DNA of 64,000 nt. It comes from a bacterium. GTDB taxonomy: Bacteria; Zhuqueibacterota; Zhuqueibacteria; Residuimicrobiales; Krinioviventaceae. The notes under the pieces were generated by a model. It saw only the letters and a program-made list of their open reading frames with translations. It was not told the DNA's origin and did not search any database. The position numbers were made by a program, and so were the translations under genes. Shown in pieces: positions 1-64,000 of this stretch. Where the stretch lies: the NCBI GenBank assembly GCA_029561455.1, contig JAKQIY010000047.1, forward strand, positions 64,332-128,331, in the 5' to 3' direction. Position 1 is the first letter of the stretch, and every line of letters starts with the position of its first letter.

Positions 1-1
1 T

Positions 2-538
2 AAGGATCAGAAACAGCACGTGGAAATGACCCGCGATATTGCTATTAAATTCAACCAAACCTATGGTGAAACCTTTGTCATTCCGGAAGTGGAAATACCC
101 AAAGAAATTGCTACCATACCGGGGCTGGACGGACAAAAAATGTCCAAGTCCTACGGCAACACCATCGAAATTTTTGCGGACAAGAATACGCTCAAGAAAA
201 AAGTCATGTCCATTGTTACCGATTCCACCCCGGTCGAGGAGCCGAAAAATCCCAAAACCTGCAACCTGTTCGCCATCTATTCGTTGTTCCTGGATAAAGA
301 GGGCAAGAAGGAATTAAAAGAGCGGTATTTAAAACCGGGCCTGCGCTATGGCGATGTGAAAAAAGAACTATTGGAAGTGATTTGGAATTATTTTGAACCA
401 TATCGCGACAAACGAGAGTATTATGTAAATAATAAAGATGAAGTGCATGATATTATGCAGATGGGCGCGAAAAAGACCCGCGCCGTAGGCATGGAATTTT
501 TGACAAAAGCCCGGCACAACGTCGGTTTGGATTATTAA
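2..538 (+). CDS. trpS: Tryptophanyl-tRNA synthetase, C-terminal part (cut by window start)
   Basis: This is the C-terminal 178 residues of a class I aminoacyl-tRNA synthetase that charges tRNA-Trp in the cytoplasm. The reading frame is open from base 2 and begins with DQKQHVEMTRDIA, the segment that in bacterial TrpRS precedes the ATP-binding loop. The KMSKS motif is complete (bases 137-151, inside GQKMSKSYGN) and is followed by the usual anticodon-binding helical region. The Met codon at base 20 is internal, not the start; the true start and the HIGH-type motif lie upstream of the window. The S9 peptidase gene follows after 21 bp on the same strand. Family assignment is firm; the protein simply is not complete here. 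Confidence 0.93.
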   Translation, partial: KDQKQHVEMTRDIAIKFNQTYGETFVIPEVEIPKEIATIPGLDGQKMSKSYGNTIEIFADKNTLKKKVMSIVTDSTPVEEPKNPKTCNLFAIYSLFLDKEGKKELKERYLKPGLRYGDVKKELLEVIWNYFEPYRDKREYYVNNKDEVHDIMQMGAKKTRAVGMEFLTKARHNVGLDY

Positions 539-559
539 ACCGTAACCCGGAGAAAGGTT

Positions 560-2596
560 ATGAAAAAAACAGTTATGCTATTGATGTTACTCGGCGCCTG
601 TGCGTGTGTAACCGCCGCAGAAAAACGCGCGCAAACCGTTGAAGATATGTGGGCGATGCAACGTATTAAAGATTTGCAGGTTTCACCGGACGGCAAACAA
701 ATTGTTTTTTCGGTAACCGCTTATAATATGGAAGCCAATAAAGGGCAAACCGATCTGTGGCTGGTTCCGGCAAGCGGGGGCGAGGCAATGCAGCTTACAA
801 ACGCTTCGGGTAACAATACGGCCCCGCGCTGGCTGCCTGACGGTTCGGCGCTAGTTTTCCTTTCCGATCGCGGCGAGGTACAGCAGCTCTATAAAATGTC
901 CCCTTCCGGCGGTGACGCGCAGCAACTGACGCACTTGCCGGTGGATATTGAAAGCTTTGTCCTTTCTCCCCAGGGCAACAAATTTGCCTTTACCGCCACA
1001 GTATATGCAGACGCCAAAACCTTGCAGGAAAGCGCCGAGCGAGACCGGGTACGAAAAGACAGTAAAGTACAGGCGCGTATCATCGACCACCTGTTTTACC
1101 GCTATTGGAATGAATGGCGGGAAGGCAAACGCACGCATGTGTTTGTCGCTGCCCTGGACGGCTCCGGGGTGGTCGATCTGACCCCCGGCGAGTATGACGC
1201 CCCGCCGCTGGATCTGGGCGGCGCGCAGGATTTCGTGTTTTCCCCGGACGGCAGCGAACTGGCGTTTGTCAGCAACCATGATGCGGTTCCGGCAACCTCG
1301 ACCAACAATGATATTTTTATTGTCCCGGTAACCGGCGGCGAGGCGTTATGCGTAACCAAAGAAAGCAAGGCGGTGGATAATTCACCGGCCTGGTCGCCGG
1401 ACGGCAAGTATTTTGCTTATAAAGCCATGCAGCGGCCGGGTTTTGAAAGCGATCAATACGACCTTATTCTGCTCGACCGGAAATCCGGAACGCGGAAATC
1501 GTTGACTGAAGCCTTTGACCGCTCGGTGGATGAATGGCAGTGGTCGCCGGATTCAAAGTCCATCTTGTTTAACGCCGAAGACCAGGGCAGGAAAAAGATC
1601 TATGTGCTGGAGATAATATCCGGTAATATTAAAGAACTGGTTAGCGAACACACCAATGCCGGGCTGCGTTTTGCGCCGGACGGCAAGAGTATCTATTTTA
1701 AACAGCAATCCGTTACCCAACCGGATGAGATATTTACAGCAGACCTAAAAGGCAACTTTAAGCAGGTAACCTTTATCAACCGCGTTCTGCTCGAACAACT
1801 GGCTTTAAATCCGGTCGAAGATATTTGGTACCCCAGTTTTGACAGACAAAAAGTGCATTGTATGCTGGTCAAGCCGCCGTTTTTCAACGAGTCTGAAAAG
1901 TATCCCCTGGTGCTGTTAATCCACGGTGGGCCGGAGAACATGTTTGGCGACGATTATCATTATCGCTGGAATGCGCCCATGTTTGCCGCGCCCGGCTATG
2001 TGGTGGCGATGATCAATATCCGCGGCTCGCAGGGTTATGGTCAGGACTGGTGCGACCTGGTGGCAAAGGACTGGGGCGGCGGCCCATATAAAGATTTAAT
2101 GGCCGGGGTGGATTACCTGTTGGCCACTGTACCTTATATTGACAAGAACAGAATCGCCGCCGCCGGCGCCAGCTATGGCGGCTATATGGTCAACTGGATC
2201 GCCACTCACACCGACCGTTTCAAAGTCCTGGTCAGCCATTCCGGAGTGTTCGACCTGCGCAGCAAGTACGGCGCGACCGAAGAGTTGTGGTTCCCGGAAT
2301 GGGAGTTTAACGGCGCCCCCTGGGATGACCCGGATATGTATGCCAAATGGTCGCCCTCTTTTTATGTAAATAATATGAAACAGTTCAAAACCCCAACGCT
2401 GGTCATTCATGGACAGAATGATTTTCGGGTGTCGGTAACGCAATCCATGCAGTTGTTTACCGCGCTGCAAAAAATGGACGTGCCGTCCCGTTTTATCTAC
2501 TTTCCGGATGAATATCACTTTGTTACCAAACCACAAAATGCGCGTTTGTGGTGGAATGAGGTGTTCGCCTGGATCGATAAATGGATCAACAAGTAA
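560..2596 (+). CDS. S9 family prolyl oligopeptidase-like serine peptidase, exported
   Basis: A 678-residue secreted serine peptidase of the dipeptidyl/acylaminoacyl-peptidase group, expected to trim oligopeptides in the periplasm. The N-terminus is a signal peptide (MKKTVMLLMLLGACACVTAA). Residues about 30-400 carry repeated SPDGK-type blades of a WD40/TolB-like beta-propeller. The C-terminal third is an alpha/beta hydrolase with the nucleophile in GASYGGY (Ser538), Asp621 in HGQNDFR and His653 in DEYHF, so the catalytic triad is complete. Length matches the family. An AGAAAGG ribosome-binding site lies 5' of the ATG. It follows trpS closely but there is no functional link; the exact substrate cannot be read from sequence. 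Confidence 0.92.
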   Translation: MKKTVMLLMLLGACACVTAAEKRAQTVEDMWAMQRIKDLQVSPDGKQIVFSVTAYNMEANKGQTDLWLVPASGGEAMQLTNASGNNTAPRWLPDGSALVFLSDRGEVQQLYKMSPSGGDAQQLTHLPVDIESFVLSPQGNKFAFTATVYADAKTLQESAERDRVRKDSKVQARIIDHLFYRYWNEWREGKRTHVFVAALDGSGVVDLTPGEYDAPPLDLGGAQDFVFSPDGSELAFVSNHDAVPATSTNNDIFIVPVTGGEALCVTKESKAVDNSPAWSPDGKYFAYKAMQRPGFESDQYDLILLDRKSGTRKSLTEAFDRSVDEWQWSPDSKSILFNAEDQGRKKIYVLEIISGNIKELVSEHTNAGLRFAPDGKSIYFKQQSVTQPDEIFTADLKGNFKQVTFINRVLLEQLALNPVEDIWYPSFDRQKVHCMLVKPPFFNESEKYPLVLLIHGGPENMFGDDYHYRWNAPMFAAPGYVVAMINIRGSQGYGQDWCDLVAKDWGGGPYKDLMAGVDYLLATVPYIDKNRIAAAGASYGGYMVNWIATHTDRFKVLVSHSGVFDLRSKYGATEELWFPEWEFNGAPWDDPDMYAKWSPSFYVNNMKQFKTPTLVIHGQNDFRVSVTQSMQLFTALQKMDVPSRFIYFPDEYHFVTKPQNARLWWNEVFAWIDKWINK

Positions 2597-2665
2597 TGGT
2601 TCGGCGTATAAAAGAATAGAGTTGTTGTAGAATATAATTATATTAAACAAGGCGTTGGAAATAAT

Positions 2666-3091
2666 ATGTCTGGAAAAAAGTACATCTGTTTATTTTGTAT
2701 AATAGTGTTGAGTGGATTGTTGTTTTGTTCCAATCCGGCTAAAGAAGATAGCAAGAAACAACGGGTGCGGTTATTGGTCGATGATGTGTTTGATGAGACC
2801 GGGCGTTATACATTTTACTGGGACGGCAAGGATGATAACAAAAAATACGTCGAACCCGGCAGATATATTTATGCCATGCAGACCAAAGAGTATGATTCGT
2901 GGGAGTATATAACGGTCAAAGCCGGCGGCAAGACCGGTGTGAATAACGAAGAACACTTTGAGCCCGGGTTCTGGAACAGCTTTGAACTGGAAGCCGCTTA
3001 TCCGAACCCGTTTGAATTGCAGTCCGGCGCCAATATTCCGTTTCTGGTCAGCGAAACCGCGCGGGTAAAAATAATCATCTACAAAGAGTGA
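2666..3091 (+). CDS. Small lipoprotein with YPNPF / FlgD-Ig-like halves in reversed order
   Basis: A 141-residue predicted lipoprotein: MSGKKYICLFCIIVLSGLLFC ends in a lipobox-like LLFC, so Cys21 would be acylated. After it come residues resembling the second half of the FlgD-Ig / T9SS type-A C-terminal fold (GRYTFYWDGKDDNKKYVEPG, then RYIYAM), and then, at the C-terminus, the first half of the same fold (EAAYPNPF, then IPFLVSETARVKIIIYKE). In normal domains the YPNPF half comes first, so this looks circularly permuted, or is what is left after rearrangement. The stop follows YKE directly. It lies 69 bp downstream of the S9 peptidase and upstream of the thioredoxin-fold gene. No function can be assigned; a surface lipoprotein is the safest reading. 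Confidence 0.6.
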   Translation: MSGKKYICLFCIIVLSGLLFCSNPAKEDSKKQRVRLLVDDVFDETGRYTFYWDGKDDNKKYVEPGRYIYAMQTKEYDSWEYITVKAGGKTGVNNEEHFEPGFWNSFELEAAYPNPFELQSGANIPFLVSETARVKIIIYKE

Positions 3092-3186
3092 GATGCCGGC
3101 AGTTATCAGCAAAATACCGGAATTGCCGTAATTAACAGAGATGACCCTTGTCGCGGCAGGTCGGCCAAACAGTTGAGCGATTTGAT

Positions 3187-3792
3187 ATGAAAAAGATCTT
3201 TATATTATTGCTGATTTTTGTTCTGTCGTTCCCAATCATTTATGTTGATGATAATGGCGCCATGTACCCGCAGCCAATCCTGGTCAGCAAAGATGAAGTA
3301 AAGAATGAAGTGGAGCAAATTCAAAATTTCAAGATCAAAGCGCCGGATTTTTCGTCGCATGCGGAATGGTTCAACATTCCGGTGCCGCTTTCCATTAATG
3401 CTCTGCGTGGCAATGTGGTAGTGATCAATTTTTGGCGGATTGATAAAGAAAGCATCCGTCTGCATCAAAACATAAATATTTTAGCAAAAAAATACCGTTA
3501 CCTGCCGGTTAAATTTATTGATGTGCAATCGCCGGTGTTTTATATTCACCTGAATTATTATGATGTCGACGATGCTATCCGTAAATACAAAATAACCCAT
3601 CCGCTGATATTTGACAGTTTCGAGCAGATCAGCCAGGCGTTTAATGTGCAATCCACCCCTGCTTTTGTGCTGGTGGATCAGCAGGGATATATCGCCGGGT
3701 ATATCAACGGCATCAATAATGTTTCGATAGTGGATACTTATATTGCTGCATTGCTGGAAAAACCGGGGAAAATGAGAAAATTACGATTGTAA
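3187..3792 (+). CDS. Exported thioredoxin-fold (TlpA-like) protein without the CXXC motif
   Basis: About 201 residues from the ATG at 3187, chosen because it opens a clean signal sequence (MKKIFILLLIFVLSFPII); an upstream in-frame start at 3148 would put 13 polar residues before it. The body matches the AhpC/TlpA layout: APDFSSHAEWFNIP, then a hydrophobic strand VVVINFW, and near the end STPAFVLVDQQGYIAGYI with the cis-Pro loop typical of thioredoxin folds. The position where TlpA carries WCxxC reads FWRIDKESIRLHQ, with no cysteine, so it cannot do thiol-disulfide exchange in the usual way. It may be a binding or scaffold member, like the thioredoxin part of NHLRC2-type proteins. Function unknown. 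Confidence 0.7.
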   Translation: MKKIFILLLIFVLSFPIIYVDDNGAMYPQPILVSKDEVKNEVEQIQNFKIKAPDFSSHAEWFNIPVPLSINALRGNVVVINFWRIDKESIRLHQNINILAKKYRYLPVKFIDVQSPVFYIHLNYYDVDDAIRKYKITHPLIFDSFEQISQAFNVQSTPAFVLVDQQGYIAGYINGINNVSIVDTYIAALLEKPGKMRKLRL

Positions 3793-3883
3793 TATTTACC
3801 TAGTGACGAGTAAGTCTCCTGGGAATTGCAACCGAAAAGCAAAAAGGTCTTTGCTATACCATAAATCCTGATGTTATGGCAAA

Positions 3884-4001
3884 CGTCTCGATACGTCCGG
3901 TCTCGCTACGCTCGGCCGGACTACTCGACGATCGTAGTATATTTTAATAAACCGGTCGTCGAGTAGTCCGCCCCGCCAGACGGGGCGGACATATCGAGAC
4001 G
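3884..4001. repeat. Palindromic intergenic repeat, module A
   Basis: The element has near-complementary ends: CGTCTCGATACGTCCGG on the left (3884-3900) and, on the right, a segment whose reverse complement is CGTCTCGATATGTCCGCC. Inside are a second arm pair (CCGGACTACTCGACGA against TCGTCGAGTAGTCCG) and a short hairpin CCCCGCCAGACGGGG. It sits between convergent genes (thioredoxin-fold + and metallopeptidase -). The same CTCGATACGTCC ... GGACTACTCGA words recur near 8650-8700 and at 62109-62175, so it belongs to a dispersed family. It may act as a bidirectional terminator or REP-like element; no T-run is evident. Confidence 0.7.
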
Positions 4002-4023
4002 ATATAAAGTACATTTTATTGAA

Positions 4024-6042
4024 TCACTTGACCACCTTCACTGCCTGACGCGCCGCATCCAGTAACGGCTGCGCGGAAATCGGGCTGCCGACCGCGCCGA
4101 CCATCCAGGCGTCCGGGGTGACGATACCTTGTTTACACATGCGTTCCATTTCTGCGCCCAGGTTTTTGCCCTTTAAATACTGCTCGATCTGGAACATGAT
4201 GATATGGCCGATGGTATAGTCCGGTAAATACAATCCGTAGACGATCATGTGTGAATAGATGCCGAGCAGATATGAATCCTTAACGCCAAAAATTGGTGCC
4301 ATGTACTCGTTCCACACGTTTTTCGAAATATCGATAATAGCCTGTTTCAGTTCTGCAGGAGTGGCCTGCGGATTGGCGTACATCCAGTTCCACACGCGCA
4401 TATCCACCAGACTGACGGCGGCTATTTCGCAGGTAGACCAGTAAAAGTCCAGCGCCTGCATGTCCGCCGCTAGTGGGTCCGGTTTACTTTCGCCCAGAAT
4501 GTCGAGATCGCGGGACTGGAATACAAAGGCAAACGCCTCTGTAAAGGCTGTGTTGGGCACACCGTTTAAAATATAGTGATCCATTTTATTCAGGGAAAAA
4601 ACCTGTTCTACATTATGGCCCAATTCATGAGTAGCAATATTAAAACCTTTGTAGTTCATGCCGGTAGCCGGTATCCTGGTGCGCAGGTGGGCGTTATCCT
4701 CGCGGCGTTGCGCGCCGGAAGCATGACCAGCGCCGCGTGCGGCATCGACCACAATTTTGGATTGCAGAAAGGCCGCCGTTTCCGGGGAGAAACCCAGTTT
4801 ACCGAGAATGTTGACCAGGTCGTTCTGGAAAGACGCTATAGTGGGATATTTGGCGCCTACTATTTTATCCAGATCGGCTTCATTCATGGAACTGCGTTGT
4901 TTAAAACCGCTGTACCAGATATCGAACGGTTCCAGTTTACGTCCCAGACGGGCGGAAATGAGCTTGCCCACTTCTTTGGCGACAGGGTCGGTTAGCACGG
5001 AGACGAACAGGGCTTCGACCTGTTTTTCCGGGATTTCCCGCTGCTGGTTAAAGGCGCGATCCATTTTGGTCGGCGCATCGGGATACCAGGGATCGGCCAG
5101 TTGTTCGGCATGAAAAATATTCAGCAGGGTTTGGTAGCGGACATCCGCTTCCGGCTGGGATTCTATTTCCTTGCCGTCCTGGTAAACCAGGTTGGCAACC
5201 GGGTCCCAATCCACCGCATCGCTGTTGATGACCGGCGCGGGAATATCCTGTAAAATGATATGCTGCATAACGGCGTGGATCATTTTTTGTTTTTCCAGGC
5301 CTTTTTTATCGGCGTAATGCGATTTCAATTCATCGCGCAGGCCCCAGTGGGTGATCAATTTTAATCCCTCCGGGAAGGGCCGTTCGCCTTTTTTATTGAG
5401 CAGATTGTGCATATAAATATTATAATTGGCAATGTAATCGTCCGCCTGGACATAGCGGCGGGACAACTCCTGGCTCACCCCGGCGGGGACGCGCTCGGCA
5501 AAAGAATCCGCCAGCCGCGCTCTGGCCCAGTCTTCACGGGACCACGATGAACCTAGTTGCAGCTTTTGTTCGAGTGTATAGATGGGAAAATTGAGCAATG
5601 CCACAAAAGCAATTTTGGTTTTGAAAAAGTCATCTTCAATATGGGCAAAGGGATCGTATTCGGCAAACAGGTAATCCACCGGTAGCATTGGACCAAGATC
5701 GAGCTGCATTTGTTCGGACAACTTGCGGCCGATTTCGTGGTTATGGCCGTATACAGATTCCAGATTTTGCTCAAAACGAGCCAGGGTTTCCTGCAACTGT
5801 ACAGGTTCAGTCAAATAATTGTTCATACAGAATTCGTTAAACTCTTCCGCGGTACCGTCTTCAGTACGCCATAAATTGGCAATCTGGGTTACCCCGGTGG
5901 TAATGCGTTGCTTTTGCGCAACGCCGAATTTTTCAACCAGGCTGGTTATCACAGCATCACTACTAGTTTTTTCCACAATGCCTCCAAGTAACACATTTTG
6001 TAACAGTAATAAAAAGACAGGGAAAAGGCGCTTTACTTTCAT
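4024..6042 (-). CDS. Exported HEXXH zinc metallopeptidase (gluzincin, M3-like)
   Basis: A 672-residue protein with a signal peptide (MKVKRLFPVFLLLLQNVLLGG). The zinc site is HELGH (His472, Glu473, His476), with a likely third ligand Glu502 in AFTEAFAF about 25 residues further on, the spacing of M3/M2-like gluzincins. Upstream sequence is helix-rich, as in that fold, and length fits M3 oligopeptidases (about 650-700). It should cleave peptides in the periplasm or outside the cell. A clear GGAGG site precedes the ATG. It is transcribed divergently from the AraC-type regulator across 139 bp, so that regulator is a candidate for its control. The peptidase family beyond 'HEXXH...E' is a judgement from overall feel rather than a search. 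Confidence 0.8.
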   Translation of the reverse strand: MKVKRLFPVFLLLLQNVLLGGIVEKTSSDAVITSLVEKFGVAQKQRITTGVTQIANLWRTEDGTAEEFNEFCMNNYLTEPVQLQETLARFEQNLESVYGHNHEIGRKLSEQMQLDLGPMLPVDYLFAEYDPFAHIEDDFFKTKIAFVALLNFPIYTLEQKLQLGSSWSREDWARARLADSFAERVPAGVSQELSRRYVQADDYIANYNIYMHNLLNKKGERPFPEGLKLITHWGLRDELKSHYADKKGLEKQKMIHAVMQHIILQDIPAPVINSDAVDWDPVANLVYQDGKEIESQPEADVRYQTLLNIFHAEQLADPWYPDAPTKMDRAFNQQREIPEKQVEALFVSVLTDPVAKEVGKLISARLGRKLEPFDIWYSGFKQRSSMNEADLDKIVGAKYPTIASFQNDLVNILGKLGFSPETAAFLQSKIVVDAARGAGHASGAQRREDNAHLRTRIPATGMNYKGFNIATHELGHNVEQVFSLNKMDHYILNGVPNTAFTEAFAFVFQSRDLDILGESKPDPLAADMQALDFYWSTCEIAAVSLVDMRVWNWMYANPQATPAELKQAIIDISKNVWNEYMAPIFGVKDSYLLGIYSHMIVYGLYLPDYTIGHIIMFQIEQYLKGKNLGAEMERMCKQGIVTPDAWMVGAVGSPISAQPLLDAARQAVKVVK

Positions 6043-6181
6043 ACAATCCTCCGTTTGTTTTTTATCAATATAAGCAATTTGTTGATGTTTGTCAACTTGT
6101 CATGTTTTTTAAATTGTAATTCTGAAACCAATTCAATAAATTTCGTATACAGAATAATCAATTTCCGGTTTTCAGGTAATC

Positions 6182-7351
6182 ATGAATATTATTTTTATAT
6201 TACTCATACTTGGCATAACGCAGGGATTTTTCCTGACCACCCTGCTGGTACACAAACAAGGCAACCGCAAAGGCAACCGCTTACTGGCGCTGCTGGTGTT
6301 TGTCTATTCTCTGTACCTTGCGGAGGCGGCATTTTACCTGGTTCCGGGATCGCCTCTTATTCCAATTACAACGACAATTGGCGTGGGAATGGAATTTTTG
6401 TTCGGCCCGCTGCATTATCTTTATGCTCAATTTATTATTAATCCATATTACAAACTAAGACTGAAACATGGGCTGCACTTTTTACCATTTATTGTGGTAA
6501 AAACATATTACCTGTCCGGGTATTTTACCAGCGGTGTTTCTATGCAAAAGTTTATGGAAAACCCCTCACTCTATTATAATACGCATATTATAGATTGGAT
6601 TATTGGCATCAAGATCGGCGTTGGCATTGTCTATATGCTCGTTACCATGCGGTTACTGAAACAGTATTCCCGGCGCATCCGCGAGCAGTTTTCGGCTATC
6701 GACAAGATCAGTCTGGACTGGCTGCGTAATATCACCATCCTTACCCTCGGCGTATGGCTGGTGGCGCTGGTTACTAATCTGATCCCTTTTATCAGTGGTA
6801 TTGAATTGGCAGAGAGCGACTATATCATTATCGATGTTGCCCTGACCGTGCTGATCTATTCGATGGGTTACCTGGGCCTGGTCAAGCCGGAGATTTTTTC
6901 CTATATCGAAGCCATTAAACACGACGCACCGGCGGAAGCAAAACAGGATTATACCAACAACGCCTCCATGCCTAAATACGCCAAAACCCGGCTGCAGGAT
7001 GACCGGGCCGATATCTACCTGCAAAAGTTACTCGAATATTTACATAGGGAAAAGCCCTGGAACCAGCCCAATCTCACCTTGAAAGACCTTGCGGAAAAAC
7101 TGGATATTGCCGAGTATCATTTATCGCAGATCATTAATGAAAAGCTGGGGCAAAATTTTTTCAATCTCATTAACGGTTACCGGGTGGAAGAGGTCAAGCA
7201 AAAGATCGGCGATCCGCGTTATGCGCATTTGTCGCTATTGGGCATTGCTTTTGATTCGGGATTCAATTCCAAATCCTCGTTTAACAGCATTTTTAAAAAG
7301 CACACCAGTATGACGCCCACGGAATTCCTGGCGCGGTGCAAACAGGGATGA
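6182..7351 (+). CDS. AraC-family regulator with N-terminal membrane-sensing domain
   Basis: 389 residues. Residues 1 to about 230 form roughly seven hydrophobic helices (MNIIFILLILGITQGFFLTT is the first), then a cytoplasmic linker, then a C-terminal AraC/XylS double helix-turn-helix from about residue 290 (LTLKDLAEKLDIAEYHLSQI, later SLLGIAFDSGFNSKSSFNSI and FKKHTSMTPTEF). This layout of a membrane N-terminus joined to HTH_18 is common in Bacteroidota and relatives and suggests direct signalling from membrane to DNA. It diverges from the metallopeptidase gene, which is the obvious local target, though autoregulation is equally possible. The ligand is unknown. Confidence 0.9.
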   Translation: MNIIFILLILGITQGFFLTTLLVHKQGNRKGNRLLALLVFVYSLYLAEAAFYLVPGSPLIPITTTIGVGMEFLFGPLHYLYAQFIINPYYKLRLKHGLHFLPFIVVKTYYLSGYFTSGVSMQKFMENPSLYYNTHIIDWIIGIKIGVGIVYMLVTMRLLKQYSRRIREQFSAIDKISLDWLRNITILTLGVWLVALVTNLIPFISGIELAESDYIIIDVALTVLIYSMGYLGLVKPEIFSYIEAIKHDAPAEAKQDYTNNASMPKYAKTRLQDDRADIYLQKLLEYLHREKPWNQPNLTLKDLAEKLDIAEYHLSQIINEKLGQNFFNLINGYRVEEVKQKIGDPRYAHLSLLGIAFDSGFNSKSSFNSIFKKHTSMTPTEFLARCKQG

Positions 7352-7465
7352 AATCGGGTAAAAATCAAATCATACCGGAATTCATTTCCTGGTTGACATT
7401 CGTAGAGGCATCCCTCGCGGATGCCCTTATTCTGATGCGGGCAAAGGCAGGATTTCCAACCCTGG

Positions 7466-7493
7466 AACAAGGGGCTGTTGCCCCTTGTTTTTA
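7466..7493 (+). terminator. Hairpin plus T-run, likely terminator of the AraC gene
   Basis: AACAAGGGGC (7466-7475), loop TGTT, GCCCCTTGTT (7480-7489), then further T residues. The 10-bp G+C-centred stem followed by Ts fits a Rho-independent terminator 115 bp after the AraC stop codon. The second repeat copy has a near-identical hairpin at 8044-8067 with one arm mismatch, and a related palindrome lies at 59834-59857. Confidence 0.5.
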
Positions 7494-7522
7494 ACGAGCA
7501 TGAAGAATCCTTTTGCTCATTG

Positions 7523-7637
7523 CCACGTCATTTATGACGTGGGTTACTAAAACTAGATAAAACTGACTTTGGTCAAATAATTGTTTAGGCTAAAGCCATG
7601 TTTTTGCATTATTTATTCCACGACCTGAAGGTCGTGG
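7523..7637. repeat. Poly-hairpin module C, copy 1
   Basis: Four short hairpins in series: CCACGTCATTTATGACGTGG (7523-7542), TGACTTTGGTCA (7564-7575), GGCTAAAGCC (7588-7597) and CCACGACCTGAAGGTCGTGG (7618-7637). Loops are TTTA, TTTG, a short A-rich loop and TGAA. The same series is found at 8101-8215 (direct) and, reverse-complemented, at 62210-62314, which shows it is a repeated unit and not chance. Confidence 0.85.
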
Positions 7638-7789
7638 CAATGATGTGATTAACCCGAAAACCGGTCGTCGGGTAAGGCCGTACATGGTCTTTAGAGACGA
7701 ACAGCGCCAGTTATAAAACAGTTTTTCAACAAAGACAAATTCGACCCGTATCGAGACGGCATTTTCTGATCAGTGCAAATCAAAGTATA

Positions 7790-7876
7790 GTCCACCTCGC
7801 CGCAGATACTGAATAAGCCTGGATAGGTTCGGAGTTATAGAATTTTCTTTATAACAGTCCCGTGCCCCAGGTGGAC
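7790..7876. ncRNA. Possible structured RNA inside repeat copy 1 (speculative)
   Basis: GTCCACCT at 7790-7797 is complementary to AGGTGGAC at 7869-7876 and encloses a nested stem (GTTATA near 7835 with TATAAC near 7850). Copy 2 (8368-8454) keeps the outer five pairs (AGTCC with GGACT) but has mismatches further in, and its inner stem is weakened, so there is no clear compensatory change. It could be a structured RNA on either strand or just the palindromic end of a mobile repeat. Confidence 0.2.
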
Positions 7877-8030
7877 CACACTAAAACCCTACCCAGCTGC
7901 GGTTAATCTCACTGTTTCGCCACTAGCGTGGCTTGTTATATGCGTGTTGGTATGCTATAAACATTTCACCCCTAAAGGGGTTCGCTGTTCGCGCCGGGAT
8001 TCACATCCCGGCGCAGGCAAATGAGTCAGG

Positions 8031-8460
8031 TTTCCAACCCTGGAACAAAGGGCTGTTGCCCCTTGTTTTTAACGAGCATGAAGAATCCTTTTGCTCATTG
8101 CCACGTCATTTATGACGTGGGTTACTAAAACTAGATAAAATTGACTTTGGTCAAATAATTGTTTAGGCTAAAGCCATGTTTTTGCATTATTTATTCTACG
8201 ACCTGAAGGTCGTGGCAATGATGTGATTAACCCGAAAACCGGTCGTCGGGTAAGGCCGTACATGGTCTTTAGAGACGAACAGCGCCGGTTATAAAACAGT
8301 TTTTCAATAAAGACAAATTCGACCCGTATCGAGACGGCATTTTCTGATCAGTGCAAATCAAAGTATAGTCCACCTCGCCGCAGATACTGAATAAGCCTGG
8401 ATAGGTTCGGAGTCATAGAATTTTCTTTATAGCAGTCCTGTACCCCAGCAGGACTCCACT
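8031..8460. repeat. 430-bp direct repeat, copy 2
   Basis: Second copy of the 7453-7882 unit at an offset of 578 bp, starting TTTCCAACCCTGGAACAA. The 148 bp between the copies carries its own hairpins (ACCCCTAAAGGGGT around 7970-7983 and CGCCGGGATTCACATCCCGG around 7994-8013). Differences from copy 1 include GGAACAAAGG for GGAACAAGGG and TTCTACGACC for TTCCACGACC, the latter breaking the outer pair of the last hairpin. Confidence 0.9.
8101..8215. repeat. Poly-hairpin module C, copy 2
   Basis: Same hairpin series as 7523-7637 in direct orientation. The first hairpin is intact; the central one reads TTGACTTTGGTCAA, which pairs one base longer than in copy 1; the last has one arm base changed (CTACGACC ... 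GGTCGTGG). Confidence 0.85.
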
Positions 8461-8512
8461 GAAATACTACCGGGTGTGTTTATCAGTCATCTCGATACAC
8501 AATTTTTATGTA

Positions 8513-8624
8513 GGGGCGAAGCATCTGTTCCAGACTAACTATTCAAGTCAACCGGTTCCGCAAAAGATGCTTCGCCCGTATAGCAATAAAAAGATTTCTC
8601 GTCGCAAGCTCCCCGGAATGACAT
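8513..8624 (-). repeat. Composite inverted repeat element, module B, copy 1
   Basis: Read on the minus strand it runs ATGTCATTCCGGGGAGC, TTGCGACGAGA, an A/T spacer, GGGCGAAGCATCT, a loop containing AGTTAGTCTGGAACAG, and AGATGCTTCGCCCC. The two GGGCGAAGCATCT arms form a 13-bp stem. The same order of words appears on the plus strand at 61948-62056, so this is a second copy in the opposite orientation 53 kb away. Confidence 0.85.
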
Positions 8625-8777
8625 ACCGGAGGAAGCGAACACAACCCGGCATCTCGATACGTCCCGAAAGGTAAAGCAATGGGACTACTCGATGACCGTA
8701 ATGTTTTTGTCATTCCAACGAGCGTAGTAACTTCCGGTTTTACCGCACCGGGGAGCATCCTCTATACGATCAGTCTG

Positions 8778-8799
8778 GGGACAGGTCGCGACCTGTCCC
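8778..8799. repeat. Perfect 22-bp palindrome
   Basis: GGGACAGGTCG followed exactly by its reverse complement CGACCTGTCCC. It lies about 95 bp upstream of the phosphodiesterase start, so it could be an operator for a dimeric regulator or one more repeat-family hairpin. Its place at the edge of the repeat region favours the latter. Confidence 0.6.
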
Positions 8800-8894
8800 T
8801 ACAGAAAATAACAATTGCATCCTATTCCCCGGATTAATATTTTACCCGGCGCTGTTACAATTTTTAAATTGGAATGATTAGAGAGGATAAAGCT

Positions 8895-9371
8895 ATGAAA
8901 GTCGCGCTCATGTCCGACAGCCACGATAACCTGGATGCGTTAAAACGGGCGGTGGACTATTGCAATAAAATCAAAGTCGATCATGTACTTCACGGCGGGG
9001 ATTTGGTAGCGCCGTTTGTATACAAAGTACTGAAAAACCTGGAAGCCCCTATAACCATTGTCTTCGGGAACAATGACGGCGAAAAACACGGCCTGCGCCA
9101 GGTGTTCAAAGACCGCATTTTTGATCCGCCGCACGCCCTCACCCTGGACGGCCGCAAAGTGTTGATGCTGCACGATCCGATCTTGCTCGATGAACTGCGC
9201 GAATCACCGCACTATGATTTGATCTTGTACGGCCACATTCACCAGATAGAAATAACTCAAGGCGTCAATATCGTCGTCAATCCCGGCGAGTTGTGCGGCT
9301 GGCTGAGCGGCAAATCCACCATGGCGATATGGGATACCAAAACAAATCAAGTCGAGTTGGTTGAAATATAG
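8895..9371 (+). CDS. YfcE/MJ0936-family metallophosphodiesterase
   Basis: 158 residues from the ATG at 8895, preceded by GAGAGG at an 8-base spacing; an ATG at 8874 lies upstream of that site and would add seven residues. All metallophosphoesterase motifs are present: SDSHDN (residues 8-13), HGGDLV, GNNDGEK and GHIHQ near the C-terminus, so the di-metal centre should be complete. The short single-domain form fits the YfcE/MJ0936 group, soluble phosphodiesterases that act on small artificial and perhaps cyclic nucleotide substrates. It ends 8 bp before the convergent YciO gene. Physiological substrate unknown. Confidence 0.9.
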   Translation: MKVALMSDSHDNLDALKRAVDYCNKIKVDHVLHGGDLVAPFVYKVLKNLEAPITIVFGNNDGEKHGLRQVFKDRIFDPPHALTLDGRKVLMLHDPILLDELRESPHYDLILYGHIHQIEITQGVNIVVNPGELCGWLSGKSTMAIWDTKTNQVELVEI

Positions 9372-9379
9372 GCGGGAGA

Positions 9380-9997
9380 TTAATAGCCCAGCAGCGTTTT
9401 GTCGAAATTCTTGCCTTCGCGGATAAGCAGGGGCGTATCGCCGCTCAGGTCGATGACGGTAGACGGCTCGAGGCCGCCAGAGCCGTTATCGAGGAACAAG
9501 TCGACAAAATGTTCAAAACAGTCGGCAATTTCGTCAGGGTCGTTCATATACTGATTGTCCGGCAGCCCGGCGCTGGTGCTGATGATAGGCGCACCGAATT
9601 CCTGCAGCAGGGTGTGGCAAACCAGGTTGTCCGGCACGCGAATACCGACGGTATTCTTTTTTTCCACTAAAATTTTGGGAACCAGTCGGGTCGCTTCGAG
9701 GATGAACGTATAAGGCCCGGGCAGCAGCCGGCGCATGATCTTGTAAGAGGGGTTTGATACATGCGCATATTTGGCTATATCTTTTAAATCGGGACATATA
9801 AAGCTGAGCCGCTTTTGCTTTTTTTGTCCCTTGATTTGGTAAATCCGTTCCACCGCTTTTTTGTTGAACAGGTCGCAGCCCAGCCCGTACACCGTATCGG
9901 TGGGGTAAATGATCAGTCCGCCTTCGCGCAGTACTTCAATAGCTGTTTCGATGTTGCGCTTTTGCGGATTTAGTGAATGTATTTCCAGCCGGATCAT
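9380..9997 (-). CDS. yciO: YciO-type YrdC-domain protein (Sua5/YciO/YrdC family)
   Basis: 205 residues from the ATG at 9997, preceded by GGGAAA; a TTG at 10012 in the same frame is a weaker start. The YrdC fold is clear: IIYPTDTVYGLGCD, LLPGPYTFILEATRLVPK, TVGIRVPDN, PIISTSAG and STVIDLSGDTPLLIREG. Length and the LSFICPDLKDIAKYAHVSN stretch resemble E. coli YciO more than TsaC/Sua5. YrdC-domain proteins make threonylcarbamoyl-AMP for tRNA t6A; YciO-type members may be paralogues with weak or different activity, so whether this is the cell's t6A enzyme is open. Convergent with the phosphodiesterase gene; divergent from ldh. Confidence 0.88.
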   Translation of the reverse strand: MIRLEIHSLNPQKRNIETAIEVLREGGLIIYPTDTVYGLGCDLFNKKAVERIYQIKGQKKQKRLSFICPDLKDIAKYAHVSNPSYKIMRRLLPGPYTFILEATRLVPKILVEKKNTVGIRVPDNLVCHTLLQEFGAPIISTSAGLPDNQYMNDPDEIADCFEHFVDLFLDNGSGGLEPSTVIDLSGDTPLLIREGKNFDKTLLGY

Positions 9998-10127
9998 CGT
10001 TTCCCAATCCAATAAATTCTAACATTACAAGCGGTATTAATTTACAACAACGGCGCGAAAAAACAAATGGATTAAATGACATAATTGTTGTGTTTACATA
10101 TTCCTGTACTTGAAGAAAGAATAAATT

Positions 10128-11090
10128 ATGTTAACTACTTTAGATAAATTAAGTTTAAAAGTCTGCGTCATCGGCGCCGGTCAGGTGGGCTCCACGTTTG
10201 CTTACGCGCTGTTGATGCGCGGCCTGGCTTCGGAAATTGTGTTGATCGATCAAAACCATGAACTGGCAGAGGGTCAGGCGGAAGATATGAGTCACGGCCT
10301 GCCCTATGTTCACCCGGCATTTATTCACGCCGGCGATTATACGGATTGCCGCAATGCCGATGTGATCGTTATAACCGCCGGGGCGGCGCAAAAGCCCGGC
10401 GAAACCCGTCTTGATTTGACCAGGCGGAATGTGGATATCTACCGGCAGATCATTCCTGCTATAACCAAATATACCCGGGATGCCATTCTCATCATCGTTT
10501 CAAATCCTGTGGATGTGTTGACATACGCCGCGGTTAAATTTTCCGGGTTCCCGGCGGAACGGGTCATCGGCACCGGCACCACGCTGGACAGCGCCCGGCT
10601 ACGGTTTTTACTCAGCCAGCACTGCCGGGTCGACACCCGTAATGTCCACGCCTATATCATTGGCGAGCATGGCGACAGCGAAGTTGCGGTATGGAGCCTG
10701 GCGCATATCAGCGGCGTCAGCCTGGATGCCTATTGCAAAAATTGCAGCCGCAAATGCCCGCAAATACCGCGCGACAGCATTTTTGAGCAGGTAAAAACCG
10801 CCGCCTATCACCTGATCGAGAAAAAAGGCGCTACCTGGTATGCTATCGGCCTGGCAACGCTGGCAATTGTGGAAAGCCTGGTGCGCGATCAGAATTCGAT
10901 TTTAACGGTATCGACGCTGCTGGGTAATTATCATGGTATTAGCGATGTTTGTTTGAGCGTGCCGACCAAACTGAACGGTAACGGTGTGGCGGAGCGAATT
11001 CTTTTACCGCTCGATAAAGTTGAAATGACCGGGCTGCACCGCTCTGCAGATATTTTACAAATGGCGATCAAAAAAGCCGGTCTTGAATAA
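10128..11090 (+). CDS. ldh: L-lactate dehydrogenase (NAD-dependent)
   Basis: 320 residues, the normal size. The NAD-binding motif GAGQVGST starts at residue 16. Substrate specificity is set by the loop AAQKPGETRLDL: Gln88 is at the position that is Gln in lactate dehydrogenases and Arg in malate dehydrogenases, and Arg94 is the mobile-loop arginine. Asp154, Arg157 (DSARLR) and His181 (GEHGDSE) give the catalytic pair and the substrate-binding arginine. It should interconvert pyruvate and L-lactate, closing NADH balance in fermentation. An AAGAAAG site precedes the ATG. It is the first gene of a plus-strand run; the next gene is a metal permease 61 bp on, probably unrelated. Confidence 0.93.
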   Translation: MLTTLDKLSLKVCVIGAGQVGSTFAYALLMRGLASEIVLIDQNHELAEGQAEDMSHGLPYVHPAFIHAGDYTDCRNADVIVITAGAAQKPGETRLDLTRRNVDIYRQIIPAITKYTRDAILIIVSNPVDVLTYAAVKFSGFPAERVIGTGTTLDSARLRFLLSQHCRVDTRNVHAYIIGEHGDSEVAVWSLAHISGVSLDAYCKNCSRKCPQIPRDSIFEQVKTAAYHLIEKKGATWYAIGLATLAIVESLVRDQNSILTVSTLLGNYHGISDVCLSVPTKLNGNGVAERILLPLDKVEMTGLHRSADILQMAIKKAGLE

Positions 11091-11151
11091 TTTTTTGGTT
11101 CTCTGCATCTAACAAATATAATTGTGTATATTCATTTCAGGACTATATTAA

Positions 11152-12426
11152 ATGATCATAGATTTTGTTTTCGGGGTGTTAAAAAGTTCCTACGTTTTGT
11201 TGAAGGAAATGGCGCCGTACCTGTTGTTCGGTTTTTTGAGCGCCGGAATTTTGCGCGAGTTCATTTCCACCGAACAGATCGCCCGGCACCTGGGTAAAAA
11301 CAGTTTCGGCTCGGTCGTCAAGGCGGCGTTGTTCGGCGTACCCTTGCCGTTATGCTCCTGCGGGGTCATTCCGCCGACCATGACGTTGCGTAATGCCGGC
11401 GCCAGTCGCGGCGCGGTATTATCGTTTTTGATCGCCACGCCCACCACCGGGGTGGATTCGATTTTTGCCACGTATTCTTTGCTGGGCCCGGTGTTTGCAG
11501 TGTACCGGGTGGCAGCCAGCTTTTTTGCCGGCATCTTTTCCGGCATTGCCGCGAATTTGTTTGACAGTGGTTCTGACGGCGCGGGGCCGATGCCTCAACC
11601 CCAGGCAGTGGTTTCCCGTATAAAACCCGGCTTATTGTCCCGTATTTATAAAATATTCCATTACGCTTTTGTTGAATTGCTGAGCGACATCGGCAAGTGG
11701 CTGCTCATCGGCATAGTGATCGGCGGTCTTATTACTTGGCTGATCCCGCCGGATTTCTTTCAATCAACTTTTACCTCCCGTTGGCAGGCGATGCTGCTGA
11801 TCTTGCTGGTCAGCGTTCCGTTATATGTGTGCGCCACCGGTTCAATACCCATTGCCGCAGCGCTGATGATGAAGGGCCTCAATCCCGGCGCCGCATTTGT
11901 GTTGTTATTGGCAGGCCCGGCCACCAACGCCGTAACTATCACCGTGATCTCGCGGTATCTCGGTAAAAAGAGCACGCTCATCTACCTGTCTACACTGATC
12001 ATTTCCAGTATGGGGTTTGGCTTTATACTGGACTTTATCTGGAACCGGTTCGACCTGGCTTTTACTTTCCATCACCAACATAATCACCAGATACTGCCTG
12101 GCTGGTTAAATACAAGTTCGGCAATTTTCTTAACTGTAATGCTGGCTTTTGTACTGGTAAAAAAGTATATTTCTGGCAGGCAAAAACCAATCGAGGTAAG
12201 TAATATGCAAGTTAACGATAAATCAACCGACCTGCTGGTGCCGGGCATGACCTGCAATAACTGTGTAACTCATGTAAAAAATGCCCTGGTAAAACTGGCG
12301 GGGGTAGTATCTGTTAATATTGATTTAAGCAGCAAGCTGGTACGGGTGCAGCATACGGGCAGCATCGGCAAGCAGGAACTTGCCCTGGCGGTGGAGAATT
12401 CCGGTTACCAGGTTGCAAACAAATAG
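11152..12426 (+). CDS. SO_0444-type Cu/Zn efflux permease with C-terminal HMA domain
   Basis: 424 residues. The N-terminal 350 or so form an ArsP/DUF318-type permease with about eight to ten hydrophobic helices and the signature PLPLCSCGVIPP (Cys68, Cys70), expected to carry metal through the inner membrane. A linker leads to a heavy-metal-associated domain with GMTCNNC (Cys368, Cys371) and the ferredoxin-like pattern ending ALAVENSGYQV. This fusion is typical of the SO_0444-like Cu/Zn efflux group. The stop codon is 10 bp before aspA, so the two may share a transcript. The metal specificity is from family knowledge, not from the sequence. Confidence 0.88.
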   Translation: MIIDFVFGVLKSSYVLLKEMAPYLLFGFLSAGILREFISTEQIARHLGKNSFGSVVKAALFGVPLPLCSCGVIPPTMTLRNAGASRGAVLSFLIATPTTGVDSIFATYSLLGPVFAVYRVAASFFAGIFSGIAANLFDSGSDGAGPMPQPQAVVSRIKPGLLSRIYKIFHYAFVELLSDIGKWLLIGIVIGGLITWLIPPDFFQSTFTSRWQAMLLILLVSVPLYVCATGSIPIAAALMMKGLNPGAAFVLLLAGPATNAVTITVISRYLGKKSTLIYLSTLIISSMGFGFILDFIWNRFDLAFTFHHQHNHQILPGWLNTSSAIFLTVMLAFVLVKKYISGRQKPIEVSNMQVNDKSTDLLVPGMTCNNCVTHVKNALVKLAGVVSVNIDLSSKLVRVQHTGSIGKQELALAVENSGYQVANK

Positions 12427-12436
12427 CGGAGAAGGC

Positions 12437-13840
12437 ATGGAATACCGTGCGGAAAAGGATTCCCTGGGAACCCGGCAGGTTCCTGCCGATGTCTATTATG
12501 GCATTCAAACCCTACGTGCTGTGGAGAATTTTCCCATCAGCGGGCGAACAGCGCATGTGCATTTTATTTGGGCGACGGCGGCGGTCAAGTGTGCCGCCGC
12601 TGCGGTGAACCGGGAAATGGGGTTGATCGACAAACAAATCGGCGACGCCATTGTTACCGCGGCTACGGAAGTGATGCAGGGACGATTTCACGACCAGTTT
12701 GTGGTGGATGTTTACCAGGCGGGCGCCGGAACGTCGCACCACATGAACGCCAACGAAGTGATCGCCAACCGCGCTATCGAACTGTTGGGCGGCGCCAAAG
12801 GCGATTACAGCCGCATCCATCCCAACGATCATGTCAATTTTGGCCAGTCCACCAACGATGTGTTCCCCACGGCTATGCGCCTGGCGATTTTACGTTCCCT
12901 GCCGGGATTGGTGCGCGCTTTATATATACTCAGCCAGGAACTGGCCAACAAGGGACGCGAGTTTTCATCTGTTGTTAAAAGCGGCCGCACTCATTTACAG
13001 GACGCTGTACCGGTTACGTTAGGTCAGGAATTTGAAGCCTGGTCCGTTACCGTACAACGCTGCCTGAAAGGGATAACCAACGCCGCGGAAGAGCTGAAAG
13101 AGATGGGCATTGGCGGCAGCGCCGCCGGTACGGGGCTTAATACCCATCCGGAATTTCGTTACCGGGTAGTGAAAATTTTATCTCAATACCTGCATACGGA
13201 TTTAAAAGCAAGCTCTAATCTGTTCGAAGCCATGCAGAGTATGCGCCCGTTTGCCGCATTTTCCGGGGCGCTGAAGGAATGTGCGCTGGAACTGATCCGT
13301 ATCGCTAATGATATGCGTTTGTTGGCTTCCGGCCCCACTACCGGATTGAATGAAATCACCCTGCCGCCGGTGCAGCCCGGGTCTTCTATTATGCCGGGCA
13401 AGGTGAACCCGGTGATGGCGGAAATGCTGAATATGGTCTGTTTCCAGGTAGCGGGCTATGACGCCACCGTTACCCTGGCGTCGCAGGCGGGGCAACTGGA
13501 ACTGAACGTGATGATGCCGGTCATCATACATTCAATTCTCGATGCCATGACTTTGTTGGGCAACGCTGTTACCGCGTTCACTGAAAAAGCTGTTACCGGA
13601 ATTGTCGCTAATGAACAAGTATGCAGAAATTACTTGTATAAAAGTCTTGGCCTGGCTACAGTATTGAATGTGGTAATCGGGTACGACAAAGCAGCGGAGG
13701 TGATGAAAAAATCCCTGAACAGCGGCAAAACTGTAGTAAATATTATTGAAGAGGAGGGTATTTTATCACCGGAACAAATAAGCCGTTTGTTTGATGCCGA
13801 CTTGCTAACGCAACCGGGAGTACCGGATATTAAACAATGA
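12437..13840 (+). CDS. aspA: Aspartate ammonia-lyase (aspartase)
   Basis: 467 residues from the ATG at 12437, behind a GGAGAAGG site; an in-frame ATG at 12380 lies inside the upstream gene. The fumarase/aspartase signature GSSIMPGKVNP occupies residues 315-325 and supplies the catalytic serine loop. Features favouring aspartase over class II fumarase are GAGTSHHMNANEVIANRAIELLG, the VNFGQSTNDVFPTA block, and a C-terminus of aspartase type (GITANKEVC-like GIVANEQVCRNY). It deaminates L-aspartate to fumarate and ammonia in the cytoplasm, feeding fumarate to respiration or the TCA cycle. Placement next to a metal permease looks incidental. Confidence 0.92.
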   Translation: MEYRAEKDSLGTRQVPADVYYGIQTLRAVENFPISGRTAHVHFIWATAAVKCAAAAVNREMGLIDKQIGDAIVTAATEVMQGRFHDQFVVDVYQAGAGTSHHMNANEVIANRAIELLGGAKGDYSRIHPNDHVNFGQSTNDVFPTAMRLAILRSLPGLVRALYILSQELANKGREFSSVVKSGRTHLQDAVPVTLGQEFEAWSVTVQRCLKGITNAAEELKEMGIGGSAAGTGLNTHPEFRYRVVKILSQYLHTDLKASSNLFEAMQSMRPFAAFSGALKECALELIRIANDMRLLASGPTTGLNEITLPPVQPGSSIMPGKVNPVMAEMLNMVCFQVAGYDATVTLASQAGQLELNVMMPVIIHSILDAMTLLGNAVTAFTEKAVTGIVANEQVCRNYLYKSLGLATVLNVVIGYDKAAEVMKKSLNSGKTVVNIIEEEGILSPEQISRLFDADLLTQPGVPDIKQ

Positions 13841-14004
13841 ACGGTTATGAGTACTTCCGGGTATAATATTTTTTCGGTCTTTATAAAATATTAGTTTGAT
13901 TTTTACCTGCCTTTTTTGTAACATTAATATAACTTTTTCACCTGTTTGTACCCGGTTATATGAATAAAGCCTGACAGTTTTTATTATTTAACCAGGAGTC
14001 TGGT

Positions 14005-14571
14005 ATGCATGATTTTTTACTCGAAACTGTTCGTTTACGGCTGCGTCTCTTCCGCGAAGATGACCTGGACGCCTTGTTGCGCTGTCGCAGCGATGAGCGG
14101 GTAGCCCGTTTCCAGTTGTGGGATCCTTTTACAGCCGATGATGCAAAAAATTTTATAAATGTTTGGAAAGAAATACCCCCCGGCACCCCGGGAAGCTGGA
14201 GCGCCATTGCCATACAGCTTAAAAAGACCTGCGAGGTGATAGGAGACTGTGCTTTAAAAGTGGAAAATGGTGAAAACTTACAAGGTGAAATCGGTTTTAA
14301 TCTCTCCCCGGTGCACCAGGGCAGGGGTTATGCTACTGAAGCCTGTCGTAGTTTACTGGAATATGCATTTCGGGAATTAAAACTTCATCGGATAATTGCC
14401 GTTATGGATGCGGACAATAAAGACGCCATAGCCCTGTGTGAACGGGTGGGTATGCGCCGCGAAGCGTATTACAAGCAAAACACCTGGTATAAAAATCATT
14501 GGGGCGATGAAGTGGTGTTTGCGATTTTACAAAAAGAGTTTTTAGCCGCTAATGAGAGCGGCATTATTTAA
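14005..14571 (+). CDS. GNAT acetyltransferase, RimJ/RimL type
   Basis: 188 residues. The start TVRLRLRLFREDDLDALL and the acetyl-CoA-binding motif HQGRGYATEACRSLLEYAF, followed by RIIAVMDADNKDAIALCERVGMRREAYYKQN, define the RimJ/RimL branch of GNAT enzymes, which acetylate N-terminal amines of proteins or small molecules. An AGGAG site lies 9 bp before the ATG. Stand-alone, with 164 bp before it and a long hairpin after it. The substrate is unknown; antibiotic resistance or ribosomal-protein acetylation are both possible for this family. Confidence 0.9.
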   Translation: MHDFLLETVRLRLRLFREDDLDALLRCRSDERVARFQLWDPFTADDAKNFINVWKEIPPGTPGSWSAIAIQLKKTCEVIGDCALKVENGENLQGEIGFNLSPVHQGRGYATEACRSLLEYAFRELKLHRIIAVMDADNKDAIALCERVGMRREAYYKQNTWYKNHWGDEVVFAILQKEFLAANESGII

Positions 14572-14623
14572 GTGTTAATTTATCGGGGCGTAATACAGGG
14601 ACTTGCCGGAGCGGATGACGCAT

Positions 14624-14683
14624 ATTAACGGTAGGGAATGATTGCGGTGATAGGAATAGTAATCACCGTGACATTCCGTTAAT
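14624..14683. terminator. Long interrupted hairpin after the acetyltransferase gene
   Basis: Three stem segments nest exactly: ATTAAC with GTTAAT (14624-14629, 14678-14683), GGAATG with CATTCC (14635-14640, 14672-14677) and CGGTGAT with ATCACCG (14645-14651, 14662-14668), separated by small internal loops. No T-run follows, so it may be a Rho-assisted stop, an mRNA 3' end stabiliser or a small RNA. It lies 50 bp past the acetyltransferase stop and 58 bp before the next start. Confidence 0.4.
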
Positions 14684-14741
14684 GAATGGGCGATAATAAA
14701 AAACCATTATGTAATGATTTTATGTGCAAAGGAGGACTGCC

Positions 14742-15281
14742 ATGCGTTACATGAGTGTTCTAGTTGTTTTGGTAACAGTTGCATTTTCGTGCAGCCGGGA
14801 CAAGAATCCGGTCAATGTGGAACTGCCGGATAATGGCTCCGGAGTGCTATCGATCCAGACAGATAAAGTCAGTTACACCTGGACGAATGGGGAAGGCGGC
14901 TTGCATCTCTATTTGAACGGCACGGTTACGAATACCGGCAAATGCAATCTTTATTCGCGCCTCAGCGCCAATCCCGATTTTGGATCATGGGATGAGCCGT
15001 TTTGTTGCATCGCCGGTAATTCGTGGGGACAAATTGAGAAGTATAATACAGCCACCGACTCCTGGGAAAACACTGAAATTGAAGGTTGGCTGATCGAGGG
15101 CAGCGCTTTTTTAACGCTGGAATCAAAAACTACCTATCCGCTCCAGGCGCCTTTATCAAATCGTTCCGATAACCGCGACGCCGGGCAGTACCGAATTGCG
15201 AAAGCTTTTACTCTTGAGCAAAACCCCGGTGAAGCAGCAAGAAAATACCGGGCTTTTTCCAATACTTTTGAGATCAGGTAA
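14742..15281 (+). CDS. Lipoprotein of unknown function, paralogue 1 of a tandem pair
   Basis: 179 residues from the ATG at 14742, chosen because AAAGGAGG sits just upstream; an ATG at 14724 precedes that site. The N-terminus MRYMSVLVVLVTVAFSC ends in a lipobox-type cysteine and is followed by SRDKNP, so it should be a lipid-anchored protein. The mature part is a single beta-rich domain (IQTDKVSYTWTNGEGG, LYLNGTVTNTG, GNSWGQIEKYN, SWENTEIEGWLIEGS) that aligns along its length with the next gene, product of a tandem duplication. The pattern of a short extracellular beta-sandwich is all that can be said; no known family recognised. Confidence 0.8.
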   Translation: MRYMSVLVVLVTVAFSCSRDKNPVNVELPDNGSGVLSIQTDKVSYTWTNGEGGLHLYLNGTVTNTGKCNLYSRLSANPDFGSWDEPFCCIAGNSWGQIEKYNTATDSWENTEIEGWLIEGSAFLTLESKTTYPLQAPLSNRSDNRDAGQYRIAKAFTLEQNPGEAARKYRAFSNTFEIR

Positions 15282-15333
15282 GTAAAAGTTAATTGGTTAT
15301 TCCGACTCACCGATTTCTACTTTGGAGGTAAAT

Positions 15334-15873
15334 ATGCGATCAGGTGAAATTTTATTCCTTTCAGCATTAATTATTTGCCTGTCATGTGCGCAGGACAAAA
15401 ATCCTTTGGAATCGCCGCCGGTTGCGGCCGGGGATGGTTATTTTGTTATTAAAACCGAAAAGACTGATTTTTCCTGGGAACTGGGTGAATCGTCTTATTA
15501 TGTTCAGGTAAATGGCTCTATCAGAAATACCGGCGACCAGGTGTTCTATTCCCGCATCGGCGATGCTTATAATATGGCTGACTCGATGTTGTTTCATATT
15601 ACCGGAAATTCAGGCGGCCAGGTTGAAAAATTCAACTCTGCTGCCAAATCCTGGGAAAAATGTGAAATAATCGGACTAGCGTATGAGGGCACGAAATATG
15701 TGCCGATAATTCCCGGTAATACTTATTTCTATAGCGCCCTTTTAAGTATAAATACCGGCGAAAACAAGGTAACCGGCTCCTTTCGCATTGTATTGGATTA
15801 TTGTCCAGAGAAAAAACCTGGTGATAATACCCTATTCTACCGGGATTATTCAAATGTTTTTACGATTGAATAA
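15334..15873 (+). CDS. Lipoprotein of unknown function, paralogue 2 of a tandem pair
   Basis: 179 residues from the ATG at 15334, preceded by TTTGGAGG. MRSGEILFLSALIICLSC gives the lipobox cysteine, followed by AQDKNP, nearly the same as SRDKNP in the previous gene. Shared blocks are IKTEKTDFSWELGESS, VQVNGSIRNTG, GNSGGQVEKFN, SWEKCEI, LAYEGTKY and the closing YSNVFTIE against FSNTFEIR. The two copies are clearly diverged, so the duplication is old. Same strand, 52 bp after the first, with its own ribosome-binding site. Convergent with the beta-barrel gene. Confidence 0.8.
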   Translation: MRSGEILFLSALIICLSCAQDKNPLESPPVAAGDGYFVIKTEKTDFSWELGESSYYVQVNGSIRNTGDQVFYSRIGDAYNMADSMLFHITGNSGGQVEKFNSAAKSWEKCEIIGLAYEGTKYVPIIPGNTYFYSALLSINTGENKVTGSFRIVLDYCPEKKPGDNTLFYRDYSNVFTIE

Positions 15874-15890
15874 TGATCTGCTATAAGCGG

Positions 15891-15934
15891 AGCGACCATG
15901 CGCCGGCAAGCGCACTAACCGGCACATGACCGCT
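15891..15934. terminator. Imperfect hairpin between convergent genes
   Basis: AGCGACCATGCGCCGG (15891-15906) faces CCGGCACATGACCGCT (15919-15934); 13 of 16 positions are Watson-Crick pairs. It lies between the convergent lipoprotein and beta-barrel genes, where a bidirectional stop is expected, but no T-run follows on either strand. Confidence 0.35.
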
Positions 15935-15947
15935 GCGGATTCTAGTT

Positions 15948-16679
15948 TTACAGGTGGTACAGTATGCCAAGGGAGAGGTTGAGGGTATCGATGCACTTTT
16001 CAGTAGCTTTGGCGGTCATTTTGCCATCTTTGACATTATATATAGTGTTCTCCTTATTGCCGGCAACATTCAGCCAGTTGTAGAGAATATTTACATCCAT
16101 ATCGAGAGCGGCGTTGAGTGGAATACGAAAGCCCATACCGGTGGACAACCCCAACTTTAATCCTTCCGGGGCGCTGCCCAGCGCTTCTACCAGGCGGGAA
16201 TAGGATTGCAGGGGATCGTCATTTATAAAGCCCGGGGTGCGCTCAAACTCCGGCTGGGCAAAGTTATTGGCAAGCACACATAAGGAAAGATAGGGAACAA
16301 CTTTTTCGGCCAGGAATTCATATTCCACGCCGGCGCCCAGGCTAAAATACGGCATGGTGGTAACTAAATGCATGTATTCATTATAGCCGGTGTATGGACT
16401 GACGGCATCCACATATTCTCCGTCGCCCTTGACCCGGCCATAACGCAGCAAACCGACCAGAGATAGTGATTTATTCACAGCATACCTGGCTTTGGCGCCG
16501 ACAACATAGCCGCCGGAGATTTCCAGTCCGCCCTCAGTGAGCTTTTGAGTCAATTCCTGCGGCTGGCTGGCTTTGGCCATTGCCCCGAACAAGCCAACCT
16601 GAATTTTTTGCTCCTGCGCAAAACCGGTCGTCAGTGCCAGCAGGCATACCGTCATTACAACCATGAACCCGTTTCGCAT
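15948..16679 (-). CDS. Outer-membrane beta-barrel protein
   Basis: 243 residues with a signal peptide MRNGFMVVMTVCLLALTTGFAQ, cleaved so that the mature protein begins EQ or QEQ. The rest alternates amphipathic strands (KIQVGLFGAMA, ISGGYVVGAKARYAV, LSLVGLLRYGRV, PYFSLGAGVEYEFL, VPYLSLCVLANN, LKLGLSTGMGFRIPL, LDMDVNILYNWLNV, LNLSLGILYHL) and ends in an aromatic/hydrophobic strand, as in OmpW/porin-like eight-stranded barrels. A GAGGAG site precedes the start. Gene-specific function unknown. 136 bp upstream on the same strand is the MuiA-like gene. Confidence 0.8.
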   Translation of the reverse strand: MRNGFMVVMTVCLLALTTGFAQEQKIQVGLFGAMAKASQPQELTQKLTEGGLEISGGYVVGAKARYAVNKSLSLVGLLRYGRVKGDGEYVDAVSPYTGYNEYMHLVTTMPYFSLGAGVEYEFLAEKVVPYLSLCVLANNFAQPEFERTPGFINDDPLQSYSRLVEALGSAPEGLKLGLSTGMGFRIPLNAALDMDVNILYNWLNVAGNKENTIYNVKDGKMTAKATEKCIDTLNLSLGILYHL

Positions 16680-16815
16680 ATTTTTCTCCTCTTTTAGGGA
16701 TAGAAAAGGGGGTTAATAATGAAATGTGATTGAAAACCAATAATCGTTTTTCACTGTTGATGGTTTATCAAATCATCTAACACCTCTGCTGCGAAAAAGT
16801 TTCAATTATTTCATA

Positions 16816-18471
16816 TTACTCCAGGCCGATGATATTTTCTCCGTCCGGGTATTCGACCTGGTATTTTAACGGCAGCGTCACCTTACCGCCGGGCTGCAAT
16901 ATAACGATCCATTTGATGCGGTTGTACAGGTCAATAGTTACGGCTTTTTCATCCGGCGCCAGCAGTTCGACTTTGATCTTTTCATTTCGGGAGATCGGGT
17001 ACTGATCCTGCACCGTTATGGTTTCTGCGCTGCGTTTGTTATTGGTAATAATGATCTCGTATTCGCTGGTTACTTTGGCTTTACCGCCCAGCAATCCTTT
17101 TGATTCACGGAACCGGTTAACCAGTTTGCGTTCAACTTTGATGGCGTCGTCGACGCCCAGCGCCAGACGGAAAGTATCGGTCGGCGCGACAAAATAAATT
17201 GTACTTTTATTGACAAAATCATTAACAAAAAATACATTTACCTCGCCGGGCAATAACGGGTAATCGGAGGTATTTATGACCTTACCGGTTAGAAATGCTT
17301 TATTCACTTGTTTGGAGACAACGGTATATTCAAACCGGGAGGTGAACGGCAGTACGGCGATGGTTACTTTGTGATCAATATTATCTCCGGGAATGTCATT
17401 ACTGGTAGGGATTTCGAATACGGCGCCAATTTCTCCGCCAATCACCCTGGCTTCATCAAGAAGGACTTGCTTTTCACTGACTACCGTAACGGCTTGCCCC
17501 CCGCCAAAACTGTCTTGTTCCATTGCCGGCGCCGGCGCCGCCTGCGCTTCGAAACGCATGGATTTGGATTCGTTGCGTCGCGATTCCCTGTATATATCTA
17601 AAAACCACGGCGACATTTCCGGTATCTCGGTGAACACGGCCGGGTTGGCTGTCGACAGCACCAGGTTGACATTTTTCCAGTCTTCGCCGGTGTTTTGCCG
17701 GATCATGCCATAGTAGGTGAGCTGCATAGATTTATCATTGGAATTGACGCGCGCATCATACATAGGGTACCAGCCGGCATTGTTTACATTGTAAGTGGCT
17801 TGCAGGGTCAGACGGCCGCTTTTAAGCGTTTCTACGGTGACAAGAATTTTTTTATATTTGCGGTTGGAACTGGTTTTGGTCTCTTCCAGTTTCCTTTCCA
17901 GGGCATTAATTTCATTGGCTAATAAGCCTTGTTTTGATTGTACTTTCCGTTGTTCTTTAAAAATATCGCCAAGATTTTTTTCCAGAAAACCCAGCATGGT
18001 CTGCCATTCCTGTATGGACAGCTTGCCGCTGAGTATTCCCTGGTTACTCTCTTTGGGGGCTTCGGCTTTGAGCGATTCGAGAAATTCTTTTTTGGTTTTA
18101 AGCACTGCAAGTTGATCGACAAAAGCCTGGTTTTCCCATTGCAGGGAGTCGTGCATGGCCAGTAAGCGGTTTATCTTTTGATTTTGAACATCCGCCGTGT
18201 ATTCGGTTTCCACTTTAACATCGAGAATTTTCACTTCTGCCGTGCCCTGGCCGGAAATACGCACCGATTCATCCAGAAAATCCGGCGTCAGGTTGGAAAA
18301 GCACAGTTGCGCGCGCCCCGCCGTCAGGTTAATATGCGCTTCGCGCTGCACCATGGCGCGGCTGGTAAAGACAGTTGCGGACGTAACGCGGGAATCCAGG
18401 GTGATGATCTCAGCAGCCATGCCTGCTGTTGTCATCAACATCGCAAACAGAACTATAAAAATTTTTCTCAT
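16816..18471 (-). CDS. DUF4139 / mucoidy-inhibitor MuiA-family protein, exported
   Basis: 551 residues with a signal peptide MRKIFIVLFAMLMTTAGMAA. The N-terminal block DSRVTSATVFTSRAMVQREAHINL ... CFSNLTPDFLDESVRISGQGTAEVKILDVKVE is the characteristic DUF4140 start of MuiA proteins. Residues about 80-200 form a coiled coil (long runs of K/E/L with a hinge at AEAPKESNQG). The C-terminal half (LTLQATYNVNNAGWYPMYDARV ... YYGMIRQNTGEDWKNVNLVLSTANP) is the DUF4139 beta-sandwich. A short Ala/Pro-rich insertion (residues about 305-325) lies inside it. Members are periplasmic or surface proteins; their role is poorly known. Stand-alone, with a 434-bp gap upstream. Confidence 0.9.
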   Translation of the reverse strand: MRKIFIVLFAMLMTTAGMAAEIITLDSRVTSATVFTSRAMVQREAHINLTAGRAQLCFSNLTPDFLDESVRISGQGTAEVKILDVKVETEYTADVQNQKINRLLAMHDSLQWENQAFVDQLAVLKTKKEFLESLKAEAPKESNQGILSGKLSIQEWQTMLGFLEKNLGDIFKEQRKVQSKQGLLANEINALERKLEETKTSSNRKYKKILVTVETLKSGRLTLQATYNVNNAGWYPMYDARVNSNDKSMQLTYYGMIRQNTGEDWKNVNLVLSTANPAVFTEIPEMSPWFLDIYRESRRNESKSMRFEAQAAPAPAMEQDSFGGGQAVTVVSEKQVLLDEARVIGGEIGAVFEIPTSNDIPGDNIDHKVTIAVLPFTSRFEYTVVSKQVNKAFLTGKVINTSDYPLLPGEVNVFFVNDFVNKSTIYFVAPTDTFRLALGVDDAIKVERKLVNRFRESKGLLGGKAKVTSEYEIIITNNKRSAETITVQDQYPISRNEKIKVELLAPDEKAVTIDLYNRIKWIVILQPGGKVTLPLKYQVEYPDGENIIGLE

Positions 18472-18905
18472 AACAACCCCTTTCAGGATTTCTGGTTAAT
18501 GTTATAACAACAATATAGTTAAAACATATTATATGAATATAGTAATTTCTTAATTTTTTGGAAAATTTATTCCTGGAGTAAATGCTAAAGAGGAAGTGTA
18601 CGTTGCACCTGGCAGGGACGACAAACTCCGCAGGGTATGTATGGTTGGACTTTTAACTATTGAAATGAATGTCTCCTTACCAAGCAATTTATTGCAACTC
18701 CGTGGTAAACCGTTTTATGTTAATTTTTTAATACCGGTTTATTATTTTTTGTTAAATAAATTCAATAATAACAATTGTTTAAAATTTTTTTATATGTTAA
18801 CATTCCATCCGGGCGCTAATCATTTCTTAACATGCTCTTTATTTGATATTAATATGAATTATTTAAAATTTGTTGAAAAAAATTCACTATAAATGCAGGT
18901 GTTTT
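18472..18905. other. 434-bp A/T-rich intergenic region
   Basis: Divergent spacer between the MuiA-like gene (-) and the PAP2 gene (+). It is distinctly richer in A/T than the neighbouring genes and should hold both promoters. A 98-codon open frame (18596-18892) is present but has no good ribosome-binding site and a composition unlike the genes around it, so I do not call it. No repeat or hairpin of note. Confidence 0.5.
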
Positions 18906-19436
18906 ATGATTACTATGATGCGTAACAATATATCGATGTGGGATCACACATTATGCGTTAAAATATTCAATCTTAATGGAAAAAAGTTTTTCGATGCAAT
19001 GATGTTTTGGGCCTCGCGTCTTGGCGACGGTTATATGTATGGAGTAATATTTTTACTATTGTTGGTGTTGAATTTTCAACTTGCAATACAAATACTGCCG
19101 GCAGCGCTGATCGCTTTTGCAATTGAAATAGCCACCCATGTAGTAGTAAAAAAAATGACCCGGCGCCCCCGGCCTTTTGAACGGATTTCCGGTATTCGTT
19201 CGTTAATCGCTCCACCGGACAAGTTCAGCTTTCCATCCGGGCATACCGCCGCGGCCTTTTTAATGGCAACGCTTTTCAGCTTTTATTTCCCAATCATTAC
19301 TGTTCCAGTGTTTTTATTGGCTGCAACTATCGGCTTTTCCCGCGTTTATAACGGTGTACATTTCCCCAGCGATGTGTTGATCGGTATGTTGCTGGGTATA
19401 ATCAGCGCTCTAATTGGATTAACAATAATCAGGTGA
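18906..19436 (+). CDS. PAP2-family phosphatase (membrane lipid phosphatase)
   Basis: About 176 residues from the ATG at 18906, which has a CAGGTG site 7 bp upstream; Met codons at 18915 and 18918 are alternatives, and a start at 18870 would add a basic stretch before the site. The three PAP2 signatures are intact: KKMTRRPRPFE, PSGHTAAAF and SRVYNGVHFPSDV. About five membrane helices. Such enzymes remove phosphate from undecaprenyl-PP, phosphatidate or PGP. It starts a tight run (4 bp to the next start) with two GT4 enzymes and a flippase-like protein, suggesting it acts on a phospho- or polyprenyl-lipid intermediate of a glycolipid route. Confidence 0.9.
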   Translation: MITMMRNNISMWDHTLCVKIFNLNGKKFFDAMMFWASRLGDGYMYGVIFLLLLVLNFQLAIQILPAALIAFAIEIATHVVVKKMTRRPRPFERISGIRSLIAPPDKFSFPSGHTAAAFLMATLFSFYFPIITVPVFLLAATIGFSRVYNGVHFPSDVLIGMLLGIISALIGLTIIR

Positions 19437-19440
19437 AAAT

Positions 19441-20586
19441 ATGAAATTAGCCATTTTTACTGAAAGTCTGCCGCCAAATACCGATGGTGTGGTTAAAACT
19501 CTGTCGCGTTTGGCCGATTCGCTACTGGATGAACATATTGATTTTAAATTCTTTTCACCGGTTAAACCCGAAAGCGGCTATGCTTGGGCCGACCGTGTTA
19601 AAAAAGTCGGTTCCGTTCCCCTGTTCCTGTACAAAGATTACAAACTGTCTCTGCCATATTTTAGCGGCATAGATGTCGACCTCGATGCCATGCGGCCGGA
19701 CCTGGTGCATATTTGCACACCCAGTCTGTTGGGTTTGTTCGGAATGGATTATGCCCGAAAAAACAGTATACCGATAGTATCCAGCTATCATACCAATTTT
19801 GTCGATTATTTTTCCTATTTCGGTCTCGACGGCCTGGAGGCTTCCGGCTGGAATTACCTGAAATGGTTTCATAACCGCTGTGAAAGAACCTACGTTCCTT
19901 CTCCGAGCGTAATTAGCGAGTTACAACAAAAAGGCATCCGCGATATGGAGTTGTGGCAGCGCGGCATTGAACTGGAGCGTTTTAATCCCGCTAAACGCAG
20001 CCGGCAATTGCGCGAATCGATTGGCGCCGACGCCAAACCGGTATTGTTGTTTGTGGGCCGGTTGATCAACCATAAAGATTTGGAAGACCTGGTAGAAGCC
20101 CATACTATACTGGAAAACCGCTATGATTACAAGCTGGTCATTGTCGGCGACGGCCCGATGAAAGCGGAACTGATAGAGAAATTACCTGAGGCGCATTTCA
20201 CCGGCTATCAATACGGCGAAGACCTAGCGCGCTGGTATGCTTCCGCCGACATTTTTGTGTTTCCATCCACAACCGAAACTTTTGGCAATGTTATTCTGGA
20301 AGCGTTTGCTTCCGGCCTTCCCGCTATCGGTGTGGCCAAAGGCGGAGTCGCCGATATAATCAATCATGGCGTGGACGGGTATATTGCGGAACCCAAAAAT
20401 CCTGCCGATTTTGCCGCCAAGATCGCCTTGTTGCTGGATAATCCCGATTACCGGGTGCTTATGGGTGTGCAGGCGCGAGTAACAGCAAAAAATTACTGCT
20501 GGAATACTATAAACGGAAAACTGATCAAAAGTTATGAGCGGGTAATTGAAAACTATTACAATAAAAAATATCATCTTGCCAGTTAA
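19441..20586 (+). CDS. GT4 glycosyltransferase (MgtA/PimB/SqdX-like)
   Basis: 381 residues with the GT-B two-domain layout. The N-terminus MKLAIFTESLPPNTDGVVKT and SYHTNFVDYFSYFG are typical of the lipid glycosyltransferases MgtA, PimB and SqdX, which move a sugar from a nucleotide donor to diacylglycerol or phosphatidylinositol-type acceptors. The donor-binding half has FVGRLINHKDLEDLVEA, VIVGDGPMKAEL and the EX7E-type motif ETFGNVILEAFASGLP. It begins 4 bp after the PAP2 stop, so the two are surely cotranscribed and perhaps coupled. Donor and acceptor are not determined by sequence; a membrane glycolipid is the favoured product. Confidence 0.9.
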   Translation: MKLAIFTESLPPNTDGVVKTLSRLADSLLDEHIDFKFFSPVKPESGYAWADRVKKVGSVPLFLYKDYKLSLPYFSGIDVDLDAMRPDLVHICTPSLLGLFGMDYARKNSIPIVSSYHTNFVDYFSYFGLDGLEASGWNYLKWFHNRCERTYVPSPSVISELQQKGIRDMELWQRGIELERFNPAKRSRQLRESIGADAKPVLLFVGRLINHKDLEDLVEAHTILENRYDYKLVIVGDGPMKAELIEKLPEAHFTGYQYGEDLARWYASADIFVFPSTTETFGNVILEAFASGLPAIGVAKGGVADIINHGVDGYIAEPKNPADFAAKIALLLDNPDYRVLMGVQARVTAKNYCWNTINGKLIKSYERVIENYYNKKYHLAS

Positions 20587-20610
20587 TGAACTAGCCATCT
20601 TTAGCCTTTT

Positions 20611-21762
20611 ATGATCATTTGCGATATTACCCAGGGCTATACCCCGATGAGCGGCGGTATACGTACCTATATTCATGAAAAAAGAAGCTATATAAAAAAG
20701 CATACCCGGCACCGGCATATTTTGATCATTCCAGGTGAAAAAAACTCCATCGAGCAGGATGGTCAATGTAAAACAATAACTATAAAATCGCCATATATTC
20801 CTCATTGTGAACCGTTTCGGTTTATTATAGATATGCCGCGAATTTTTTCTATACTTTGTAAAGAAAAACCTGATGTCATTGAGCTTGACAATATTTACCT
20901 TACTCCTTACCCGGCATTACTTTACAGACTGTATAAAAGATGCGCCTTGTTTGGTTTTTATCATACCGATTTTCCAACCGCTTATGTAGAGTATTATCTG
21001 AAAAAAGTAATGGGAATTAACTGGGCGCAGTTTGCCAAGCAGGCAAGTATTCAATACGCCCGTTTTATTTATGATCTGTGTGACCAAACCCTGAGTTCTT
21101 CCCCGCAATTCCGGCAAATTTTAAAAAAGATGGGAGTACAGCGGGTACAGGTTATTCCCCTGGGTGTAGATCTCGATTTATTCAATCCCAAACGGCGCAA
21201 TTATCAGATTCGCCGGCATCTTGGCGTCGAGGACGATGAATTATTACTGGTGTATGCAGGCCGCCTGGACGCAGAGAAGAGAATAGATTTTATCCTTGAA
21301 GCGTTTGAAAAAATCCCCTCCGGTTTGAACGCCCGGCTACTCTTTATTGGCGAAGGTCCGTTAAAAGAATTGTTGGTTCAGTATACCCGATTCAATACCA
21401 GGGTAACATATATTCCCTATATACAAAACCGGTCGAGTCTGGCACATATTCTGGCCTCTGCCGATATATATATCACAGCCGGGAAATACGAAACTTTCGG
21501 TTTATCAGTAATAGAAGCGCAAGCCTGCGGATTGCCGGTGGTCGGAGTTCACTCCGGCGCTCTCATCGACAGGGTACCTAAAGATACGGGTCTGTTGGTA
21601 AATCCGGATTCCAGCGAGGATATGGCAAAAAGTATCTATGAATTGGGCACAAATGGATTCCGGGAAAAGGGCAAACGCGCCAGGCAACTGGTAGAAGACT
21701 TGTATTCATGGGAAAAATCTTTTTCCAAACTAGTCAATTTATATGAAATATCATGCCGTTGA
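20611..21762 (+). CDS. GT4 glycosyltransferase (second of the pair)
   Basis: 383 residues, GT-B fold. N-terminus IICDITQGYTPMSGGIRTYIHEKRSYIKKH binds acceptor; later FYHTDFPTAYVEYYLKKVMG resembles the same loop of its neighbour, and the donor half has LVYAGRLDAEKRIDFILEAF, FIGEGPLKELL and KYETFGLSVIEAQACGLPVVG (EX7E). It differs enough from the preceding enzyme to have another specificity. 24 bp separate the genes, with no clear ribosome-binding site at the ATG, which suggests dependence on readthrough from upstream. Together they would add two sugars in sequence. Exact sugars unknown. Confidence 0.88.
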   Translation: MIICDITQGYTPMSGGIRTYIHEKRSYIKKHTRHRHILIIPGEKNSIEQDGQCKTITIKSPYIPHCEPFRFIIDMPRIFSILCKEKPDVIELDNIYLTPYPALLYRLYKRCALFGFYHTDFPTAYVEYYLKKVMGINWAQFAKQASIQYARFIYDLCDQTLSSSPQFRQILKKMGVQRVQVIPLGVDLDLFNPKRRNYQIRRHLGVEDDELLLVYAGRLDAEKRIDFILEAFEKIPSGLNARLLFIGEGPLKELLVQYTRFNTRVTYIPYIQNRSSLAHILASADIYITAGKYETFGLSVIEAQACGLPVVGVHSGALIDRVPKDTGLLVNPDSSEDMAKSIYELGTNGFREKGKRARQLVEDLYSWEKSFSKLVNLYEISCR

Positions 21763-21819
21763 GCGGCGCACTGTATTTATAAAAGAAATTTAATTTATAG
21801 GAATCCCAAGTGTAAATTT

Positions 21820-22842
21820 ATGAGTGAACAGGTATTGAAATTTGATCAAGCAGGTATCCGCCGCATGGTTCGTTACGGGATCATTTTGCTGGTAGCAGGT
21901 ATGCTGGGCAATCTGGTTTTTTCACTGGTAACAACCGACCGGCAAATGATTCTGTCTTTGCAACGGTTCCAGCCGGTTTATTTTTTTCTGGCAGTTTTTT
22001 TATCGTTGGTACCTTGGATAACCAATACATTACGATTAATGATCTGGACGCGGTTTTTAGGCAAACGGTACAATCTGCAGGAATTATTTAAAATTGTGCT
22101 CGGCGCAGATATTGGTTCGGCAATAACACCAACCGCGATTGGCGGCGGCTATGTTAAAGCGGGGATGCTGGTGCAAAGAGGATTTAACGCCGGTGCAGCG
22201 GCTTCATTAATGACGCTCGGTTCGGTTGAAGATGGTGTTTTCTTTGCTCTGGCTTTACCCATAGCGTTTTTTATCTCTTCCAGCGCCGATAACAGTATTG
22301 TAAACAATTTTTTCAGTAAACTTGGGGCGCAATATGAAATTGTATTTTTAGTTTTATCGGGTTTGATATTGGTAACAAGTCTTATCATTTTTATTGCCGG
22401 GAAAACCGGCAAGTTACATACCAGTCTTGTTAATAAAATCCGGGGAAAAATAAGTAAAGTATGGCAGGATTTCTCTTTTGTATATTTAACAATTGGAAAA
22501 ACGGGCAAAAGCAGGTTCTTTTTGTCCCTGCTGTTAACAGCAATCCAATGGATATGCCGTTACTCAGTATTAACGGTATTATTAAAAGCGCTTGGTATTA
22601 CAGTCGATCCCGTATTATTTTTTCTTGTTCAGTGGTTAACCTTTTCCATTATGACGACCATCCCTACGCCAGGGGCGATGGCAGGCGCTGAAGCCTCCTT
22701 TTATTTAATGTATGCGCATTTGATACCCAGAGATTTTTTAGGTTTAATAACGACCGGGTGGCGGTTTTTAACTTTTTATTTACAGGTAGGTCTGGCAATA
22801 ATACTTATAAGTTGTATCAGTTTTTTCAATATGCAAAAATAG
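21820..22842 (+). CDS. LPG-synthase-TM (UPF0104) family membrane protein
   Basis: 340 residues, about eight membrane helices. Motifs of the flippase part of lysylphosphatidylglycerol synthases are present: ADIGSAITPTAIGGGYVKAGML (the conserved PTAIGG block), GSVEDGVFFALALP and FSIMTTIPTPGAMAGAEASF. The C-terminal aminoacyl-transferase domain of MprF is absent, as in the widespread stand-alone UPF0104 proteins often found with glycosyltransferases. It follows the two GT4 genes and precedes a strong terminator, so it ends the operon. Likely role: moving or accepting the glycolipid made by the previous genes. That role is inferred from context. Confidence 0.85.
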   Translation: MSEQVLKFDQAGIRRMVRYGIILLVAGMLGNLVFSLVTTDRQMILSLQRFQPVYFFLAVFLSLVPWITNTLRLMIWTRFLGKRYNLQELFKIVLGADIGSAITPTAIGGGYVKAGMLVQRGFNAGAAASLMTLGSVEDGVFFALALPIAFFISSSADNSIVNNFFSKLGAQYEIVFLVLSGLILVTSLIIFIAGKTGKLHTSLVNKIRGKISKVWQDFSFVYLTIGKTGKSRFFLSLLLTAIQWICRYSVLTVLLKALGITVDPVLFFLVQWLTFSIMTTIPTPGAMAGAEASFYLMYAHLIPRDFLGLITTGWRFLTFYLQVGLAIILISCISFFNMQK

Positions 22843-22884
22843 TCCCACTCACAGGGGGATAACATATCACCGCTTGAAGTAAAA

Positions 22885-22934
22885 CTCTTTCCGCCGCACC
22901 CTGTTAGCGCCATGCGGCGGAAAGAGCCCTTTTT
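22885..22934. terminator. Strong bidirectional Rho-independent terminator
   Basis: CTCTTTCCGCCGCA (22885-22898) pairs perfectly with TGCGGCGGAAAGAG (22913-22926), a 14-bp stem with a 14-base loop, followed by CCCTTTTT on the plus strand. On the minus strand the stem is followed by TTTTAC, so it can also stop the convergent PQQ-protein gene. It closes the PAP2-GT4-GT4-flippase operon. Confidence 0.85.
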
Positions 22935-22958
22935 ATTAGTAACAAAAATCAAATGCGG

Positions 22959-24287
22959 TTATTTTTCAGCTATACAATACAGGAATTTTTGACCGCGCAG
23001 GTATAGTTCGTTTTCGACGATTACCGGTGAAGCGGTAAAGCTCTCATCAAGTTTATTAGTCGCAGCAATATTGAGCGCCGGTCCGTGCCGGAGCACAACG
23101 GTAACGCCTTCACGGCTGACCAGGTAGATATAATCATTTATCGCTACCGGCGAAGCATAGACGCCCTGCATGGCGTCGATTCGTTGCGCTTCGTAAAAGG
23201 GAGCGCCGGTGAGGGCGTCAAGACAGGTTAATATAGCCCGGTTTTCTTTAAAAAAGTACAAGTTGTTTTTATAGAGCAGGGGAGAGGGAACATACGGGGT
23301 GTTTTTATTATATGACCACAGCACGATATCGCCGGCATTGCCGGGTTTTATAGCCTGCAAAGCGGCGCTGCGAAAACCGCTCATTACATAAACCATGCCG
23401 TCTGCATAAACAGGTGTGGGAACGACATTACCGGTCATCCCGGTCGATTCCCAGAGTATCTCGCCGTTATTCAGATCATAACCATAAACGTGACCGGTGG
23501 CGCTGACCACAACCGTGGGCTTGCCGTTCAATTCCACGACCAGGGGCGTTGCCCAGGAGGTTTTTTCATCACGTTGTTTTTTCCATACCTGCTTGCCGGT
23601 ATTCTTGTTCAGAACAGTGATAAACGATTCTCCCTCATGATCCCAGTTGACAATCAGTTTATCCTTATAGAGCGCCGGGGTGCTGCCTTCGCCAAAGCTC
23701 ATTTTAATATTTAAATCGCCCAGGTCGGTTTCCCAGATCAGTTTGCCCTGCATATCCAGGCAATATAAGCCAAAAGAACCGAAATAGGCAAATACATGAA
23801 CGCCGTCGGTAACCGGTGATGCGGAAGCCCAACTGCCGTCGGCGTGAGTGCCCTGGTGGGGCAGTTTCTCCGCCAGGGTTTTCTGCCAGAGGATTGTACC
23901 GTCCTTACGGTTGAGTGAAATAATGTCGAATTTCATAAATTCAGCCGGCACTTTAGCCGACTGCCGCTGCCATTCCGGCAGGGACTGTTTCATGGCTTCT
24001 ATTTGTTCAGCAGTAGCGGTCTTGCCGGAGGGGACGGCGGTCAGGATAAACACCTGGTTGTCCCAAATGACGGGTGTTGCATGGCCGGAACCCGGTATCG
24101 GCGCTTTCCAGCGAATATTTTGGGTTTCGCTCCATTGCAATGGTGGATTACCAAACAAGGCTTCGCCGGTGCCGAGTGGTCCGCGCCATTGCGGCCAGAA
24201 CTTGTTCGCGTTTGATTGGGGTACGGCGGCGATGACAATAGTGGTCATTAATGCCAGTCCAATGAGTACAAGGCTGGTTTTTTTCAT
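22959..24287 (-). CDS. Exported PQQ-like beta-propeller protein
   Basis: 442 residues with signal peptide MKKTSLVLIGLALMTTIVIAA. About seven blades with the WxxP/GxLxW-type words of PQQ-dependent dehydrogenase-like and BamB-like propellers: WPQWRGPLGTGEALFG, RKDGTILWQKTL, GLYCLDMQGKLIWETDLG, NKNTGKQVWKKQ, DLNNGEILWESTG. The start FWPQWRGPxGxG is typical of many planctomycete/FCB propellers of unknown role. I see no haem motif or clear catalytic residues, so it is probably a structural or binding protein rather than a PQQ enzyme. It ends 25 bp from the bidirectional terminator. Confidence 0.85.
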   Translation of the reverse strand: MKKTSLVLIGLALMTTIVIAAVPQSNANKFWPQWRGPLGTGEALFGNPPLQWSETQNIRWKAPIPGSGHATPVIWDNQVFILTAVPSGKTATAEQIEAMKQSLPEWQRQSAKVPAEFMKFDIISLNRKDGTILWQKTLAEKLPHQGTHADGSWASASPVTDGVHVFAYFGSFGLYCLDMQGKLIWETDLGDLNIKMSFGEGSTPALYKDKLIVNWDHEGESFITVLNKNTGKQVWKKQRDEKTSWATPLVVELNGKPTVVVSATGHVYGYDLNNGEILWESTGMTGNVVPTPVYADGMVYVMSGFRSAALQAIKPGNAGDIVLWSYNKNTPYVPSPLLYKNNLYFFKENRAILTCLDALTGAPFYEAQRIDAMQGVYASPVAINDYIYLVSREGVTVVLRHGPALNIAATNKLDESFTASPVIVENELYLRGQKFLYCIAEK

Positions 24288-24566
24288 AGTCTTCCTTTAC
24301 GTTCAGGTTAATAATTTCAACTTTTTCTTCTTTAGCTGTTTGGATTTGCTTTTATCATAGCAAGCAAAGCCGGTTATTGCAATCTATTATATAAAAATTA
24401 AACCAAAGGTAAAAGCATAATATTTCAGTAAAACCCGAACAAGTTGTTTTGTGACGCAGAAAACAAGAGCGGAAAAATTTTTACGGAGAAGCAGCTAGAA
24501 GCAGGATGAGAGGGGAAAAGCGGCAAACCTGAACAATTCCGGAATGCCGCTTTTAACTATGGTATG

Positions 24567-24728
24567 TTAATTGGATTTTACGACTTTTTTTGAGGTCTTT
24601 TTGGCCACAGTTTCTTTTTTATTAGTATCATCCTTGGAAGTCAAGACAATATAAAAGCCATAACCAAGCAAGCCTAGAAAAAATAGTCCCATTCCCCACA
24701 TTAATGCAGAATAAAAGAAATTTGACAT
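24567..24728 (-). CDS. 53-residue membrane protein
   Basis: A small gene that stands out by its own signals: GGAGAC a few bases upstream of an ATG at 24728 and a 53-codon frame ending TAA at 24567. The protein has one strong membrane helix (residues about 8-30, rich in G/L/F, MWGMGLFFLGLLGYGFYIVL) and a C-terminal tail very rich in Lys (KKETVAKKTSKKVVKSN). The topology of a single helix with a cationic tail, positive side in, suggests the tail is cytoplasmic and could bind nucleic acid, lipids or a partner. No family recognised. Gaps of 279 and 96 bp separate it from its neighbours. Confidence 0.65.
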   Translation of the reverse strand: MSNFFYSALMWGMGLFFLGLLGYGFYIVLTSKDDTNKKETVAKKTSKKVVKSN

Positions 24729-24824
24729 ATTACGGTCTCCTTATCATTCGGTAAATGTAATATTTTGAGATGATTATAAATTAATCACCCGTAAATAAAA
24801 TGATGTAATGAAGGAAACCGGCTG

Positions 24825-25175
24825 TTAGCCATCCTCGGTTTTACTGCTGACGGGAATTTTATAAGCGGGAATTGGTATGTTAAAGGAAAGATTATTAAAA
24901 TTTTTATATCTGGTTAAGGTTAGTTCTGCAGGAATAGTGCGAATGTTTTTATCCCAGGCAAAAAAGTGCTGCACCGGGGTGGTAGATTTGGCAGTCTTGT
25001 CGAATCCGGTTTGGGTTTTGAGTAAAAGTTCGTATTCAGAATCGTTGTTTACCAGGTTGAGAACCGGCTCAACCCCAAAAGATACCAATTTAATGTGTTT
25101 ATAAAAAAAACAGCAATTAAATAATAGCGACAGAGAAAAATAAAAGATAATAATATGTTTAAAAATATTTTTCAT
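24825..25175 (-). CDS. Small exported protein, unknown
   Basis: 116 residues, beginning MKNIFKHIIIFYFSLSLLFNCC, which could be a signal or lipoprotein leader (Cys21/Cys22). The mature part is polar (EYELLLKTQTGFDKTAKSTTPVQHFFAWDKNIRTIPAELTLTR) and ends in SFNIPIPAYKIPVSSKTEDG. An AAGG tract lies just upstream of the ATG. The gene is A/T rich, as are its surroundings. No recognised family and no neighbour that hints at a job, so it is called mainly on length, leader and site. Confidence 0.5.
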   Translation of the reverse strand: MKNIFKHIIIFYFSLSLLFNCCFFYKHIKLVSFGVEPVLNLVNNDSEYELLLKTQTGFDKTAKSTTPVQHFFAWDKNIRTIPAELTLTRYKNFNNLSFNIPIPAYKIPVSSKTEDG

Positions 25176-25280
25176 AACCTTGTTTTTTTATTAACCGGAT
25201 AATTTATAATACCGGCGGCTGAAAAGCAATTAAAATCTCACGTTTTCACGGCAGCGCCATGCAAAGCGATAATGATTTGC

Positions 25281-26225
25281 TCAAAAATACCCCTGCGATT
25301 TCATAATATACAATCCCGCCGCCAGCGTAAATATTGAACCGAGGGTAGAGAGCAGAATAATATTGCCGGCAAGTTTGGCGTTGCTGCCCATCGCTTCAGC
25401 CATAATATAACTGGCCACTGCGGTGGGGCTGCCAAAGAAAAAGAACAGGATGCCAAGGTCTTTTTCATCAAAACCGAGTTTAATGGCTGCTGTTATTGAA
25501 ACAAGCGGGATGATGATGATTTTGATCGCCGCAGCAATGAGTGATAATTTGAAATCTTTTTTAATGCTGTAAAAACTCATTGAACTGCCGATTGAGAGCA
25601 GCGCCAGGGGCAGGGTCAGTTCGGCAAGATAATCCAGGGTGGTTGTTAAAACCGGGTGAAAGGAGACATGAAAATAGGAAAAAGGCAGCGCGGCCAGAGC
25701 CGCCAGAATGAGTGGATTGGTGATGATGTCTTTAATGACCTTGCCGATATCGGCCCGTTTCTCTTTATGCATGGGCACGGTCAATGCAATGACGGCCAGA
25801 ATATTATAGAGCGGCATAATAAATGCCAGTACAATCGCAGCGCGGGCCAGGGATTCCTGGCCAAAGGCGTTATAGATCATGGCAAAGCCGATAATAGCAA
25901 AATTACTGCGAAAACTGCCCTGAATAAACGCACCCTGGTCACGGCCGTTTTTGCATAACAACGGGCTGATCAGCCAGGTAAAACCATACAGAATCAGGAT
26001 TGCCAGGTTGGTGAACAAGGTCATTTTCAGGTTAAACACCTCGGCATAATTGGTTGTCGAAATTTCCTGAAACACCAGCGCCGGCATGGTTATGTTGAAA
26101 ACGATTTTGGAGGCGGTTTTATTGAATTGGTCATCAATCATGCCCCGTTTTTTGATAAGGTAACCGATCAGGACCAGCAAAAATACCGGTGCGACAATGG
26201 TCAGGGACTGGATGAGGTTTGTCAT
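25281..26225 (-). CDS. AEC-family transporter (auxin efflux carrier type)
   Basis: 314 residues from the ATG at 26225. Ten or so hydrophobic helices, starting SLTIVAPVFLLVLIGYLIKKRGMI, with NKTASKIVFNITMPALVFQEIST (the conserved first crossover), RSNFAIIGFAMIYNAFG and the closing PTAVASYIMAEAMGSNAKLAGNIILLSTLGS. This is the AEC/permease pattern of bacterial malate/auxin-type carriers of unknown substrate. The ATGA overlaps the stop of the upstream GH123-like gene, so translation is likely coupled. Upstream in-frame extension would translate into that gene and has no start signal. A carboxylate or sugar breakdown product may be the cargo, by inference. Confidence 0.87.
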   Translation of the reverse strand: MTNLIQSLTIVAPVFLLVLIGYLIKKRGMIDDQFNKTASKIVFNITMPALVFQEISTTNYAEVFNLKMTLFTNLAILILYGFTWLISPLLCKNGRDQGAFIQGSFRSNFAIIGFAMIYNAFGQESLARAAIVLAFIMPLYNILAVIALTVPMHKEKRADIGKVIKDIITNPLILAALAALPFSYFHVSFHPVLTTTLDYLAELTLPLALLSIGSSMSFYSIKKDFKLSLIAAAIKIIIIPLVSITAAIKLGFDEKDLGILFFFFGSPTAVASYIMAEAMGSNAKLAGNIILLSTLGSIFTLAAGLYIMKSQGYF

Positions 26226-29200
26226 GGATTCTCGTTTTGTAATTTTTCTATCATAGCGGCAAGCTTTGCCCGGTGCGCCAAAATCGGTTCCGGGGTTTTG
26301 GTAAAACCCGTCAGCGAGGTGGTTACCTCCGCCGGAACCTGCAGTAACTGCCGCGCTTGTTGTAATAATTGAGGGTTGATTCCGCTTGCTGCTTTGTTTT
26401 CGATCAAATCTTGCAGCAACCAAAAATATTCATAATCTTCCAGCCCCTCGCGTAAAATTTCCCAGCGAAGCGAATTGACCGGCCCTTCAAGACATTTTTG
26501 TTTGCCGGTAAATACACTCTTGGGGGGATAGATAAAGCGCCCGTCGCCGTTACCCCAATAGGCAATCTCGCCGGGTTTTAAACTCCCTCCCCGTACATAG
26601 CTCATCGGGTCATTATATGGATTCTGCGGCTGAGTGGGGAAAGCGGTTTCGCTAGTCCAGTAATTGGTTTGCCAAACCAAAATACCATCCAGTCCGTATT
26701 TCCACGATTGCCAGATCCAGGTGCGTAATTCCACCGCATAATGGTCGATAAACAGCGTACAGAAAGGGTCCTGGGGACTGGTGCAGATATACCACCAGAT
26801 TTTTTCGCCCCTGGCGTGGGCTTGTTCCGCCAGAGTGTGATTATAGTTATCGGTTTTGGGGCACCACAGATCGACATAGCCATACAGATCCGGTTCCGGC
26901 TGTTCCGTCAGCATCCGGGTCAGGCGTGGAGCGGCTTTTTGAATCAGGGTATTAGTCTCCCTGATAAATTCATAATCCTTGGGTTCCGGTTCATCGAATA
27001 AATAAATATAGGCTTTATCCAGCCAGCCTTTTTCCTGCAAATGATCCTGAACCTGAGCCAGGTATGAGGTGATCATCTTTTCATATTCCGGGGTTCCTGC
27101 TGCAAACCGGTCGATTTGACCGGGTTGTTGGGCATGAAAGGACCCTCTGCCCAGGCCCCGTAAATTCAGGCGGAAGGAGTTGAATCCCATCTGGTCGAGG
27201 TATTTATATCCCTGTACATCGAATTTACTGAAATCGACCCGGGCGGATAATGTGGCTGGATCAAAACGTACCGCCATATCGCCCAGCACAAAGGGATCGT
27301 AGGGCGATATACGGTGTTGGGCAAAATTTTTAAAATATTTGTCCAGAATGACTGTCAAATTATCGGCATTGGAAAAGTGATGATATTGTTTAACCGCCGA
27401 CGCCTGAAAGCCGAAAGCGGTTTGTAAATGGGTTTCCTCCGGCAGGGTAAAATTCCATACATGCAAATGCAACGGCGCCTGGAACCGCCATGTGCCGCAC
27501 GCCAGGTTGATAGCGCCGGTATAGTCGCCGGCCGGGGCGTTTTTGGGAACATAGATAACAAGCCACAACGGCTGGTTTTCGCCTTTTTTTATCGCAAACG
27601 GTGTTTTGAGCGGCGGCAATGGATCGGGCCACCAGTCATTGCTGCCCAGAATATCGGTGGGGTTTTGTATGAATACATAATCGACCAGGCAGAGATTTGC
27701 GGCATCAGCAGGAAGTTTGTAACCGCTGCTGTGGGTTATGGCGCTTACCCTGGCAGTAATTTGCTGCATATCCATGCCTGCTTTGATAACCAGTTGCATC
27801 GGCTCATATTCATTCCTGGCGCAGTTGAATGTGATGGTTTTATCCCGTGCAACCGGCGCCGGCCGGGTTTTACTGATTTTGCGAACCCCATCGGTCCACC
27901 AGACTGCGGCGGAATTGTCTGCATGCATTAAATAACCGTAATCGGCAGCATCCAGCGGCGACAGGCCCTGTTTGATCTGCGCCGTAAACACATCCGTCTG
28001 CTCGTCTTGCGGGGAAATATGGATAAAACCTTTAGCATCAACAGGAACCTGCACATTAAGGATTTGTCCCGCCCTGGCATTAACTTTTGCCAGAGTTCTG
28101 CCGTTGTCATCTTTAATAATAAAAGTACGGGACTTGGAAATCGGGTTGGTAATTGTGAGCGCGGGCTCTATAGCGCCGGATTTGTCCGGCGAGGTAAACT
28201 GTACGGCAAATTTTTGAGGTGAGGCGATAATATCTGCAAAATTAGTGCGGCCGGTCATGTCTGGTATTGAGCCGGACAGAACCGCCTCATAGGCATAAGA
28301 ATGAATTTGCAGGCGGGGATTGAGGCCGGAACCACTCAGGCGGATGTAAATATTTTCGGTTGGGTAAAGGTTTTGAGGAATTGCACAAGAAACATTGCCC
28401 GCTTTATCCGTCGAACCGACCGCTGTCCATCTTTCCCCATCGCGGCTGGCTTCAATTGTGAGTGAACCACTGGTGTAATAGAGCACATTCAGATTTACCC
28501 GGCCCGATACCTGCTCAACGCCCGGATCGCCCAGCCGGTGTTGGTATATAATATAACTCCCCAGCCGGAAATCCCAGCGGTTGGTGTTGAAATAACATTG
28601 TGAAGAATACAGGCAGCGCGACGAGTTGGTGGCAAGCGATTTATAAGACAGCAGTACCCGATAAACATTATCAATAATAGATTCGCCATCGCCTAGTTCT
28701 ATACCGGCGGTTGTTTTGTAAATCGGCTGCACCGGAGTAAGCTGCACATTACGAAACCAGATCGTGCCAGTCACTTGCCATTGCCCAAAACGTAAGTAAC
28801 TTGATCCGACATCATTTGGTGTGGTAAAATAGAATTCAAAAGAGGTCCACTCGTATTCCGCATCACAGTCTTTGTTGACGATATTGGAGCCGATGAGAAT
28901 GCGTCCCCCGGAAGCGCCGGGAGATTTGCGCGCCTGGCAGGTCAGTTTATAAATGCTGCGGGGTTGAAATGGGTATTTCAGTATCCAGTAATTCGATTCC
29001 GACATACCCGCGCCGCCGGTTACGGTCAGGCACATTTCGCCGCTCTGCGGGTCTTTTTGCCAACTGCCTTCTCCGGCGATCAGTTGCCAGTTATCGCGGT
29101 TGGAATAGTCGGAAAGCGCCGGGTTTTGCGGGCGGGCTGGGCATATACTGCTAATCGCAATGAACAGGATAATACTGGAATGTACGCGTTTGATAAACAT
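26222..29200 (-). CDS. Exported GH123-like glycoside hydrolase (DUF4091)
   Basis: About 992 residues from the ATG at 29200, which opens a signal sequence (MFIKRVHSSIILFIAISSICPA); a Met ten codons earlier precedes only WEN-type residues. The first 400 residues look like carbohydrate-binding beta-sandwich units, with GSYIIYQHRLGDPGVEQVSG in the middle. From about residue 560 the DUF4091/GH123 catalytic part begins: ETHLQTAFGF, YLDQMGFNSFRLNLRG, YIYLFDEPEPKDYEF with the Asp736-Glu737 pair used by GH123 in substrate-assisted hydrolysis of N-acetylhexosamines, and near the end EILREGLEDYEYFWLLQ. Expected to act on a glycan outside the cell, feeding the coupled transporter. Substrate unproven. Confidence 0.85.
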   Translation of the reverse strand: MFIKRVHSSIILFIAISSICPARPQNPALSDYSNRDNWQLIAGEGSWQKDPQSGEMCLTVTGGAGMSESNYWILKYPFQPRSIYKLTCQARKSPGASGGRILIGSNIVNKDCDAEYEWTSFEFYFTTPNDVGSSYLRFGQWQVTGTIWFRNVQLTPVQPIYKTTAGIELGDGESIIDNVYRVLLSYKSLATNSSRCLYSSQCYFNTNRWDFRLGSYIIYQHRLGDPGVEQVSGRVNLNVLYYTSGSLTIEASRDGERWTAVGSTDKAGNVSCAIPQNLYPTENIYIRLSGSGLNPRLQIHSYAYEAVLSGSIPDMTGRTNFADIIASPQKFAVQFTSPDKSGAIEPALTITNPISKSRTFIIKDDNGRTLAKVNARAGQILNVQVPVDAKGFIHISPQDEQTDVFTAQIKQGLSPLDAADYGYLMHADNSAAVWWTDGVRKISKTRPAPVARDKTITFNCARNEYEPMQLVIKAGMDMQQITARVSAITHSSGYKLPADAANLCLVDYVFIQNPTDILGSNDWWPDPLPPLKTPFAIKKGENQPLWLVIYVPKNAPAGDYTGAINLACGTWRFQAPLHLHVWNFTLPEETHLQTAFGFQASAVKQYHHFSNADNLTVILDKYFKNFAQHRISPYDPFVLGDMAVRFDPATLSARVDFSKFDVQGYKYLDQMGFNSFRLNLRGLGRGSFHAQQPGQIDRFAAGTPEYEKMITSYLAQVQDHLQEKGWLDKAYIYLFDEPEPKDYEFIRETNTLIQKAAPRLTRMLTEQPEPDLYGYVDLWCPKTDNYNHTLAEQAHARGEKIWWYICTSPQDPFCTLFIDHYAVELRTWIWQSWKYGLDGILVWQTNYWTSETAFPTQPQNPYNDPMSYVRGGSLKPGEIAYWGNGDGRFIYPPKSVFTGKQKCLEGPVNSLRWEILREGLEDYEYFWLLQDLIENKAASGINPQLLQQARQLLQVPAEVTTSLTGFTKTPEPILAHRAKLAAMIEKLQNENP

Positions 29201-29236
29201 GATATTCTCCCAAAACCGGAAATACACGGGGTGTTA

Positions 29237-29650
29237 TCACTGGGTTTCGATTTTTGTGCCGATGACAATTTTTTTCAGGCCGCTTCTTTTGGCAATATCC
29301 ATAATCTGCACGATCAGGCCGTGTTCGGTAGCTTTGTCCGCTTTTAACACCAGGGTTTTTTCGCCGATTTCCGGGATCATTCTTTCAATTTCCGCCGGCA
29401 GGGTTTCCAGGGTTACTAGGGTTTCGCCGAGGTGGATTTCGCCTTCTTTGGATATGTACATCATCAGGTTTTCTACGCGGGTTACTTCCTGGCTCTTGAT
29501 CGAAGGCAATTCCAGCTTCATGCCGGGCTGCTCGACAAACGTAGACGAGACCACATAAAACAGCAGCAGTATGAACATCACATCGATCAAACTGGTTATA
29601 TTCAGGCCCAGGGATTTCTTTTTTTTCTCTTTGAATTGCATGACGCTCAC
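29237..29650 (-). CDS. exbD: ExbD/TolR-family biopolymer transport protein
   Basis: 137 residues. A short basic cytoplasmic start (MQFKEKKKKSLGLNITSLIDV) leads into a single helix with the essential membrane Asp in SLIDVMFILLLFYVV, then a periplasmic domain (KLELPSIKSQEVTRVENLMMYISKEGEIHLGE, ending GLIVQIMDIAKRSGLKKIVIGT). This is the ExbD/TolR plan: with ExbB it uses the proton gradient to drive TonB or a related protein. Preceded by exbB 9 bp upstream, tonB further on, all on the minus strand. Confidence 0.9.
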   Translation of the reverse strand: MSVMQFKEKKKKSLGLNITSLIDVMFILLLFYVVSSTFVEQPGMKLELPSIKSQEVTRVENLMMYISKEGEIHLGETLVTLETLPAEIERMIPEIGEKTLVLKADKATEHGLIVQIMDIAKRSGLKKIVIGTKIETQ

Positions 29651-29659
29651 CCGGCCGGT

Positions 29660-30289
29660 TTATGATTTATTACTGTTGTTAATTATACGGATTTTTTGTA
29701 TCAGACGAGTCGAGTATTTTTCTATATCCATAATGTAATTTTCCGCGCGGTTGGTGTAATAATGATAGGCCACCAGCATGGGAATACCGACAACCAGTCC
29801 GGCGGCGGTGGTAATTAACGCTTCGGAGATACCCCCGGCCAGCAGACCCGCCTGTCCCGAACCCTGGACGGAAATAACATTGAATACCTTGATCATACCG
29901 AATACAGTACCCAGCAAGCCCAGCAGGGGCGATACTCCGGCCAGGGTTTCCAGCAGCGGCAGACCGCGTTCCAGAATACGCACCTGCTGCCGTCCTTCAT
30001 CATTGATCAGTTCTTTTATGTCGTCGATGGGCAGCGCCTGGTTATGCAGCCCGGTGAGGATAATGTTGGCAAACGGGCCGGTGTTCTTTTGACAGATCGT
30101 CGTCGCCAATTTTATATCGTCAATACTGTTGATAGAATCGACTACCGCAATAATTTCCGGGATGAGAATTTTACTGCGCCTGAGGCTGAACATCTTTTCA
30201 ACAACAATGGTCAACCCAAGCAGTGAACATAAAAACAGGGGAATCATGACGACTCCACCTTTGACTAGAAACGCTATTGCATCCGACAT
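29660..30289 (-). CDS. exbB: ExbB/TolQ/MotA-family proton channel protein
   Basis: 209 residues with three helices. The signature GVSPLLGLLGTVFGMIKVFNVISVQGSGQAGLLAGGISEALITTAAGLVVGIPMLVAYHYY (broken here by helix turns) is typical, including the Thr residues of the pore. It forms the pentameric channel around the ExbD dimer. The stop is 9 bp before the ExbD start, so they form one operon, with TonB upstream (60 bp). This can energise TonB-dependent receptors, none of which is in the window. Confidence 0.92.
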   Translation of the reverse strand: MSDAIAFLVKGGVVMIPLFLCSLLGLTIVVEKMFSLRRSKILIPEIIAVVDSINSIDDIKLATTICQKNTGPFANIILTGLHNQALPIDDIKELINDEGRQQVRILERGLPLLETLAGVSPLLGLLGTVFGMIKVFNVISVQGSGQAGLLAGGISEALITTAAGLVVGIPMLVAYHYYTNRAENYIMDIEKYSTRLIQKIRIINNSNKS

Positions 30290-30349
30290 ATTATCCTTTT
30301 CCTGAGTTTCATTTTGTGAGCAGTTGTGTAATCACTCTTTGTAAAGCGT

Positions 30350-31279
30350 TTATTTGTAAATTGTATATATAAACGTCCAGGTTAAATCAAGCTTGTCTTC
30401 CGGAAAGTCGTCCGGCAGGCGTTTGTAGGGACTGCCGGCTTTGACGGCATTCATACTCGTAGAGATAAAGGAATCATGGCCTTTGCTGCTGAGCAATTGC
30501 GGCTCGGTTATCGAGCCGTCCCTGTAAATTGTAAATTTTAACATCACCTCGCCGCTAATGAGTCCCAATTGATAAAACGCAGCCGGTGGGTAAACATGGT
30601 CGCGCACCCGTCTTTTCAGATATAGCAGGAACGGGGCATAATTCCATTCATAAGTGCTCAGCGAAATTCCGCCTTCATCAACGACGCTGCTTTCGCGGTT
30701 ATTCCAGTTTACATCATCGGAGAATGTAACCGGCCCGTTATCGACGGTTGACTGTCGGCCGTATAACAGATCCCTGCTAAAGCGGGTGCGGGGTTGTTGT
30801 TGCTGCTGCTGGCGGCTCAATTGCACATCGCCGTCACGGGGATCGTTTTGTTCGCCGTCTGCCGGGGTATTGTCCGCATCGTTCATGTCCATTTCATCGC
30901 TGGGCCGTTCGCTCTGCGGGGCTTCCATTTGCTGGCCCGGCTGACCGCCGCCGCTAAATATTTTATGATCGGTCAATCCTTCGCTATACGACAGCCCGCG
31001 GGGCAGATCATTTGCCTGGTAATTATCCTGGGCGCGGGCGTTTTTATCGGAGAGGAATTGCGCATCTTGCGGAGCTTTATCTACTTGAGCGTCATCGGGA
31101 GTTTCCACCAACTCGCGGGGTTGTTCAAATTCAAACACCAGCGGCTGCGTTTCGGCGGCTTTGGCCTGAGAATGTGGGAAAAGCTGTAAAAGTACTGTTA
31201 ATGGACGGTAAAGTACAATGAACAATAAATGCAGGAGCAGGGCAATGATAAAAGCGATTTTATAGAGATGTTTTTGCAA
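30350..31279 (-). CDS. tonB: TonB-family energy transducer
   Basis: 309 residues. An N-terminal anchor IAFIIALLLHLLFIVLYRPL keeps the conserved membrane His (His17) but has Ala where the TonB SxxxH motif has Ser. Residues about 40-175 are a disordered linker rich in D/Q/P, with SRQQQQQQPR. The C-terminal 95 or so (YLKRRVRDHVYPPAAFYQLGLISGEVMLKFTIYRDGSI ... FPEDKLDLTWTFIYTIY) are the TonB C-terminal fold with the YP motif. With ExbB/ExbD it should transmit energy to outer-membrane partners. First gene of the tonB-exbB-exbD run. Confidence 0.85.
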   Translation of the reverse strand: MQKHLYKIAFIIALLLHLLFIVLYRPLTVLLQLFPHSQAKAAETQPLVFEFEQPRELVETPDDAQVDKAPQDAQFLSDKNARAQDNYQANDLPRGLSYSEGLTDHKIFSGGGQPGQQMEAPQSERPSDEMDMNDADNTPADGEQNDPRDGDVQLSRQQQQQQPRTRFSRDLLYGRQSTVDNGPVTFSDDVNWNNRESSVVDEGGISLSTYEWNYAPFLLYLKRRVRDHVYPPAAFYQLGLISGEVMLKFTIYRDGSITEPQLLSSKGHDSFISTSMNAVKAGSPYKRLPDDFPEDKLDLTWTFIYTIYK

Positions 31280-31391
31280 TGATTTTTCTTTATCAATAAA
31301 TGACAGTCATAACTATATAAGGATTTGACAATACCAAATCCAATTCATTCCCGGCAATGGCCGGGAGGACATTCTTTAAATGCCTGAAAAC

Positions 31392-31709
31392 TCAGGAGGT
31401 TTCTTCTTTGATCCAGTTTAAATAGTCGCCGGAACCGCCAATGATCGGCAAGGCTATTATTTCAGGAACGCTGTAGCTGTGATGGGTATGAATCCATTCC
31501 ATCAGTTCTTCGAGATGTTTTTTTTGAGTTTTCATTATCGCCAGCGCCTCACGGGAGTTTTCTATTTTCCCTTTCCAGTGGAATAACGAATCAATACTAT
31601 CTAAGATATTGACACAAGCGATCAGGCGGGCTTTGAGCAGTTTTTCCGTCACCCTGAGGGCTTCATCTTTTGTTCCAAAGGTGGTTAAAACAATGATATA
31701 ATTATCCAT
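31392..31709 (-). CDS. cutA: CutA divalent-ion tolerance protein
   Basis: 105 residues, the usual CutA size. Typical start YIIVLTTFGTKDEALRVTEKLLKARLIACVNIL, the SLFHWKGKIENSREALAIMKT strand-helix, and the YSVPEIIALPIIGGSGDYLNWIKEET closing segment. A trimeric ferredoxin-like protein associated with copper tolerance and signalling in other species. 112 bp upstream of tonB, probably its own transcript or the first of a run. Confidence 0.92.
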   Translation of the reverse strand: MDNYIIVLTTFGTKDEALRVTEKLLKARLIACVNILDSIDSLFHWKGKIENSREALAIMKTQKKHLEELMEWIHTHHSYSVPEIIALPIIGGSGDYLNWIKEETS

Positions 31710-31921
31710 TTTAATGACCTTTTCGGTTGATGACCATTATACATAGTAAAACACTTTATTTAAATATGTCCGGAACCGGTCTTTTAATTTCAATAAAATA
31801 GATGTAAATTGTAAGAAAATCAAGCGTTTTGTAAGACCCAACACCGGCTCGATACCGAAAAAGGAACTCTGCGCCGGATTTGTCATTGAATAGATAAATT
31901 ACGATCACAACGAGAATTTTC

Positions 31922-32923
31922 ATGAAATTACTGCTTCCCTGTATTATATTTTCACTGCTATTGCATGGTTTGTTGTTCTTAATATTTTCCCGGTTATGGC
32001 TAAGCCAGCCGGTGCGCGAACTGGTCATCGACTTTCGAACAGCAGCAGTAACGCCGGTAGAGGCGGAGATTAGTCCGCTCCAACCCGTAAAGGTAACAGC
32101 GCCGGGAAAATTTACTATAAGCAATGTTTTTCCGGCTAACCGGATCAACCTTAATGAATATAAAACAACCCTGGCCCTGCCGGAATCGGCGCGGCAAGAT
32201 ACGCTGCCGCATATTACCCACGAAGAGTTGTTCATTGTGGATACCGTCTACCTGGCGCGCCCGGATTACAGCAAACTGGCGCTGATGGAATACCGCGACG
32301 GTAGTGTTACTTACCGTCCGGGTTATGACCGACCGGATGGCGGCGTGCAGAATTACAATAATGTTCAGGATCAAATTATCCGGCAAAGCAGCGGGCATCC
32401 GCAGCAAACGGTTGGGGTGCTGGGATTGCTGCAACAGGGCGCTAAGGAACTGGGCAAGGCGCTGGGAGTGACCAAAGAGCCGGGACCAGTCCATCTGGAT
32501 TTCATTCCCGAAGCTAAAGAACTGCAAGCGTTGAATGTAATCTGGCAAAACCGCCAGGCAACCGATGTTATGATCTATGCCAGCTTTGATACCTGTTTAA
32601 AAGTGACGGCTGAAGATTTACGAAAAATTTTGGACGGCCTGGTGGAAAAAGGCTTGCTGGAAAAGAAAATTGTCTCGCCGCGCGACGAGTTTACATTTTT
32701 CGGACTGACCGGCGACAGCGGTATTGAAATGAACAAAACCAATCGCCGCAACCGGGTTTATGAATACACACCCCTGCTTGGTAAAGAAGAAATGCGCGAT
32801 TATTTAAACGCGGTTTTATATCAGCAAAAGCTGGCCGCGCAGGATTCCACGGGCAAGGGGCAGGAGCCGGTATTTCCCGATATTCAGAGTTTGCTGGATA
32901 TTCTTTATAAAGACAATGAATAG
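31922..32923 (+). CDS. TonB-like anchored protein with possible winged-helix C-terminus, unknown
   Basis: 333 residues. The N-terminus MKLLLPCIIFSLLLHGLLFLIF is a single anchor with Ser11 and His15 in the SxxxH spacing that TonB uses to interact with ExbB/ExbD. Next is a polar linker rich in P/V/T (residues about 35-150), then an unusual C-terminus: LDFIPEAKELQALNVIWQNRQATDVMIYASFDTCLKVTAEDLRKILDGLVEKGLLEKKIVSPRDEFTFFGLTG, which by secondary-structure feel resembles a winged-helix domain (helix-turn-helix then wing). It is divergent from cutA-tonB-exbB-exbD. It may be a second energy transducer or a membrane-bound regulator. No family recognised. Confidence 0.75.
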   Translation: MKLLLPCIIFSLLLHGLLFLIFSRLWLSQPVRELVIDFRTAAVTPVEAEISPLQPVKVTAPGKFTISNVFPANRINLNEYKTTLALPESARQDTLPHITHEELFIVDTVYLARPDYSKLALMEYRDGSVTYRPGYDRPDGGVQNYNNVQDQIIRQSSGHPQQTVGVLGLLQQGAKELGKALGVTKEPGPVHLDFIPEAKELQALNVIWQNRQATDVMIYASFDTCLKVTAEDLRKILDGLVEKGLLEKKIVSPRDEFTFFGLTGDSGIEMNKTNRRNRVYEYTPLLGKEEMRDYLNAVLYQQKLAAQDSTGKGQEPVFPDIQSLLDILYKDNE

Positions 32924-33017
32924 TAAGGTTTGGTTATTTTTGTGAATTTTGGTTTGCAGATTTGCCCGATGTTAAACCTGAAATCTGAAATAATAAGTTT
33001 TTTATAAAACCATGTAG

Positions 33018-33112
33018 GATGGGTAGTGTCCCACAACAGTTATAAATTATTGAATAATAAGATATTAAACATTTCCATACTAGGGTACGACAAAAGTGGG
33101 ACACTGCCCATC
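33018..33112. repeat. 95-bp element with 17-bp terminal inverted repeats (MITE-like)
   Basis: GATGGGTAGTGTCCCAC (33018-33034) against GTGGGACACTGCCCATC (33096-33112): 16 of 17 positions pair, the exception being a G-T. The interior is A/T rich and has no coding sense. This is the pattern of a miniature inverted-repeat element or large hairpin. I see no clear target-site duplication at its ends. Confidence 0.6.
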
Positions 33113-33221
33113 GTTTTTAATAGTTATAATTCTATTTCTTTTCTCTCAATTTAGAAATTCAGGATGTATTATAATTTAATGTTGGACTTTTGCTATAATG
33201 ATTTATAAAAATATCAAGTAT

Positions 33222-33294
33222 CCTCTGCGTCCATGGCGTCCTCTGCGTCTTTACGTTAAAAAATGAAAACGCAGAGGCGCAGAGGTCGCAGAGG
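33222..33294. repeat. CTCTGCG inverted repeat, copy 1
   Basis: Left arm CCTCTGCGTCCATGGCGTCC then TCTGCGTCTTTACG; right arm AACGCAGAGGCGCAGAGG then TCGCAGAGG. Several GCAGAGG/CCTCTGC units allow long alternative pairings. Similar GCAGAGGNCGCAGAGG sequences are scattered in the intergenic DNA of many bacteria (from memory), so this probably is a widely spread palindromic family. Confidence 0.7.
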
Positions 33295-33601
33295 AAAGCT
33301 TAACCGTTTGTTATTTTTGAAATTATTCATTTATTTGTATATGCTCTTAGTCCTAATATTTCTTATTGATTAAACAGGATACTATTTTTACAAATTTATT
33401 ATTATTCAAAAATCTGTAAAAAGCGCTTTATAGATTGAATTGTTTATAGACATCACAAAAATTTTTCGGTTCTATATGGTTTTCAGTGGGTAATTTTTTA
33501 ACGATTGTCGCTTTGTTTCAAAAGGTAAACAGGTAGAAAGAAAGCAAGTTGCATTTATATTTATTATTATCAGAAAAGACCTGGATCAACTAAAATTTTT
33601 T

Positions 33602-33675
33602 TCCTCTGCGTCCTCCGGGTTCTCAGCGGTTACATTCTTTTCATTTAACCGCAGAGGACGCTGTGAACGCAGAGA
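33602..33675. repeat. CTCTGCG inverted repeat, copy 2
   Basis: TCCTCTGCGTCCTCCGGGTT, then CTCAGCGGTTA on the left; TAACCGCAGAGGACGCTGTG then AACGCAGAG on the right. The arms share the CCTCTGCG unit with copy 1 at 33222 but the rest has diverged (AGCGGTTA with TAACCGC gives the inner stem). Confidence 0.7.
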
Positions 33676-33896
33676 AGAGCTTTCAATCAATTGTTTTTAT
33701 GGCGCTTGTTAATATCTCAATATCTTGAATAACTATTTGCATCAAAAATAAATTATTATAAATTGTAATCAATATTTTTCTTCCGGGATTATTTTAATAT
33801 AATTAACCTGATTCAACGTAATTACACATAAACCAAGTCTATTACAACCGATTTGACTGTATTTTATTCTTGAAAATAGTGTAAATTTACCCACAC

Positions 33897-33925
33897 AAAA
33901 CAATATAGAGCCAATTTTTCTTTTA
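33897..33925. repeat. 29-bp direct repeat, copy 1
   Basis: AAAACAATATAGAGCCAATT, then TTTCTTTTA; it recurs at 33987-34015 with one difference, at an offset of 90 bp. Read on the minus strand it begins TAAAAGAAAA and then GGCTCTATATTGTTTT, which has the look of an insertion-sequence end. The pair may mark a former insertion or recombination next to the 3' end of lptG. Confidence 0.55.
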
Positions 33926-33986
33926 GAATGTCAAATGGAATTATTCACTTATAAGATTTGGATTCTTTTTTCAAATTAAACCACTA

Positions 33987-34015
33987 AAAACAATATAGAG
34001 CCAAATTTTCTTTTA
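33987..34015. repeat. 29-bp direct repeat, copy 2
   Basis: AAAACAATATAGAGCCAAAT, then TTTCTTTTA. It overlaps the last three bases (stop codon) of lptG, so the repeat end supplies the TAA stop of that gene. This suggests a past insertion or exchange reset the 3' boundary of the gene. Confidence 0.55.
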
Positions 34016-35089
34016 TTTCGGCGCTTTGATCAGCGCATAGATCCCGCCAATGGCAAAAATAATATTGGCGATCCAGGCGGCAATTAGTGGTTGAATGTGC
34101 CCGTTATGGCCCATGGTTTGGAAAGTTTTAACAATTCCAAAATAGACAAAACAAATGGCCAGCGAGATGCCGAACCCGGACATGGCGCCGCCGCGCCGTT
34201 TGCGCGATGACAGCGGCGAGCCAAACAGTACAATGATAAAACTGGCAAACGGCACAGATATTTTCAAATACAAGTCCACCAGCCACTGATCGGGATTGCC
34301 GCCATTGATCTTAATTACATGGATAAATTCTTTTAATTCCTTGTACGACATTTCTTCGGCGCGTTTTAATACTTTGGCAAAATCTTTAGGGCGCAGGTTT
34401 TCATTCTCTAAAATTTTTTGTTCAAAAGGAACCGCCGTTTCCTTTCCGTCTGTAAAGACTCGTTCATAGCCGCTATATAAAACCCACTGGCTGTCCGCCC
34501 AGACCATTTTTTGCGCATCGAGCCGATAGATCAGCTCTTCGCCGGCAAATTTTTTTATGCTGATCCGGTTACCGGTCAAGGTGGCGGCGTGGAAATAGCG
34601 CATACTGATAAGCCGATCCTGATCGTCGCGCATGTAAACATTGTTGATGCGTTTGCGCCAGGCTTCGCGTTCTTTTTCCAGGTATTCGTCGTTTATATAT
34701 TCCCTTTTCTCGCTGGCGCGCGGCACCACAAACTCGCCAAACACCAGGGCAAACAGGCTGATGACAAACGAAATAATAAAGATCGGCAGTAAAATCCGGT
34801 ACAGCGACAGCCCGGATGTCTTCATGGCGGTAATTTCATTACGGCGCGCCATATCGCCGGTGCTGAATAAACTGGCCAGCAGCATGGCCACCGGCAGGGT
34901 AAGCACGATGATATAGGGCATTGAATACAGGTAAAATTTCAAAATAATCAGGTTGGGGACGTCGTGTTTTATAAACACATCCAGTCTTTCAACCAGGTCG
35001 ACAACGACAAAAATCGTGATAAAGGCCACCAGGGCGAAAAATACAACCCCAAGAAATTTTCTGGACAGATATTGGTCTAGTATTCTCAT
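34013..35089 (-). CDS. lptG: LptG-like lipopolysaccharide transport permease (YjgQ)
   Basis: 358 residues from the ATG at 35089; an in-frame extension upstream would run into the preceding gene. Six membrane helices in two groups of three around a periplasmic beta-jellyroll: MRILDQYLSRKFLGVVFFALVAFITIFVVVDLVERLDVFI, MPYIIVLTLPVAMLLASLFSTGDMARRNEITAMKTSGLSLYRI (broken here by length limits into the three known helices), then LYLKISVPFASFIIVLFGSPLSSRKRRGGAMSGFGISLAICF. This is the LptF/LptG family, part of the LptBFG ABC exporter that lifts LPS from the inner membrane. It ends at a small repeat and lies 4 bp after the fused LptF gene, so they are one unit. Confidence 0.88.
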   Translation of the reverse strand: MRILDQYLSRKFLGVVFFALVAFITIFVVVDLVERLDVFIKHDVPNLIILKFYLYSMPYIIVLTLPVAMLLASLFSTGDMARRNEITAMKTSGLSLYRILLPIFIISFVISLFALVFGEFVVPRASEKREYINDEYLEKEREAWRKRINNVYMRDDQDRLISMRYFHAATLTGNRISIKKFAGEELIYRLDAQKMVWADSQWVLYSGYERVFTDGKETAVPFEQKILENENLRPKDFAKVLKRAEEMSYKELKEFIHVIKINGGNPDQWLVDLYLKISVPFASFIIVLFGSPLSSRKRRGGAMSGFGISLAICFVYFGIVKTFQTMGHNGHIQPLIAAWIANIIFAIGGIYALIKAPK

Positions 35090-35093
35090 ATTA

Positions 35094-37868
35094 TTATACT
35101 GTTTTTTTGCGCCGTTTAATAATTTTCTGGAAAAATGACTGAATGGAATCCCAGTGAATAAAAGTGGCTTCGTGAATAGAGTGGATGACCAGGTAAATGC
35201 CACCAATGCCGACAATAATATCGGCCAGCCACATGGCAATGAATGGGCTGATCATACGGTTGTCGGCAAGTTCCTCGCCGGCGATCAATGACGCCCAGAA
35301 TAACAGGAAAAATCCGAAACTGATACCGCCGGCCAGCGCCAGGTTGCCCTTGCGCGACATGATGCCCAGCGGCGCGCCGACCAGTACAAAGACAATACAG
35401 GCAAACGGAATGGAATATTTTTTATGCACTTCAACTAAAAGTTTATAGTTTGCCTGTTCATAATTGTCCAGCACATTGATTTCCGCGGTAATCTGCTGCT
35501 TTAAACGCAGGTTGTCCTGCCGCAGGCGAGAGAGAAAGCGCTGCCTGGCATAAAGCGTAGTTACCCTGTTATTGCTCCCGGCTTGGGTGGCGATACCTTC
35601 CAGCGAATCGATAGGCAATCCGTCCGGCAGGTATTTATCGAACCAGGCGGTTATAATTTGCTCCATCCTCTGGCCGCGCTCAAAGATCAGCGCGTCGTTT
35701 TCTTTTACTTCGGCCATCATCATAGCCGAGCTCTTTTCGCGGTCGCCGCGATATTCGCTGTCGCTGCGTTCCAGGGCCATATTGGGGATCTGGATGGAAA
35801 GCTTTTGCTCCGGAAAGGTCAGCCGGGTATATTGTTCCATTTTTTCCAGGTCCAGGTCGTGCATTTCTCCGTCATAGAGCATTAAAACCAAAGCCCCGGC
35901 GGCAGGATTGCTGTATATTTTCCCTTTTTTGGCAAAAATATATTTACTTTTATTTTGCTCCCGGTTATCTTCGATGACTACCGCTTCTACCCAGGCGGTA
36001 TCGGATTTTTCGGTGATTTTCTGCACCAGGATATTAATATCCGGAATATCTTTCATAACCACCCCGGCTTCCAGGTTCAGGGTGGGCCGGGTTCTGGCAA
36101 TATCGGAGGCCAGCAGCCGGCTGCGGTGGTTAAAATCCGGCAATACATTGTTATTGAACCAAACCAGCCCCACAGCTAACCCAATTGAAGCGATAAACAC
36201 CGGCAGGATCATGTGAATGATGCTGACGCCCCCGGCTTTCATGGCGGTAATTTCGTTATCGCCGGACAGCCGGCCAAAGGCCATGATCGTGGCAACCAGC
36301 ACCGCCATGGGCACCGCCAGGGCGACGATCCAGGCCAGGTTCAGGAAAAAGAATTCCATGATCAGCCCGAAATCCAGCCCCTTGCTCAGGATTCTACCCA
36401 ACTCGCGGAAGACCAGGTTCAACAGGAACACCAGGGTGATCACACTCATGGCAAAAATAAAGGGCCCCAGATGTTCGAGCAGGATATACCGGCCGAGGAT
36501 GAACTGTATTTTCCAGGTGATCTTTAATCCGCGCAGGGAAAACAGGATCAGTACGAGTCCTGCAAAGCCAACCAGGATATTGGCCAGCCACATCGCCCAG
36601 AAAGGACTGAACAGGCCGCTGTCGGCAAGCTGTTCGCCGGCGATAAGTGTAACCCAGTACAACAGGAAAAAGCCGAAACTGATCCCCCCGGCCAGCGCCA
36701 TGCCGCCGCGGCGGGTCATCATGCCCAGCGGCGCGCCGATCAGCACAAAGACGATACAGGCAAACGGCAGCGCATATTTTTTGTGTACTTCGACCGCCAG
36801 GTTGTTATTGGCTTTATGAAATTGTTGTAAAACGGTGGTTTCGGCAGTGATCTGCTGTTGTAAGAGTATATTGTCGTGGCGCAGACGGGCAAGCCGGCGG
36901 GCCTTCTCTGTGACGCTGTGCGATTGCGAAAATAACGGCTGCCCCGCTTGGGCATTATCGTCATTTCCGGCCATTATAACTCCCTGGGGAAGCAATCCGG
37001 TGAAATACTGGTCAACTAGCCGAGCAATGCGGGACTGCCTTTCGTTGAGCAGCAGGTTATTGGCTTTGATTTCCTTGCGTAATACAGCAACGTTTTTTTC
37101 ACGGTCGCCGCGATACCCGGCGTCATCCTGGTTGCGGTACAAATCGGGCAGGGCAATGGTAATTTTTTGTTCGGGAAAGGTCAGCCGCGTATAATGTTCC
37201 ATGTTATCCAGATCCAGTTCGTGCATTTCGCCGGCGAATAAATGCAAAACAATGGAACCGGTTTGCGGCGAGGAATAGATCTTGCCGCTTTGCGCAAAGA
37301 CATACTTGCTTTTTTCAGCAACGCGGTTATCTTCAATGGTAACCGCCTCTACAAATGCAGTATCGGCTTGTTGCTGAATTTTTTGCACCAGGATATTCAG
37401 GTCGGGAATGTCTTTCATCACCACCCCGGCTTCCAGGTTCATTGCGGGGCGCCGTCCGGCGATTTCTATAGCCAGCAAGCGACTTTTATGATTGAATTCG
37501 GTTAAAACATTATTATTAAACCAGATCAGCCCCGCAGTGAGGCCGGCGGCGGCGATCAATACGGGAACGAGCATATACGGCATACTCACCCCGCCGGCTT
37601 TCATGGCGGTTACTTCATTATCGCCAGCCAGGCGGCCAAACGCCATAATTGTGGCAACCAGCACTGCCATTGGCGCCGCCAGGGCAATGATTGACGCCAT
37701 GTTTAACCAGATGAATTGTGCAACCAGCCGGAATTCCAGACCTTTATTCAAAAACCTGCTCAATTCACTAAAAAACAGGTTCAATAAAAAGACCAGGGTA
37801 ATAATGCCCATGGCGAACAGAAATGGTTTAAGGTGTTCTTTTAAAATATAGCGCCACAATGTAAACAT
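35094..37868 (-). CDS. Double LptF-like permease (two LptF units fused in one protein)
   Basis: 924 residues, about two and a half times the family norm. Residues 1-453 and 455-924 each make a complete LptF/LptG-type permease: RYILKEHLKPFLFAM against RYILLEHLGPFIFAM, PMAVLVATIMAFGRLAGDNE against PMAVLVATIMAFGRLSGDNE, LEAGVVMKDIPDLNILVQKI against LEAGVVMKDIPDINILVQKI, VHKKYALPFACIVFVLIGAP against VHKKYSIPFACIVFVLVGAP. The halves are similar along the whole length, indicating an in-frame tandem duplication. No Met or ribosome-binding site occurs at the junction (near residue 453), so it reads as one chain. Each half also carries an added periplasmic segment of some 100 residues with coiled-coil character. 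With LptG 4 bp downstream, the cell would have three permease units. Confidence 0.9.
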   Translation of the reverse strand: MFTLWRYILKEHLKPFLFAMGIITLVFLLNLFFSELSRFLNKGLEFRLVAQFIWLNMASIIALAAPMAVLVATIMAFGRLAGDNEVTAMKAGGVSMPYMLVPVLIAAAGLTAGLIWFNNNVLTEFNHKSRLLAIEIAGRRPAMNLEAGVVMKDIPDLNILVQKIQQQADTAFVEAVTIEDNRVAEKSKYVFAQSGKIYSSPQTGSIVLHLFAGEMHELDLDNMEHYTRLTFPEQKITIALPDLYRNQDDAGYRGDREKNVAVLRKEIKANNLLLNERQSRIARLVDQYFTGLLPQGVIMAGNDDNAQAGQPLFSQSHSVTEKARRLARLRHDNILLQQQITAETTVLQQFHKANNNLAVEVHKKYALPFACIVFVLIGAPLGMMTRRGGMALAGGISFGFFLLYWVTLIAGEQLADSGLFSPFWAMWLANILVGFAGLVLILFSLRGLKITWKIQFILGRYILLEHLGPFIFAMSVITLVFLLNLVFRELGRILSKGLDFGLIMEFFFLNLAWIVALAVPMAVLVATIMAFGRLSGDNEITAMKAGGVSIIHMILPVFIASIGLAVGLVWFNNNVLPDFNHRSRLLASDIARTRPTLNLEAGVVMKDIPDINILVQKITEKSDTAWVEAVVIEDNREQNKSKYIFAKKGKIYSNPAAGALVLMLYDGEMHDLDLEKMEQYTRLTFPEQKLSIQIPNMALERSDSEYRGDREKSSAMMMAEVKENDALIFERGQRMEQIITAWFDKYLPDGLPIDSLEGIATQAGSNNRVTTLYARQRFLSRLRQDNLRLKQQITAEINVLDNYEQANYKLLVEVHKKYSIPFACIVFVLVGAPLGIMSRKGNLALAGGISFGFFLLFWASLIAGEELADNRMISPFIAMWLADIIVGIGGIYLVIHSIHEATFIHWDSIQSFFQKIIKRRKKTV

Positions 37869-38212
37869 ACCGCCCTTGTTCAGAGTCTAAATAATAAAAA
37901 GTATTTGAAAAAAGATGAAAAATCAATATATTACAAAAAGCAACGGCATGAAAAGGACAAAATTAAGGTTATCGGGAACTTTTGCCGTTTCATAAAATTA
38001 AATATATGAATTTGTGTTGATTATTACAATTTATAATATTTAATTTTATTATAATTGTAACAGCCAGGCAAATGTTCCATACGGGTGCAGGGTTTAGCAA
38101 GCATTCAATTTAAACAGGAGAGATTTTATAGAAATTTTGTTACGGTAATAAATCATTGTTAATCAGAAATACTGTTAATTAATTAAATTTCAAAATTCGC
38201 CTGAAAAATTGA
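37869..38212. other. 344-bp divergent promoter region
   Basis: A/T-rich spacer between the fused LptF gene (-) and sprA (+). It has no coding sense and no strong hairpin. It must contain the promoters of both the LPS-export unit and the secretion block. sprA has no strong ribosome-binding site immediately before its ATG. Confidence 0.5.
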
Positions 38213-41200
38213 ATGAGTTGTTTTTTTAAAACCGCAACACAACGAGTGCTGTTACCGCTGCTATTTTGTTTCGTTCCAGGGGTAATGTTTTACACCGATT
38301 ATGTAAATGCCCAAACGTTGATATATCCGGCTATTGGCATGCGTATGACTACAGTGTATGATCCGCGCGTTAATATCGTCGAAGAACAGCGTTTTATGGG
38401 TTTGCATAAAGACGGAATGCGTTCGCCGTTGTTAAAGAATACTTTGGGTAAAAAGCGCACCGTTGAAATCGACACTACCGGGCAGAATATCAATTTTACG
38501 GAAAAGCTGGGTGATTTTGATATTATGCTGGCCAATTATTTGTCCCTGGAAGACTATATTCAATCGCGGCGCGATTACAAGATCAACGACGCCTGGATTC
38601 AAACCACCGTAAGTAAATTGACTGAAACGACAACGACAGGCGGCGGCGGCGGTTTTCGCATCGATATACCGGTGGAAATTAAAAGCAAGGCATTTCAAAA
38701 AATATTCGGAACCGGCACAGTAGGGCTCGATGTCAGCGGCGAAATCAACATCAAAGGCGGGTTTCGCAACGAAAAACGCTCCGAGGCCAAGACAGCGTTA
38801 AACCGCGGCTCCGACAATAATTTTAAAATGGAACAAACCCAGCGTTTCCAGGTGCAGGGACGCATCGGCGACAAAGTCAAGATCGGCATCGACCAGGACT
38901 CGGAACGTACTTTTGATTTTGATAATAATATCAGCCTGAAATACGAGGGGTATGAAGACGAGGTCATCCAATCCATTGAGGCGGGGAATATAGCGCTGTC
39001 GCTGCCGGGCACCCAGTTTGTGACCTTTGGCGGCAAAAGCAACGGCCTGTTCGGCATTAAAACCGCCGCCACCATCGGCAACCTCAAATTGACCGCCATT
39101 GCCAGCCAGGAAAAAGGCGAAAAGAAAAAGCTCTCTCTCAAGGGCGGCGCTTCGGAAGAGGCTTCGCGCATCGAGGATACTCAATATAAGCGCGGCATCT
39201 ATTTCTTTATCGACGAGTATTACCGGGAAAATTACATCAACCGCACTGCGGACGGCAACCTGACTTATGAACCTGGCCGTGAAATTGTCCAGTACGAGTT
39301 GTATAAAGCCGGGCCCGGTTATCAGCAAAGATATACCGAATCGATTCATGGCTGGGCATTTGTGCCTTCCGAATATGACACCCTTGATTATATAACCGAA
39401 GTGGATACCACTAAGGAAAGACGTAACCTGGTCAAGGGGTATTATATCCGCATGGAAAAGAATGTCGATTACGACATCGATGAACGATTGGGGTATATCC
39501 GGTTGCGGCAGCGGCTTGGTGATGATGAAGTGCTGGCCATTGCTTATAAAGACGCCGACGGTCGGCAACGGGGTTCGCTCGATGTTGATACGGAAACTAA
39601 ATTATTGTATTTACGCATGTTAAAAAATACCAGTCCCCGCCCGGCGGACAAGACTTGGGACCTGGAGTGGAAAAACGTCTATGATTTTGGCCGTGGCACG
39701 CCCAAAGACGGTTTTGAAATGCGTATTTTCTTTAAACCGGCCTCCGGCGACCCCCAGGAAACCACCGAAGTTGGCGGCGTGAAAAAAACCTGGCTGGAAT
39801 TTTTCGGCCTGGATAAAAAAGACCTGAACGGCGCCAGTACCCCCGATAACCTGGTGGATGACAACCCGGCGTTGATTAATTTTTCTACCGGCGAGGTGTT
39901 TTTTCCTGATCTGCGTCCCTTCGACCCGGTCGGTGATAACTTTAGTAAAATATACCCGGCCGATTTGTTAGCCCCGGCCTTGTACGATACTACCGTGCAG
40001 GCTGTTATTAACGCGCAGAGTCATTTTTATATCGAGGTGAATTCCAAACGCGCCAGTTCCCAATACAGCCTTGGCATGAATGTTATTGAGAATTCTGAAG
40101 AGGTAACCCTGAACGGCTCCCGCCTGAAATCAGGCACCGATTATACCATCGACTATTTTTCCGGGCAGTTGCGGATTTTGAATGAAAACGCCCTGGCCGC
40201 CAACGCCAACCTGGAAATTTCTTACGAGAGCAACCAGCTTTTCCAGATCGATAAAAAAACCGTTATGGGCGCGCGGGCCGAATACGGCTTGTGGGGCGAC
40301 AGCTTTATCGGCGCAACATTTTTATACCTCAATGAACGCACCCTTGATCAAAAAGTCCGCGTCGGCAAGGGCCCGATGCGTAATATGGTGTGGGATGTGA
40401 ATACGTCGCTCTCCGCCGAACCTTATTTTTTGACCCGTATGGCAAACCTGTTGCCGTTTGTGGATTCGCGGGCGAATTCTACCATAAAATTCGAAGGCGA
40501 ATTTGCGCAGATCATTCCCAACCCCAATACCCGCAACAATGAATATACCGGCGATAACGACGGGGTGGCCTACATCGATGACTTTGAAGCGACCAAGCGC
40601 GAAACCCCCATCGGGATAGTGCATCAAAGCTGGGAATATTGTTCACCCCCGGTTGGGAAATATCAATATGAACCCAAAGACAACCGGACACTGTTAAACC
40701 GGGCCGGGATGTTTTATTTTACTCCTTATACCCCGTATCCGATCAATCAAATCTGGCCGAACCGCGATTTAAACGCCAATGTTAACCAAACCACCAACAT
40801 CCTGGTGATGGAGTTTACCCCGGTCGATACGATTCCTGGTGTTGATGTTAAAGACACCTGGAACGGTATTCAGAAATGGTTGTCTTCCGGTTTTTCCAAC
40901 CAAACCGAAACTAAATATATTGAAATCTGGGTGGCTGGCGATAGCAGCGGCACCATGCACATCGACCTTGGGCAAATTTCCGAAGATATTATCCCCAACG
41001 GCAAATATGACACCGAAGACAAGCTGATCGATGGTATGCGCAACGGTTTGCTGGATGATAATGAAGATATCGGTCTGGATGGAATGGGTGATAAAGATAG
41101 CAGGGCAACTGCTGCCGGCGGCGATTTTTGGGATTTGAATAATAATGGCGTTAAAGAAGCGGGAGAACCTTTCAGCAGCGATAATTATAGTTATAATGTG

Positions 41201-44200
41201 CAATTAGCGGAAAATGATCCTAAAAAATACCGCCGGGTGAATGGTACTGAAAATAATAAAGATTCCGGCGGTTTGCGCGTTCCCGATACCGAAGATTTGA
41301 ACGGTAACGGCGACGTGGATATGTCCAATAATTATTTCGAGTATTCCTTTTCATTAAAACGCGACCATGCCGATACCATGTACATTGCCGGAAAAAGTAT
41401 CAGTAAAAAAACCGGTGAAGATTTTCACTGGCGGCAATATCGGATTCCCATCAATGCCCCTGATAATATTTTGAAAAAGATCGGCAGCCCGGATTTATCA
41501 TTGATCGAGTACATCCGTGTTTGGGTAGATGGATTTGAAACACCCGGCCTGCATAGTGTCTGGATCGCTGAAATTAACCTGGTCAGCAGCGACTGGAAAG
41601 AAATGGGTATCTCCAGTCCCGCCAAGCCGGATTCATTTATTGTGGATAACGATTCTACAGTAACCATCACAGTGATCAATACCCATGACAACCCGGAATA
41701 TAAAGCTCCCCCGGGCGTGCAGGGCGAAGTTGACCGTATTACCCAGGTTATAGCCAGAGAACAATCGCTGGTTTTAAAGGTCGATAAATTAATGCCTGGC
41801 TATTCCGGGATCATTGAAAAAACTTTTTACGAGGCGCAGGATTATATTAATTACCGCACCCTGAAGATGTTTGTGTATGGCAAAGACACCTTTGGCCGCC
41901 ATATTACGCGTGATTCCAGCAAAGTCGAGTTCTTTTTGCGCATGGGATCGGACCGGAACAACTATTATGAGATCCGGCAGCCGGTGTATGAGGGCTGGAA
42001 AAATAATAATGTTGAAGTGGATTTAATTGCATTATCCCAGATGAAGGTAAGTTCCGATTCCACCTGGTTCGATCCGGAGAATCCAGCAATTAAAATCTTG
42101 TACAAAGATTTAGGCAACGGCAAATCCTGGCTGGTAAAAGGCAAACCGGCGCTGCGCAACATCCGTATGTTGATCGCCGGGGTGAAAAACAAAGGGTATG
42201 ACGATCTTGAAGGCACAACGGAAGCGTTGCAGGAATTTACCGGTGAAGTGTGGCTTAACGAAATGCGCCTTTCCAATGTTAAAAAGGACAAGGGCATTGC
42301 TTTGCGCAGTCGTCTGGATTTTGGTTTGGCCGACCTGATCCGCTTTAACGGCGAATTGAATAAAATGGACGCCGACTTTCATAATGTTGCCCAGCGGTTT
42401 GGAACCGGTGATAATGAAGTTAGCGGCAGTTTTAGCACCAGTGTTAATGTGGAAAAGTTTTTGCCTCCGCAACTGGGATTGTCTTTGCCGGTCAGCGTCA
42501 ATTATTCCAAAAGTGAATCCACACCCAAATATATACCGGGAACCGATATTGAAGTGACCGATGATTTGCCGGAAGCAACCCTGGACTCGATACGGTCGAT
42601 TGATGAGAAGCGGGGTATGAATGTTTCTTTCGGCATTAATTCCAGGTCACAAAATTTTCTGGTTAAACATTTATTGACCAAACTGAAGGCCAGTTATAGC
42701 CGTAACGAGAGCGAGGGCAGCGATTCGCGGACCCAGTTCCGGACATCCATGTCGGAATCCGGCAGCCTGACCTGGGGGCTGGCGTTCGGCACCAATACAT
42801 TTATCAAACCGTTCAAATGGATTGGAACCAACAGGTTTTTACTCAAATTATCGGATATGAAACTGTATTATGCCCCGCAAACTTTAACCACAGCTCATTC
42901 CGGGGCGCGCAGTATCAACGAGTCCATGACCCGCACCGGGGTTTCGTCCAGTAACCGCTCGTTTATATTAAACCGCAGTTATGGCATTGGCATGAAGATT
43001 ACGGAAACACTGTCTTATGATATAAAGCGCAGTTATGTTCATGATGTTCGCGGCATCAATTCAGATCTTTTGCAGGAGGAACTTAAGGAAAACAGGATCG
43101 GGTTACTGACGAGTATCGATAACAGTTTATCGCTTAAATATTCGCCGCAAATTTTCTCATGGTTTACCCCGAACCTAACCTACACTACGGGTTTTAAGTA
43201 TGGATTCAATCGCCAGCAAACCCTGGCGCCGCGCAGCGCTACCCAAAACCGCACCTTCCAGGGCAGTGTGAATTTAAATATAGCGACTCTTTTTAAAGCT
43301 GTTTACCGACCAGGAGCCAGCAAAGGGCCCAAAGCAGGCGGCGCACCCCCGGGACGAACGGCGCCCGGCGCGGTTCCTGGCGCAGCCCAGACCGGCACGC
43401 AGCAAAAAAGCGGCTCAAAATTTAACTTTTCAACAATGGGTATTTTATCCGGTTTCTTTAATGCCTTTGAACCGTTCAGCGTATCGTATAATACAAGGGA
43501 TAATATTGCAAAATATGGAATTAAGGGAATGCCCAGTAATAGTTTCCAGTATGGCTTTACTCAGGACCCCGGTGTTGGTATTGAAGAGGCTGTTTCCGGC
43601 GGCGCCGCCGCTAATTCATCGGCTAGTTTTGACCGCGGTAGTAGTAGTATAAATAATACCACGTCCGTGTCTTCCGGTATTAATATTTCCCGCAATGTCA
43701 GCATCAGGTTGAAATATGATGATTCCTATTCGCTGAATGCCAATGGTAAAACCACCACCGGCCAGCGTTCCAAAAGCTGGATGAAGATCGGCGAAACCGC
43801 TATGGTATTCCCGGGCTGGACGGCCAGTGTGCGCAGTCTGGAAAAACTGCCTTATGTAAGTAAATATTTTCAGCGCGTTACCCTCGATCATAATTTTTCC
43901 GGCCGGGCTAATGAAACGTTTGAAATGGTAAAGACAGGCAATATAGAGAAAGAACATGTAACCAAGGAAGACAAAGACTCCAGTTTCCGGCCGCTCATCG
44001 GTCTCACCATGTCTATGAAGAACGGCATTTCGATGTCGGTGCGTTATAATAAATCGTTTAAAGAAGCTACCAACACTTCCTATAGCAAGTCGATTCAGAG
44101 AAATATTAGCAACGATCTTTCCATAACCGCCAATTACTCAAAAAGAAGCGATTTTCGCATTCCCTTGCCGTTCCTGCGTAATAAAAAGCTGAAAAACAAT

Positions 44201-44446
44201 GTCGATATTGCCCTCACTTTCAGCACCGGGTTAACCAAACAGGAAGACAGTAAAGACGGCAAAAATTTCCAGGTCAAAGCCGAAACCACAAAGTGGATGT
44301 TCAAACCGGATATCAGCTATAGCTTTAGCGAGCGGGTTAAAGGCGGCATGTTTTTTGAAATCGGCAAAACCAGCAATAAAATGACGGGTGAAACCAAATA
44401 CAAGGAATTTGGACTGAATGTTAACATCCAAATCCGCGGGAATTAA
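38213..44446 (+). CDS. sprA: SprA, T9SS outer-membrane translocon protein
   Basis: 2077 residues, in the range of SprA/Sov, the giant outer-membrane barrel that forms the T9SS channel. Signal peptide ends VNAQ, followed by the N-terminal block YPAIGMRMTTVYDPRVNIVEEQRF. Two characteristic parts are present: GDNDGVAYIDDFEATKRETP (residues about 780-800) and, at 960-1050, acidic Asp/Asn-rich loops (DLNNNGVKEAGEPF, DLNGNGDVDMSNNYFEYSF) that resemble calcium-binding turns of the family. The last 700 residues are repeated amphipathic strands of the barrel. A Gly/Ala/Pro-rich insertion (about 1700-1735, GASKGPKAGGAPPGRTAPGA) is unusual. It starts the secretion block. Confidence 0.9.
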   Translation: MSCFFKTATQRVLLPLLFCFVPGVMFYTDYVNAQTLIYPAIGMRMTTVYDPRVNIVEEQRFMGLHKDGMRSPLLKNTLGKKRTVEIDTTGQNINFTEKLGDFDIMLANYLSLEDYIQSRRDYKINDAWIQTTVSKLTETTTTGGGGGFRIDIPVEIKSKAFQKIFGTGTVGLDVSGEINIKGGFRNEKRSEAKTALNRGSDNNFKMEQTQRFQVQGRIGDKVKIGIDQDSERTFDFDNNISLKYEGYEDEVIQSIEAGNIALSLPGTQFVTFGGKSNGLFGIKTAATIGNLKLTAIASQEKGEKKKLSLKGGASEEASRIEDTQYKRGIYFFIDEYYRENYINRTADGNLTYEPGREIVQYELYKAGPGYQQRYTESIHGWAFVPSEYDTLDYITEVDTTKERRNLVKGYYIRMEKNVDYDIDERLGYIRLRQRLGDDEVLAIAYKDADGRQRGSLDVDTETKLLYLRMLKNTSPRPADKTWDLEWKNVYDFGRGTPKDGFEMRIFFKPASGDPQETTEVGGVKKTWLEFFGLDKKDLNGASTPDNLVDDNPALINFSTGEVFFPDLRPFDPVGDNFSKIYPADLLAPALYDTTVQAVINAQSHFYIEVNSKRASSQYSLGMNVIENSEEVTLNGSRLKSGTDYTIDYFSGQLRILNENALAANANLEISYESNQLFQIDKKTVMGARAEYGLWGDSFIGATFLYLNERTLDQKVRVGKGPMRNMVWDVNTSLSAEPYFLTRMANLLPFVDSRANSTIKFEGEFAQIIPNPNTRNNEYTGDNDGVAYIDDFEATKRETPIGIVHQSWEYCSPPVGKYQYEPKDNRTLLNRAGMFYFTPYTPYPINQIWPNRDLNANVNQTTNILVMEFTPVDTIPGVDVKDTWNGIQKWLSSGFSNQTETKYIEIWVAGDSSGTMHIDLGQISEDIIPNGKYDTEDKLIDGMRNGLLDDNEDIGLDGMGDKDSRATAAGGDFWDLNNNGVKEAGEPFSSDNYSYNVQLAENDPKKYRRVNGTENNKDSGGLRVPDTEDLNGNGDVDMSNNYFEYSFSLKRDHADTMYIAGKSISKKTGEDFHWRQYRIPINAPDNILKKIGSPDLSLIEYIRVWVDGFETPGLHSVWIAEINLVSSDWKEMGISSPAKPDSFIVDNDSTVTITVINTHDNPEYKAPPGVQGEVDRITQVIAREQSLVLKVDKLMPGYSGIIEKTFYEAQDYINYRTLKMFVYGKDTFGRHITRDSSKVEFFLRMGSDRNNYYEIRQPVYEGWKNNNVEVDLIALSQMKVSSDSTWFDPENPAIKILYKDLGNGKSWLVKGKPALRNIRMLIAGVKNKGYDDLEGTTEALQEFTGEVWLNEMRLSNVKKDKGIALRSRLDFGLADLIRFNGELNKMDADFHNVAQRFGTGDNEVSGSFSTSVNVEKFLPPQLGLSLPVSVNYSKSESTPKYIPGTDIEVTDDLPEATLDSIRSIDEKRGMNVSFGINSRSQNFLVKHLLTKLKASYSRNESEGSDSRTQFRTSMSESGSLTWGLAFGTNTFIKPFKWIGTNRFLLKLSDMKLYYAPQTLTTAHSGARSINESMTRTGVSSSNRSFILNRSYGIGMKITETLSYDIKRSYVHDVRGINSDLLQEELKENRIGLLTSIDNSLSLKYSPQIFSWFTPNLTYTTGFKYGFNRQQTLAPRSATQNRTFQGSVNLNIATLFKAVYRPGASKGPKAGGAPPGRTAPGAVPGAAQTGTQQKSGSKFNFSTMGILSGFFNAFEPFSVSYNTRDNIAKYGIKGMPSNSFQYGFTQDPGVGIEEAVSGGAAANSSASFDRGSSSINNTTSVSSGINISRNVSIRLKYDDSYSLNANGKTTTGQRSKSWMKIGETAMVFPGWTASVRSLEKLPYVSKYFQRVTLDHNFSGRANETFEMVKTGNIEKEHVTKEDKDSSFRPLIGLTMSMKNGISMSVRYNKSFKEATNTSYSKSIQRNISNDLSITANYSKRSDFRIPLPFLRNKKLKNNVDIALTFSTGLTKQEDSKDGKNFQVKAETTKWMFKPDISYSFSERVKGGMFFEIGKTSNKMTGETKYKEFGLNVNIQIRGN

Positions 44447-44447
44447 T

Positions 44448-45350
44448 ATGAAACACGGGTTAATGTGCAAAATTATAATTATCTGGTTGATGACTTTGAC
44501 AACCGGCTGTAACAGCGCCCCGATTCCGCATTTCGATGCGGACAATGCTTTTCTCTACCTGGAAAAACAATGCGCTTTTGGCCCGCGGATTCCCGGTTCG
44601 GCAGCACACCAGCAGTGCCGAGATTACCTGGTTTCCACCCTGCAGTTATACGCCGACCAGGTGACCACGCAGCCTTTTATGTTTACATTCGGCAAGCCGG
44701 CAAAGTCGGTTACGGCCACTAATATCATAGCCGCATTTCAGCCGCAAAAACGCGACCGGATACTGTTATGCGCGCACTGGGATACCCGGCCCTGGGCGGA
44801 TATGGATAAAGACCCGAAAAATCATAACCAGCCGGTAATAGGCGCCAATGACGGGGCCTCCGGGGTAGCGGTATTGCTGGAGATCGCTAAAATTCTCCAT
44901 TCGCAAAAACCTGAAATCGGCATTGATATTGTGTTATTCGACGCTGAAGACGCCGGTGAATACAATGTTGATGAAAGCTGGGCGCAGGGCTCGGCGGCTT
45001 TTGTGCGCCAGTATCGCGGCAAGTTAACGCCGCGATACGGTATTCTTTTAGATATGATTGGCGACGCCGACCTGAATGTTTATAAAGAAGGATTTTCCAA
45101 TGAATATGCTAAACCAATAGTCGACCTGGTATGGCAGCAAGCCGCGGCCCTGGGCATTAGAGAATTTATCCCGGAGGTGAGGCATATTGTAACCGATGAC
45201 CACCTGGCTTTTTTAAAGGCCGGCATTCCCTGTATCGACATTATCGACTTCGATTACCCCTGGTGGCATACAATACATGATACCCCGGACAAATGCAGCC
45301 CCGCCAGCCTGGGGAAGATTGGCGCGGTCCTCGTTCATTTAATCTATTGA
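44448..45350 (+). CDS. M28-family peptidase / glutaminyl-peptide cyclotransferase-like lipoprotein
   Basis: 300 residues from the ATG at 44448, 2 bp after the sprA stop; a TTG/ATG upstream lies inside sprA. MKHGLMCKIIIIWLMTLTTGC gives a lipobox cysteine. Zinc-site motifs of the M28 fold are intact: HWDTRPWAD, GANDGASGVAVLLEIA, LFDAEDAGEY, MIGDADL and WWHTIHDTPDK. Many M28 proteins of this short type with DxDYPWWHTxxDTPD are glutaminyl cyclases, which turn a new N-terminal Gln into pyroglutamate; in T9SS organisms such an enzyme modifies exported proteins. The direct coupling to sprA supports a role in secretion. An aminopeptidase function cannot be excluded. Confidence 0.85.
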   Translation: MKHGLMCKIIIIWLMTLTTGCNSAPIPHFDADNAFLYLEKQCAFGPRIPGSAAHQQCRDYLVSTLQLYADQVTTQPFMFTFGKPAKSVTATNIIAAFQPQKRDRILLCAHWDTRPWADMDKDPKNHNQPVIGANDGASGVAVLLEIAKILHSQKPEIGIDIVLFDAEDAGEYNVDESWAQGSAAFVRQYRGKLTPRYGILLDMIGDADLNVYKEGFSNEYAKPIVDLVWQQAAALGIREFIPEVRHIVTDDHLAFLKAGIPCIDIIDFDYPWWHTIHDTPDKCSPASLGKIGAVLVHLIY

Positions 45351-45455
45351 TAAAAGTTCTACTCTTTTACCGGAAACTTTAGTATCTTTATAGCGTAGCA
45401 AAATTTATCATTTGTGATATAAATCAATCACTTTATCCGCACAGAGTTGTATTGT

Positions 45456-46319
45456 ATGAAACCTGAAAATTGGCTTGAGGTGATCGTTGCCGTTACGCCG
45501 GAAACTACCGAGTCTATCGGTAATTATTTATTCGAAGCAGGATCGGTTGGAATTGTCGAGCAGGAAGGCTTTTTGCATGCTTATTTTCCTGCGCACAGCG
45601 ATGAAGCCGGAATAAAAAAACAGTTATCGCAGTATCTTGATTCATTAAAAAAAATGGGTTACCCGGTCGATAGCAGCTCTATTACTCTGACCGATCTAGC
45701 CAACCAGGATTGGAACAGTGAGTGGAAAAAAGGCTTTAAACCGTTATGGATAAGCCAAAACATAATGGTCAAGCCAACCTGGTGTGAAACACCCGCCAAT
45801 GCCCCGGCTGTAGTCATAGCCATCGACCCGGAAATGGCGTTTGGCACCGGCACCCATGCTACCACCTCAATGTGTATGACGTTAATGGATGGCCGCACCT
45901 GTGGAAAAACAATACTCGATGCCGGCACCGGCACCGGAATTTTAGCGATCCTGGCTGCCATGCAGGGCGCAGACCGGGTGTGGGCGTTTGACAATGATCC
46001 GGTAGCAACAGCGACGGCGAAGAAAAATGCCGCACAAAATGAAATTCAACAAAACATCCTGTTCTTTACAGGAACCTTATCAGTAGTCAAAAATAGTCAA
46101 TTCGACCTGGTAGTGGCAAATATCAACCGCTCCCAGATCATCTCCATGCTGCCGGATTTTTACCGGTTATTGAACCAACCGGGTTTGTTTATACTATCCG
46201 GAATTCTTGATAGTGAAAAAAACCTGGTTACCGCAGCATTGACACAAAACCGCTTTCAAATCACCGCTATAACGCAAAAGGATGAATGGCTCGCTTTTGA
46301 ATGCACAAAACAATTGTGA
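45456..46319 (+). CDS. prmA: Ribosomal protein L11 methyltransferase
   Basis: 287 residues from the ATG at 45456 (a TTG at 45447 is an alternative). N-terminal substrate-binding domain (WLEVIVAVTPETTESIGNYLFEAGSVGIVE), then the Rossmann methyltransferase: DPEMAFGTGTHATTSMCM, ILDAGTGTGILAILAAMQGADRVWAFDNDP and VANINRSQIISMLPDFYRLL. It trimethylates ribosomal protein L11 using SAM. Housekeeping gene placed between two secretion-block genes, and 6 bp from the next gene, so expressed with it. Confidence 0.93.
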   Translation: MKPENWLEVIVAVTPETTESIGNYLFEAGSVGIVEQEGFLHAYFPAHSDEAGIKKQLSQYLDSLKKMGYPVDSSSITLTDLANQDWNSEWKKGFKPLWISQNIMVKPTWCETPANAPAVVIAIDPEMAFGTGTHATTSMCMTLMDGRTCGKTILDAGTGTGILAILAAMQGADRVWAFDNDPVATATAKKNAAQNEIQQNILFFTGTLSVVKNSQFDLVVANINRSQIISMLPDFYRLLNQPGLFILSGILDSEKNLVTAALTQNRFQITAITQKDEWLAFECTKQL

Positions 46320-46325
46320 TATAAT

Positions 46326-46976
46326 ATGCGTTATTATATTTTCATAATTTTTTTTATATTATTACTTTTAGCATCCTCCGGGCAAGGCGCGGAACGTAAA
46401 ATTGTGGTGGACAGCCTGGTTGTTTGTAATAACCAGCTCTGCCTCAGTTATCACATCGACGGTTTGCTGAATAATAATACTATTCAGGGACTGGAGCGCG
46501 GGCTGACATCGGAAGTGTTGCACCATATCCGTTTATGGAAAAGTAAAAAGTTGTTCAGTTCCATATCGGCCGAGGCTTTAATATCTATCAAGATATTGTA
46601 TGATAACTGGGAAGACAAATTTCGTCTGGTTACCGATACGGAAAATCGTTTAACAACCCAGGTAGAAACTGTCAGGCAATTTTGTTCCGAGGTCAGGAAT
46701 TATGTGCTGGCGGATATTGGCGAAATGGAGGCGGAGAGTAAATATTATATCAGTGTGGAAACAACATTTAAACCGGTATCGGCGGAAACTTATGAAGATC
46801 TGAATTCGTGGTTATCCGGCAAATCCGGCGCCGATAGCAAGGAAAAACCCAAAACGGGCGGACAGAACAAGGTGTTTTCTGTGTTGATGAATGTGATGGG
46901 GTTTGGGGATAAAGTCCTTTCTTATAAATCAGTTGATTTTATCATCGAAAATAATTCTATAAGGTATTTAAATTAA
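46326..46976 (+). CDS. DUF4390-like exported protein
   Basis: 216 residues with leader MRYYIFIIFFILLLLASSGQG. The rest shows the DUF4390 pattern: IVVDSLVVCNNQLCLSYHIDGLLNNNTIQGLERGLTSEV, then SIKILYDNWEDKFRLV, a domain found in FCB bacteria and often linked to envelope functions. A C-terminal part ends FGDKVLSYKSVDFIIENNS. Starts 6 bp after prmA and is followed by 280 bp before porU. Function unknown; the assignment is by resemblance. Confidence 0.7.
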   Translation: MRYYIFIIFFILLLLASSGQGAERKIVVDSLVVCNNQLCLSYHIDGLLNNNTIQGLERGLTSEVLHHIRLWKSKKLFSSISAEALISIKILYDNWEDKFRLVTDTENRLTTQVETVRQFCSEVRNYVLADIGEMEAESKYYISVETTFKPVSAETYEDLNSWLSGKSGADSKEKPKTGGQNKVFSVLMNVMGFGDKVLSYKSVDFIIENNSIRYLN

Positions 46977-47256
46977 AATTTGACCAGCAACCGGTTTAAT
47001 GTGAACCAGGAATAACCATCTGTATAGTAATGTTATTCTGCAAACAGAGCGCTTACCCGGCTGTAATACCTGAAAATAGTATTAATGGTGTAGTTGTTCA
47101 AGGTTCGTAATTACAACCATTTACAAGGTAATTTCAAACTTGTCAGGAAATAGGTTTTTTATTTTTTTGTGTTGATTTACTAGGTATAAATCATTATTTT
47201 ATTCGTGGTTAAATGATAATACTCCGCTGCCGGGAATATTCATATAGGGAGAGAAA

Positions 47257-50200
47257 TTGATAAGAACAAGATTTTTTCTGTTAATATTGTTTATTTTCGT
47301 TATTATATCGTCTGGACTGTGTGAGTACTCCGTAAACATCATCGAACAAACCGATAGCAGGGTGCGGCTTGCCGTACAATTCCCGTTACCGGCGATAAGC
47401 GCTGCCCAAAGTGGTGATTCCGGGTATTCCGATATAACATGCGCCAACTGGCCGGTAACCCGTTTTGCCAATGACCGGCAATTACCTTACACTGCCGAGT
47501 TGCTGCATCTGGCAGGCAAACATGCAGCCGGAATTCTGGTTTCAAGTGAAACCACCAGAATTAAAACCGTTCCTCCCCGTCCTTATAGCAATGACATTCC
47601 GACCGGTATAGACGCTGACACCAATCCTTTACCGGTGTTAAAACAAAGTGACGCGCCGGTTGTTCCGGATGACCTTTCGTTTGCATTACGTTATACCGGT
47701 GATCTTGGCGGCAGTTGTTTGTGGAGCCTGGAACTCTATCCCTATCATTACGACGCCGGCGCCGGCGAACTGGTGGTAACGACCGCGATGGTGATTGAAA
47801 TCACTGTCACGCCTGGCGATGACCGTACGCCCCTGACGCAACCGGAAGCCGAACAATTAAACCGGTTAGGCCTTGTTACCCACTCTAAAACCCGCGAGAA
47901 AAAGAACGGTACTACAATCCTGAGTAAAACCACCGCCGCTCAGGAAGGGAAATGGAAAATTATAATAGAAAAGGACGGCTTTTACCGGGTGACCGGCAAG
48001 GATTTAAGCGCCGCCGGCTTGAAATTGCTGGATATTGATATTAAAACACTGCGTCTGACCAATGACGGCAAGGAAACGCCGATTTATGTACAGGGCTGGA
48101 AAGACGGTCAGTTTAATAAAGACGATTACTTTTTATTTTGGGCAGAATACTCCCGGCAAAATATTACCACATCGGCAACCGATCTGTACAAGGATCCTTA
48201 TTCCCCGGCAAATGTCTATTGGTTATCGTGGGGCGGGCAAAAGGGGATATGGATGGGAGAGGAACAGGGCTTGGTCAATCTCGATCCGAATGAACAATAT
48301 AACAGTCCCTATTCATTTAACGAAACAATACATATCGAGCAGGACAGTTATTTTGACCGGTTGAGCATGGTGCAAACCGATTCCATCCGCGACCACTGGT
48401 TTTTTGACGGCGGCATCAAAGCCGGCCGCCGCGAGGATTATAATTTTAAATTATATCATCCCGATCCGCAAAGCACATTGGGAGTGAGCTGCCGGTTGTT
48501 ATTATGCGGCAGAACCTCATTGGACACGATACCGCATGATATTACCTGCTATTTAAACAAGAATTACCTTGGCGCAGCGCAGTGGTGGCAGCAGGATTAT
48601 TATGACCTGGTCAGTGATACCCGGCAATCTATAACCGGGGCTGATCTGAATGATGGCGATAACCAGCTAACAATAGTTAATAATATCGACGCAAAAGAAT
48701 TCGATTTTGTGATGCTCAACTGGTTTGAGGTCAGCTATCCCCGCCTTTACAAAGCCCAGGAAGATTTTTTAAAGTTCACCATACCGCCCGATAATACAAC
48801 CGGAAATTATGTATTCAGAATCAGCAATTTTGCCGATGACAAAATCGAAGTTTATAAATTAGGACAAAACAAGATCGTCGGCGGGACAGTAACGGGTTAT
48901 CCGGCATTTGGCGACAGCACCTTGTACCAGATCAGTTTTACGGATTATATCAGTTCGGCCAATACCGAATATATTGCGATCTCCCCCGATTCCATGTTAA
49001 AGCCGCTGGCAATAGTACCGGACGAACCGACTTTATTAAAGTCCACAAATCTTTCTGCCGATTATCTGCTTATTTCTCACCACCGGTTTGTTGATATGCC
49101 GGAAGTACAGCAATTATTGGAATTACGGCAGGCGCAGGGCTATCATACGTTATTGGTAGATATTCAGGATATATATGATGAATTTAATTACGGTAAACCC
49201 GGCCCTTTTGGGTTGAAACGGTTTTTGAAATGGGCGTATGATAACTGGCAGGCGCCGCAACTAAAATATGTATTGCTGTTGGGCGACGGCAGTTATGTCC
49301 GTTATTCTACCGAGGCGGATACGCTGGACCTGGTTCCGGCCTATATGCGGCAAACTTATAACTTTGGCGCTGCGGCAAGCGATCACTGGTATGCACTTTT
49401 GGATGGCGATAATGAAATAGCAGATATACATATCGGCAGAATTCCGGCGCGCACCCCGGAGGAAGCGGGTTCATTTATTGCCAAAATGATCGATTATGAA
49501 AAAACCCCGGCCGGCGGCGCCTGGCGGAACCGGATACTCTACCTGGCAGGAAATGGACAGGTATTTCGCGACCAGGGGGAAATCCTGGCTGACAAAGTGC
49601 CGCTCAAATTTGACGCCAGAAAATTGTATACCATTCGTGACGAATCCGGGTTTAGCGATCCCTTTTTTGGCGGTACTATAGATTTATTGGATTATTTTAA
49701 CGATGGCTGCGCCGTGATGACCTTTCACGGTCATGGCGGCGGCGCAATCTGGGCTGATAACGGGTTGCTGCGTATTGAAGATTGCCGACAAATTTATAAC
49801 CAGGGTCGGCTGCCTTTGATTCTAAGTATGACCTGCTATACCGGGGCATTTGAATCTCCATCGGGCGAAGCCCTGGCCGATGCCTTGTTGTTTGCGCAAG
49901 ATACAGGGGTAATTGGCTTTTTGGGCGCCAGTGGTTTCGGCTGGACGCAAAATGATTATTACCTGCAGACTGAAATATTTAATTATCTTTATAATAATCC
50001 CGGCAAGACGCTTGGTGAGATTGTCGACGCCGGAAAAACTTTGTATTTCGCCAAACATAAATATTTGCAAACCATTACGCAATTAAATCAATATCATTTA
50101 TTTGGCGACCCGGCTACACCAATGATATTACCAACAACTGAAACGGGTGTAAAAATCAATACACAAACTCCGCAAAGTGGTGAGACTCTCAGGGTGAATT

Positions 50201-52080
50201 GCCAAATCCCGTTTAGCGATGGTTTGGCAGAATTTGCTCTTAACGACAGTTCCCGCCGGCAATTAAACGTCCGTTCAATGACCATAACCGGCAATGAGTG
50301 TTCCGCCGAGTTCACTTTACCCGATCCTTTCCCCTCCCAGTCCGGCAGTATTCGATTTTATGCCGGCAATTCAATCGGTACGCAGCAGGCGCATGGGGCG
50401 GTAGTTTTTTCTTTGACCGGAATTGTGTTCGATTCGGCAACTGTAGTCCATTCCGATAAAGATAGTTTGAATTTTGGGATTAAAGTGTCCAGTCGTTTTC
50501 CTGTTAAATCTGTGTATTGTCTTGTTATGAACGATACTCTGGCGCTGGCGCCAACCCGTGGGAATTGGTATACATGCGTCAACAACTGGAAACTGCACTA
50601 TTCCAGCTATGAACTGGAATATTCTTTTATTGCCGAGTCCGAAGACGGCACGATTTATTCCAGCACTGACTTTATTTACTTTATGAAAAAGGGGCCGGAT
50701 TTAACATGCGATAAAAATTCAATCCGGATAACCGGCGATAACTATATTTATCTTGAAGCTAAAATAATTAACAACGGCGATACTGAAGCTAACCAAATAC
50801 CGGTGTTATTGCAACTCAAGACCGGCTCCGGCTGGACGGATATTGGCGCCCATACGATCAATATCACCGCGTTTTCAACTGCAACTGTCAGACAACCGCT
50901 ATCGCTTCCCCCGGGAGCGGCGACCCTGCAAATTCGGATCGACCCGGACTATCAACACAAAGATGTTAACCGCAGCAATAATGATGTTACCGTTGATTTG
51001 ACTATATCGTCTGTCAATTATGATCCGTTACGGGGATTATATTATGGAGATACAATAATAGATACGCTGGCGGTTGATAGCGTTCTGGCCTTGTGGATGC
51101 CGGCGGAAGCTACCGCGCAGAACCGGGTGGTTACGTTAAAGCGAGTGGCCGCTCCTGTAATTAACGAGCAGCCGGATTTTACCTTTATTGAAAATGTGCC
51201 GGTATATGATCTTGCGCTGAGCAATGGCGTGGTTTCACTTTTAAAACCGGCGCAGGTTATTTTTACCCTGCCGGAAAGAGTAACGGTGAACCTGGATAGC
51301 AGTGCGGCGGCTTTTGATGTTTATACGTTGTCGCCAGGTTTACAAAAATGGGTAAAATGCAATGGCGTACGCAGCGGGAACTGCATTACCGCCCAGGTAA
51401 CTGTGCCCGGCCAGTTAGCTGTAATTCAAAGCGTCGATATTCTGCCCCCCAAAGTCGATGTGTCCGTCAACGGCCAGCCTTACGCCTATGACCGGTATAT
51501 CAGCCCGGAACCGGTATTTTGTATTAATTTACAGGATATTAACGGCGTTAATATAACTTCGCCAATTTTTCAGGTTATGCTGGACGGGCGGCAATTAGAG
51601 CGCAGTGAATTATCAGCGCCGGATAGCGTTGTGAATGCCAATTTTGTTTCTTTTACCTTTGAGCCAAAACTGGCAACCGGTCAGCATACCCTGCATATAT
51701 CCTGTATTGATTGTAACGGTAATGTTTATAATTCGGAAGAATATGTTTTCAAAACCGCCAGTGAATTTGCTATAAAATTACTGGGCAATTATCCCAATCC
51801 CTTTACCGAATCCACCATTATTGGCTATATGCTTACCTTCCCGGTGCAGGAAATTAAAGTCAAGATCTATACTGCTTCCGGTCGTCTGATCCGGGAGATC
51901 AATCCCCGTGATATTAGCGAAGATCCAAATCCTTATAGCGCCGATTATCATGAAGTGTTTTGGGATGGTCTCGATGAGGAAGGCGATGAGATAGCTAATG
52001 GCGTTTATTTCTATCGTATAACCGCCGTTTCAGGCAGTAAAACCCTGCATGAAACCGGAAAAATGGCAAAATTAAAGTGA
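47257..52080 (+). CDS. porU: PorU-like T9SS sortase (C25 gingipain-type), with type-A C-terminal domain
   Basis: 1607 residues from a TTG start chosen because AGGGAGAG lies 3 bp before it and a signal sequence follows (RTRFFLLILFIFVIISSG). The peptidase core is of the gingipain class: SADYLLISHHRFVDM, ADIHIGRIPARTPEEAG, then TFHGHGGGAIWADNG with catalytic His826, and ILSMTCYTGAFESPSGEALADALL with Cys860; the His-Cys spacing of 34 matches RgpB (33). Beta-domains follow, and a C-terminal domain NYPNPFTESTIIGY ... VFWDGLDEEGDEIANGVYFYRI closes it, so the sortase is itself a T9SS cargo-like protein. PorU removes cargo signals and attaches them to surface lipids. Longer than the usual 1100-1200. 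Confidence 0.88.
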   Translation: MIRTRFFLLILFIFVIISSGLCEYSVNIIEQTDSRVRLAVQFPLPAISAAQSGDSGYSDITCANWPVTRFANDRQLPYTAELLHLAGKHAAGILVSSETTRIKTVPPRPYSNDIPTGIDADTNPLPVLKQSDAPVVPDDLSFALRYTGDLGGSCLWSLELYPYHYDAGAGELVVTTAMVIEITVTPGDDRTPLTQPEAEQLNRLGLVTHSKTREKKNGTTILSKTTAAQEGKWKIIIEKDGFYRVTGKDLSAAGLKLLDIDIKTLRLTNDGKETPIYVQGWKDGQFNKDDYFLFWAEYSRQNITTSATDLYKDPYSPANVYWLSWGGQKGIWMGEEQGLVNLDPNEQYNSPYSFNETIHIEQDSYFDRLSMVQTDSIRDHWFFDGGIKAGRREDYNFKLYHPDPQSTLGVSCRLLLCGRTSLDTIPHDITCYLNKNYLGAAQWWQQDYYDLVSDTRQSITGADLNDGDNQLTIVNNIDAKEFDFVMLNWFEVSYPRLYKAQEDFLKFTIPPDNTTGNYVFRISNFADDKIEVYKLGQNKIVGGTVTGYPAFGDSTLYQISFTDYISSANTEYIAISPDSMLKPLAIVPDEPTLLKSTNLSADYLLISHHRFVDMPEVQQLLELRQAQGYHTLLVDIQDIYDEFNYGKPGPFGLKRFLKWAYDNWQAPQLKYVLLLGDGSYVRYSTEADTLDLVPAYMRQTYNFGAAASDHWYALLDGDNEIADIHIGRIPARTPEEAGSFIAKMIDYEKTPAGGAWRNRILYLAGNGQVFRDQGEILADKVPLKFDARKLYTIRDESGFSDPFFGGTIDLLDYFNDGCAVMTFHGHGGGAIWADNGLLRIEDCRQIYNQGRLPLILSMTCYTGAFESPSGEALADALLFAQDTGVIGFLGASGFGWTQNDYYLQTEIFNYLYNNPGKTLGEIVDAGKTLYFAKHKYLQTITQLNQYHLFGDPATPMILPTTETGVKINTQTPQSGETLRVNCQIPFSDGLAEFALNDSSRRQLNVRSMTITGNECSAEFTLPDPFPSQSGSIRFYAGNSIGTQQAHGAVVFSLTGIVFDSATVVHSDKDSLNFGIKVSSRFPVKSVYCLVMNDTLALAPTRGNWYTCVNNWKLHYSSYELEYSFIAESEDGTIYSSTDFIYFMKKGPDLTCDKNSIRITGDNYIYLEAKIINNGDTEANQIPVLLQLKTGSGWTDIGAHTINITAFSTATVRQPLSLPPGAATLQIRIDPDYQHKDVNRSNNDVTVDLTISSVNYDPLRGLYYGDTIIDTLAVDSVLALWMPAEATAQNRVVTLKRVAAPVINEQPDFTFIENVPVYDLALSNGVVSLLKPAQVIFTLPERVTVNLDSSAAAFDVYTLSPGLQKWVKCNGVRSGNCITAQVTVPGQLAVIQSVDILPPKVDVSVNGQPYAYDRYISPEPVFCINLQDINGVNITSPIFQVMLDGRQLERSELSAPDSVVNANFVSFTFEPKLATGQHTLHISCIDCNGNVYNSEEYVFKTASEFAIKLLGNYPNPFTESTIIGYMLTFPVQEIKVKIYTASGRLIREINPRDISEDPNPYSADYHEVFWDGLDEEGDEIANGVYFYRITAVSGSKTLHETGKMAKLK

Positions 52081-52129
52081 TCCTGAAATAATCCTGGAAA
52101 AATATTGATTATTTGCATAGAAGAAAATT

Positions 52130-53170
52130 ATGAATAAACAAATAAAATGTGGTTTTAAAGTACTTTTAATATCCAGCGTAATGTTTTATGCTCATACCGG
52201 TTTTGCCGGGGGTAAATATGCCGGTTCGTCAATGGAACTTGGTATAGGCGCCCGGCCACTGGCCCTGGGAGGCGCGGCTGCGGCAATGTATGGCAGCGCG
52301 GAATTATTCCACTATAACCCGGCGTCGTTGACTTTTGTTGAAAAACCAACCCTCAGCTTAATGTATGCGCCGTCGTTCCAGAGTATTACCGATCCGTTGG
52401 CGAATTATAACTATGCAGGAATCGCTTTACCGTTGCCGGGCGGCGGGACCATCGCTTTGAACTGGACCCGTTTTTCCGTCGATGATATTCCGATCTATCC
52501 AGACCCCAAAGGGTCTTCCTTTGCTGAACGCAATAGCGATAAAAATTTGCAGATGGACGGTGTTGCGCTGGGCTATTTTGAAGATGTTGAAGACGTTTAT
52601 TACTTTTCTTTTGCCAAAGCGATCAAGAGTACAATTCCCCTGGGATGGTTATACATGGATATGCCTTTTGAAATACCGTTTGGCATGAATTTTAAAATGA
52701 TCAGGCAAAAATTATATAATGCCCAGGCTACCGGCATGGGTATAGATATAGGAACTATGATTAAATTGAATTTGGGGCACGTTTTTGATAAACGGAATAT
52801 GGGTGATTTGGCTTTTGGTGTTTCTTCTACCGATGTCAATAGCACGGCAATAATCTGGAATACGGCGGCAAAAACCGAAGATCACATACAACGCGCCGTG
52901 CTTTATGGTTTGTATTACCAGCAAAAATTAGGCTTTTCTGATGCCAGGGTGAATTTATACTGGACGCGCTACAAGAAATATGATGTCTATTCCATCTATA
53001 GCGCCGAGTTTCTGATAAAGGGATTGGCAATCCGGGTTGGGAAAAATGAATTTGGTATAACTACCGGCGCCGGTATTCAATTCTGGCGATTGATGGTCGA
53101 TTATGCCTTTGTCTCCAACCAGTTGGATGATGTACACCGGCTCAGTTGCGCGATCCGTCTGAAAGAGTAA
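52130..53170 (+). CDS. porV: PorV/PorQ-family outer-membrane protein
   Basis: 346 residues with leader ending FAGG. The start KYAGSSMELGIGARPLALGGAAAAMYGSAELFHYNPASL is the diagnostic PorV/PorQ N-terminus (FadL-like 14-strand barrel of the T9SS attachment complex). PorV carries cargo from SprA to PorU; it sits 49 bp after porU, and the three T9SS genes of the window (sprA, porU, this) fit one system. The symbol is tentative, since PorV and PorQ-type proteins are hard to tell apart. Confidence 0.8.
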   Translation: MNKQIKCGFKVLLISSVMFYAHTGFAGGKYAGSSMELGIGARPLALGGAAAAMYGSAELFHYNPASLTFVEKPTLSLMYAPSFQSITDPLANYNYAGIALPLPGGGTIALNWTRFSVDDIPIYPDPKGSSFAERNSDKNLQMDGVALGYFEDVEDVYYFSFAKAIKSTIPLGWLYMDMPFEIPFGMNFKMIRQKLYNAQATGMGIDIGTMIKLNLGHVFDKRNMGDLAFGVSSTDVNSTAIIWNTAAKTEDHIQRAVLYGLYYQQKLGFSDARVNLYWTRYKKYDVYSIYSAEFLIKGLAIRVGKNEFGITTGAGIQFWRLMVDYAFVSNQLDDVHRLSCAIRLKE

Positions 53171-53363
53171 GCCGGGCTGTTGATATACGAAATAAAACAT
53201 ACAGTAATTTGTTATACAGTTAAATTAAGATCCCGGCTAAAAATAATTCCGTAAATACAAGTGTATGCCGGTAAATTAAAAAATAGTATTTACAGTGTTG
53301 TTTTTTAAAGTATTTATTGTTACATTACTATAAATAAATTAAATAGTTATGTGGAGATGACAG

Positions 53364-54560
53364 ATGAAGGATCTTTATAGAATTATCGCAGCTTTCCTGC
53401 TGGTAGTATTGGTGCCTAGTGTAAATGCTGAAATTTTTAACGGCGGCCCCGGTCTTACCCATACCAAAGCGGCATGGGCGCAAAAGAAGGGGTATCTAAC
53501 AGTTTTTCCCAATACCCGCTTTTGGGGTAAAGTTACGGAAACGCCGGCTACAGAAACCACTGAAAAACGCGCTTATACCGTTTGGGATGTACAGGGTTTG
53601 GTGAGTGTTAATTATGGTATAAATGAGCATTTTGGTTTTTATATGTTACCCATTATGTACCAGGATTTAAACCAGGGCGACAAGGATGAAATTTTTTGGG
53701 ATACGTTTATCGGTATTAAAGCCGGTTCTTATAAATTTGCCGACAGCCCGTTCCAGTTTGGCGTCGAACTGGCCATGCGCTTTCCCACCGGCTCGAAACA
53801 TAATGTGATCTATGAGGATTATACCGCCGGCACAGTAGAATGGGGTTTTAACGGCCTGGTCAGTTGGGCAAAAGATAAATCGTACCCTGATGAAGATCTC
53901 AACGCTCATTTTAATTTTGGATACTGGAACCACAATGATGTAGGAGAGACCCTGGTGCCGGACTCGCTTTTGGTGGGCAGCTATGCCAATTTGAAACCTT
54001 ATGCCAATGTGCTGGATCCAAGCCAGGAACTCAGGTATGCTTTGGGGCTGGAATATCCAACCGCAAACTTTAATTACGGCCTGGAAATTTACGGCAACGG
54101 CTGGCTGCAAAAACCGCCGGTAACCGCCGCCAGTCATGAATATTATTCTTATATGAATCTGAGTATCACTTATAAACCTAACAAGTGGTTTAATTTCGTG
54201 GTTTCAGGCGATATTCGCATATCTCCAGATGAAGAAGAGACCATTGGTCCGCGCATGACCCGTCCCGACCTGCCCAATTATAGTTCCTGGAAGATCAATG
54301 TCGGCGGCAGGTTTGTCATTCTGCCCACATCGGTTTATAAAGTAAAGGAACGGGATATTTTAATGAAAAAGGCAGAATCCCGGCGGGAAGTGTTTGAGCA
54401 GATCATCAAAGAGAAAAAAGAGACCGAATCTGCTGAGCAGGAACTGCAAAGAATAAAGGATGAACGGGAAAAAGCGGAAAAAGAACTGGAAAGATTGAAA
54501 CGAATTCTTGAAGGTAAAGAAGAAGTGGTTCCAACCAATCCCGATGAACCAAAGCCATAA
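53364..54560 (+). CDS. Outer-membrane protein with C-terminal coiled coil
   Basis: 398 residues with signal peptide MKDLYRIIAAFLLVVLVPSVNA. Amphipathic strands up to about residue 310 (LVSVNYGINEHFGFYMLPIM, FQFGVELAMRFPTGSKHNV, MNLSITYKPNKWFNFVVSG) form a barrel. From residue 320 a long Glu/Lys helix begins (SRREVFEQIIKEKKETESAEQEL, ending LERLKRILEGKEEVVPTNPDEP), which should reach into the periplasm, perhaps to peptidoglycan or a partner. Follows porV by 193 bp and ends at a terminator. Function unknown, though location suggests the secretion block. Confidence 0.75.
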   Translation: MKDLYRIIAAFLLVVLVPSVNAEIFNGGPGLTHTKAAWAQKKGYLTVFPNTRFWGKVTETPATETTEKRAYTVWDVQGLVSVNYGINEHFGFYMLPIMYQDLNQGDKDEIFWDTFIGIKAGSYKFADSPFQFGVELAMRFPTGSKHNVIYEDYTAGTVEWGFNGLVSWAKDKSYPDEDLNAHFNFGYWNHNDVGETLVPDSLLVGSYANLKPYANVLDPSQELRYALGLEYPTANFNYGLEIYGNGWLQKPPVTAASHEYYSYMNLSITYKPNKWFNFVVSGDIRISPDEEETIGPRMTRPDLPNYSSWKINVGGRFVILPTSVYKVKERDILMKKAESRREVFEQIIKEKKETESAEQELQRIKDEREKAEKELERLKRILEGKEEVVPTNPDEPKP

Positions 54561-54568
54561 AAATTTAA

Positions 54569-54596
54569 AGCCTTGCCGAACAGCAAGGCTTTTTTT
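54569..54596 (+). terminator. Rho-independent terminator
   Basis: AGCCTTGC (54569-54576), loop CGAACA, GCAAGGCT (54583-54590), then TTTTTT. An 8-bp perfect stem and T-run just after the coiled-coil protein gene; it marks the end of the secretion block transcript. Confidence 0.88.
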
Positions 54597-54703
54597 ATTA
54601 CTGGACGATATATAATTTAGAAAACAAATGTGCTTGTACTTTTGCCAATTTGTCTTTATCTTATGCCGAAATAACAGCCCGGCAGCTATTGTAAAAGTAA
54701 ATT

Positions 54704-56176
54704 ATGTTGACCCTGAAATCAATTTTACGCGGTTTGAATTATCAATGTGTACAGGGGAATACCAATGTCCCGGTGCGGGCTGTCAGTTATCATTCCGACC
54801 AGGTAAGTAGCGGCGATGTTTATATTGCTGTAAAAGGGTATACAGTCGACGGGCATGACTTTATCGGCAAAGCCTTGTCCAAAGGGGCCGGCAGCATTAT
54901 CTTGCAGGATAGCACATTTATCATTAATAACGACCCGCGACCCTTTATATTGGTTAATGATAGCCGCGCCGCCCTGGCAATTATCGCGGCAAATTATTTC
55001 GATAATCCTGTAAATAAATTACAACTAACCGGCATCACCGGTACTAACGGCAAAACGACTACAGCCTGTTTGATAAAAGCTGTTCTGGAAAACAATGGCA
55101 TAAAGACCGGACTGATCGGCACGATTGCTTATTTAATTGGTAATGAACAAGCCGGAAGCGGTTTGTCCACCCCCGATGCGCTGACCTTACATTCGCTATT
55201 TTCTGCTATGGTTGCCCAAAATGTTAGCGCTTGTGTTATGGAAGTGACCAGCCATGCCCTGAAACAAAAACGGGTCGAAGGTTTGTGCTTCCGGGAGGCG
55301 GTCTATACCAATATCTCTTATGAACACATGGATTATCATCAAACTCTGACGGACTATGTTGCCGCCAAAGTCAGGTTATTCACCGGCCTTGGTCACGACA
55401 GTATGGCAATTTTAAATCGAGATGATGAACATTATAAAGAATTTAGAGCTGCGTCAACCGCCGGCATTACCCTAGATTATTCCCTGCATGATCCCCGTGC
55501 GGATATTTTTGCAACCGGGATTCACATCGAACATGGACTAACCCGGCTGGTTATCGATTCTCCCAACGGCAGGCTAGAGTTACAGACAGTTCTGCCCGGT
55601 CTTTATAATTGCGCCAACATCCTGGCGGCCGTATCTACCGCAATAGCTAAAAATATACCTATCGCCTGTATAATCAGCGGTATTGAAAGTGTGAAAAATG
55701 TCAAAGGCCGCTTTGAACGAATTGATTATGGCCAAAGTTACGGTATAATAATCGATTATGCTCATACTCCCGATGCGCTGGATAAAGTAATAACCACTAT
55801 TTTATCACACTTGCAGGGTAAAATGATAACTGTGTTCGGCAGCGACGGTGAACGCGACAAAGTCAAGCGCATTATGATGGGTGAGGTGGCGTCGCGATTA
55901 TCGGATATAACGGTTCTGACAACGGATAATCCCCGCCATGAAAATCCCGAGGCGATCATTACCGATATTGCCATGGGATTGCTGCCCGGCAGCGACTGGG
56001 CTCGTTTCCCGGATCGCAAACAAGCTATTCATTTCGCACTATCCCAGGCCGGGCCGGGCGATGTGGTACTGATCGCCGGCAAGGGGCATGAAAATTTTCA
56101 ACAAGTTAAAGATAACCGGAACTATTATGATGACCGCGACAGTATAAGAGAATATTTTAAAAAGGAAAGCATATAA
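54704..56176 (+). CDS. murE: UDP-MurNAc-tripeptide synthetase (meso-DAP-adding)
   Basis: 490 residues. Mur ligase layout: N-terminal UDP-binding part, ATP site GTNGKTTT (residues 113-120), central domain, then the C-terminal domain with DNPR (408-411) in TTDNPRHENPEA, the motif of meso-diaminopimelate-specific MurE. It adds meso-DAP to UDP-MurNAc-L-Ala-D-Glu in peptidoglycan synthesis. So the cell wall is of the DAP type. Transcribed with lysC, murA and murB, though a weak terminator lies between murE and lysC. Confidence 0.93.
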   Translation: MLTLKSILRGLNYQCVQGNTNVPVRAVSYHSDQVSSGDVYIAVKGYTVDGHDFIGKALSKGAGSIILQDSTFIINNDPRPFILVNDSRAALAIIAANYFDNPVNKLQLTGITGTNGKTTTACLIKAVLENNGIKTGLIGTIAYLIGNEQAGSGLSTPDALTLHSLFSAMVAQNVSACVMEVTSHALKQKRVEGLCFREAVYTNISYEHMDYHQTLTDYVAAKVRLFTGLGHDSMAILNRDDEHYKEFRAASTAGITLDYSLHDPRADIFATGIHIEHGLTRLVIDSPNGRLELQTVLPGLYNCANILAAVSTAIAKNIPIACIISGIESVKNVKGRFERIDYGQSYGIIIDYAHTPDALDKVITTILSHLQGKMITVFGSDGERDKVKRIMMGEVASRLSDITVLTTDNPRHENPEAIITDIAMGLLPGSDWARFPDRKQAIHFALSQAGPGDVVLIAGKGHENFQQVKDNRNYYDDRDSIREYFKKESI

Positions 56177-56281
56177 ATTGCCGTCAGGTGAAATATTGTT
56201 AAATGGCAAAAAGTATTGTATTTAATGGAGGCTATCAGCTAGCAGTTTTCAGCTTGTAGAGTGAATAGCGCTATAATGATT

Positions 56282-56298
56282 AAGGCAGTGCCTTTTTT
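56282..56298 (+). terminator. Weak terminator after murE
   Basis: AAGGC, loop AGT, GCCTT, then TTTT and A/T. A 5-bp stem with a T-run in the 179-bp gap before lysC. Could be partial, or part of a leader for lysC; no lysine riboswitch core was recognised. Confidence 0.4.
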
Positions 56299-56355
56299 AA
56301 TTAGTAAAAAACCGGTGAGAACCTTAAATTATACAAGGAACACAATTGTATCGCT

Positions 56356-57534
56356 ATGAATAATAAACCAATCGTTGTACAAAAGTATGGGGGCAGTTCT
56401 TTGGCTACGCCGGAATTGATCAAACGGGTGGCGCAAAATGTTGTTGCCCGCAAAGATGAAGGCGTCGACCTGGTGGTGGTGGTTTCGGCTATGGGTAAAA
56501 CCACCGATGAATTTATTAAACTGGCGCATACCGTAAATGCTAATCCGGACAAACGGGAAATGGATATGCTGCTGTCTGTCGGAGAACGCATTTCCATATC
56601 GGTGCTGGCCCTGGCAATTAACGCTATTGGCAAATACCAGGCGGTTAGTTACACCGGCAGCCAGATCGGTCTGATCACCGATAATAACCATACCAATGCG
56701 CGAGTGCTGGAGGTAAAAGGGCTGCGGTTACGCGAAGCATTGCAGGAAGACAAGATCGTTGTCATTGCCGGGTTCCAGGGCGTATCGATAAACAAAGAAA
56801 TAACCACATTAGGACGCGGCGGGTCGGATACAACGGCTGTGGCCGTGGCGGCCGCATTACAAGCGGACAGTTGTGAGATCATGTCCGATATTGACGGCAT
56901 TTATACAGCCGATCCGAAAAGAATTCCGGTAGCCCGACGCATCGACCGTATTCACTATGATGAAGCGTTGGAAATGGCGGCCGCCGGTGCCAAAATGCTG
57001 CACAAAACCTCGGTCGAGTTTGCCAAACGGCATCATGTGCCGCTGTCGTTGGGTTCGACCTTTACCGGACAGATCGGCACAATTGTAACGGATGAAAATC
57101 TCAGCCGCGGCGCGGCCAGCGGAGTGGTCATCGACCGGGATGTGGCGGTTATACGCTTTTCGACCAGGCAGGAAGACGGCCTGAAACTGCCGCTGCTGTT
57201 TTCCCGGGAAAAGTTATTTTTAAAGATCTGGCAATGCGTACAGGGCCTGGCTATTATCGGCGTTTCGCACAGCGATATTTCGACAGCGCAGAGAATACTG
57301 GAACAAACTGCCCAATACCTGAATGTGGATGAGCGGCAAGCTGTGCTTTCGCTGGTCGGAACCGGTGTTAGTATCGGCAGTGAAGCGGCCCGAAAATTTT
57401 TTACAGCCCTGGATGAATTGCAAGTGACATACAGCGCGGTGATGAACGGCGAATTGTTTGTTCGGGTTCTTATTCCCCTGGAAGGTAGCGATGAAATATA
57501 TGCAGCTATACATAAACAATTTTTTGAAAATTAA
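56356..57534 (+). CDS. lysC: Aspartate kinase
   Basis: 392 residues. The catalytic domain starts VVQKYGGSSLATPELI, the aspartokinase signature, with MLLSVGERISISVLALAI and GRGGSDTTAVAVAAALQADSCEIMSDIDGIYTADPK (short blocks as seen). Two ACT domains follow (GVVIDRDVAVIRFS, LAIIGVSHSDISTAQRILEQ, LSLVGTGVSIGSEAARKFF), the sites for Lys/Thr feedback. It phosphorylates aspartate, the first step to DAP and lysine, threonine and methionine. Placed between murE (which uses DAP) and murA, which is a sensible link between DAP supply and wall synthesis. Confidence 0.93.
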   Translation: MNNKPIVVQKYGGSSLATPELIKRVAQNVVARKDEGVDLVVVVSAMGKTTDEFIKLAHTVNANPDKREMDMLLSVGERISISVLALAINAIGKYQAVSYTGSQIGLITDNNHTNARVLEVKGLRLREALQEDKIVVIAGFQGVSINKEITTLGRGGSDTTAVAVAAALQADSCEIMSDIDGIYTADPKRIPVARRIDRIHYDEALEMAAAGAKMLHKTSVEFAKRHHVPLSLGSTFTGQIGTIVTDENLSRGAASGVVIDRDVAVIRFSTRQEDGLKLPLLFSREKLFLKIWQCVQGLAIIGVSHSDISTAQRILEQTAQYLNVDERQAVLSLVGTGVSIGSEAARKFFTALDELQVTYSAVMNGELFVRVLIPLEGSDEIYAAIHKQFFEN

Positions 57535-57554
57535 CATGAAAGAAACCGGCCACT

Positions 57555-58838
57555 ATGGAAAAATTTTTAATTAACGGCAAAAAAACCTTATCGGGCAGTG
57601 TGAAAATTTCCGGCAACAAGAATGAAGCGCTGCCGGTAATTGCCGCCTGTTTATTGACCACCGAACCGGTGATCTTGCGGAATGTGCCGCGCATTGGCGA
57701 TGTGGAAACCATGCTGGATATCATGAAAAGCCAGGGAGCGATTGTGCGGGAACTGGAAAGGAACACCCTGGAAATACAGTGTAAGAACATTAATCATGCG
57801 GAACTGGATCAGCGCAAATGCGCGTCGCTGCGGGCGGCCTTGTTACTGGCCGGGCCTCTTATAACCCGTTTCAACCGCGTGGTGCTGCCGCCGCCGGGCG
57901 GCGATGTGATTGGCCGCAGGCGACTGGATACCCATTTTCTGGCCTTTACAAGCCTTGGCGCCAATGTGAGCGTTGTCAATCGTAATTATGTGTTTACCCG
58001 TAAGGAATTGTGCGGACAGGATATTTTTCTGGATGAGCAATCGGTAACCGCGACTGAAAATGCGCTGATGGCAGCGGTGATGGCTAAAGGAAGAACAATT
58101 ATCCGCAATGCCGCCTGTGAACCGCATGTCAGCGGCCTGGCGCGAATGCTCAATAGTATGGGCGCAAAAATAAGCGGCGTTGGTACAAATATATTGGAGA
58201 TCGAAGGAGTAAAACAGTTGTCCGGCGTCGACCACACCATTGGGTCGGATTACCTTGAAGCCGGGGGCTATATTGTGCTGGCGGCGATCACCGGTTCGGA
58301 AATTACAATTAAAGATGTCAACCCGGAGGATTTGCAGGTTACTCATTCCACCTTTAAAAAACTGGGTATCACTTATGAAATAAAGGGCAGAAACATTCTT
58401 GTTCCGGCCCGGCAAAAGCTAAAAATTGAACCGGATTTTGCCGGGGAAATACCCAAAATAGATGACGGCACCTGGCCGGCGTTCCCGTCCGACCTGATGA
58501 GTATTGTGATCGTGGCGGCGACCCAGGCTAAAGGAACAGTGCTGATTTTTGAAAAGATGTATAATGGACGCATGTTTTTTGTGGATTATCTGATCGCCAT
58601 GGGCGCGCAGATCGTGTTATGCGACCCGCACCGGGCGGTTATTGTCGGCAAGTCCAACCTCTATGGCGCCAACATGCAAAGTCCGGATATCCGCGCCGGA
58701 ATGGCGTTGATCATTGCCGCGCTGTGCGCCAAAGGTAAAAGCTCCATTTATAATATCCGGCAAATCGACCGGGGTTATGAAAACCTGGAAGCAAAATTGC
58801 AGGGTCTGGGAGCGGATATAAAGCGGGTAACGGAGTGA
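57555..58838 (+). CDS. murA: UDP-GlcNAc enolpyruvyl transferase with Asp at the fosfomycin site
   Basis: 427 residues. Inside-out alpha/beta barrel with [15 protein letters not shown] (Lys22, Asn23 bind substrate) and the closing PSDLMS. The catalytic loop, which in most bacteria is PGGCAIG, reads [15 protein letters not shown], so residue 117 is Asp. That change is known from Mycobacterium, Chlamydia and Borrelia, where it keeps activity but blocks covalent attack by fosfomycin. The enzyme makes the first committed step of peptidoglycan synthesis. Starts 20 bp after lysC; its last four bases overlap murB. Confidence 0.93.
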
Positions 58839-59752
58839 ATATAAAAAATACACAGCTTGAACGGATCATACCAAAAAATCATGTTCTGTATAATGAACCT
58901 TTAAACCGGCATAGTAATATTAAAATTGGCGGTCCGGCTGATTCCCTGGTGACAATAGCCGACAAGGATACCTTTGTTCAGGTAGTAAAATACTGCCGAG
59001 TGCAACATATTCGGTTTTTAACGCTGGGAAGCGCCACCAATGTACTGTTTGCGGATGCGGGTTTTCGCGGTTTGGTGCTGATCGCCAACTTTACCGGGAT
59101 TCAACTCGTGCACGAGAATACGATTGATGTTCAGGCCGGCACATCGCTTGCCGATATAAAGCGCTTTTGTATTGCCCATTCGTTAACCGGGTTCGAGTTC
59201 GCTTCCGGTATTCCCGGAACGATTGGTGGGGCTATATATGGCAATGCCGGCGCTTATGGCAAAAGTATCAGCGACTGTTTACGCCGGGCTACTGTGCTTA
59301 CCCCAAATGGACAAGTAAGGGAGGTTAATAAAGAGTTTTTTAATTTTGCCTATCGTGATTCGGAATTGAAAAGAAATAACTGCATCTTGATATCGGCAGA
59401 GCTGGAATTTACCAGGGGCGACTATGCGCAAATTTTAAGCAAGGTGCGCGAAATCCACGCCATCCGCGCCAACAAGCTGCCACACTGGAGCGTGCCTACC
59501 GCCGGTTCATATTTCAAAAACATCAAGGATGCGCAGGGCAACGCCACTGCTGCCGCCGTTTACCTGGAAGCGGTCGGCAGCAAGCAAACCAGTGTCGGCG
59601 ATGCGGCGGTTCACCCCAAACATGCCAATATCATATATAACCGGGGCAATGCCCGGGCCGCGGATGTTTTGGAACTGGAAGCGATCTTGAAGAAGCGGGT
59701 TTTCGAGCAGTTCGGCATTGAACTACAGCGTGAAGTGATGTATATTGAATAA
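58835..59752 (+). CDS. murB: UDP-N-acetylenolpyruvoylglucosamine reductase
   Basis: 305 residues from a GTG start that overlaps the murA stop as GTGA (58835-58838), a sign of coupled translation. FAD-binding motifs: [29 protein letters not shown] and [18 protein letters not shown]. Catalytic region PTAGSYFKN gives the Ser-type proton donor, and [23 protein letters not shown] is the C-terminal block of type II (short) MurB. It reduces the MurA product with NADPH. End of the wall-synthesis cluster, with the terminator at 59834. Confidence 0.93.
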
Positions 59753-59833
59753 ACTATAAGTGTTGCGTTAAAAATGGTTGTGGACGATATTGAAAAAGTG
59801 GACGATGTCTAGAGTTTACCCCATTATTTTTAG

Positions 59834-59861
59834 AACAAGGGGTTGCAACCCCTTGTTTTGA
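59834..59861. terminator. Bidirectional terminator (perfect 24-bp palindrome)
   Basis: AACAAGGGGTTG followed exactly by its reverse complement (59834-59857), then TT on the plus strand. It lies between convergent murB and the DUF1893 gene. The stem resembles the hairpin of the 430-bp repeat (7466-7489), which has the same AACAAGGGG arms and a different loop. Confidence 0.6.
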
Positions 59862-59869
59862 TAACTTTG

Positions 59870-60301
59870 CTACTTTTTAGCCCCGGCCATTCTTACCTGC
59901 AATGCCTGGTAAAAATCTTCTGGCCCGGTGCAAGACATGGCCAGTTTTTCCATGGGGCACGTATCGGTATTATCCCTGTTCATAATCAGAGGGATGATCT
60001 TGCCGGGAGTTATTTTGATATTATGTTCTTTTAATACAGAAATTGCCGATTCGCTGGCCAACGGTGTATAAATTTCTTTTACCTGTCCAATAATACACAG
60101 GTAGGCAGCCGCCCGACCGACGATTTTATCGTATACGGTTGCGCCTTTTAATTGCGCCCGTTTCTCTGCCAGGCAGGTGTATAGAGGTTTTAACATGGGA
60201 TCGATTGATTGAAAGATGATGTTACCGTCTTTTTCTATCACTATGGAAAGTCCGTCTTGTTCCAGCTTTTGCAGCTTTTGTTGCCAGTCTGTTATTGTCA
60301 T
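59870..60301 (-). CDS. DUF1893-domain protein
   Basis: 143 residues from the ATG at 60301, chosen over one 75 bp further up because the domain starts right there (MTITDWQQKLQKLEQDGLSIVIEKDG). The DUF1893 words are GATVYDKIVGRAAAYLCIIGQVKEIYTPLASESAISVLKEHNI (broken in the family by known positions) and NRDNTDTCPMEKLAM, with Cys in CPME. DUF1893 belongs to the cytidine-deaminase-like fold but its reaction is not known. Alone between convergent murB and the oxidoreductase gene, on the minus strand. Confidence 0.85.
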   Translation of the reverse strand: MTITDWQQKLQKLEQDGLSIVIEKDGNIIFQSIDPMLKPLYTCLAEKRAQLKGATVYDKIVGRAAAYLCIIGQVKEIYTPLASESAISVLKEHNIKITPGKIIPLIMNRDNTDTCPMEKLAMSCTGPEDFYQALQVRMAGAKK

Positions 60302-60480
60302 AAAATATTCCGAAATCCTGATCCTAAAGTGAGCGTTTTTTAGTCGAGTTAAAATATAGGGTAAAATAATGACCATGACAATAAAAATTTTTTTCAGGGT
60401 TTTCTAAATGTACTGGCTTTTTTGTGTAGAATTGATTATAGTACATTTGAATTACCGGAATAAAAAATGAGGAGAAAGGG

Positions 60481-61803
<1,323 letters not shown>

Positions 61804-61947
61804 TTTCTATTTTCGATAATTAGTAGATACAGTCTCTCATGACCGGTTAGGAAGCTTGACTAGCTCGCCCTGAGGATATGTTCCCCAGGGCGTATGTGCA
61901 TTCAAAATACGTATCGATACGTCCGGTTCGTGTCCGCTTCGCCCGCT

Positions 61948-62056
61948 ATGTCATTCCGAGGAGCTTGCGACGAGTAATTTATTTATTACTTGTTGGGCGA
62001 AGCATCTTTGCCGGGACCTGATGACTTGTAAGTTAGTCTGGAACAGATGCTTCGCC
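61948..62056 (+). repeat. Composite inverted repeat element, module B, copy 2
   Basis: ATGTCATTCCGAGGAGCTTG, then CGACGAG, an A/T spacer, GGGCGAAGCATCT, AGTTAGTCTGGAACAG, ATGCTTCGCC. Same word order as the minus strand of 8513-8624; the outer arms and the AGTTAGTCTGGAACAG loop are conserved whereas the spacers differ. Confidence 0.85.
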
Positions 62057-62209
62057 TTTACAAAAAAATCTAAATCATCCGGTCTCAGAGTAGTTCCGCT
62101 GTTTTTGCGAGACGTATCGAGGGGTCATTTCTCAGCTACCCGAAAGCATTTAAAATACGTCTCGATACGTCCGGGATTTTTCTGCAAATCCTGTAATTGC
62201 CACGACCTT

Positions 62210-62314
62210 CAGGTCGTGGAATAAATAAAGCAAAAACAGGGCTTTAGCCTAAATGGGAATTTGACTAAAGTCAATTTTGTCTTGTTTTAGTAATCCACGT
62301 CATAAATGACGTGG
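62210..62314 (-). repeat. Poly-hairpin module C, copy 3 (inverted)
   Basis: CCACGACCTTCAGGTCGTGG (62210-62229), GGCTTTAGCC, TTGACTAAAGTCAA and CCACGTCATAAATGACGTGG (62295-62314). It is the reverse complement of the series at 7523-7637 and 8101-8215, with slightly shorter spacers (105 against 115 bp). Confidence 0.85.
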
Positions 62315-62930
62315 CAAGAAGTACAAAAAGTCCTCCTCGCTGCACTCGTCGGCATGACAAAAACATACCGGTCCCCGAGTAGTCCCGCTGTTTTTGCGGG
62401 ACGGGTAAGAGAACATGACCTGATAACCAAAAGTCACTCTACCTTCCCAGTGCGTCACAATATGACATTTGCACAAAGAATACATTATTGTGTGTATTTT
62501 TAAATTTAGTCTTTTTCTTGAATTAGCCCTTATTCTACTCAACGACTCTTGTATTCCATGTCATTCTAAAGTTTAAAGAGAGAAGGGAGCCTGAATAATG
62601 AAATATTTTTCCTTACCCGGATTGAAATTTACACAAATGAATTGCATACAAACATATTATTCTATAATCATCGAAAAATTTTAAGAAATGATGGTTTGGT
62701 ATTAATAGTACCAACATTAAAAAGACCAAAAACTTTATAATTGACAAAATATAAAAATAGTATATATTGTTTTAAGTATTGGACATCATATTATTACTGG
62801 GCGATTCATGAGGAGAGGGAATTGAATCTAAAAGTGATTCAATGTAAAAATATTCGAGTTTTATTTATCTGATTTTATAAAAAATCATTAATTGATGAGG
62901 ATATATTATCGAGACAAAGAAAGGTGAATT

Positions 62931-63872
62931 ATGTTAAGACAATACACTTTTTTTGGCATTTTTGTAATATTCTTTATTTTTCAAGTGTCGGTTATAAAAT
63001 CGCAGACCGAGTCATTTACAGAATTAGTACCGGGAACACGCTCAATTGCAATGGGACAGACTGCCAGTTCTTCGTTTTCCGATGCTACTTCGGGATATTT
63101 GAATCCCGCAAATATTATAAATGCCCGGAAATCAACCATATCTCTGTTTTACTCATCCCCCGGAGAACGTTTTGAATATAAAGGCTGTGGGCTTGCGATT
63201 CCCTTGAAAACTTTAGGTTCATTGGGTTTTGGTTATTATAAATTGAGTTCAAAAGTATTTTCATTGACAAGTGATAATGCAATTTCTGAAAAAGCATTTG
63301 AACATCAACATTACATTCTTGGTTATGCAAAAACTGTTTTCAACTCAATTGCTGTTGGCATGAATACCAAATATATTATAACAGATATTCTTCAAGGTGA
63401 AGGGACGCATGAATATTCAGCAATAGATTTAGGTATTCAATATCAACCTGAAATTGCCAACTCAATATTGAGTAACATTACTTTTGGCTTTTCAATGGAT
63501 AACCTGGTGCAATTAATGAAACCGGCAGAAAATAATAATGATCTTCTCCGTTATTACAGATTCATAATTGAAAAGCGGGTAGCATTTGGGGCAAATGCAA
63601 TTCAAATCATTACTAACCTGGCTTTGAACGAAGAATATTCCTATAAAAATAAAACCAGCATCGATTTGACTAAAGAAACGAGTCGGCCCAAAATTTTTTG
63701 GGGAATTGAATATGAAAGGGAGAATTTTTGCCTCAGGTTAGGTCAGGCTGCAAATTCGATTACCGGGGGAGTGGGAATCAAATTAAAATCCTTTAACCTG
63801 GGCTATGCGCATGGCCGGTTGATTCCTGAAGGTTCGCTAGCGAACAGTATCTCGATTAGTTTTGAATATTAA
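62931..63872 (+). CDS. PorV/PorQ-like outer-membrane protein
   Basis: 313 residues with a leader MLRQYTFFGIFVIFFIFQVSV. The start ELVPGTRSIAMGQTASSSFSDATSGYLNPANI matches the PorV/PorQ-type opening (GARxxAMGxA...NPA), then about 14 amphipathic strands end in SISISFEY, typical of FadL-like barrels. A clear AAAGG site precedes the ATG. It is more A/T-rich than the core genes, and lies beyond the repeat region, away from the secretion block, so it may be a recent arrival or a paralogue. Confidence 0.75.
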   Translation: MLRQYTFFGIFVIFFIFQVSVIKSQTESFTELVPGTRSIAMGQTASSSFSDATSGYLNPANIINARKSTISLFYSSPGERFEYKGCGLAIPLKTLGSLGFGYYKLSSKVFSLTSDNAISEKAFEHQHYILGYAKTVFNSIAVGMNTKYIITDILQGEGTHEYSAIDLGIQYQPEIANSILSNITFGFSMDNLVQLMKPAENNNDLLRYYRFIIEKRVAFGANAIQIITNLALNEEYSYKNKTSIDLTKETSRPKIFWGIEYERENFCLRLGQAANSITGGVGIKLKSFNLGYAHGRLIPEGSLANSISISFEY

Positions 63873-63968
63873 TGAGTACAAAATGGGGCTGTATAAAAGG
63901 TCTAAAAAATTGAGTATTACTTGAAATATTACTATTTTAGAGTAAAATTTCAAATTCACAGGTTTTGT

Positions 63969-64000
63969 ATGAAAAAGCAAAGTACGTTCTTGTCATTTCG
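63969..64000 (+). CDS. Possible start of a further gene (cut by window end)
   Basis: ATG at 63969 opening MKKQSTFLSF, which looks like the start of a signal peptide, with an AGG-type site upstream. Only ten codons are in the window, so this is a weak call. Confidence 0.35.
   Translation, partial: MKKQSTFLSF

Follow-up and report, generated by a model that had tools for sequence, protein, structure and literature searches.

The window, by which we mean the whole 64,000-nucleotide stretch of DNA analysed here, contains a gene (FF) in which two LptF-type permeases are joined in a single chain, followed by a separate gene for LptG. The lptF gene has been duplicated and its copies fused; the two halves of FF evolve at unequal rates, and the faster one, half 1, has kept its F identity and its LptB-coupling residues. 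To our knowledge, LptF and LptG have so far been described solely as the one-plus-one halves of an asymmetric pump. In the reading that we prefer, to which we give a probability of roughly 0.55, lptF was duplicated in tandem and fused in frame, half 2 and LptG would make up a normal core, and half 1 would be an accessory F module. The features of the locus, in window coordinates, are the following.

36510..37868 (-): half 1 (aa 1-453), a complete, fast-evolving LptF-type permease with six TM segments and a periplasmic jellyroll
35097..36509 (-): half 2 (aa 454-924), a complete, slow-evolving LptF-type permease corresponding to the single-copy LptF of relatives
36501..36533 (-): the junction, a cytoplasmic linker (about aa 446-456) joining TM6 of half 1 to the N-terminal helix of half 2
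36810..37148 (-): a hairpin of helices on the periplasmic side of half 1, at about aa 241-353 between jellyroll and TM4, with model helices at 260-292 and 318-384
35436..35786 (-): the corresponding periplasmic hairpin in half 2, at about aa 695-811, with model helices at 714-746 and 768-837
34013..35089 (-): lptG, a separate gene of 358 aa, scoring 251.6 bits against TIGR04408 and thus above its cut-off of 240
38213..44446 (+): sprA/sov, the type IX secretion translocon, a divergent neighbour (TIGR04189, 896.7 bits) that marks the locus and lies outside the transporter

FF is a single open reading frame of 924 residues (35094-37868, minus strand) that begins with ATG and is free of stops. A Pfam search matched the LptF_LptG family (PF03739) twice within it, with 509.5 bits in total, and each half covers profile positions 1-351 and passes the gathering cut-off of 27.9 (256.6 bits for half 1 and 266.8 bits for half 2). 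The halves align with each other over their full length, with 61% identity across 447 columns and three small gaps, and either half shares only about 21% identity with LptG. One frame, two full-profile matches and this degree of identity bear out the covalent LptF pair put forward in the preliminary description of this DNA. Both halves score higher against TIGR04407 than against TIGR04408 and on these scores, together with the tree described below, they are of the F type and not the G type. Neither reaches the TIGR04407 equivalog cut-off for LptF of 230 bits (167.3 and 170.1 bits), and the single-copy LptF of relatives also falls below it (176 to 191 bits); we attribute the low scores of the halves to the divergence of this phylum and to the hairpin rather than to the fusion. 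The fused chain exceeds the cut-off (323 bits) only through the sum of its two domains. Half 2 is 73% identical to the LptF of a congeneric genome (G037).

The two halves meet without an internal start, as had been remarked earlier: ATG, GTG and TTG codons are absent from aa 430 to 473, and the nearest is M474, which lies within TM1 of half 2. A Shine-Dalgarno-like word was looked for at the junction and was not found. In the alignment the C-terminal tail of half 1 is mostly gone, ending at ..LKITWK where the single LptF of relatives continues for about 15-30 residues, and half 2 opens with IQF at the position of the relatives' start codon. Because the tail is shortened and half 2 lacks a start codon, the fusion looks like the result of a deletion that took out the tail together with the stop and start codons, more than of plain stop loss. 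Exact matches between the two halves reach 22 nt at most, so that near-identical repeats are unlikely to have been joined wrongly here. LptF has six TM segments with both termini in the cytoplasm (PMC5548808), and a tandem chain is topologically possible for that reason; residues 445-456 of FF were non-helical, with pLDDT under 50, in an AlphaFold2 model.

As the preliminary description stated, lptG lies 4 nt behind the fusion, whose stop codon occupies 35094-35096 and is followed by the LptG ATG at 35087-35089. The assembly (5.85 Mb, 98.8% complete) holds, according to a domain search, no LptF/LptG gene beyond FF and LptG, and the three permease units counted earlier, two F and one G, are its sole domains of this kind. 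Where an LptB2FG exporter has one LptF and one LptG, this genome codes for a pair of F units beside a single G unit. The LptB ATPase is present as a single match above cut-off (359.2 bits) on contig C61, so that three permease units face one ATPase gene. When lptA, lptB and lptC were looked up elsewhere in the genome, one LptC and one LptA-like gene were located on the same contig, beside lptB. LpxC is present, which bears indirectly on the predicted transport of lipopolysaccharide. The LptD model PF04453, which also misses Bacteroides among the controls, had no match in the genome.

The periplasmic segment with coiled-coil character that had been described as an addition to each half is real and helical, being modelled by AlphaFold2 as a helical hairpin that continues into TM4. 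It is not special to FF, however, since it is found in single-copy LptF across the phylum: LptF here generally spans about 1250-1450 nt for 351 profile positions (LptG about 1045 nt), and an equivalent hairpin appears in the control model of the ordinary LptF of genome G038. Between the halves it is the fastest-changing region, with 37% identity. FF and the control, an F-stop-G read-through of G038, were each predicted with the same seven alignment rows; larger alignments placed all single LptF sequences on half 2 only and were left out. In the models of both halves, helices and jellyroll strands follow one another as expected. The model of half 2 superposed on LptF (5x5y_F) with a Z score of 25.5 over 347 residues, and the jellyroll of half 1 matched those of LptC, LptA and LptD with Z of about 8. 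The pTM was 0.42 both for FF (mean pLDDT 68) and for the F-G control (mean pLDDT 73), in which the pairing is known, and the models were accordingly read for the fold of each half and not for how the halves pair.

For comparison, 82 genomes of the phylum were searched in addition to the source genome, and LptF/LptG domains were found in 79 of the 82. Listed open-frame lengths run across one stop, and the relevant genomes were checked on the DNA. Among the matches listed, a double F in one frame occurs in the source genome only, of 83 in the phylum. The suggestion that the double form might be fixed in a lineage did not hold, as the congener G037 has a single LptF and LptG and no other phylum match listed has two F units in one frame. 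Separate genes in relatives do not thereby make the fusion an error. Around the locus in G037, gene order is the same over seven or more genes on each side, from an M28 peptidase and sprA to tolQ/exbB, and the presence of single genes at this matching position speaks against a two-gene arrangement that was duplicated and misread. On sequence evidence FF is a real, unusual variant of LptF, found in one assembly, with a predicted function for its additional half.

A tandem of separate genes, F1-TGA-ATG-F2, precedes LptG in a genome of the same order and another family (G034; L064 8274-11003, minus strand). Its frame, listed at 910 aa, was considered as a second FF fusion and rejected, as the DNA reads 472 aa, TGA and 437 aa. 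Frames of 830-888 aa in G038, G039, G015, G070 and G071 were likewise rejected as fusions, all of them being F-stop-G (F-TAA-G in G038 and G039). The sprA/sov gene adjoins the locus also in G034, G036, G037, G039, G043, G047 and G053. In most of the order's genomes inspected, lptFG lies beside divergent sprA/sov, and the two systems, for lipopolysaccharide export and for type IX secretion, may share a regulatory region. On the other side, convergent to lptG, a conserved 333-aa protein (31922-32923, plus strand) has an N-terminal TM segment and a weak Penicillinase_R-like match; it is 36-42% identical to its counterparts in G037 and G034. LptF and LptG lie on different contigs in G041, where LptF (L066 9310-10687, plus strand, and L067) is split over two frames, probably by a sequencing frameshift. 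Family f13 of the same class carries an extra, unlinked LptF of about 670-700 aa (L120 97-2202, minus strand, in G081), and a long unlinked LptF also occurs, judged by frame length, in G074, G075, G076, G078 and G080. In L120 the permease is followed by a Roadblock/LC7-like region (PF03259, 21.7 bits, just below the cut-off of 23).

In a maximum-likelihood tree of 43 LptF sequences the two halves are sisters (100/96) and stand next to the LptF of G037 (100/100). This placement suggests that the duplication postdates the split from G037, although not firmly, as a duplication before the split with subsequent loss in G037 was not rejected (p-AU 0.16). The F2 copy of G034 has the longest branch in the tree (2.76) and is located elsewhere than half 1; forcing the two together was weakly rejected (p-AU 0.04), and two independent LptF duplications, in the source genome and in G034, are likely. 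The two genomes are alike in that one LptF copy is fast and the other ordinary. Losses common to half 1 and G034 F2 (W59S, D135, R138 and R128) were considered as a shared signature and set aside, their overlap being at about chance level.

On the same tree the branch of half 1 measures 1.09 changes per column and that of half 2 measures 0.18, a roughly sixfold difference in rate. LptG shows no acceleration (0.15, compared with 0.23 in G037). Half 2 retains 82 of the 83 LptF columns that are invariant in the order and half 1 retains 73, its ten lost residues including the phylum's W59, while single-copy LptF sequences left out in turn show 0 to 7 deviations. In the order, F and G can be told apart at 44 columns. 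Half 2 resembles F at 40 of them; half 1 resembles F at 35, G at three (all conservative swaps) and neither at six, and convergence of half 1 on LptG was looked for at these columns and not found. Residues Y7, F27, L63, E85 and M89 of half 1 align with Y6, F26, L62, E84 and M88 of E. coli/Klebsiella LptF, of which Y6, E84 and M88 meet LptB and F26 and L62 lie at the cavity (PMC5548808). The coupling-helix residues are thus present in the alignment of both halves, as Y7, E85 and M89 in half 1 and as their equivalents in half 2, and half 1 also retains the arginine-containing loop that precedes TM5 (cf. PMC6744409).

The hairpin, the loops and TM6 carry most of the changes in half 1, and TM1, TM4, TM5 and the coupling helix carry fewer. 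Identity between the halves is 72-81% in TM1, TM2, the coupling helix, TM4 and TM5, 64% in TM3 and 54% in TM6. Their codons differ at 56% of third positions and at 25% of first and second positions, and we estimate dN at 0.32 and dS, which is near saturation, at 1.5 (dN/dS about 0.2). Half 1 has zero stops where random mutation to equal divergence would give a mean of about eight, an absence that proves little alone because half 2 relies on the frame of half 1. Taken together, half 1 looks like a sequence under relaxed but real purifying selection.

We propose that a lineage-specific tandem duplication of lptF was followed by fusion in frame. Half 2, LptG and two LptB subunits would then form an ordinary LptB2FG lipopolysaccharide extractor, an assignment suggested by normal rates and intact residues. 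Half 1 would be an extra F-type permease, tethered on the cytoplasmic side to the N terminus of half 2 and still built for coupling to LptB. It might dock beside the half 2-LptG core, or it might recruit another LptG together with another LptB dimer, in which case one FF chain would bridge two LptB2FG units. We infer that half 2 pairs with LptG and that half 1 is made and used; the likeliest account is that FF represents a recent, presumably still functional add-on to a normal pump.

Of the alternatives, the one that survives best, while remaining doubtful, is a double transporter in which each half of FF would serve as the LptF of its own LptB2FG unit, so that a chain would engage two LptG and covalently yoke two pumps. 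The F identity and LptB-coupling residues kept by half 1, and the little-changed TM1, TM4 and TM5, would suit such an arrangement, and with lptG beginning 4 nt behind the fusion, translation re-initiation or coupling is possible. The fast evolution of half 1, however, and a TM6 that differs from that of half 2 at 46% of positions, would be odd for two halves with equal jobs.

Somewhat less probable again, and in our view unlikely, is that half 1 is non-functional or nearly neutral, its frame being kept because a stop or frameshift there would silence the essential half 2. Its sixfold rate fits this, as does the lack of a separate start for half 2, through which selection on half 2 alone would keep half 1 open; given the ten lost order-invariant residues, W59 among them, half 1 could be a decaying passenger. 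Against this, divergence is far higher at third codon positions than at the other two, at the low dN/dS given above, and a neutral copy would not have to show TM and coupling regions so much better conserved than its hairpin.

The preliminary description also offered a pseudo-dimer in which the two F halves pair over LptB2 and the transporter works without LptG. The two permeases of LptB2FG are arranged with TM1 of either one opposite TM5 of the other (PMC5548808), and the termini of FF are cytoplasmic, so the geometry is conceivable; but LptG is present, adjoins the fusion and is conserved under normal constraint, half 1 has not drifted towards LptG identity, and half 2 has hardly changed. 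This is the least supported of the three options raised in that description, the others being a different stoichiometry and two parallel half-transporters, either of which may apply; we regard the pseudo-dimer as very improbable. The least credible explanation of all, an assembly or sequencing artefact in which two tandem genes were misread as one, could appeal to the single assembly and to the two in-frame LptF genes of G034, with only TGA and then ATG between them, but a single-base error in a stop codon would not explain a junction at which half 1 has lost its tail and half 2 has no ATG, GTG or TTG, and no exact repeat longer than 22 nt is available between the halves.

Returning to the preferred reading of a normal core with an accessory F module, the natural combination of FF, LptG and one LptB gene offers a ready test of the role of each half and of the number of permeases that one bridge can hold. 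As a more tentative suggestion, FF may provide two functional F sites that yoke two LptB2FG pumps (LptB4, FF, LptG2), or belong to a transporter of three permeases whose core, half 2 with LptG, is gated by half 1. If either of these were true, FF would represent a covalently altered stoichiometry of the lipopolysaccharide extractor. Because an extra LptF arose repeatedly in the phylum, fused here, in tandem in G034 and unlinked in family f13, our results suggest that F is the half that is open to duplication and alteration.

Outside the phylum, two permeases were found in 35 of the 39 genomes of the L033 phylum (one in G116 and in G117, none in G123 and three matches in G122), and two is also the commonest count among 75 spirochaetes. 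Some genomes among G118-G123 and several spirochaetes have one or no LptF/LptG match, or matches at contig ends, and are probably incomplete assemblies. A selection of frames longer than 700 aa was read in the two outside phyla: those of G189, G149, G087 and G093 are separate genes, that of G127 is one permease, and that of the spirochaete G136 (L125 376-2883, plus strand) is a fusion. Like FF, the 836-aa G136 frame contains two LptF_LptG domains, but it joins permeases of the F and the G type, with only 23% identity between them, and does not represent a duplication of one permease. Elsewhere in its assembly, G136 has a third permease of 899 aa (L126 320-3016, plus strand), which carries a polar-rich insert of about 390 residues. 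No LptF fusion or duplication was found described in titles or abstracts by a full-text literature search whose coverage lies outside most subscription journals.

Within the phylum, the G034 tandem resembles FF in having two LptF before one LptG, at a locus beside sprA and with one copy fast; it differs in that the genes are separate, the fast copy is the downstream one and the duplication is independent on the tree. The family f13 protein (L120) is likewise an additional LptF, but it is unlinked, is not fused to another permease and, at about 700 aa, is lengthened by an extra region at its C terminus. The known system closest to FF is LptF of the LptB2FG exporter (PF03739, TIGR04407), which we take to be represented by structures 5x5y, 6mit, 6mjp and 9dok. 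Each half of FF has the full domain, the fold and the LptB-coupling helix of this protein, together with an adjacent lptG. In contrast to standard LptF, FF carries two F units per chain, half 1 is without most of its C-terminal tail, and there is an extra helical hairpin of about 110 residues that is common to the LptF of the phylum.
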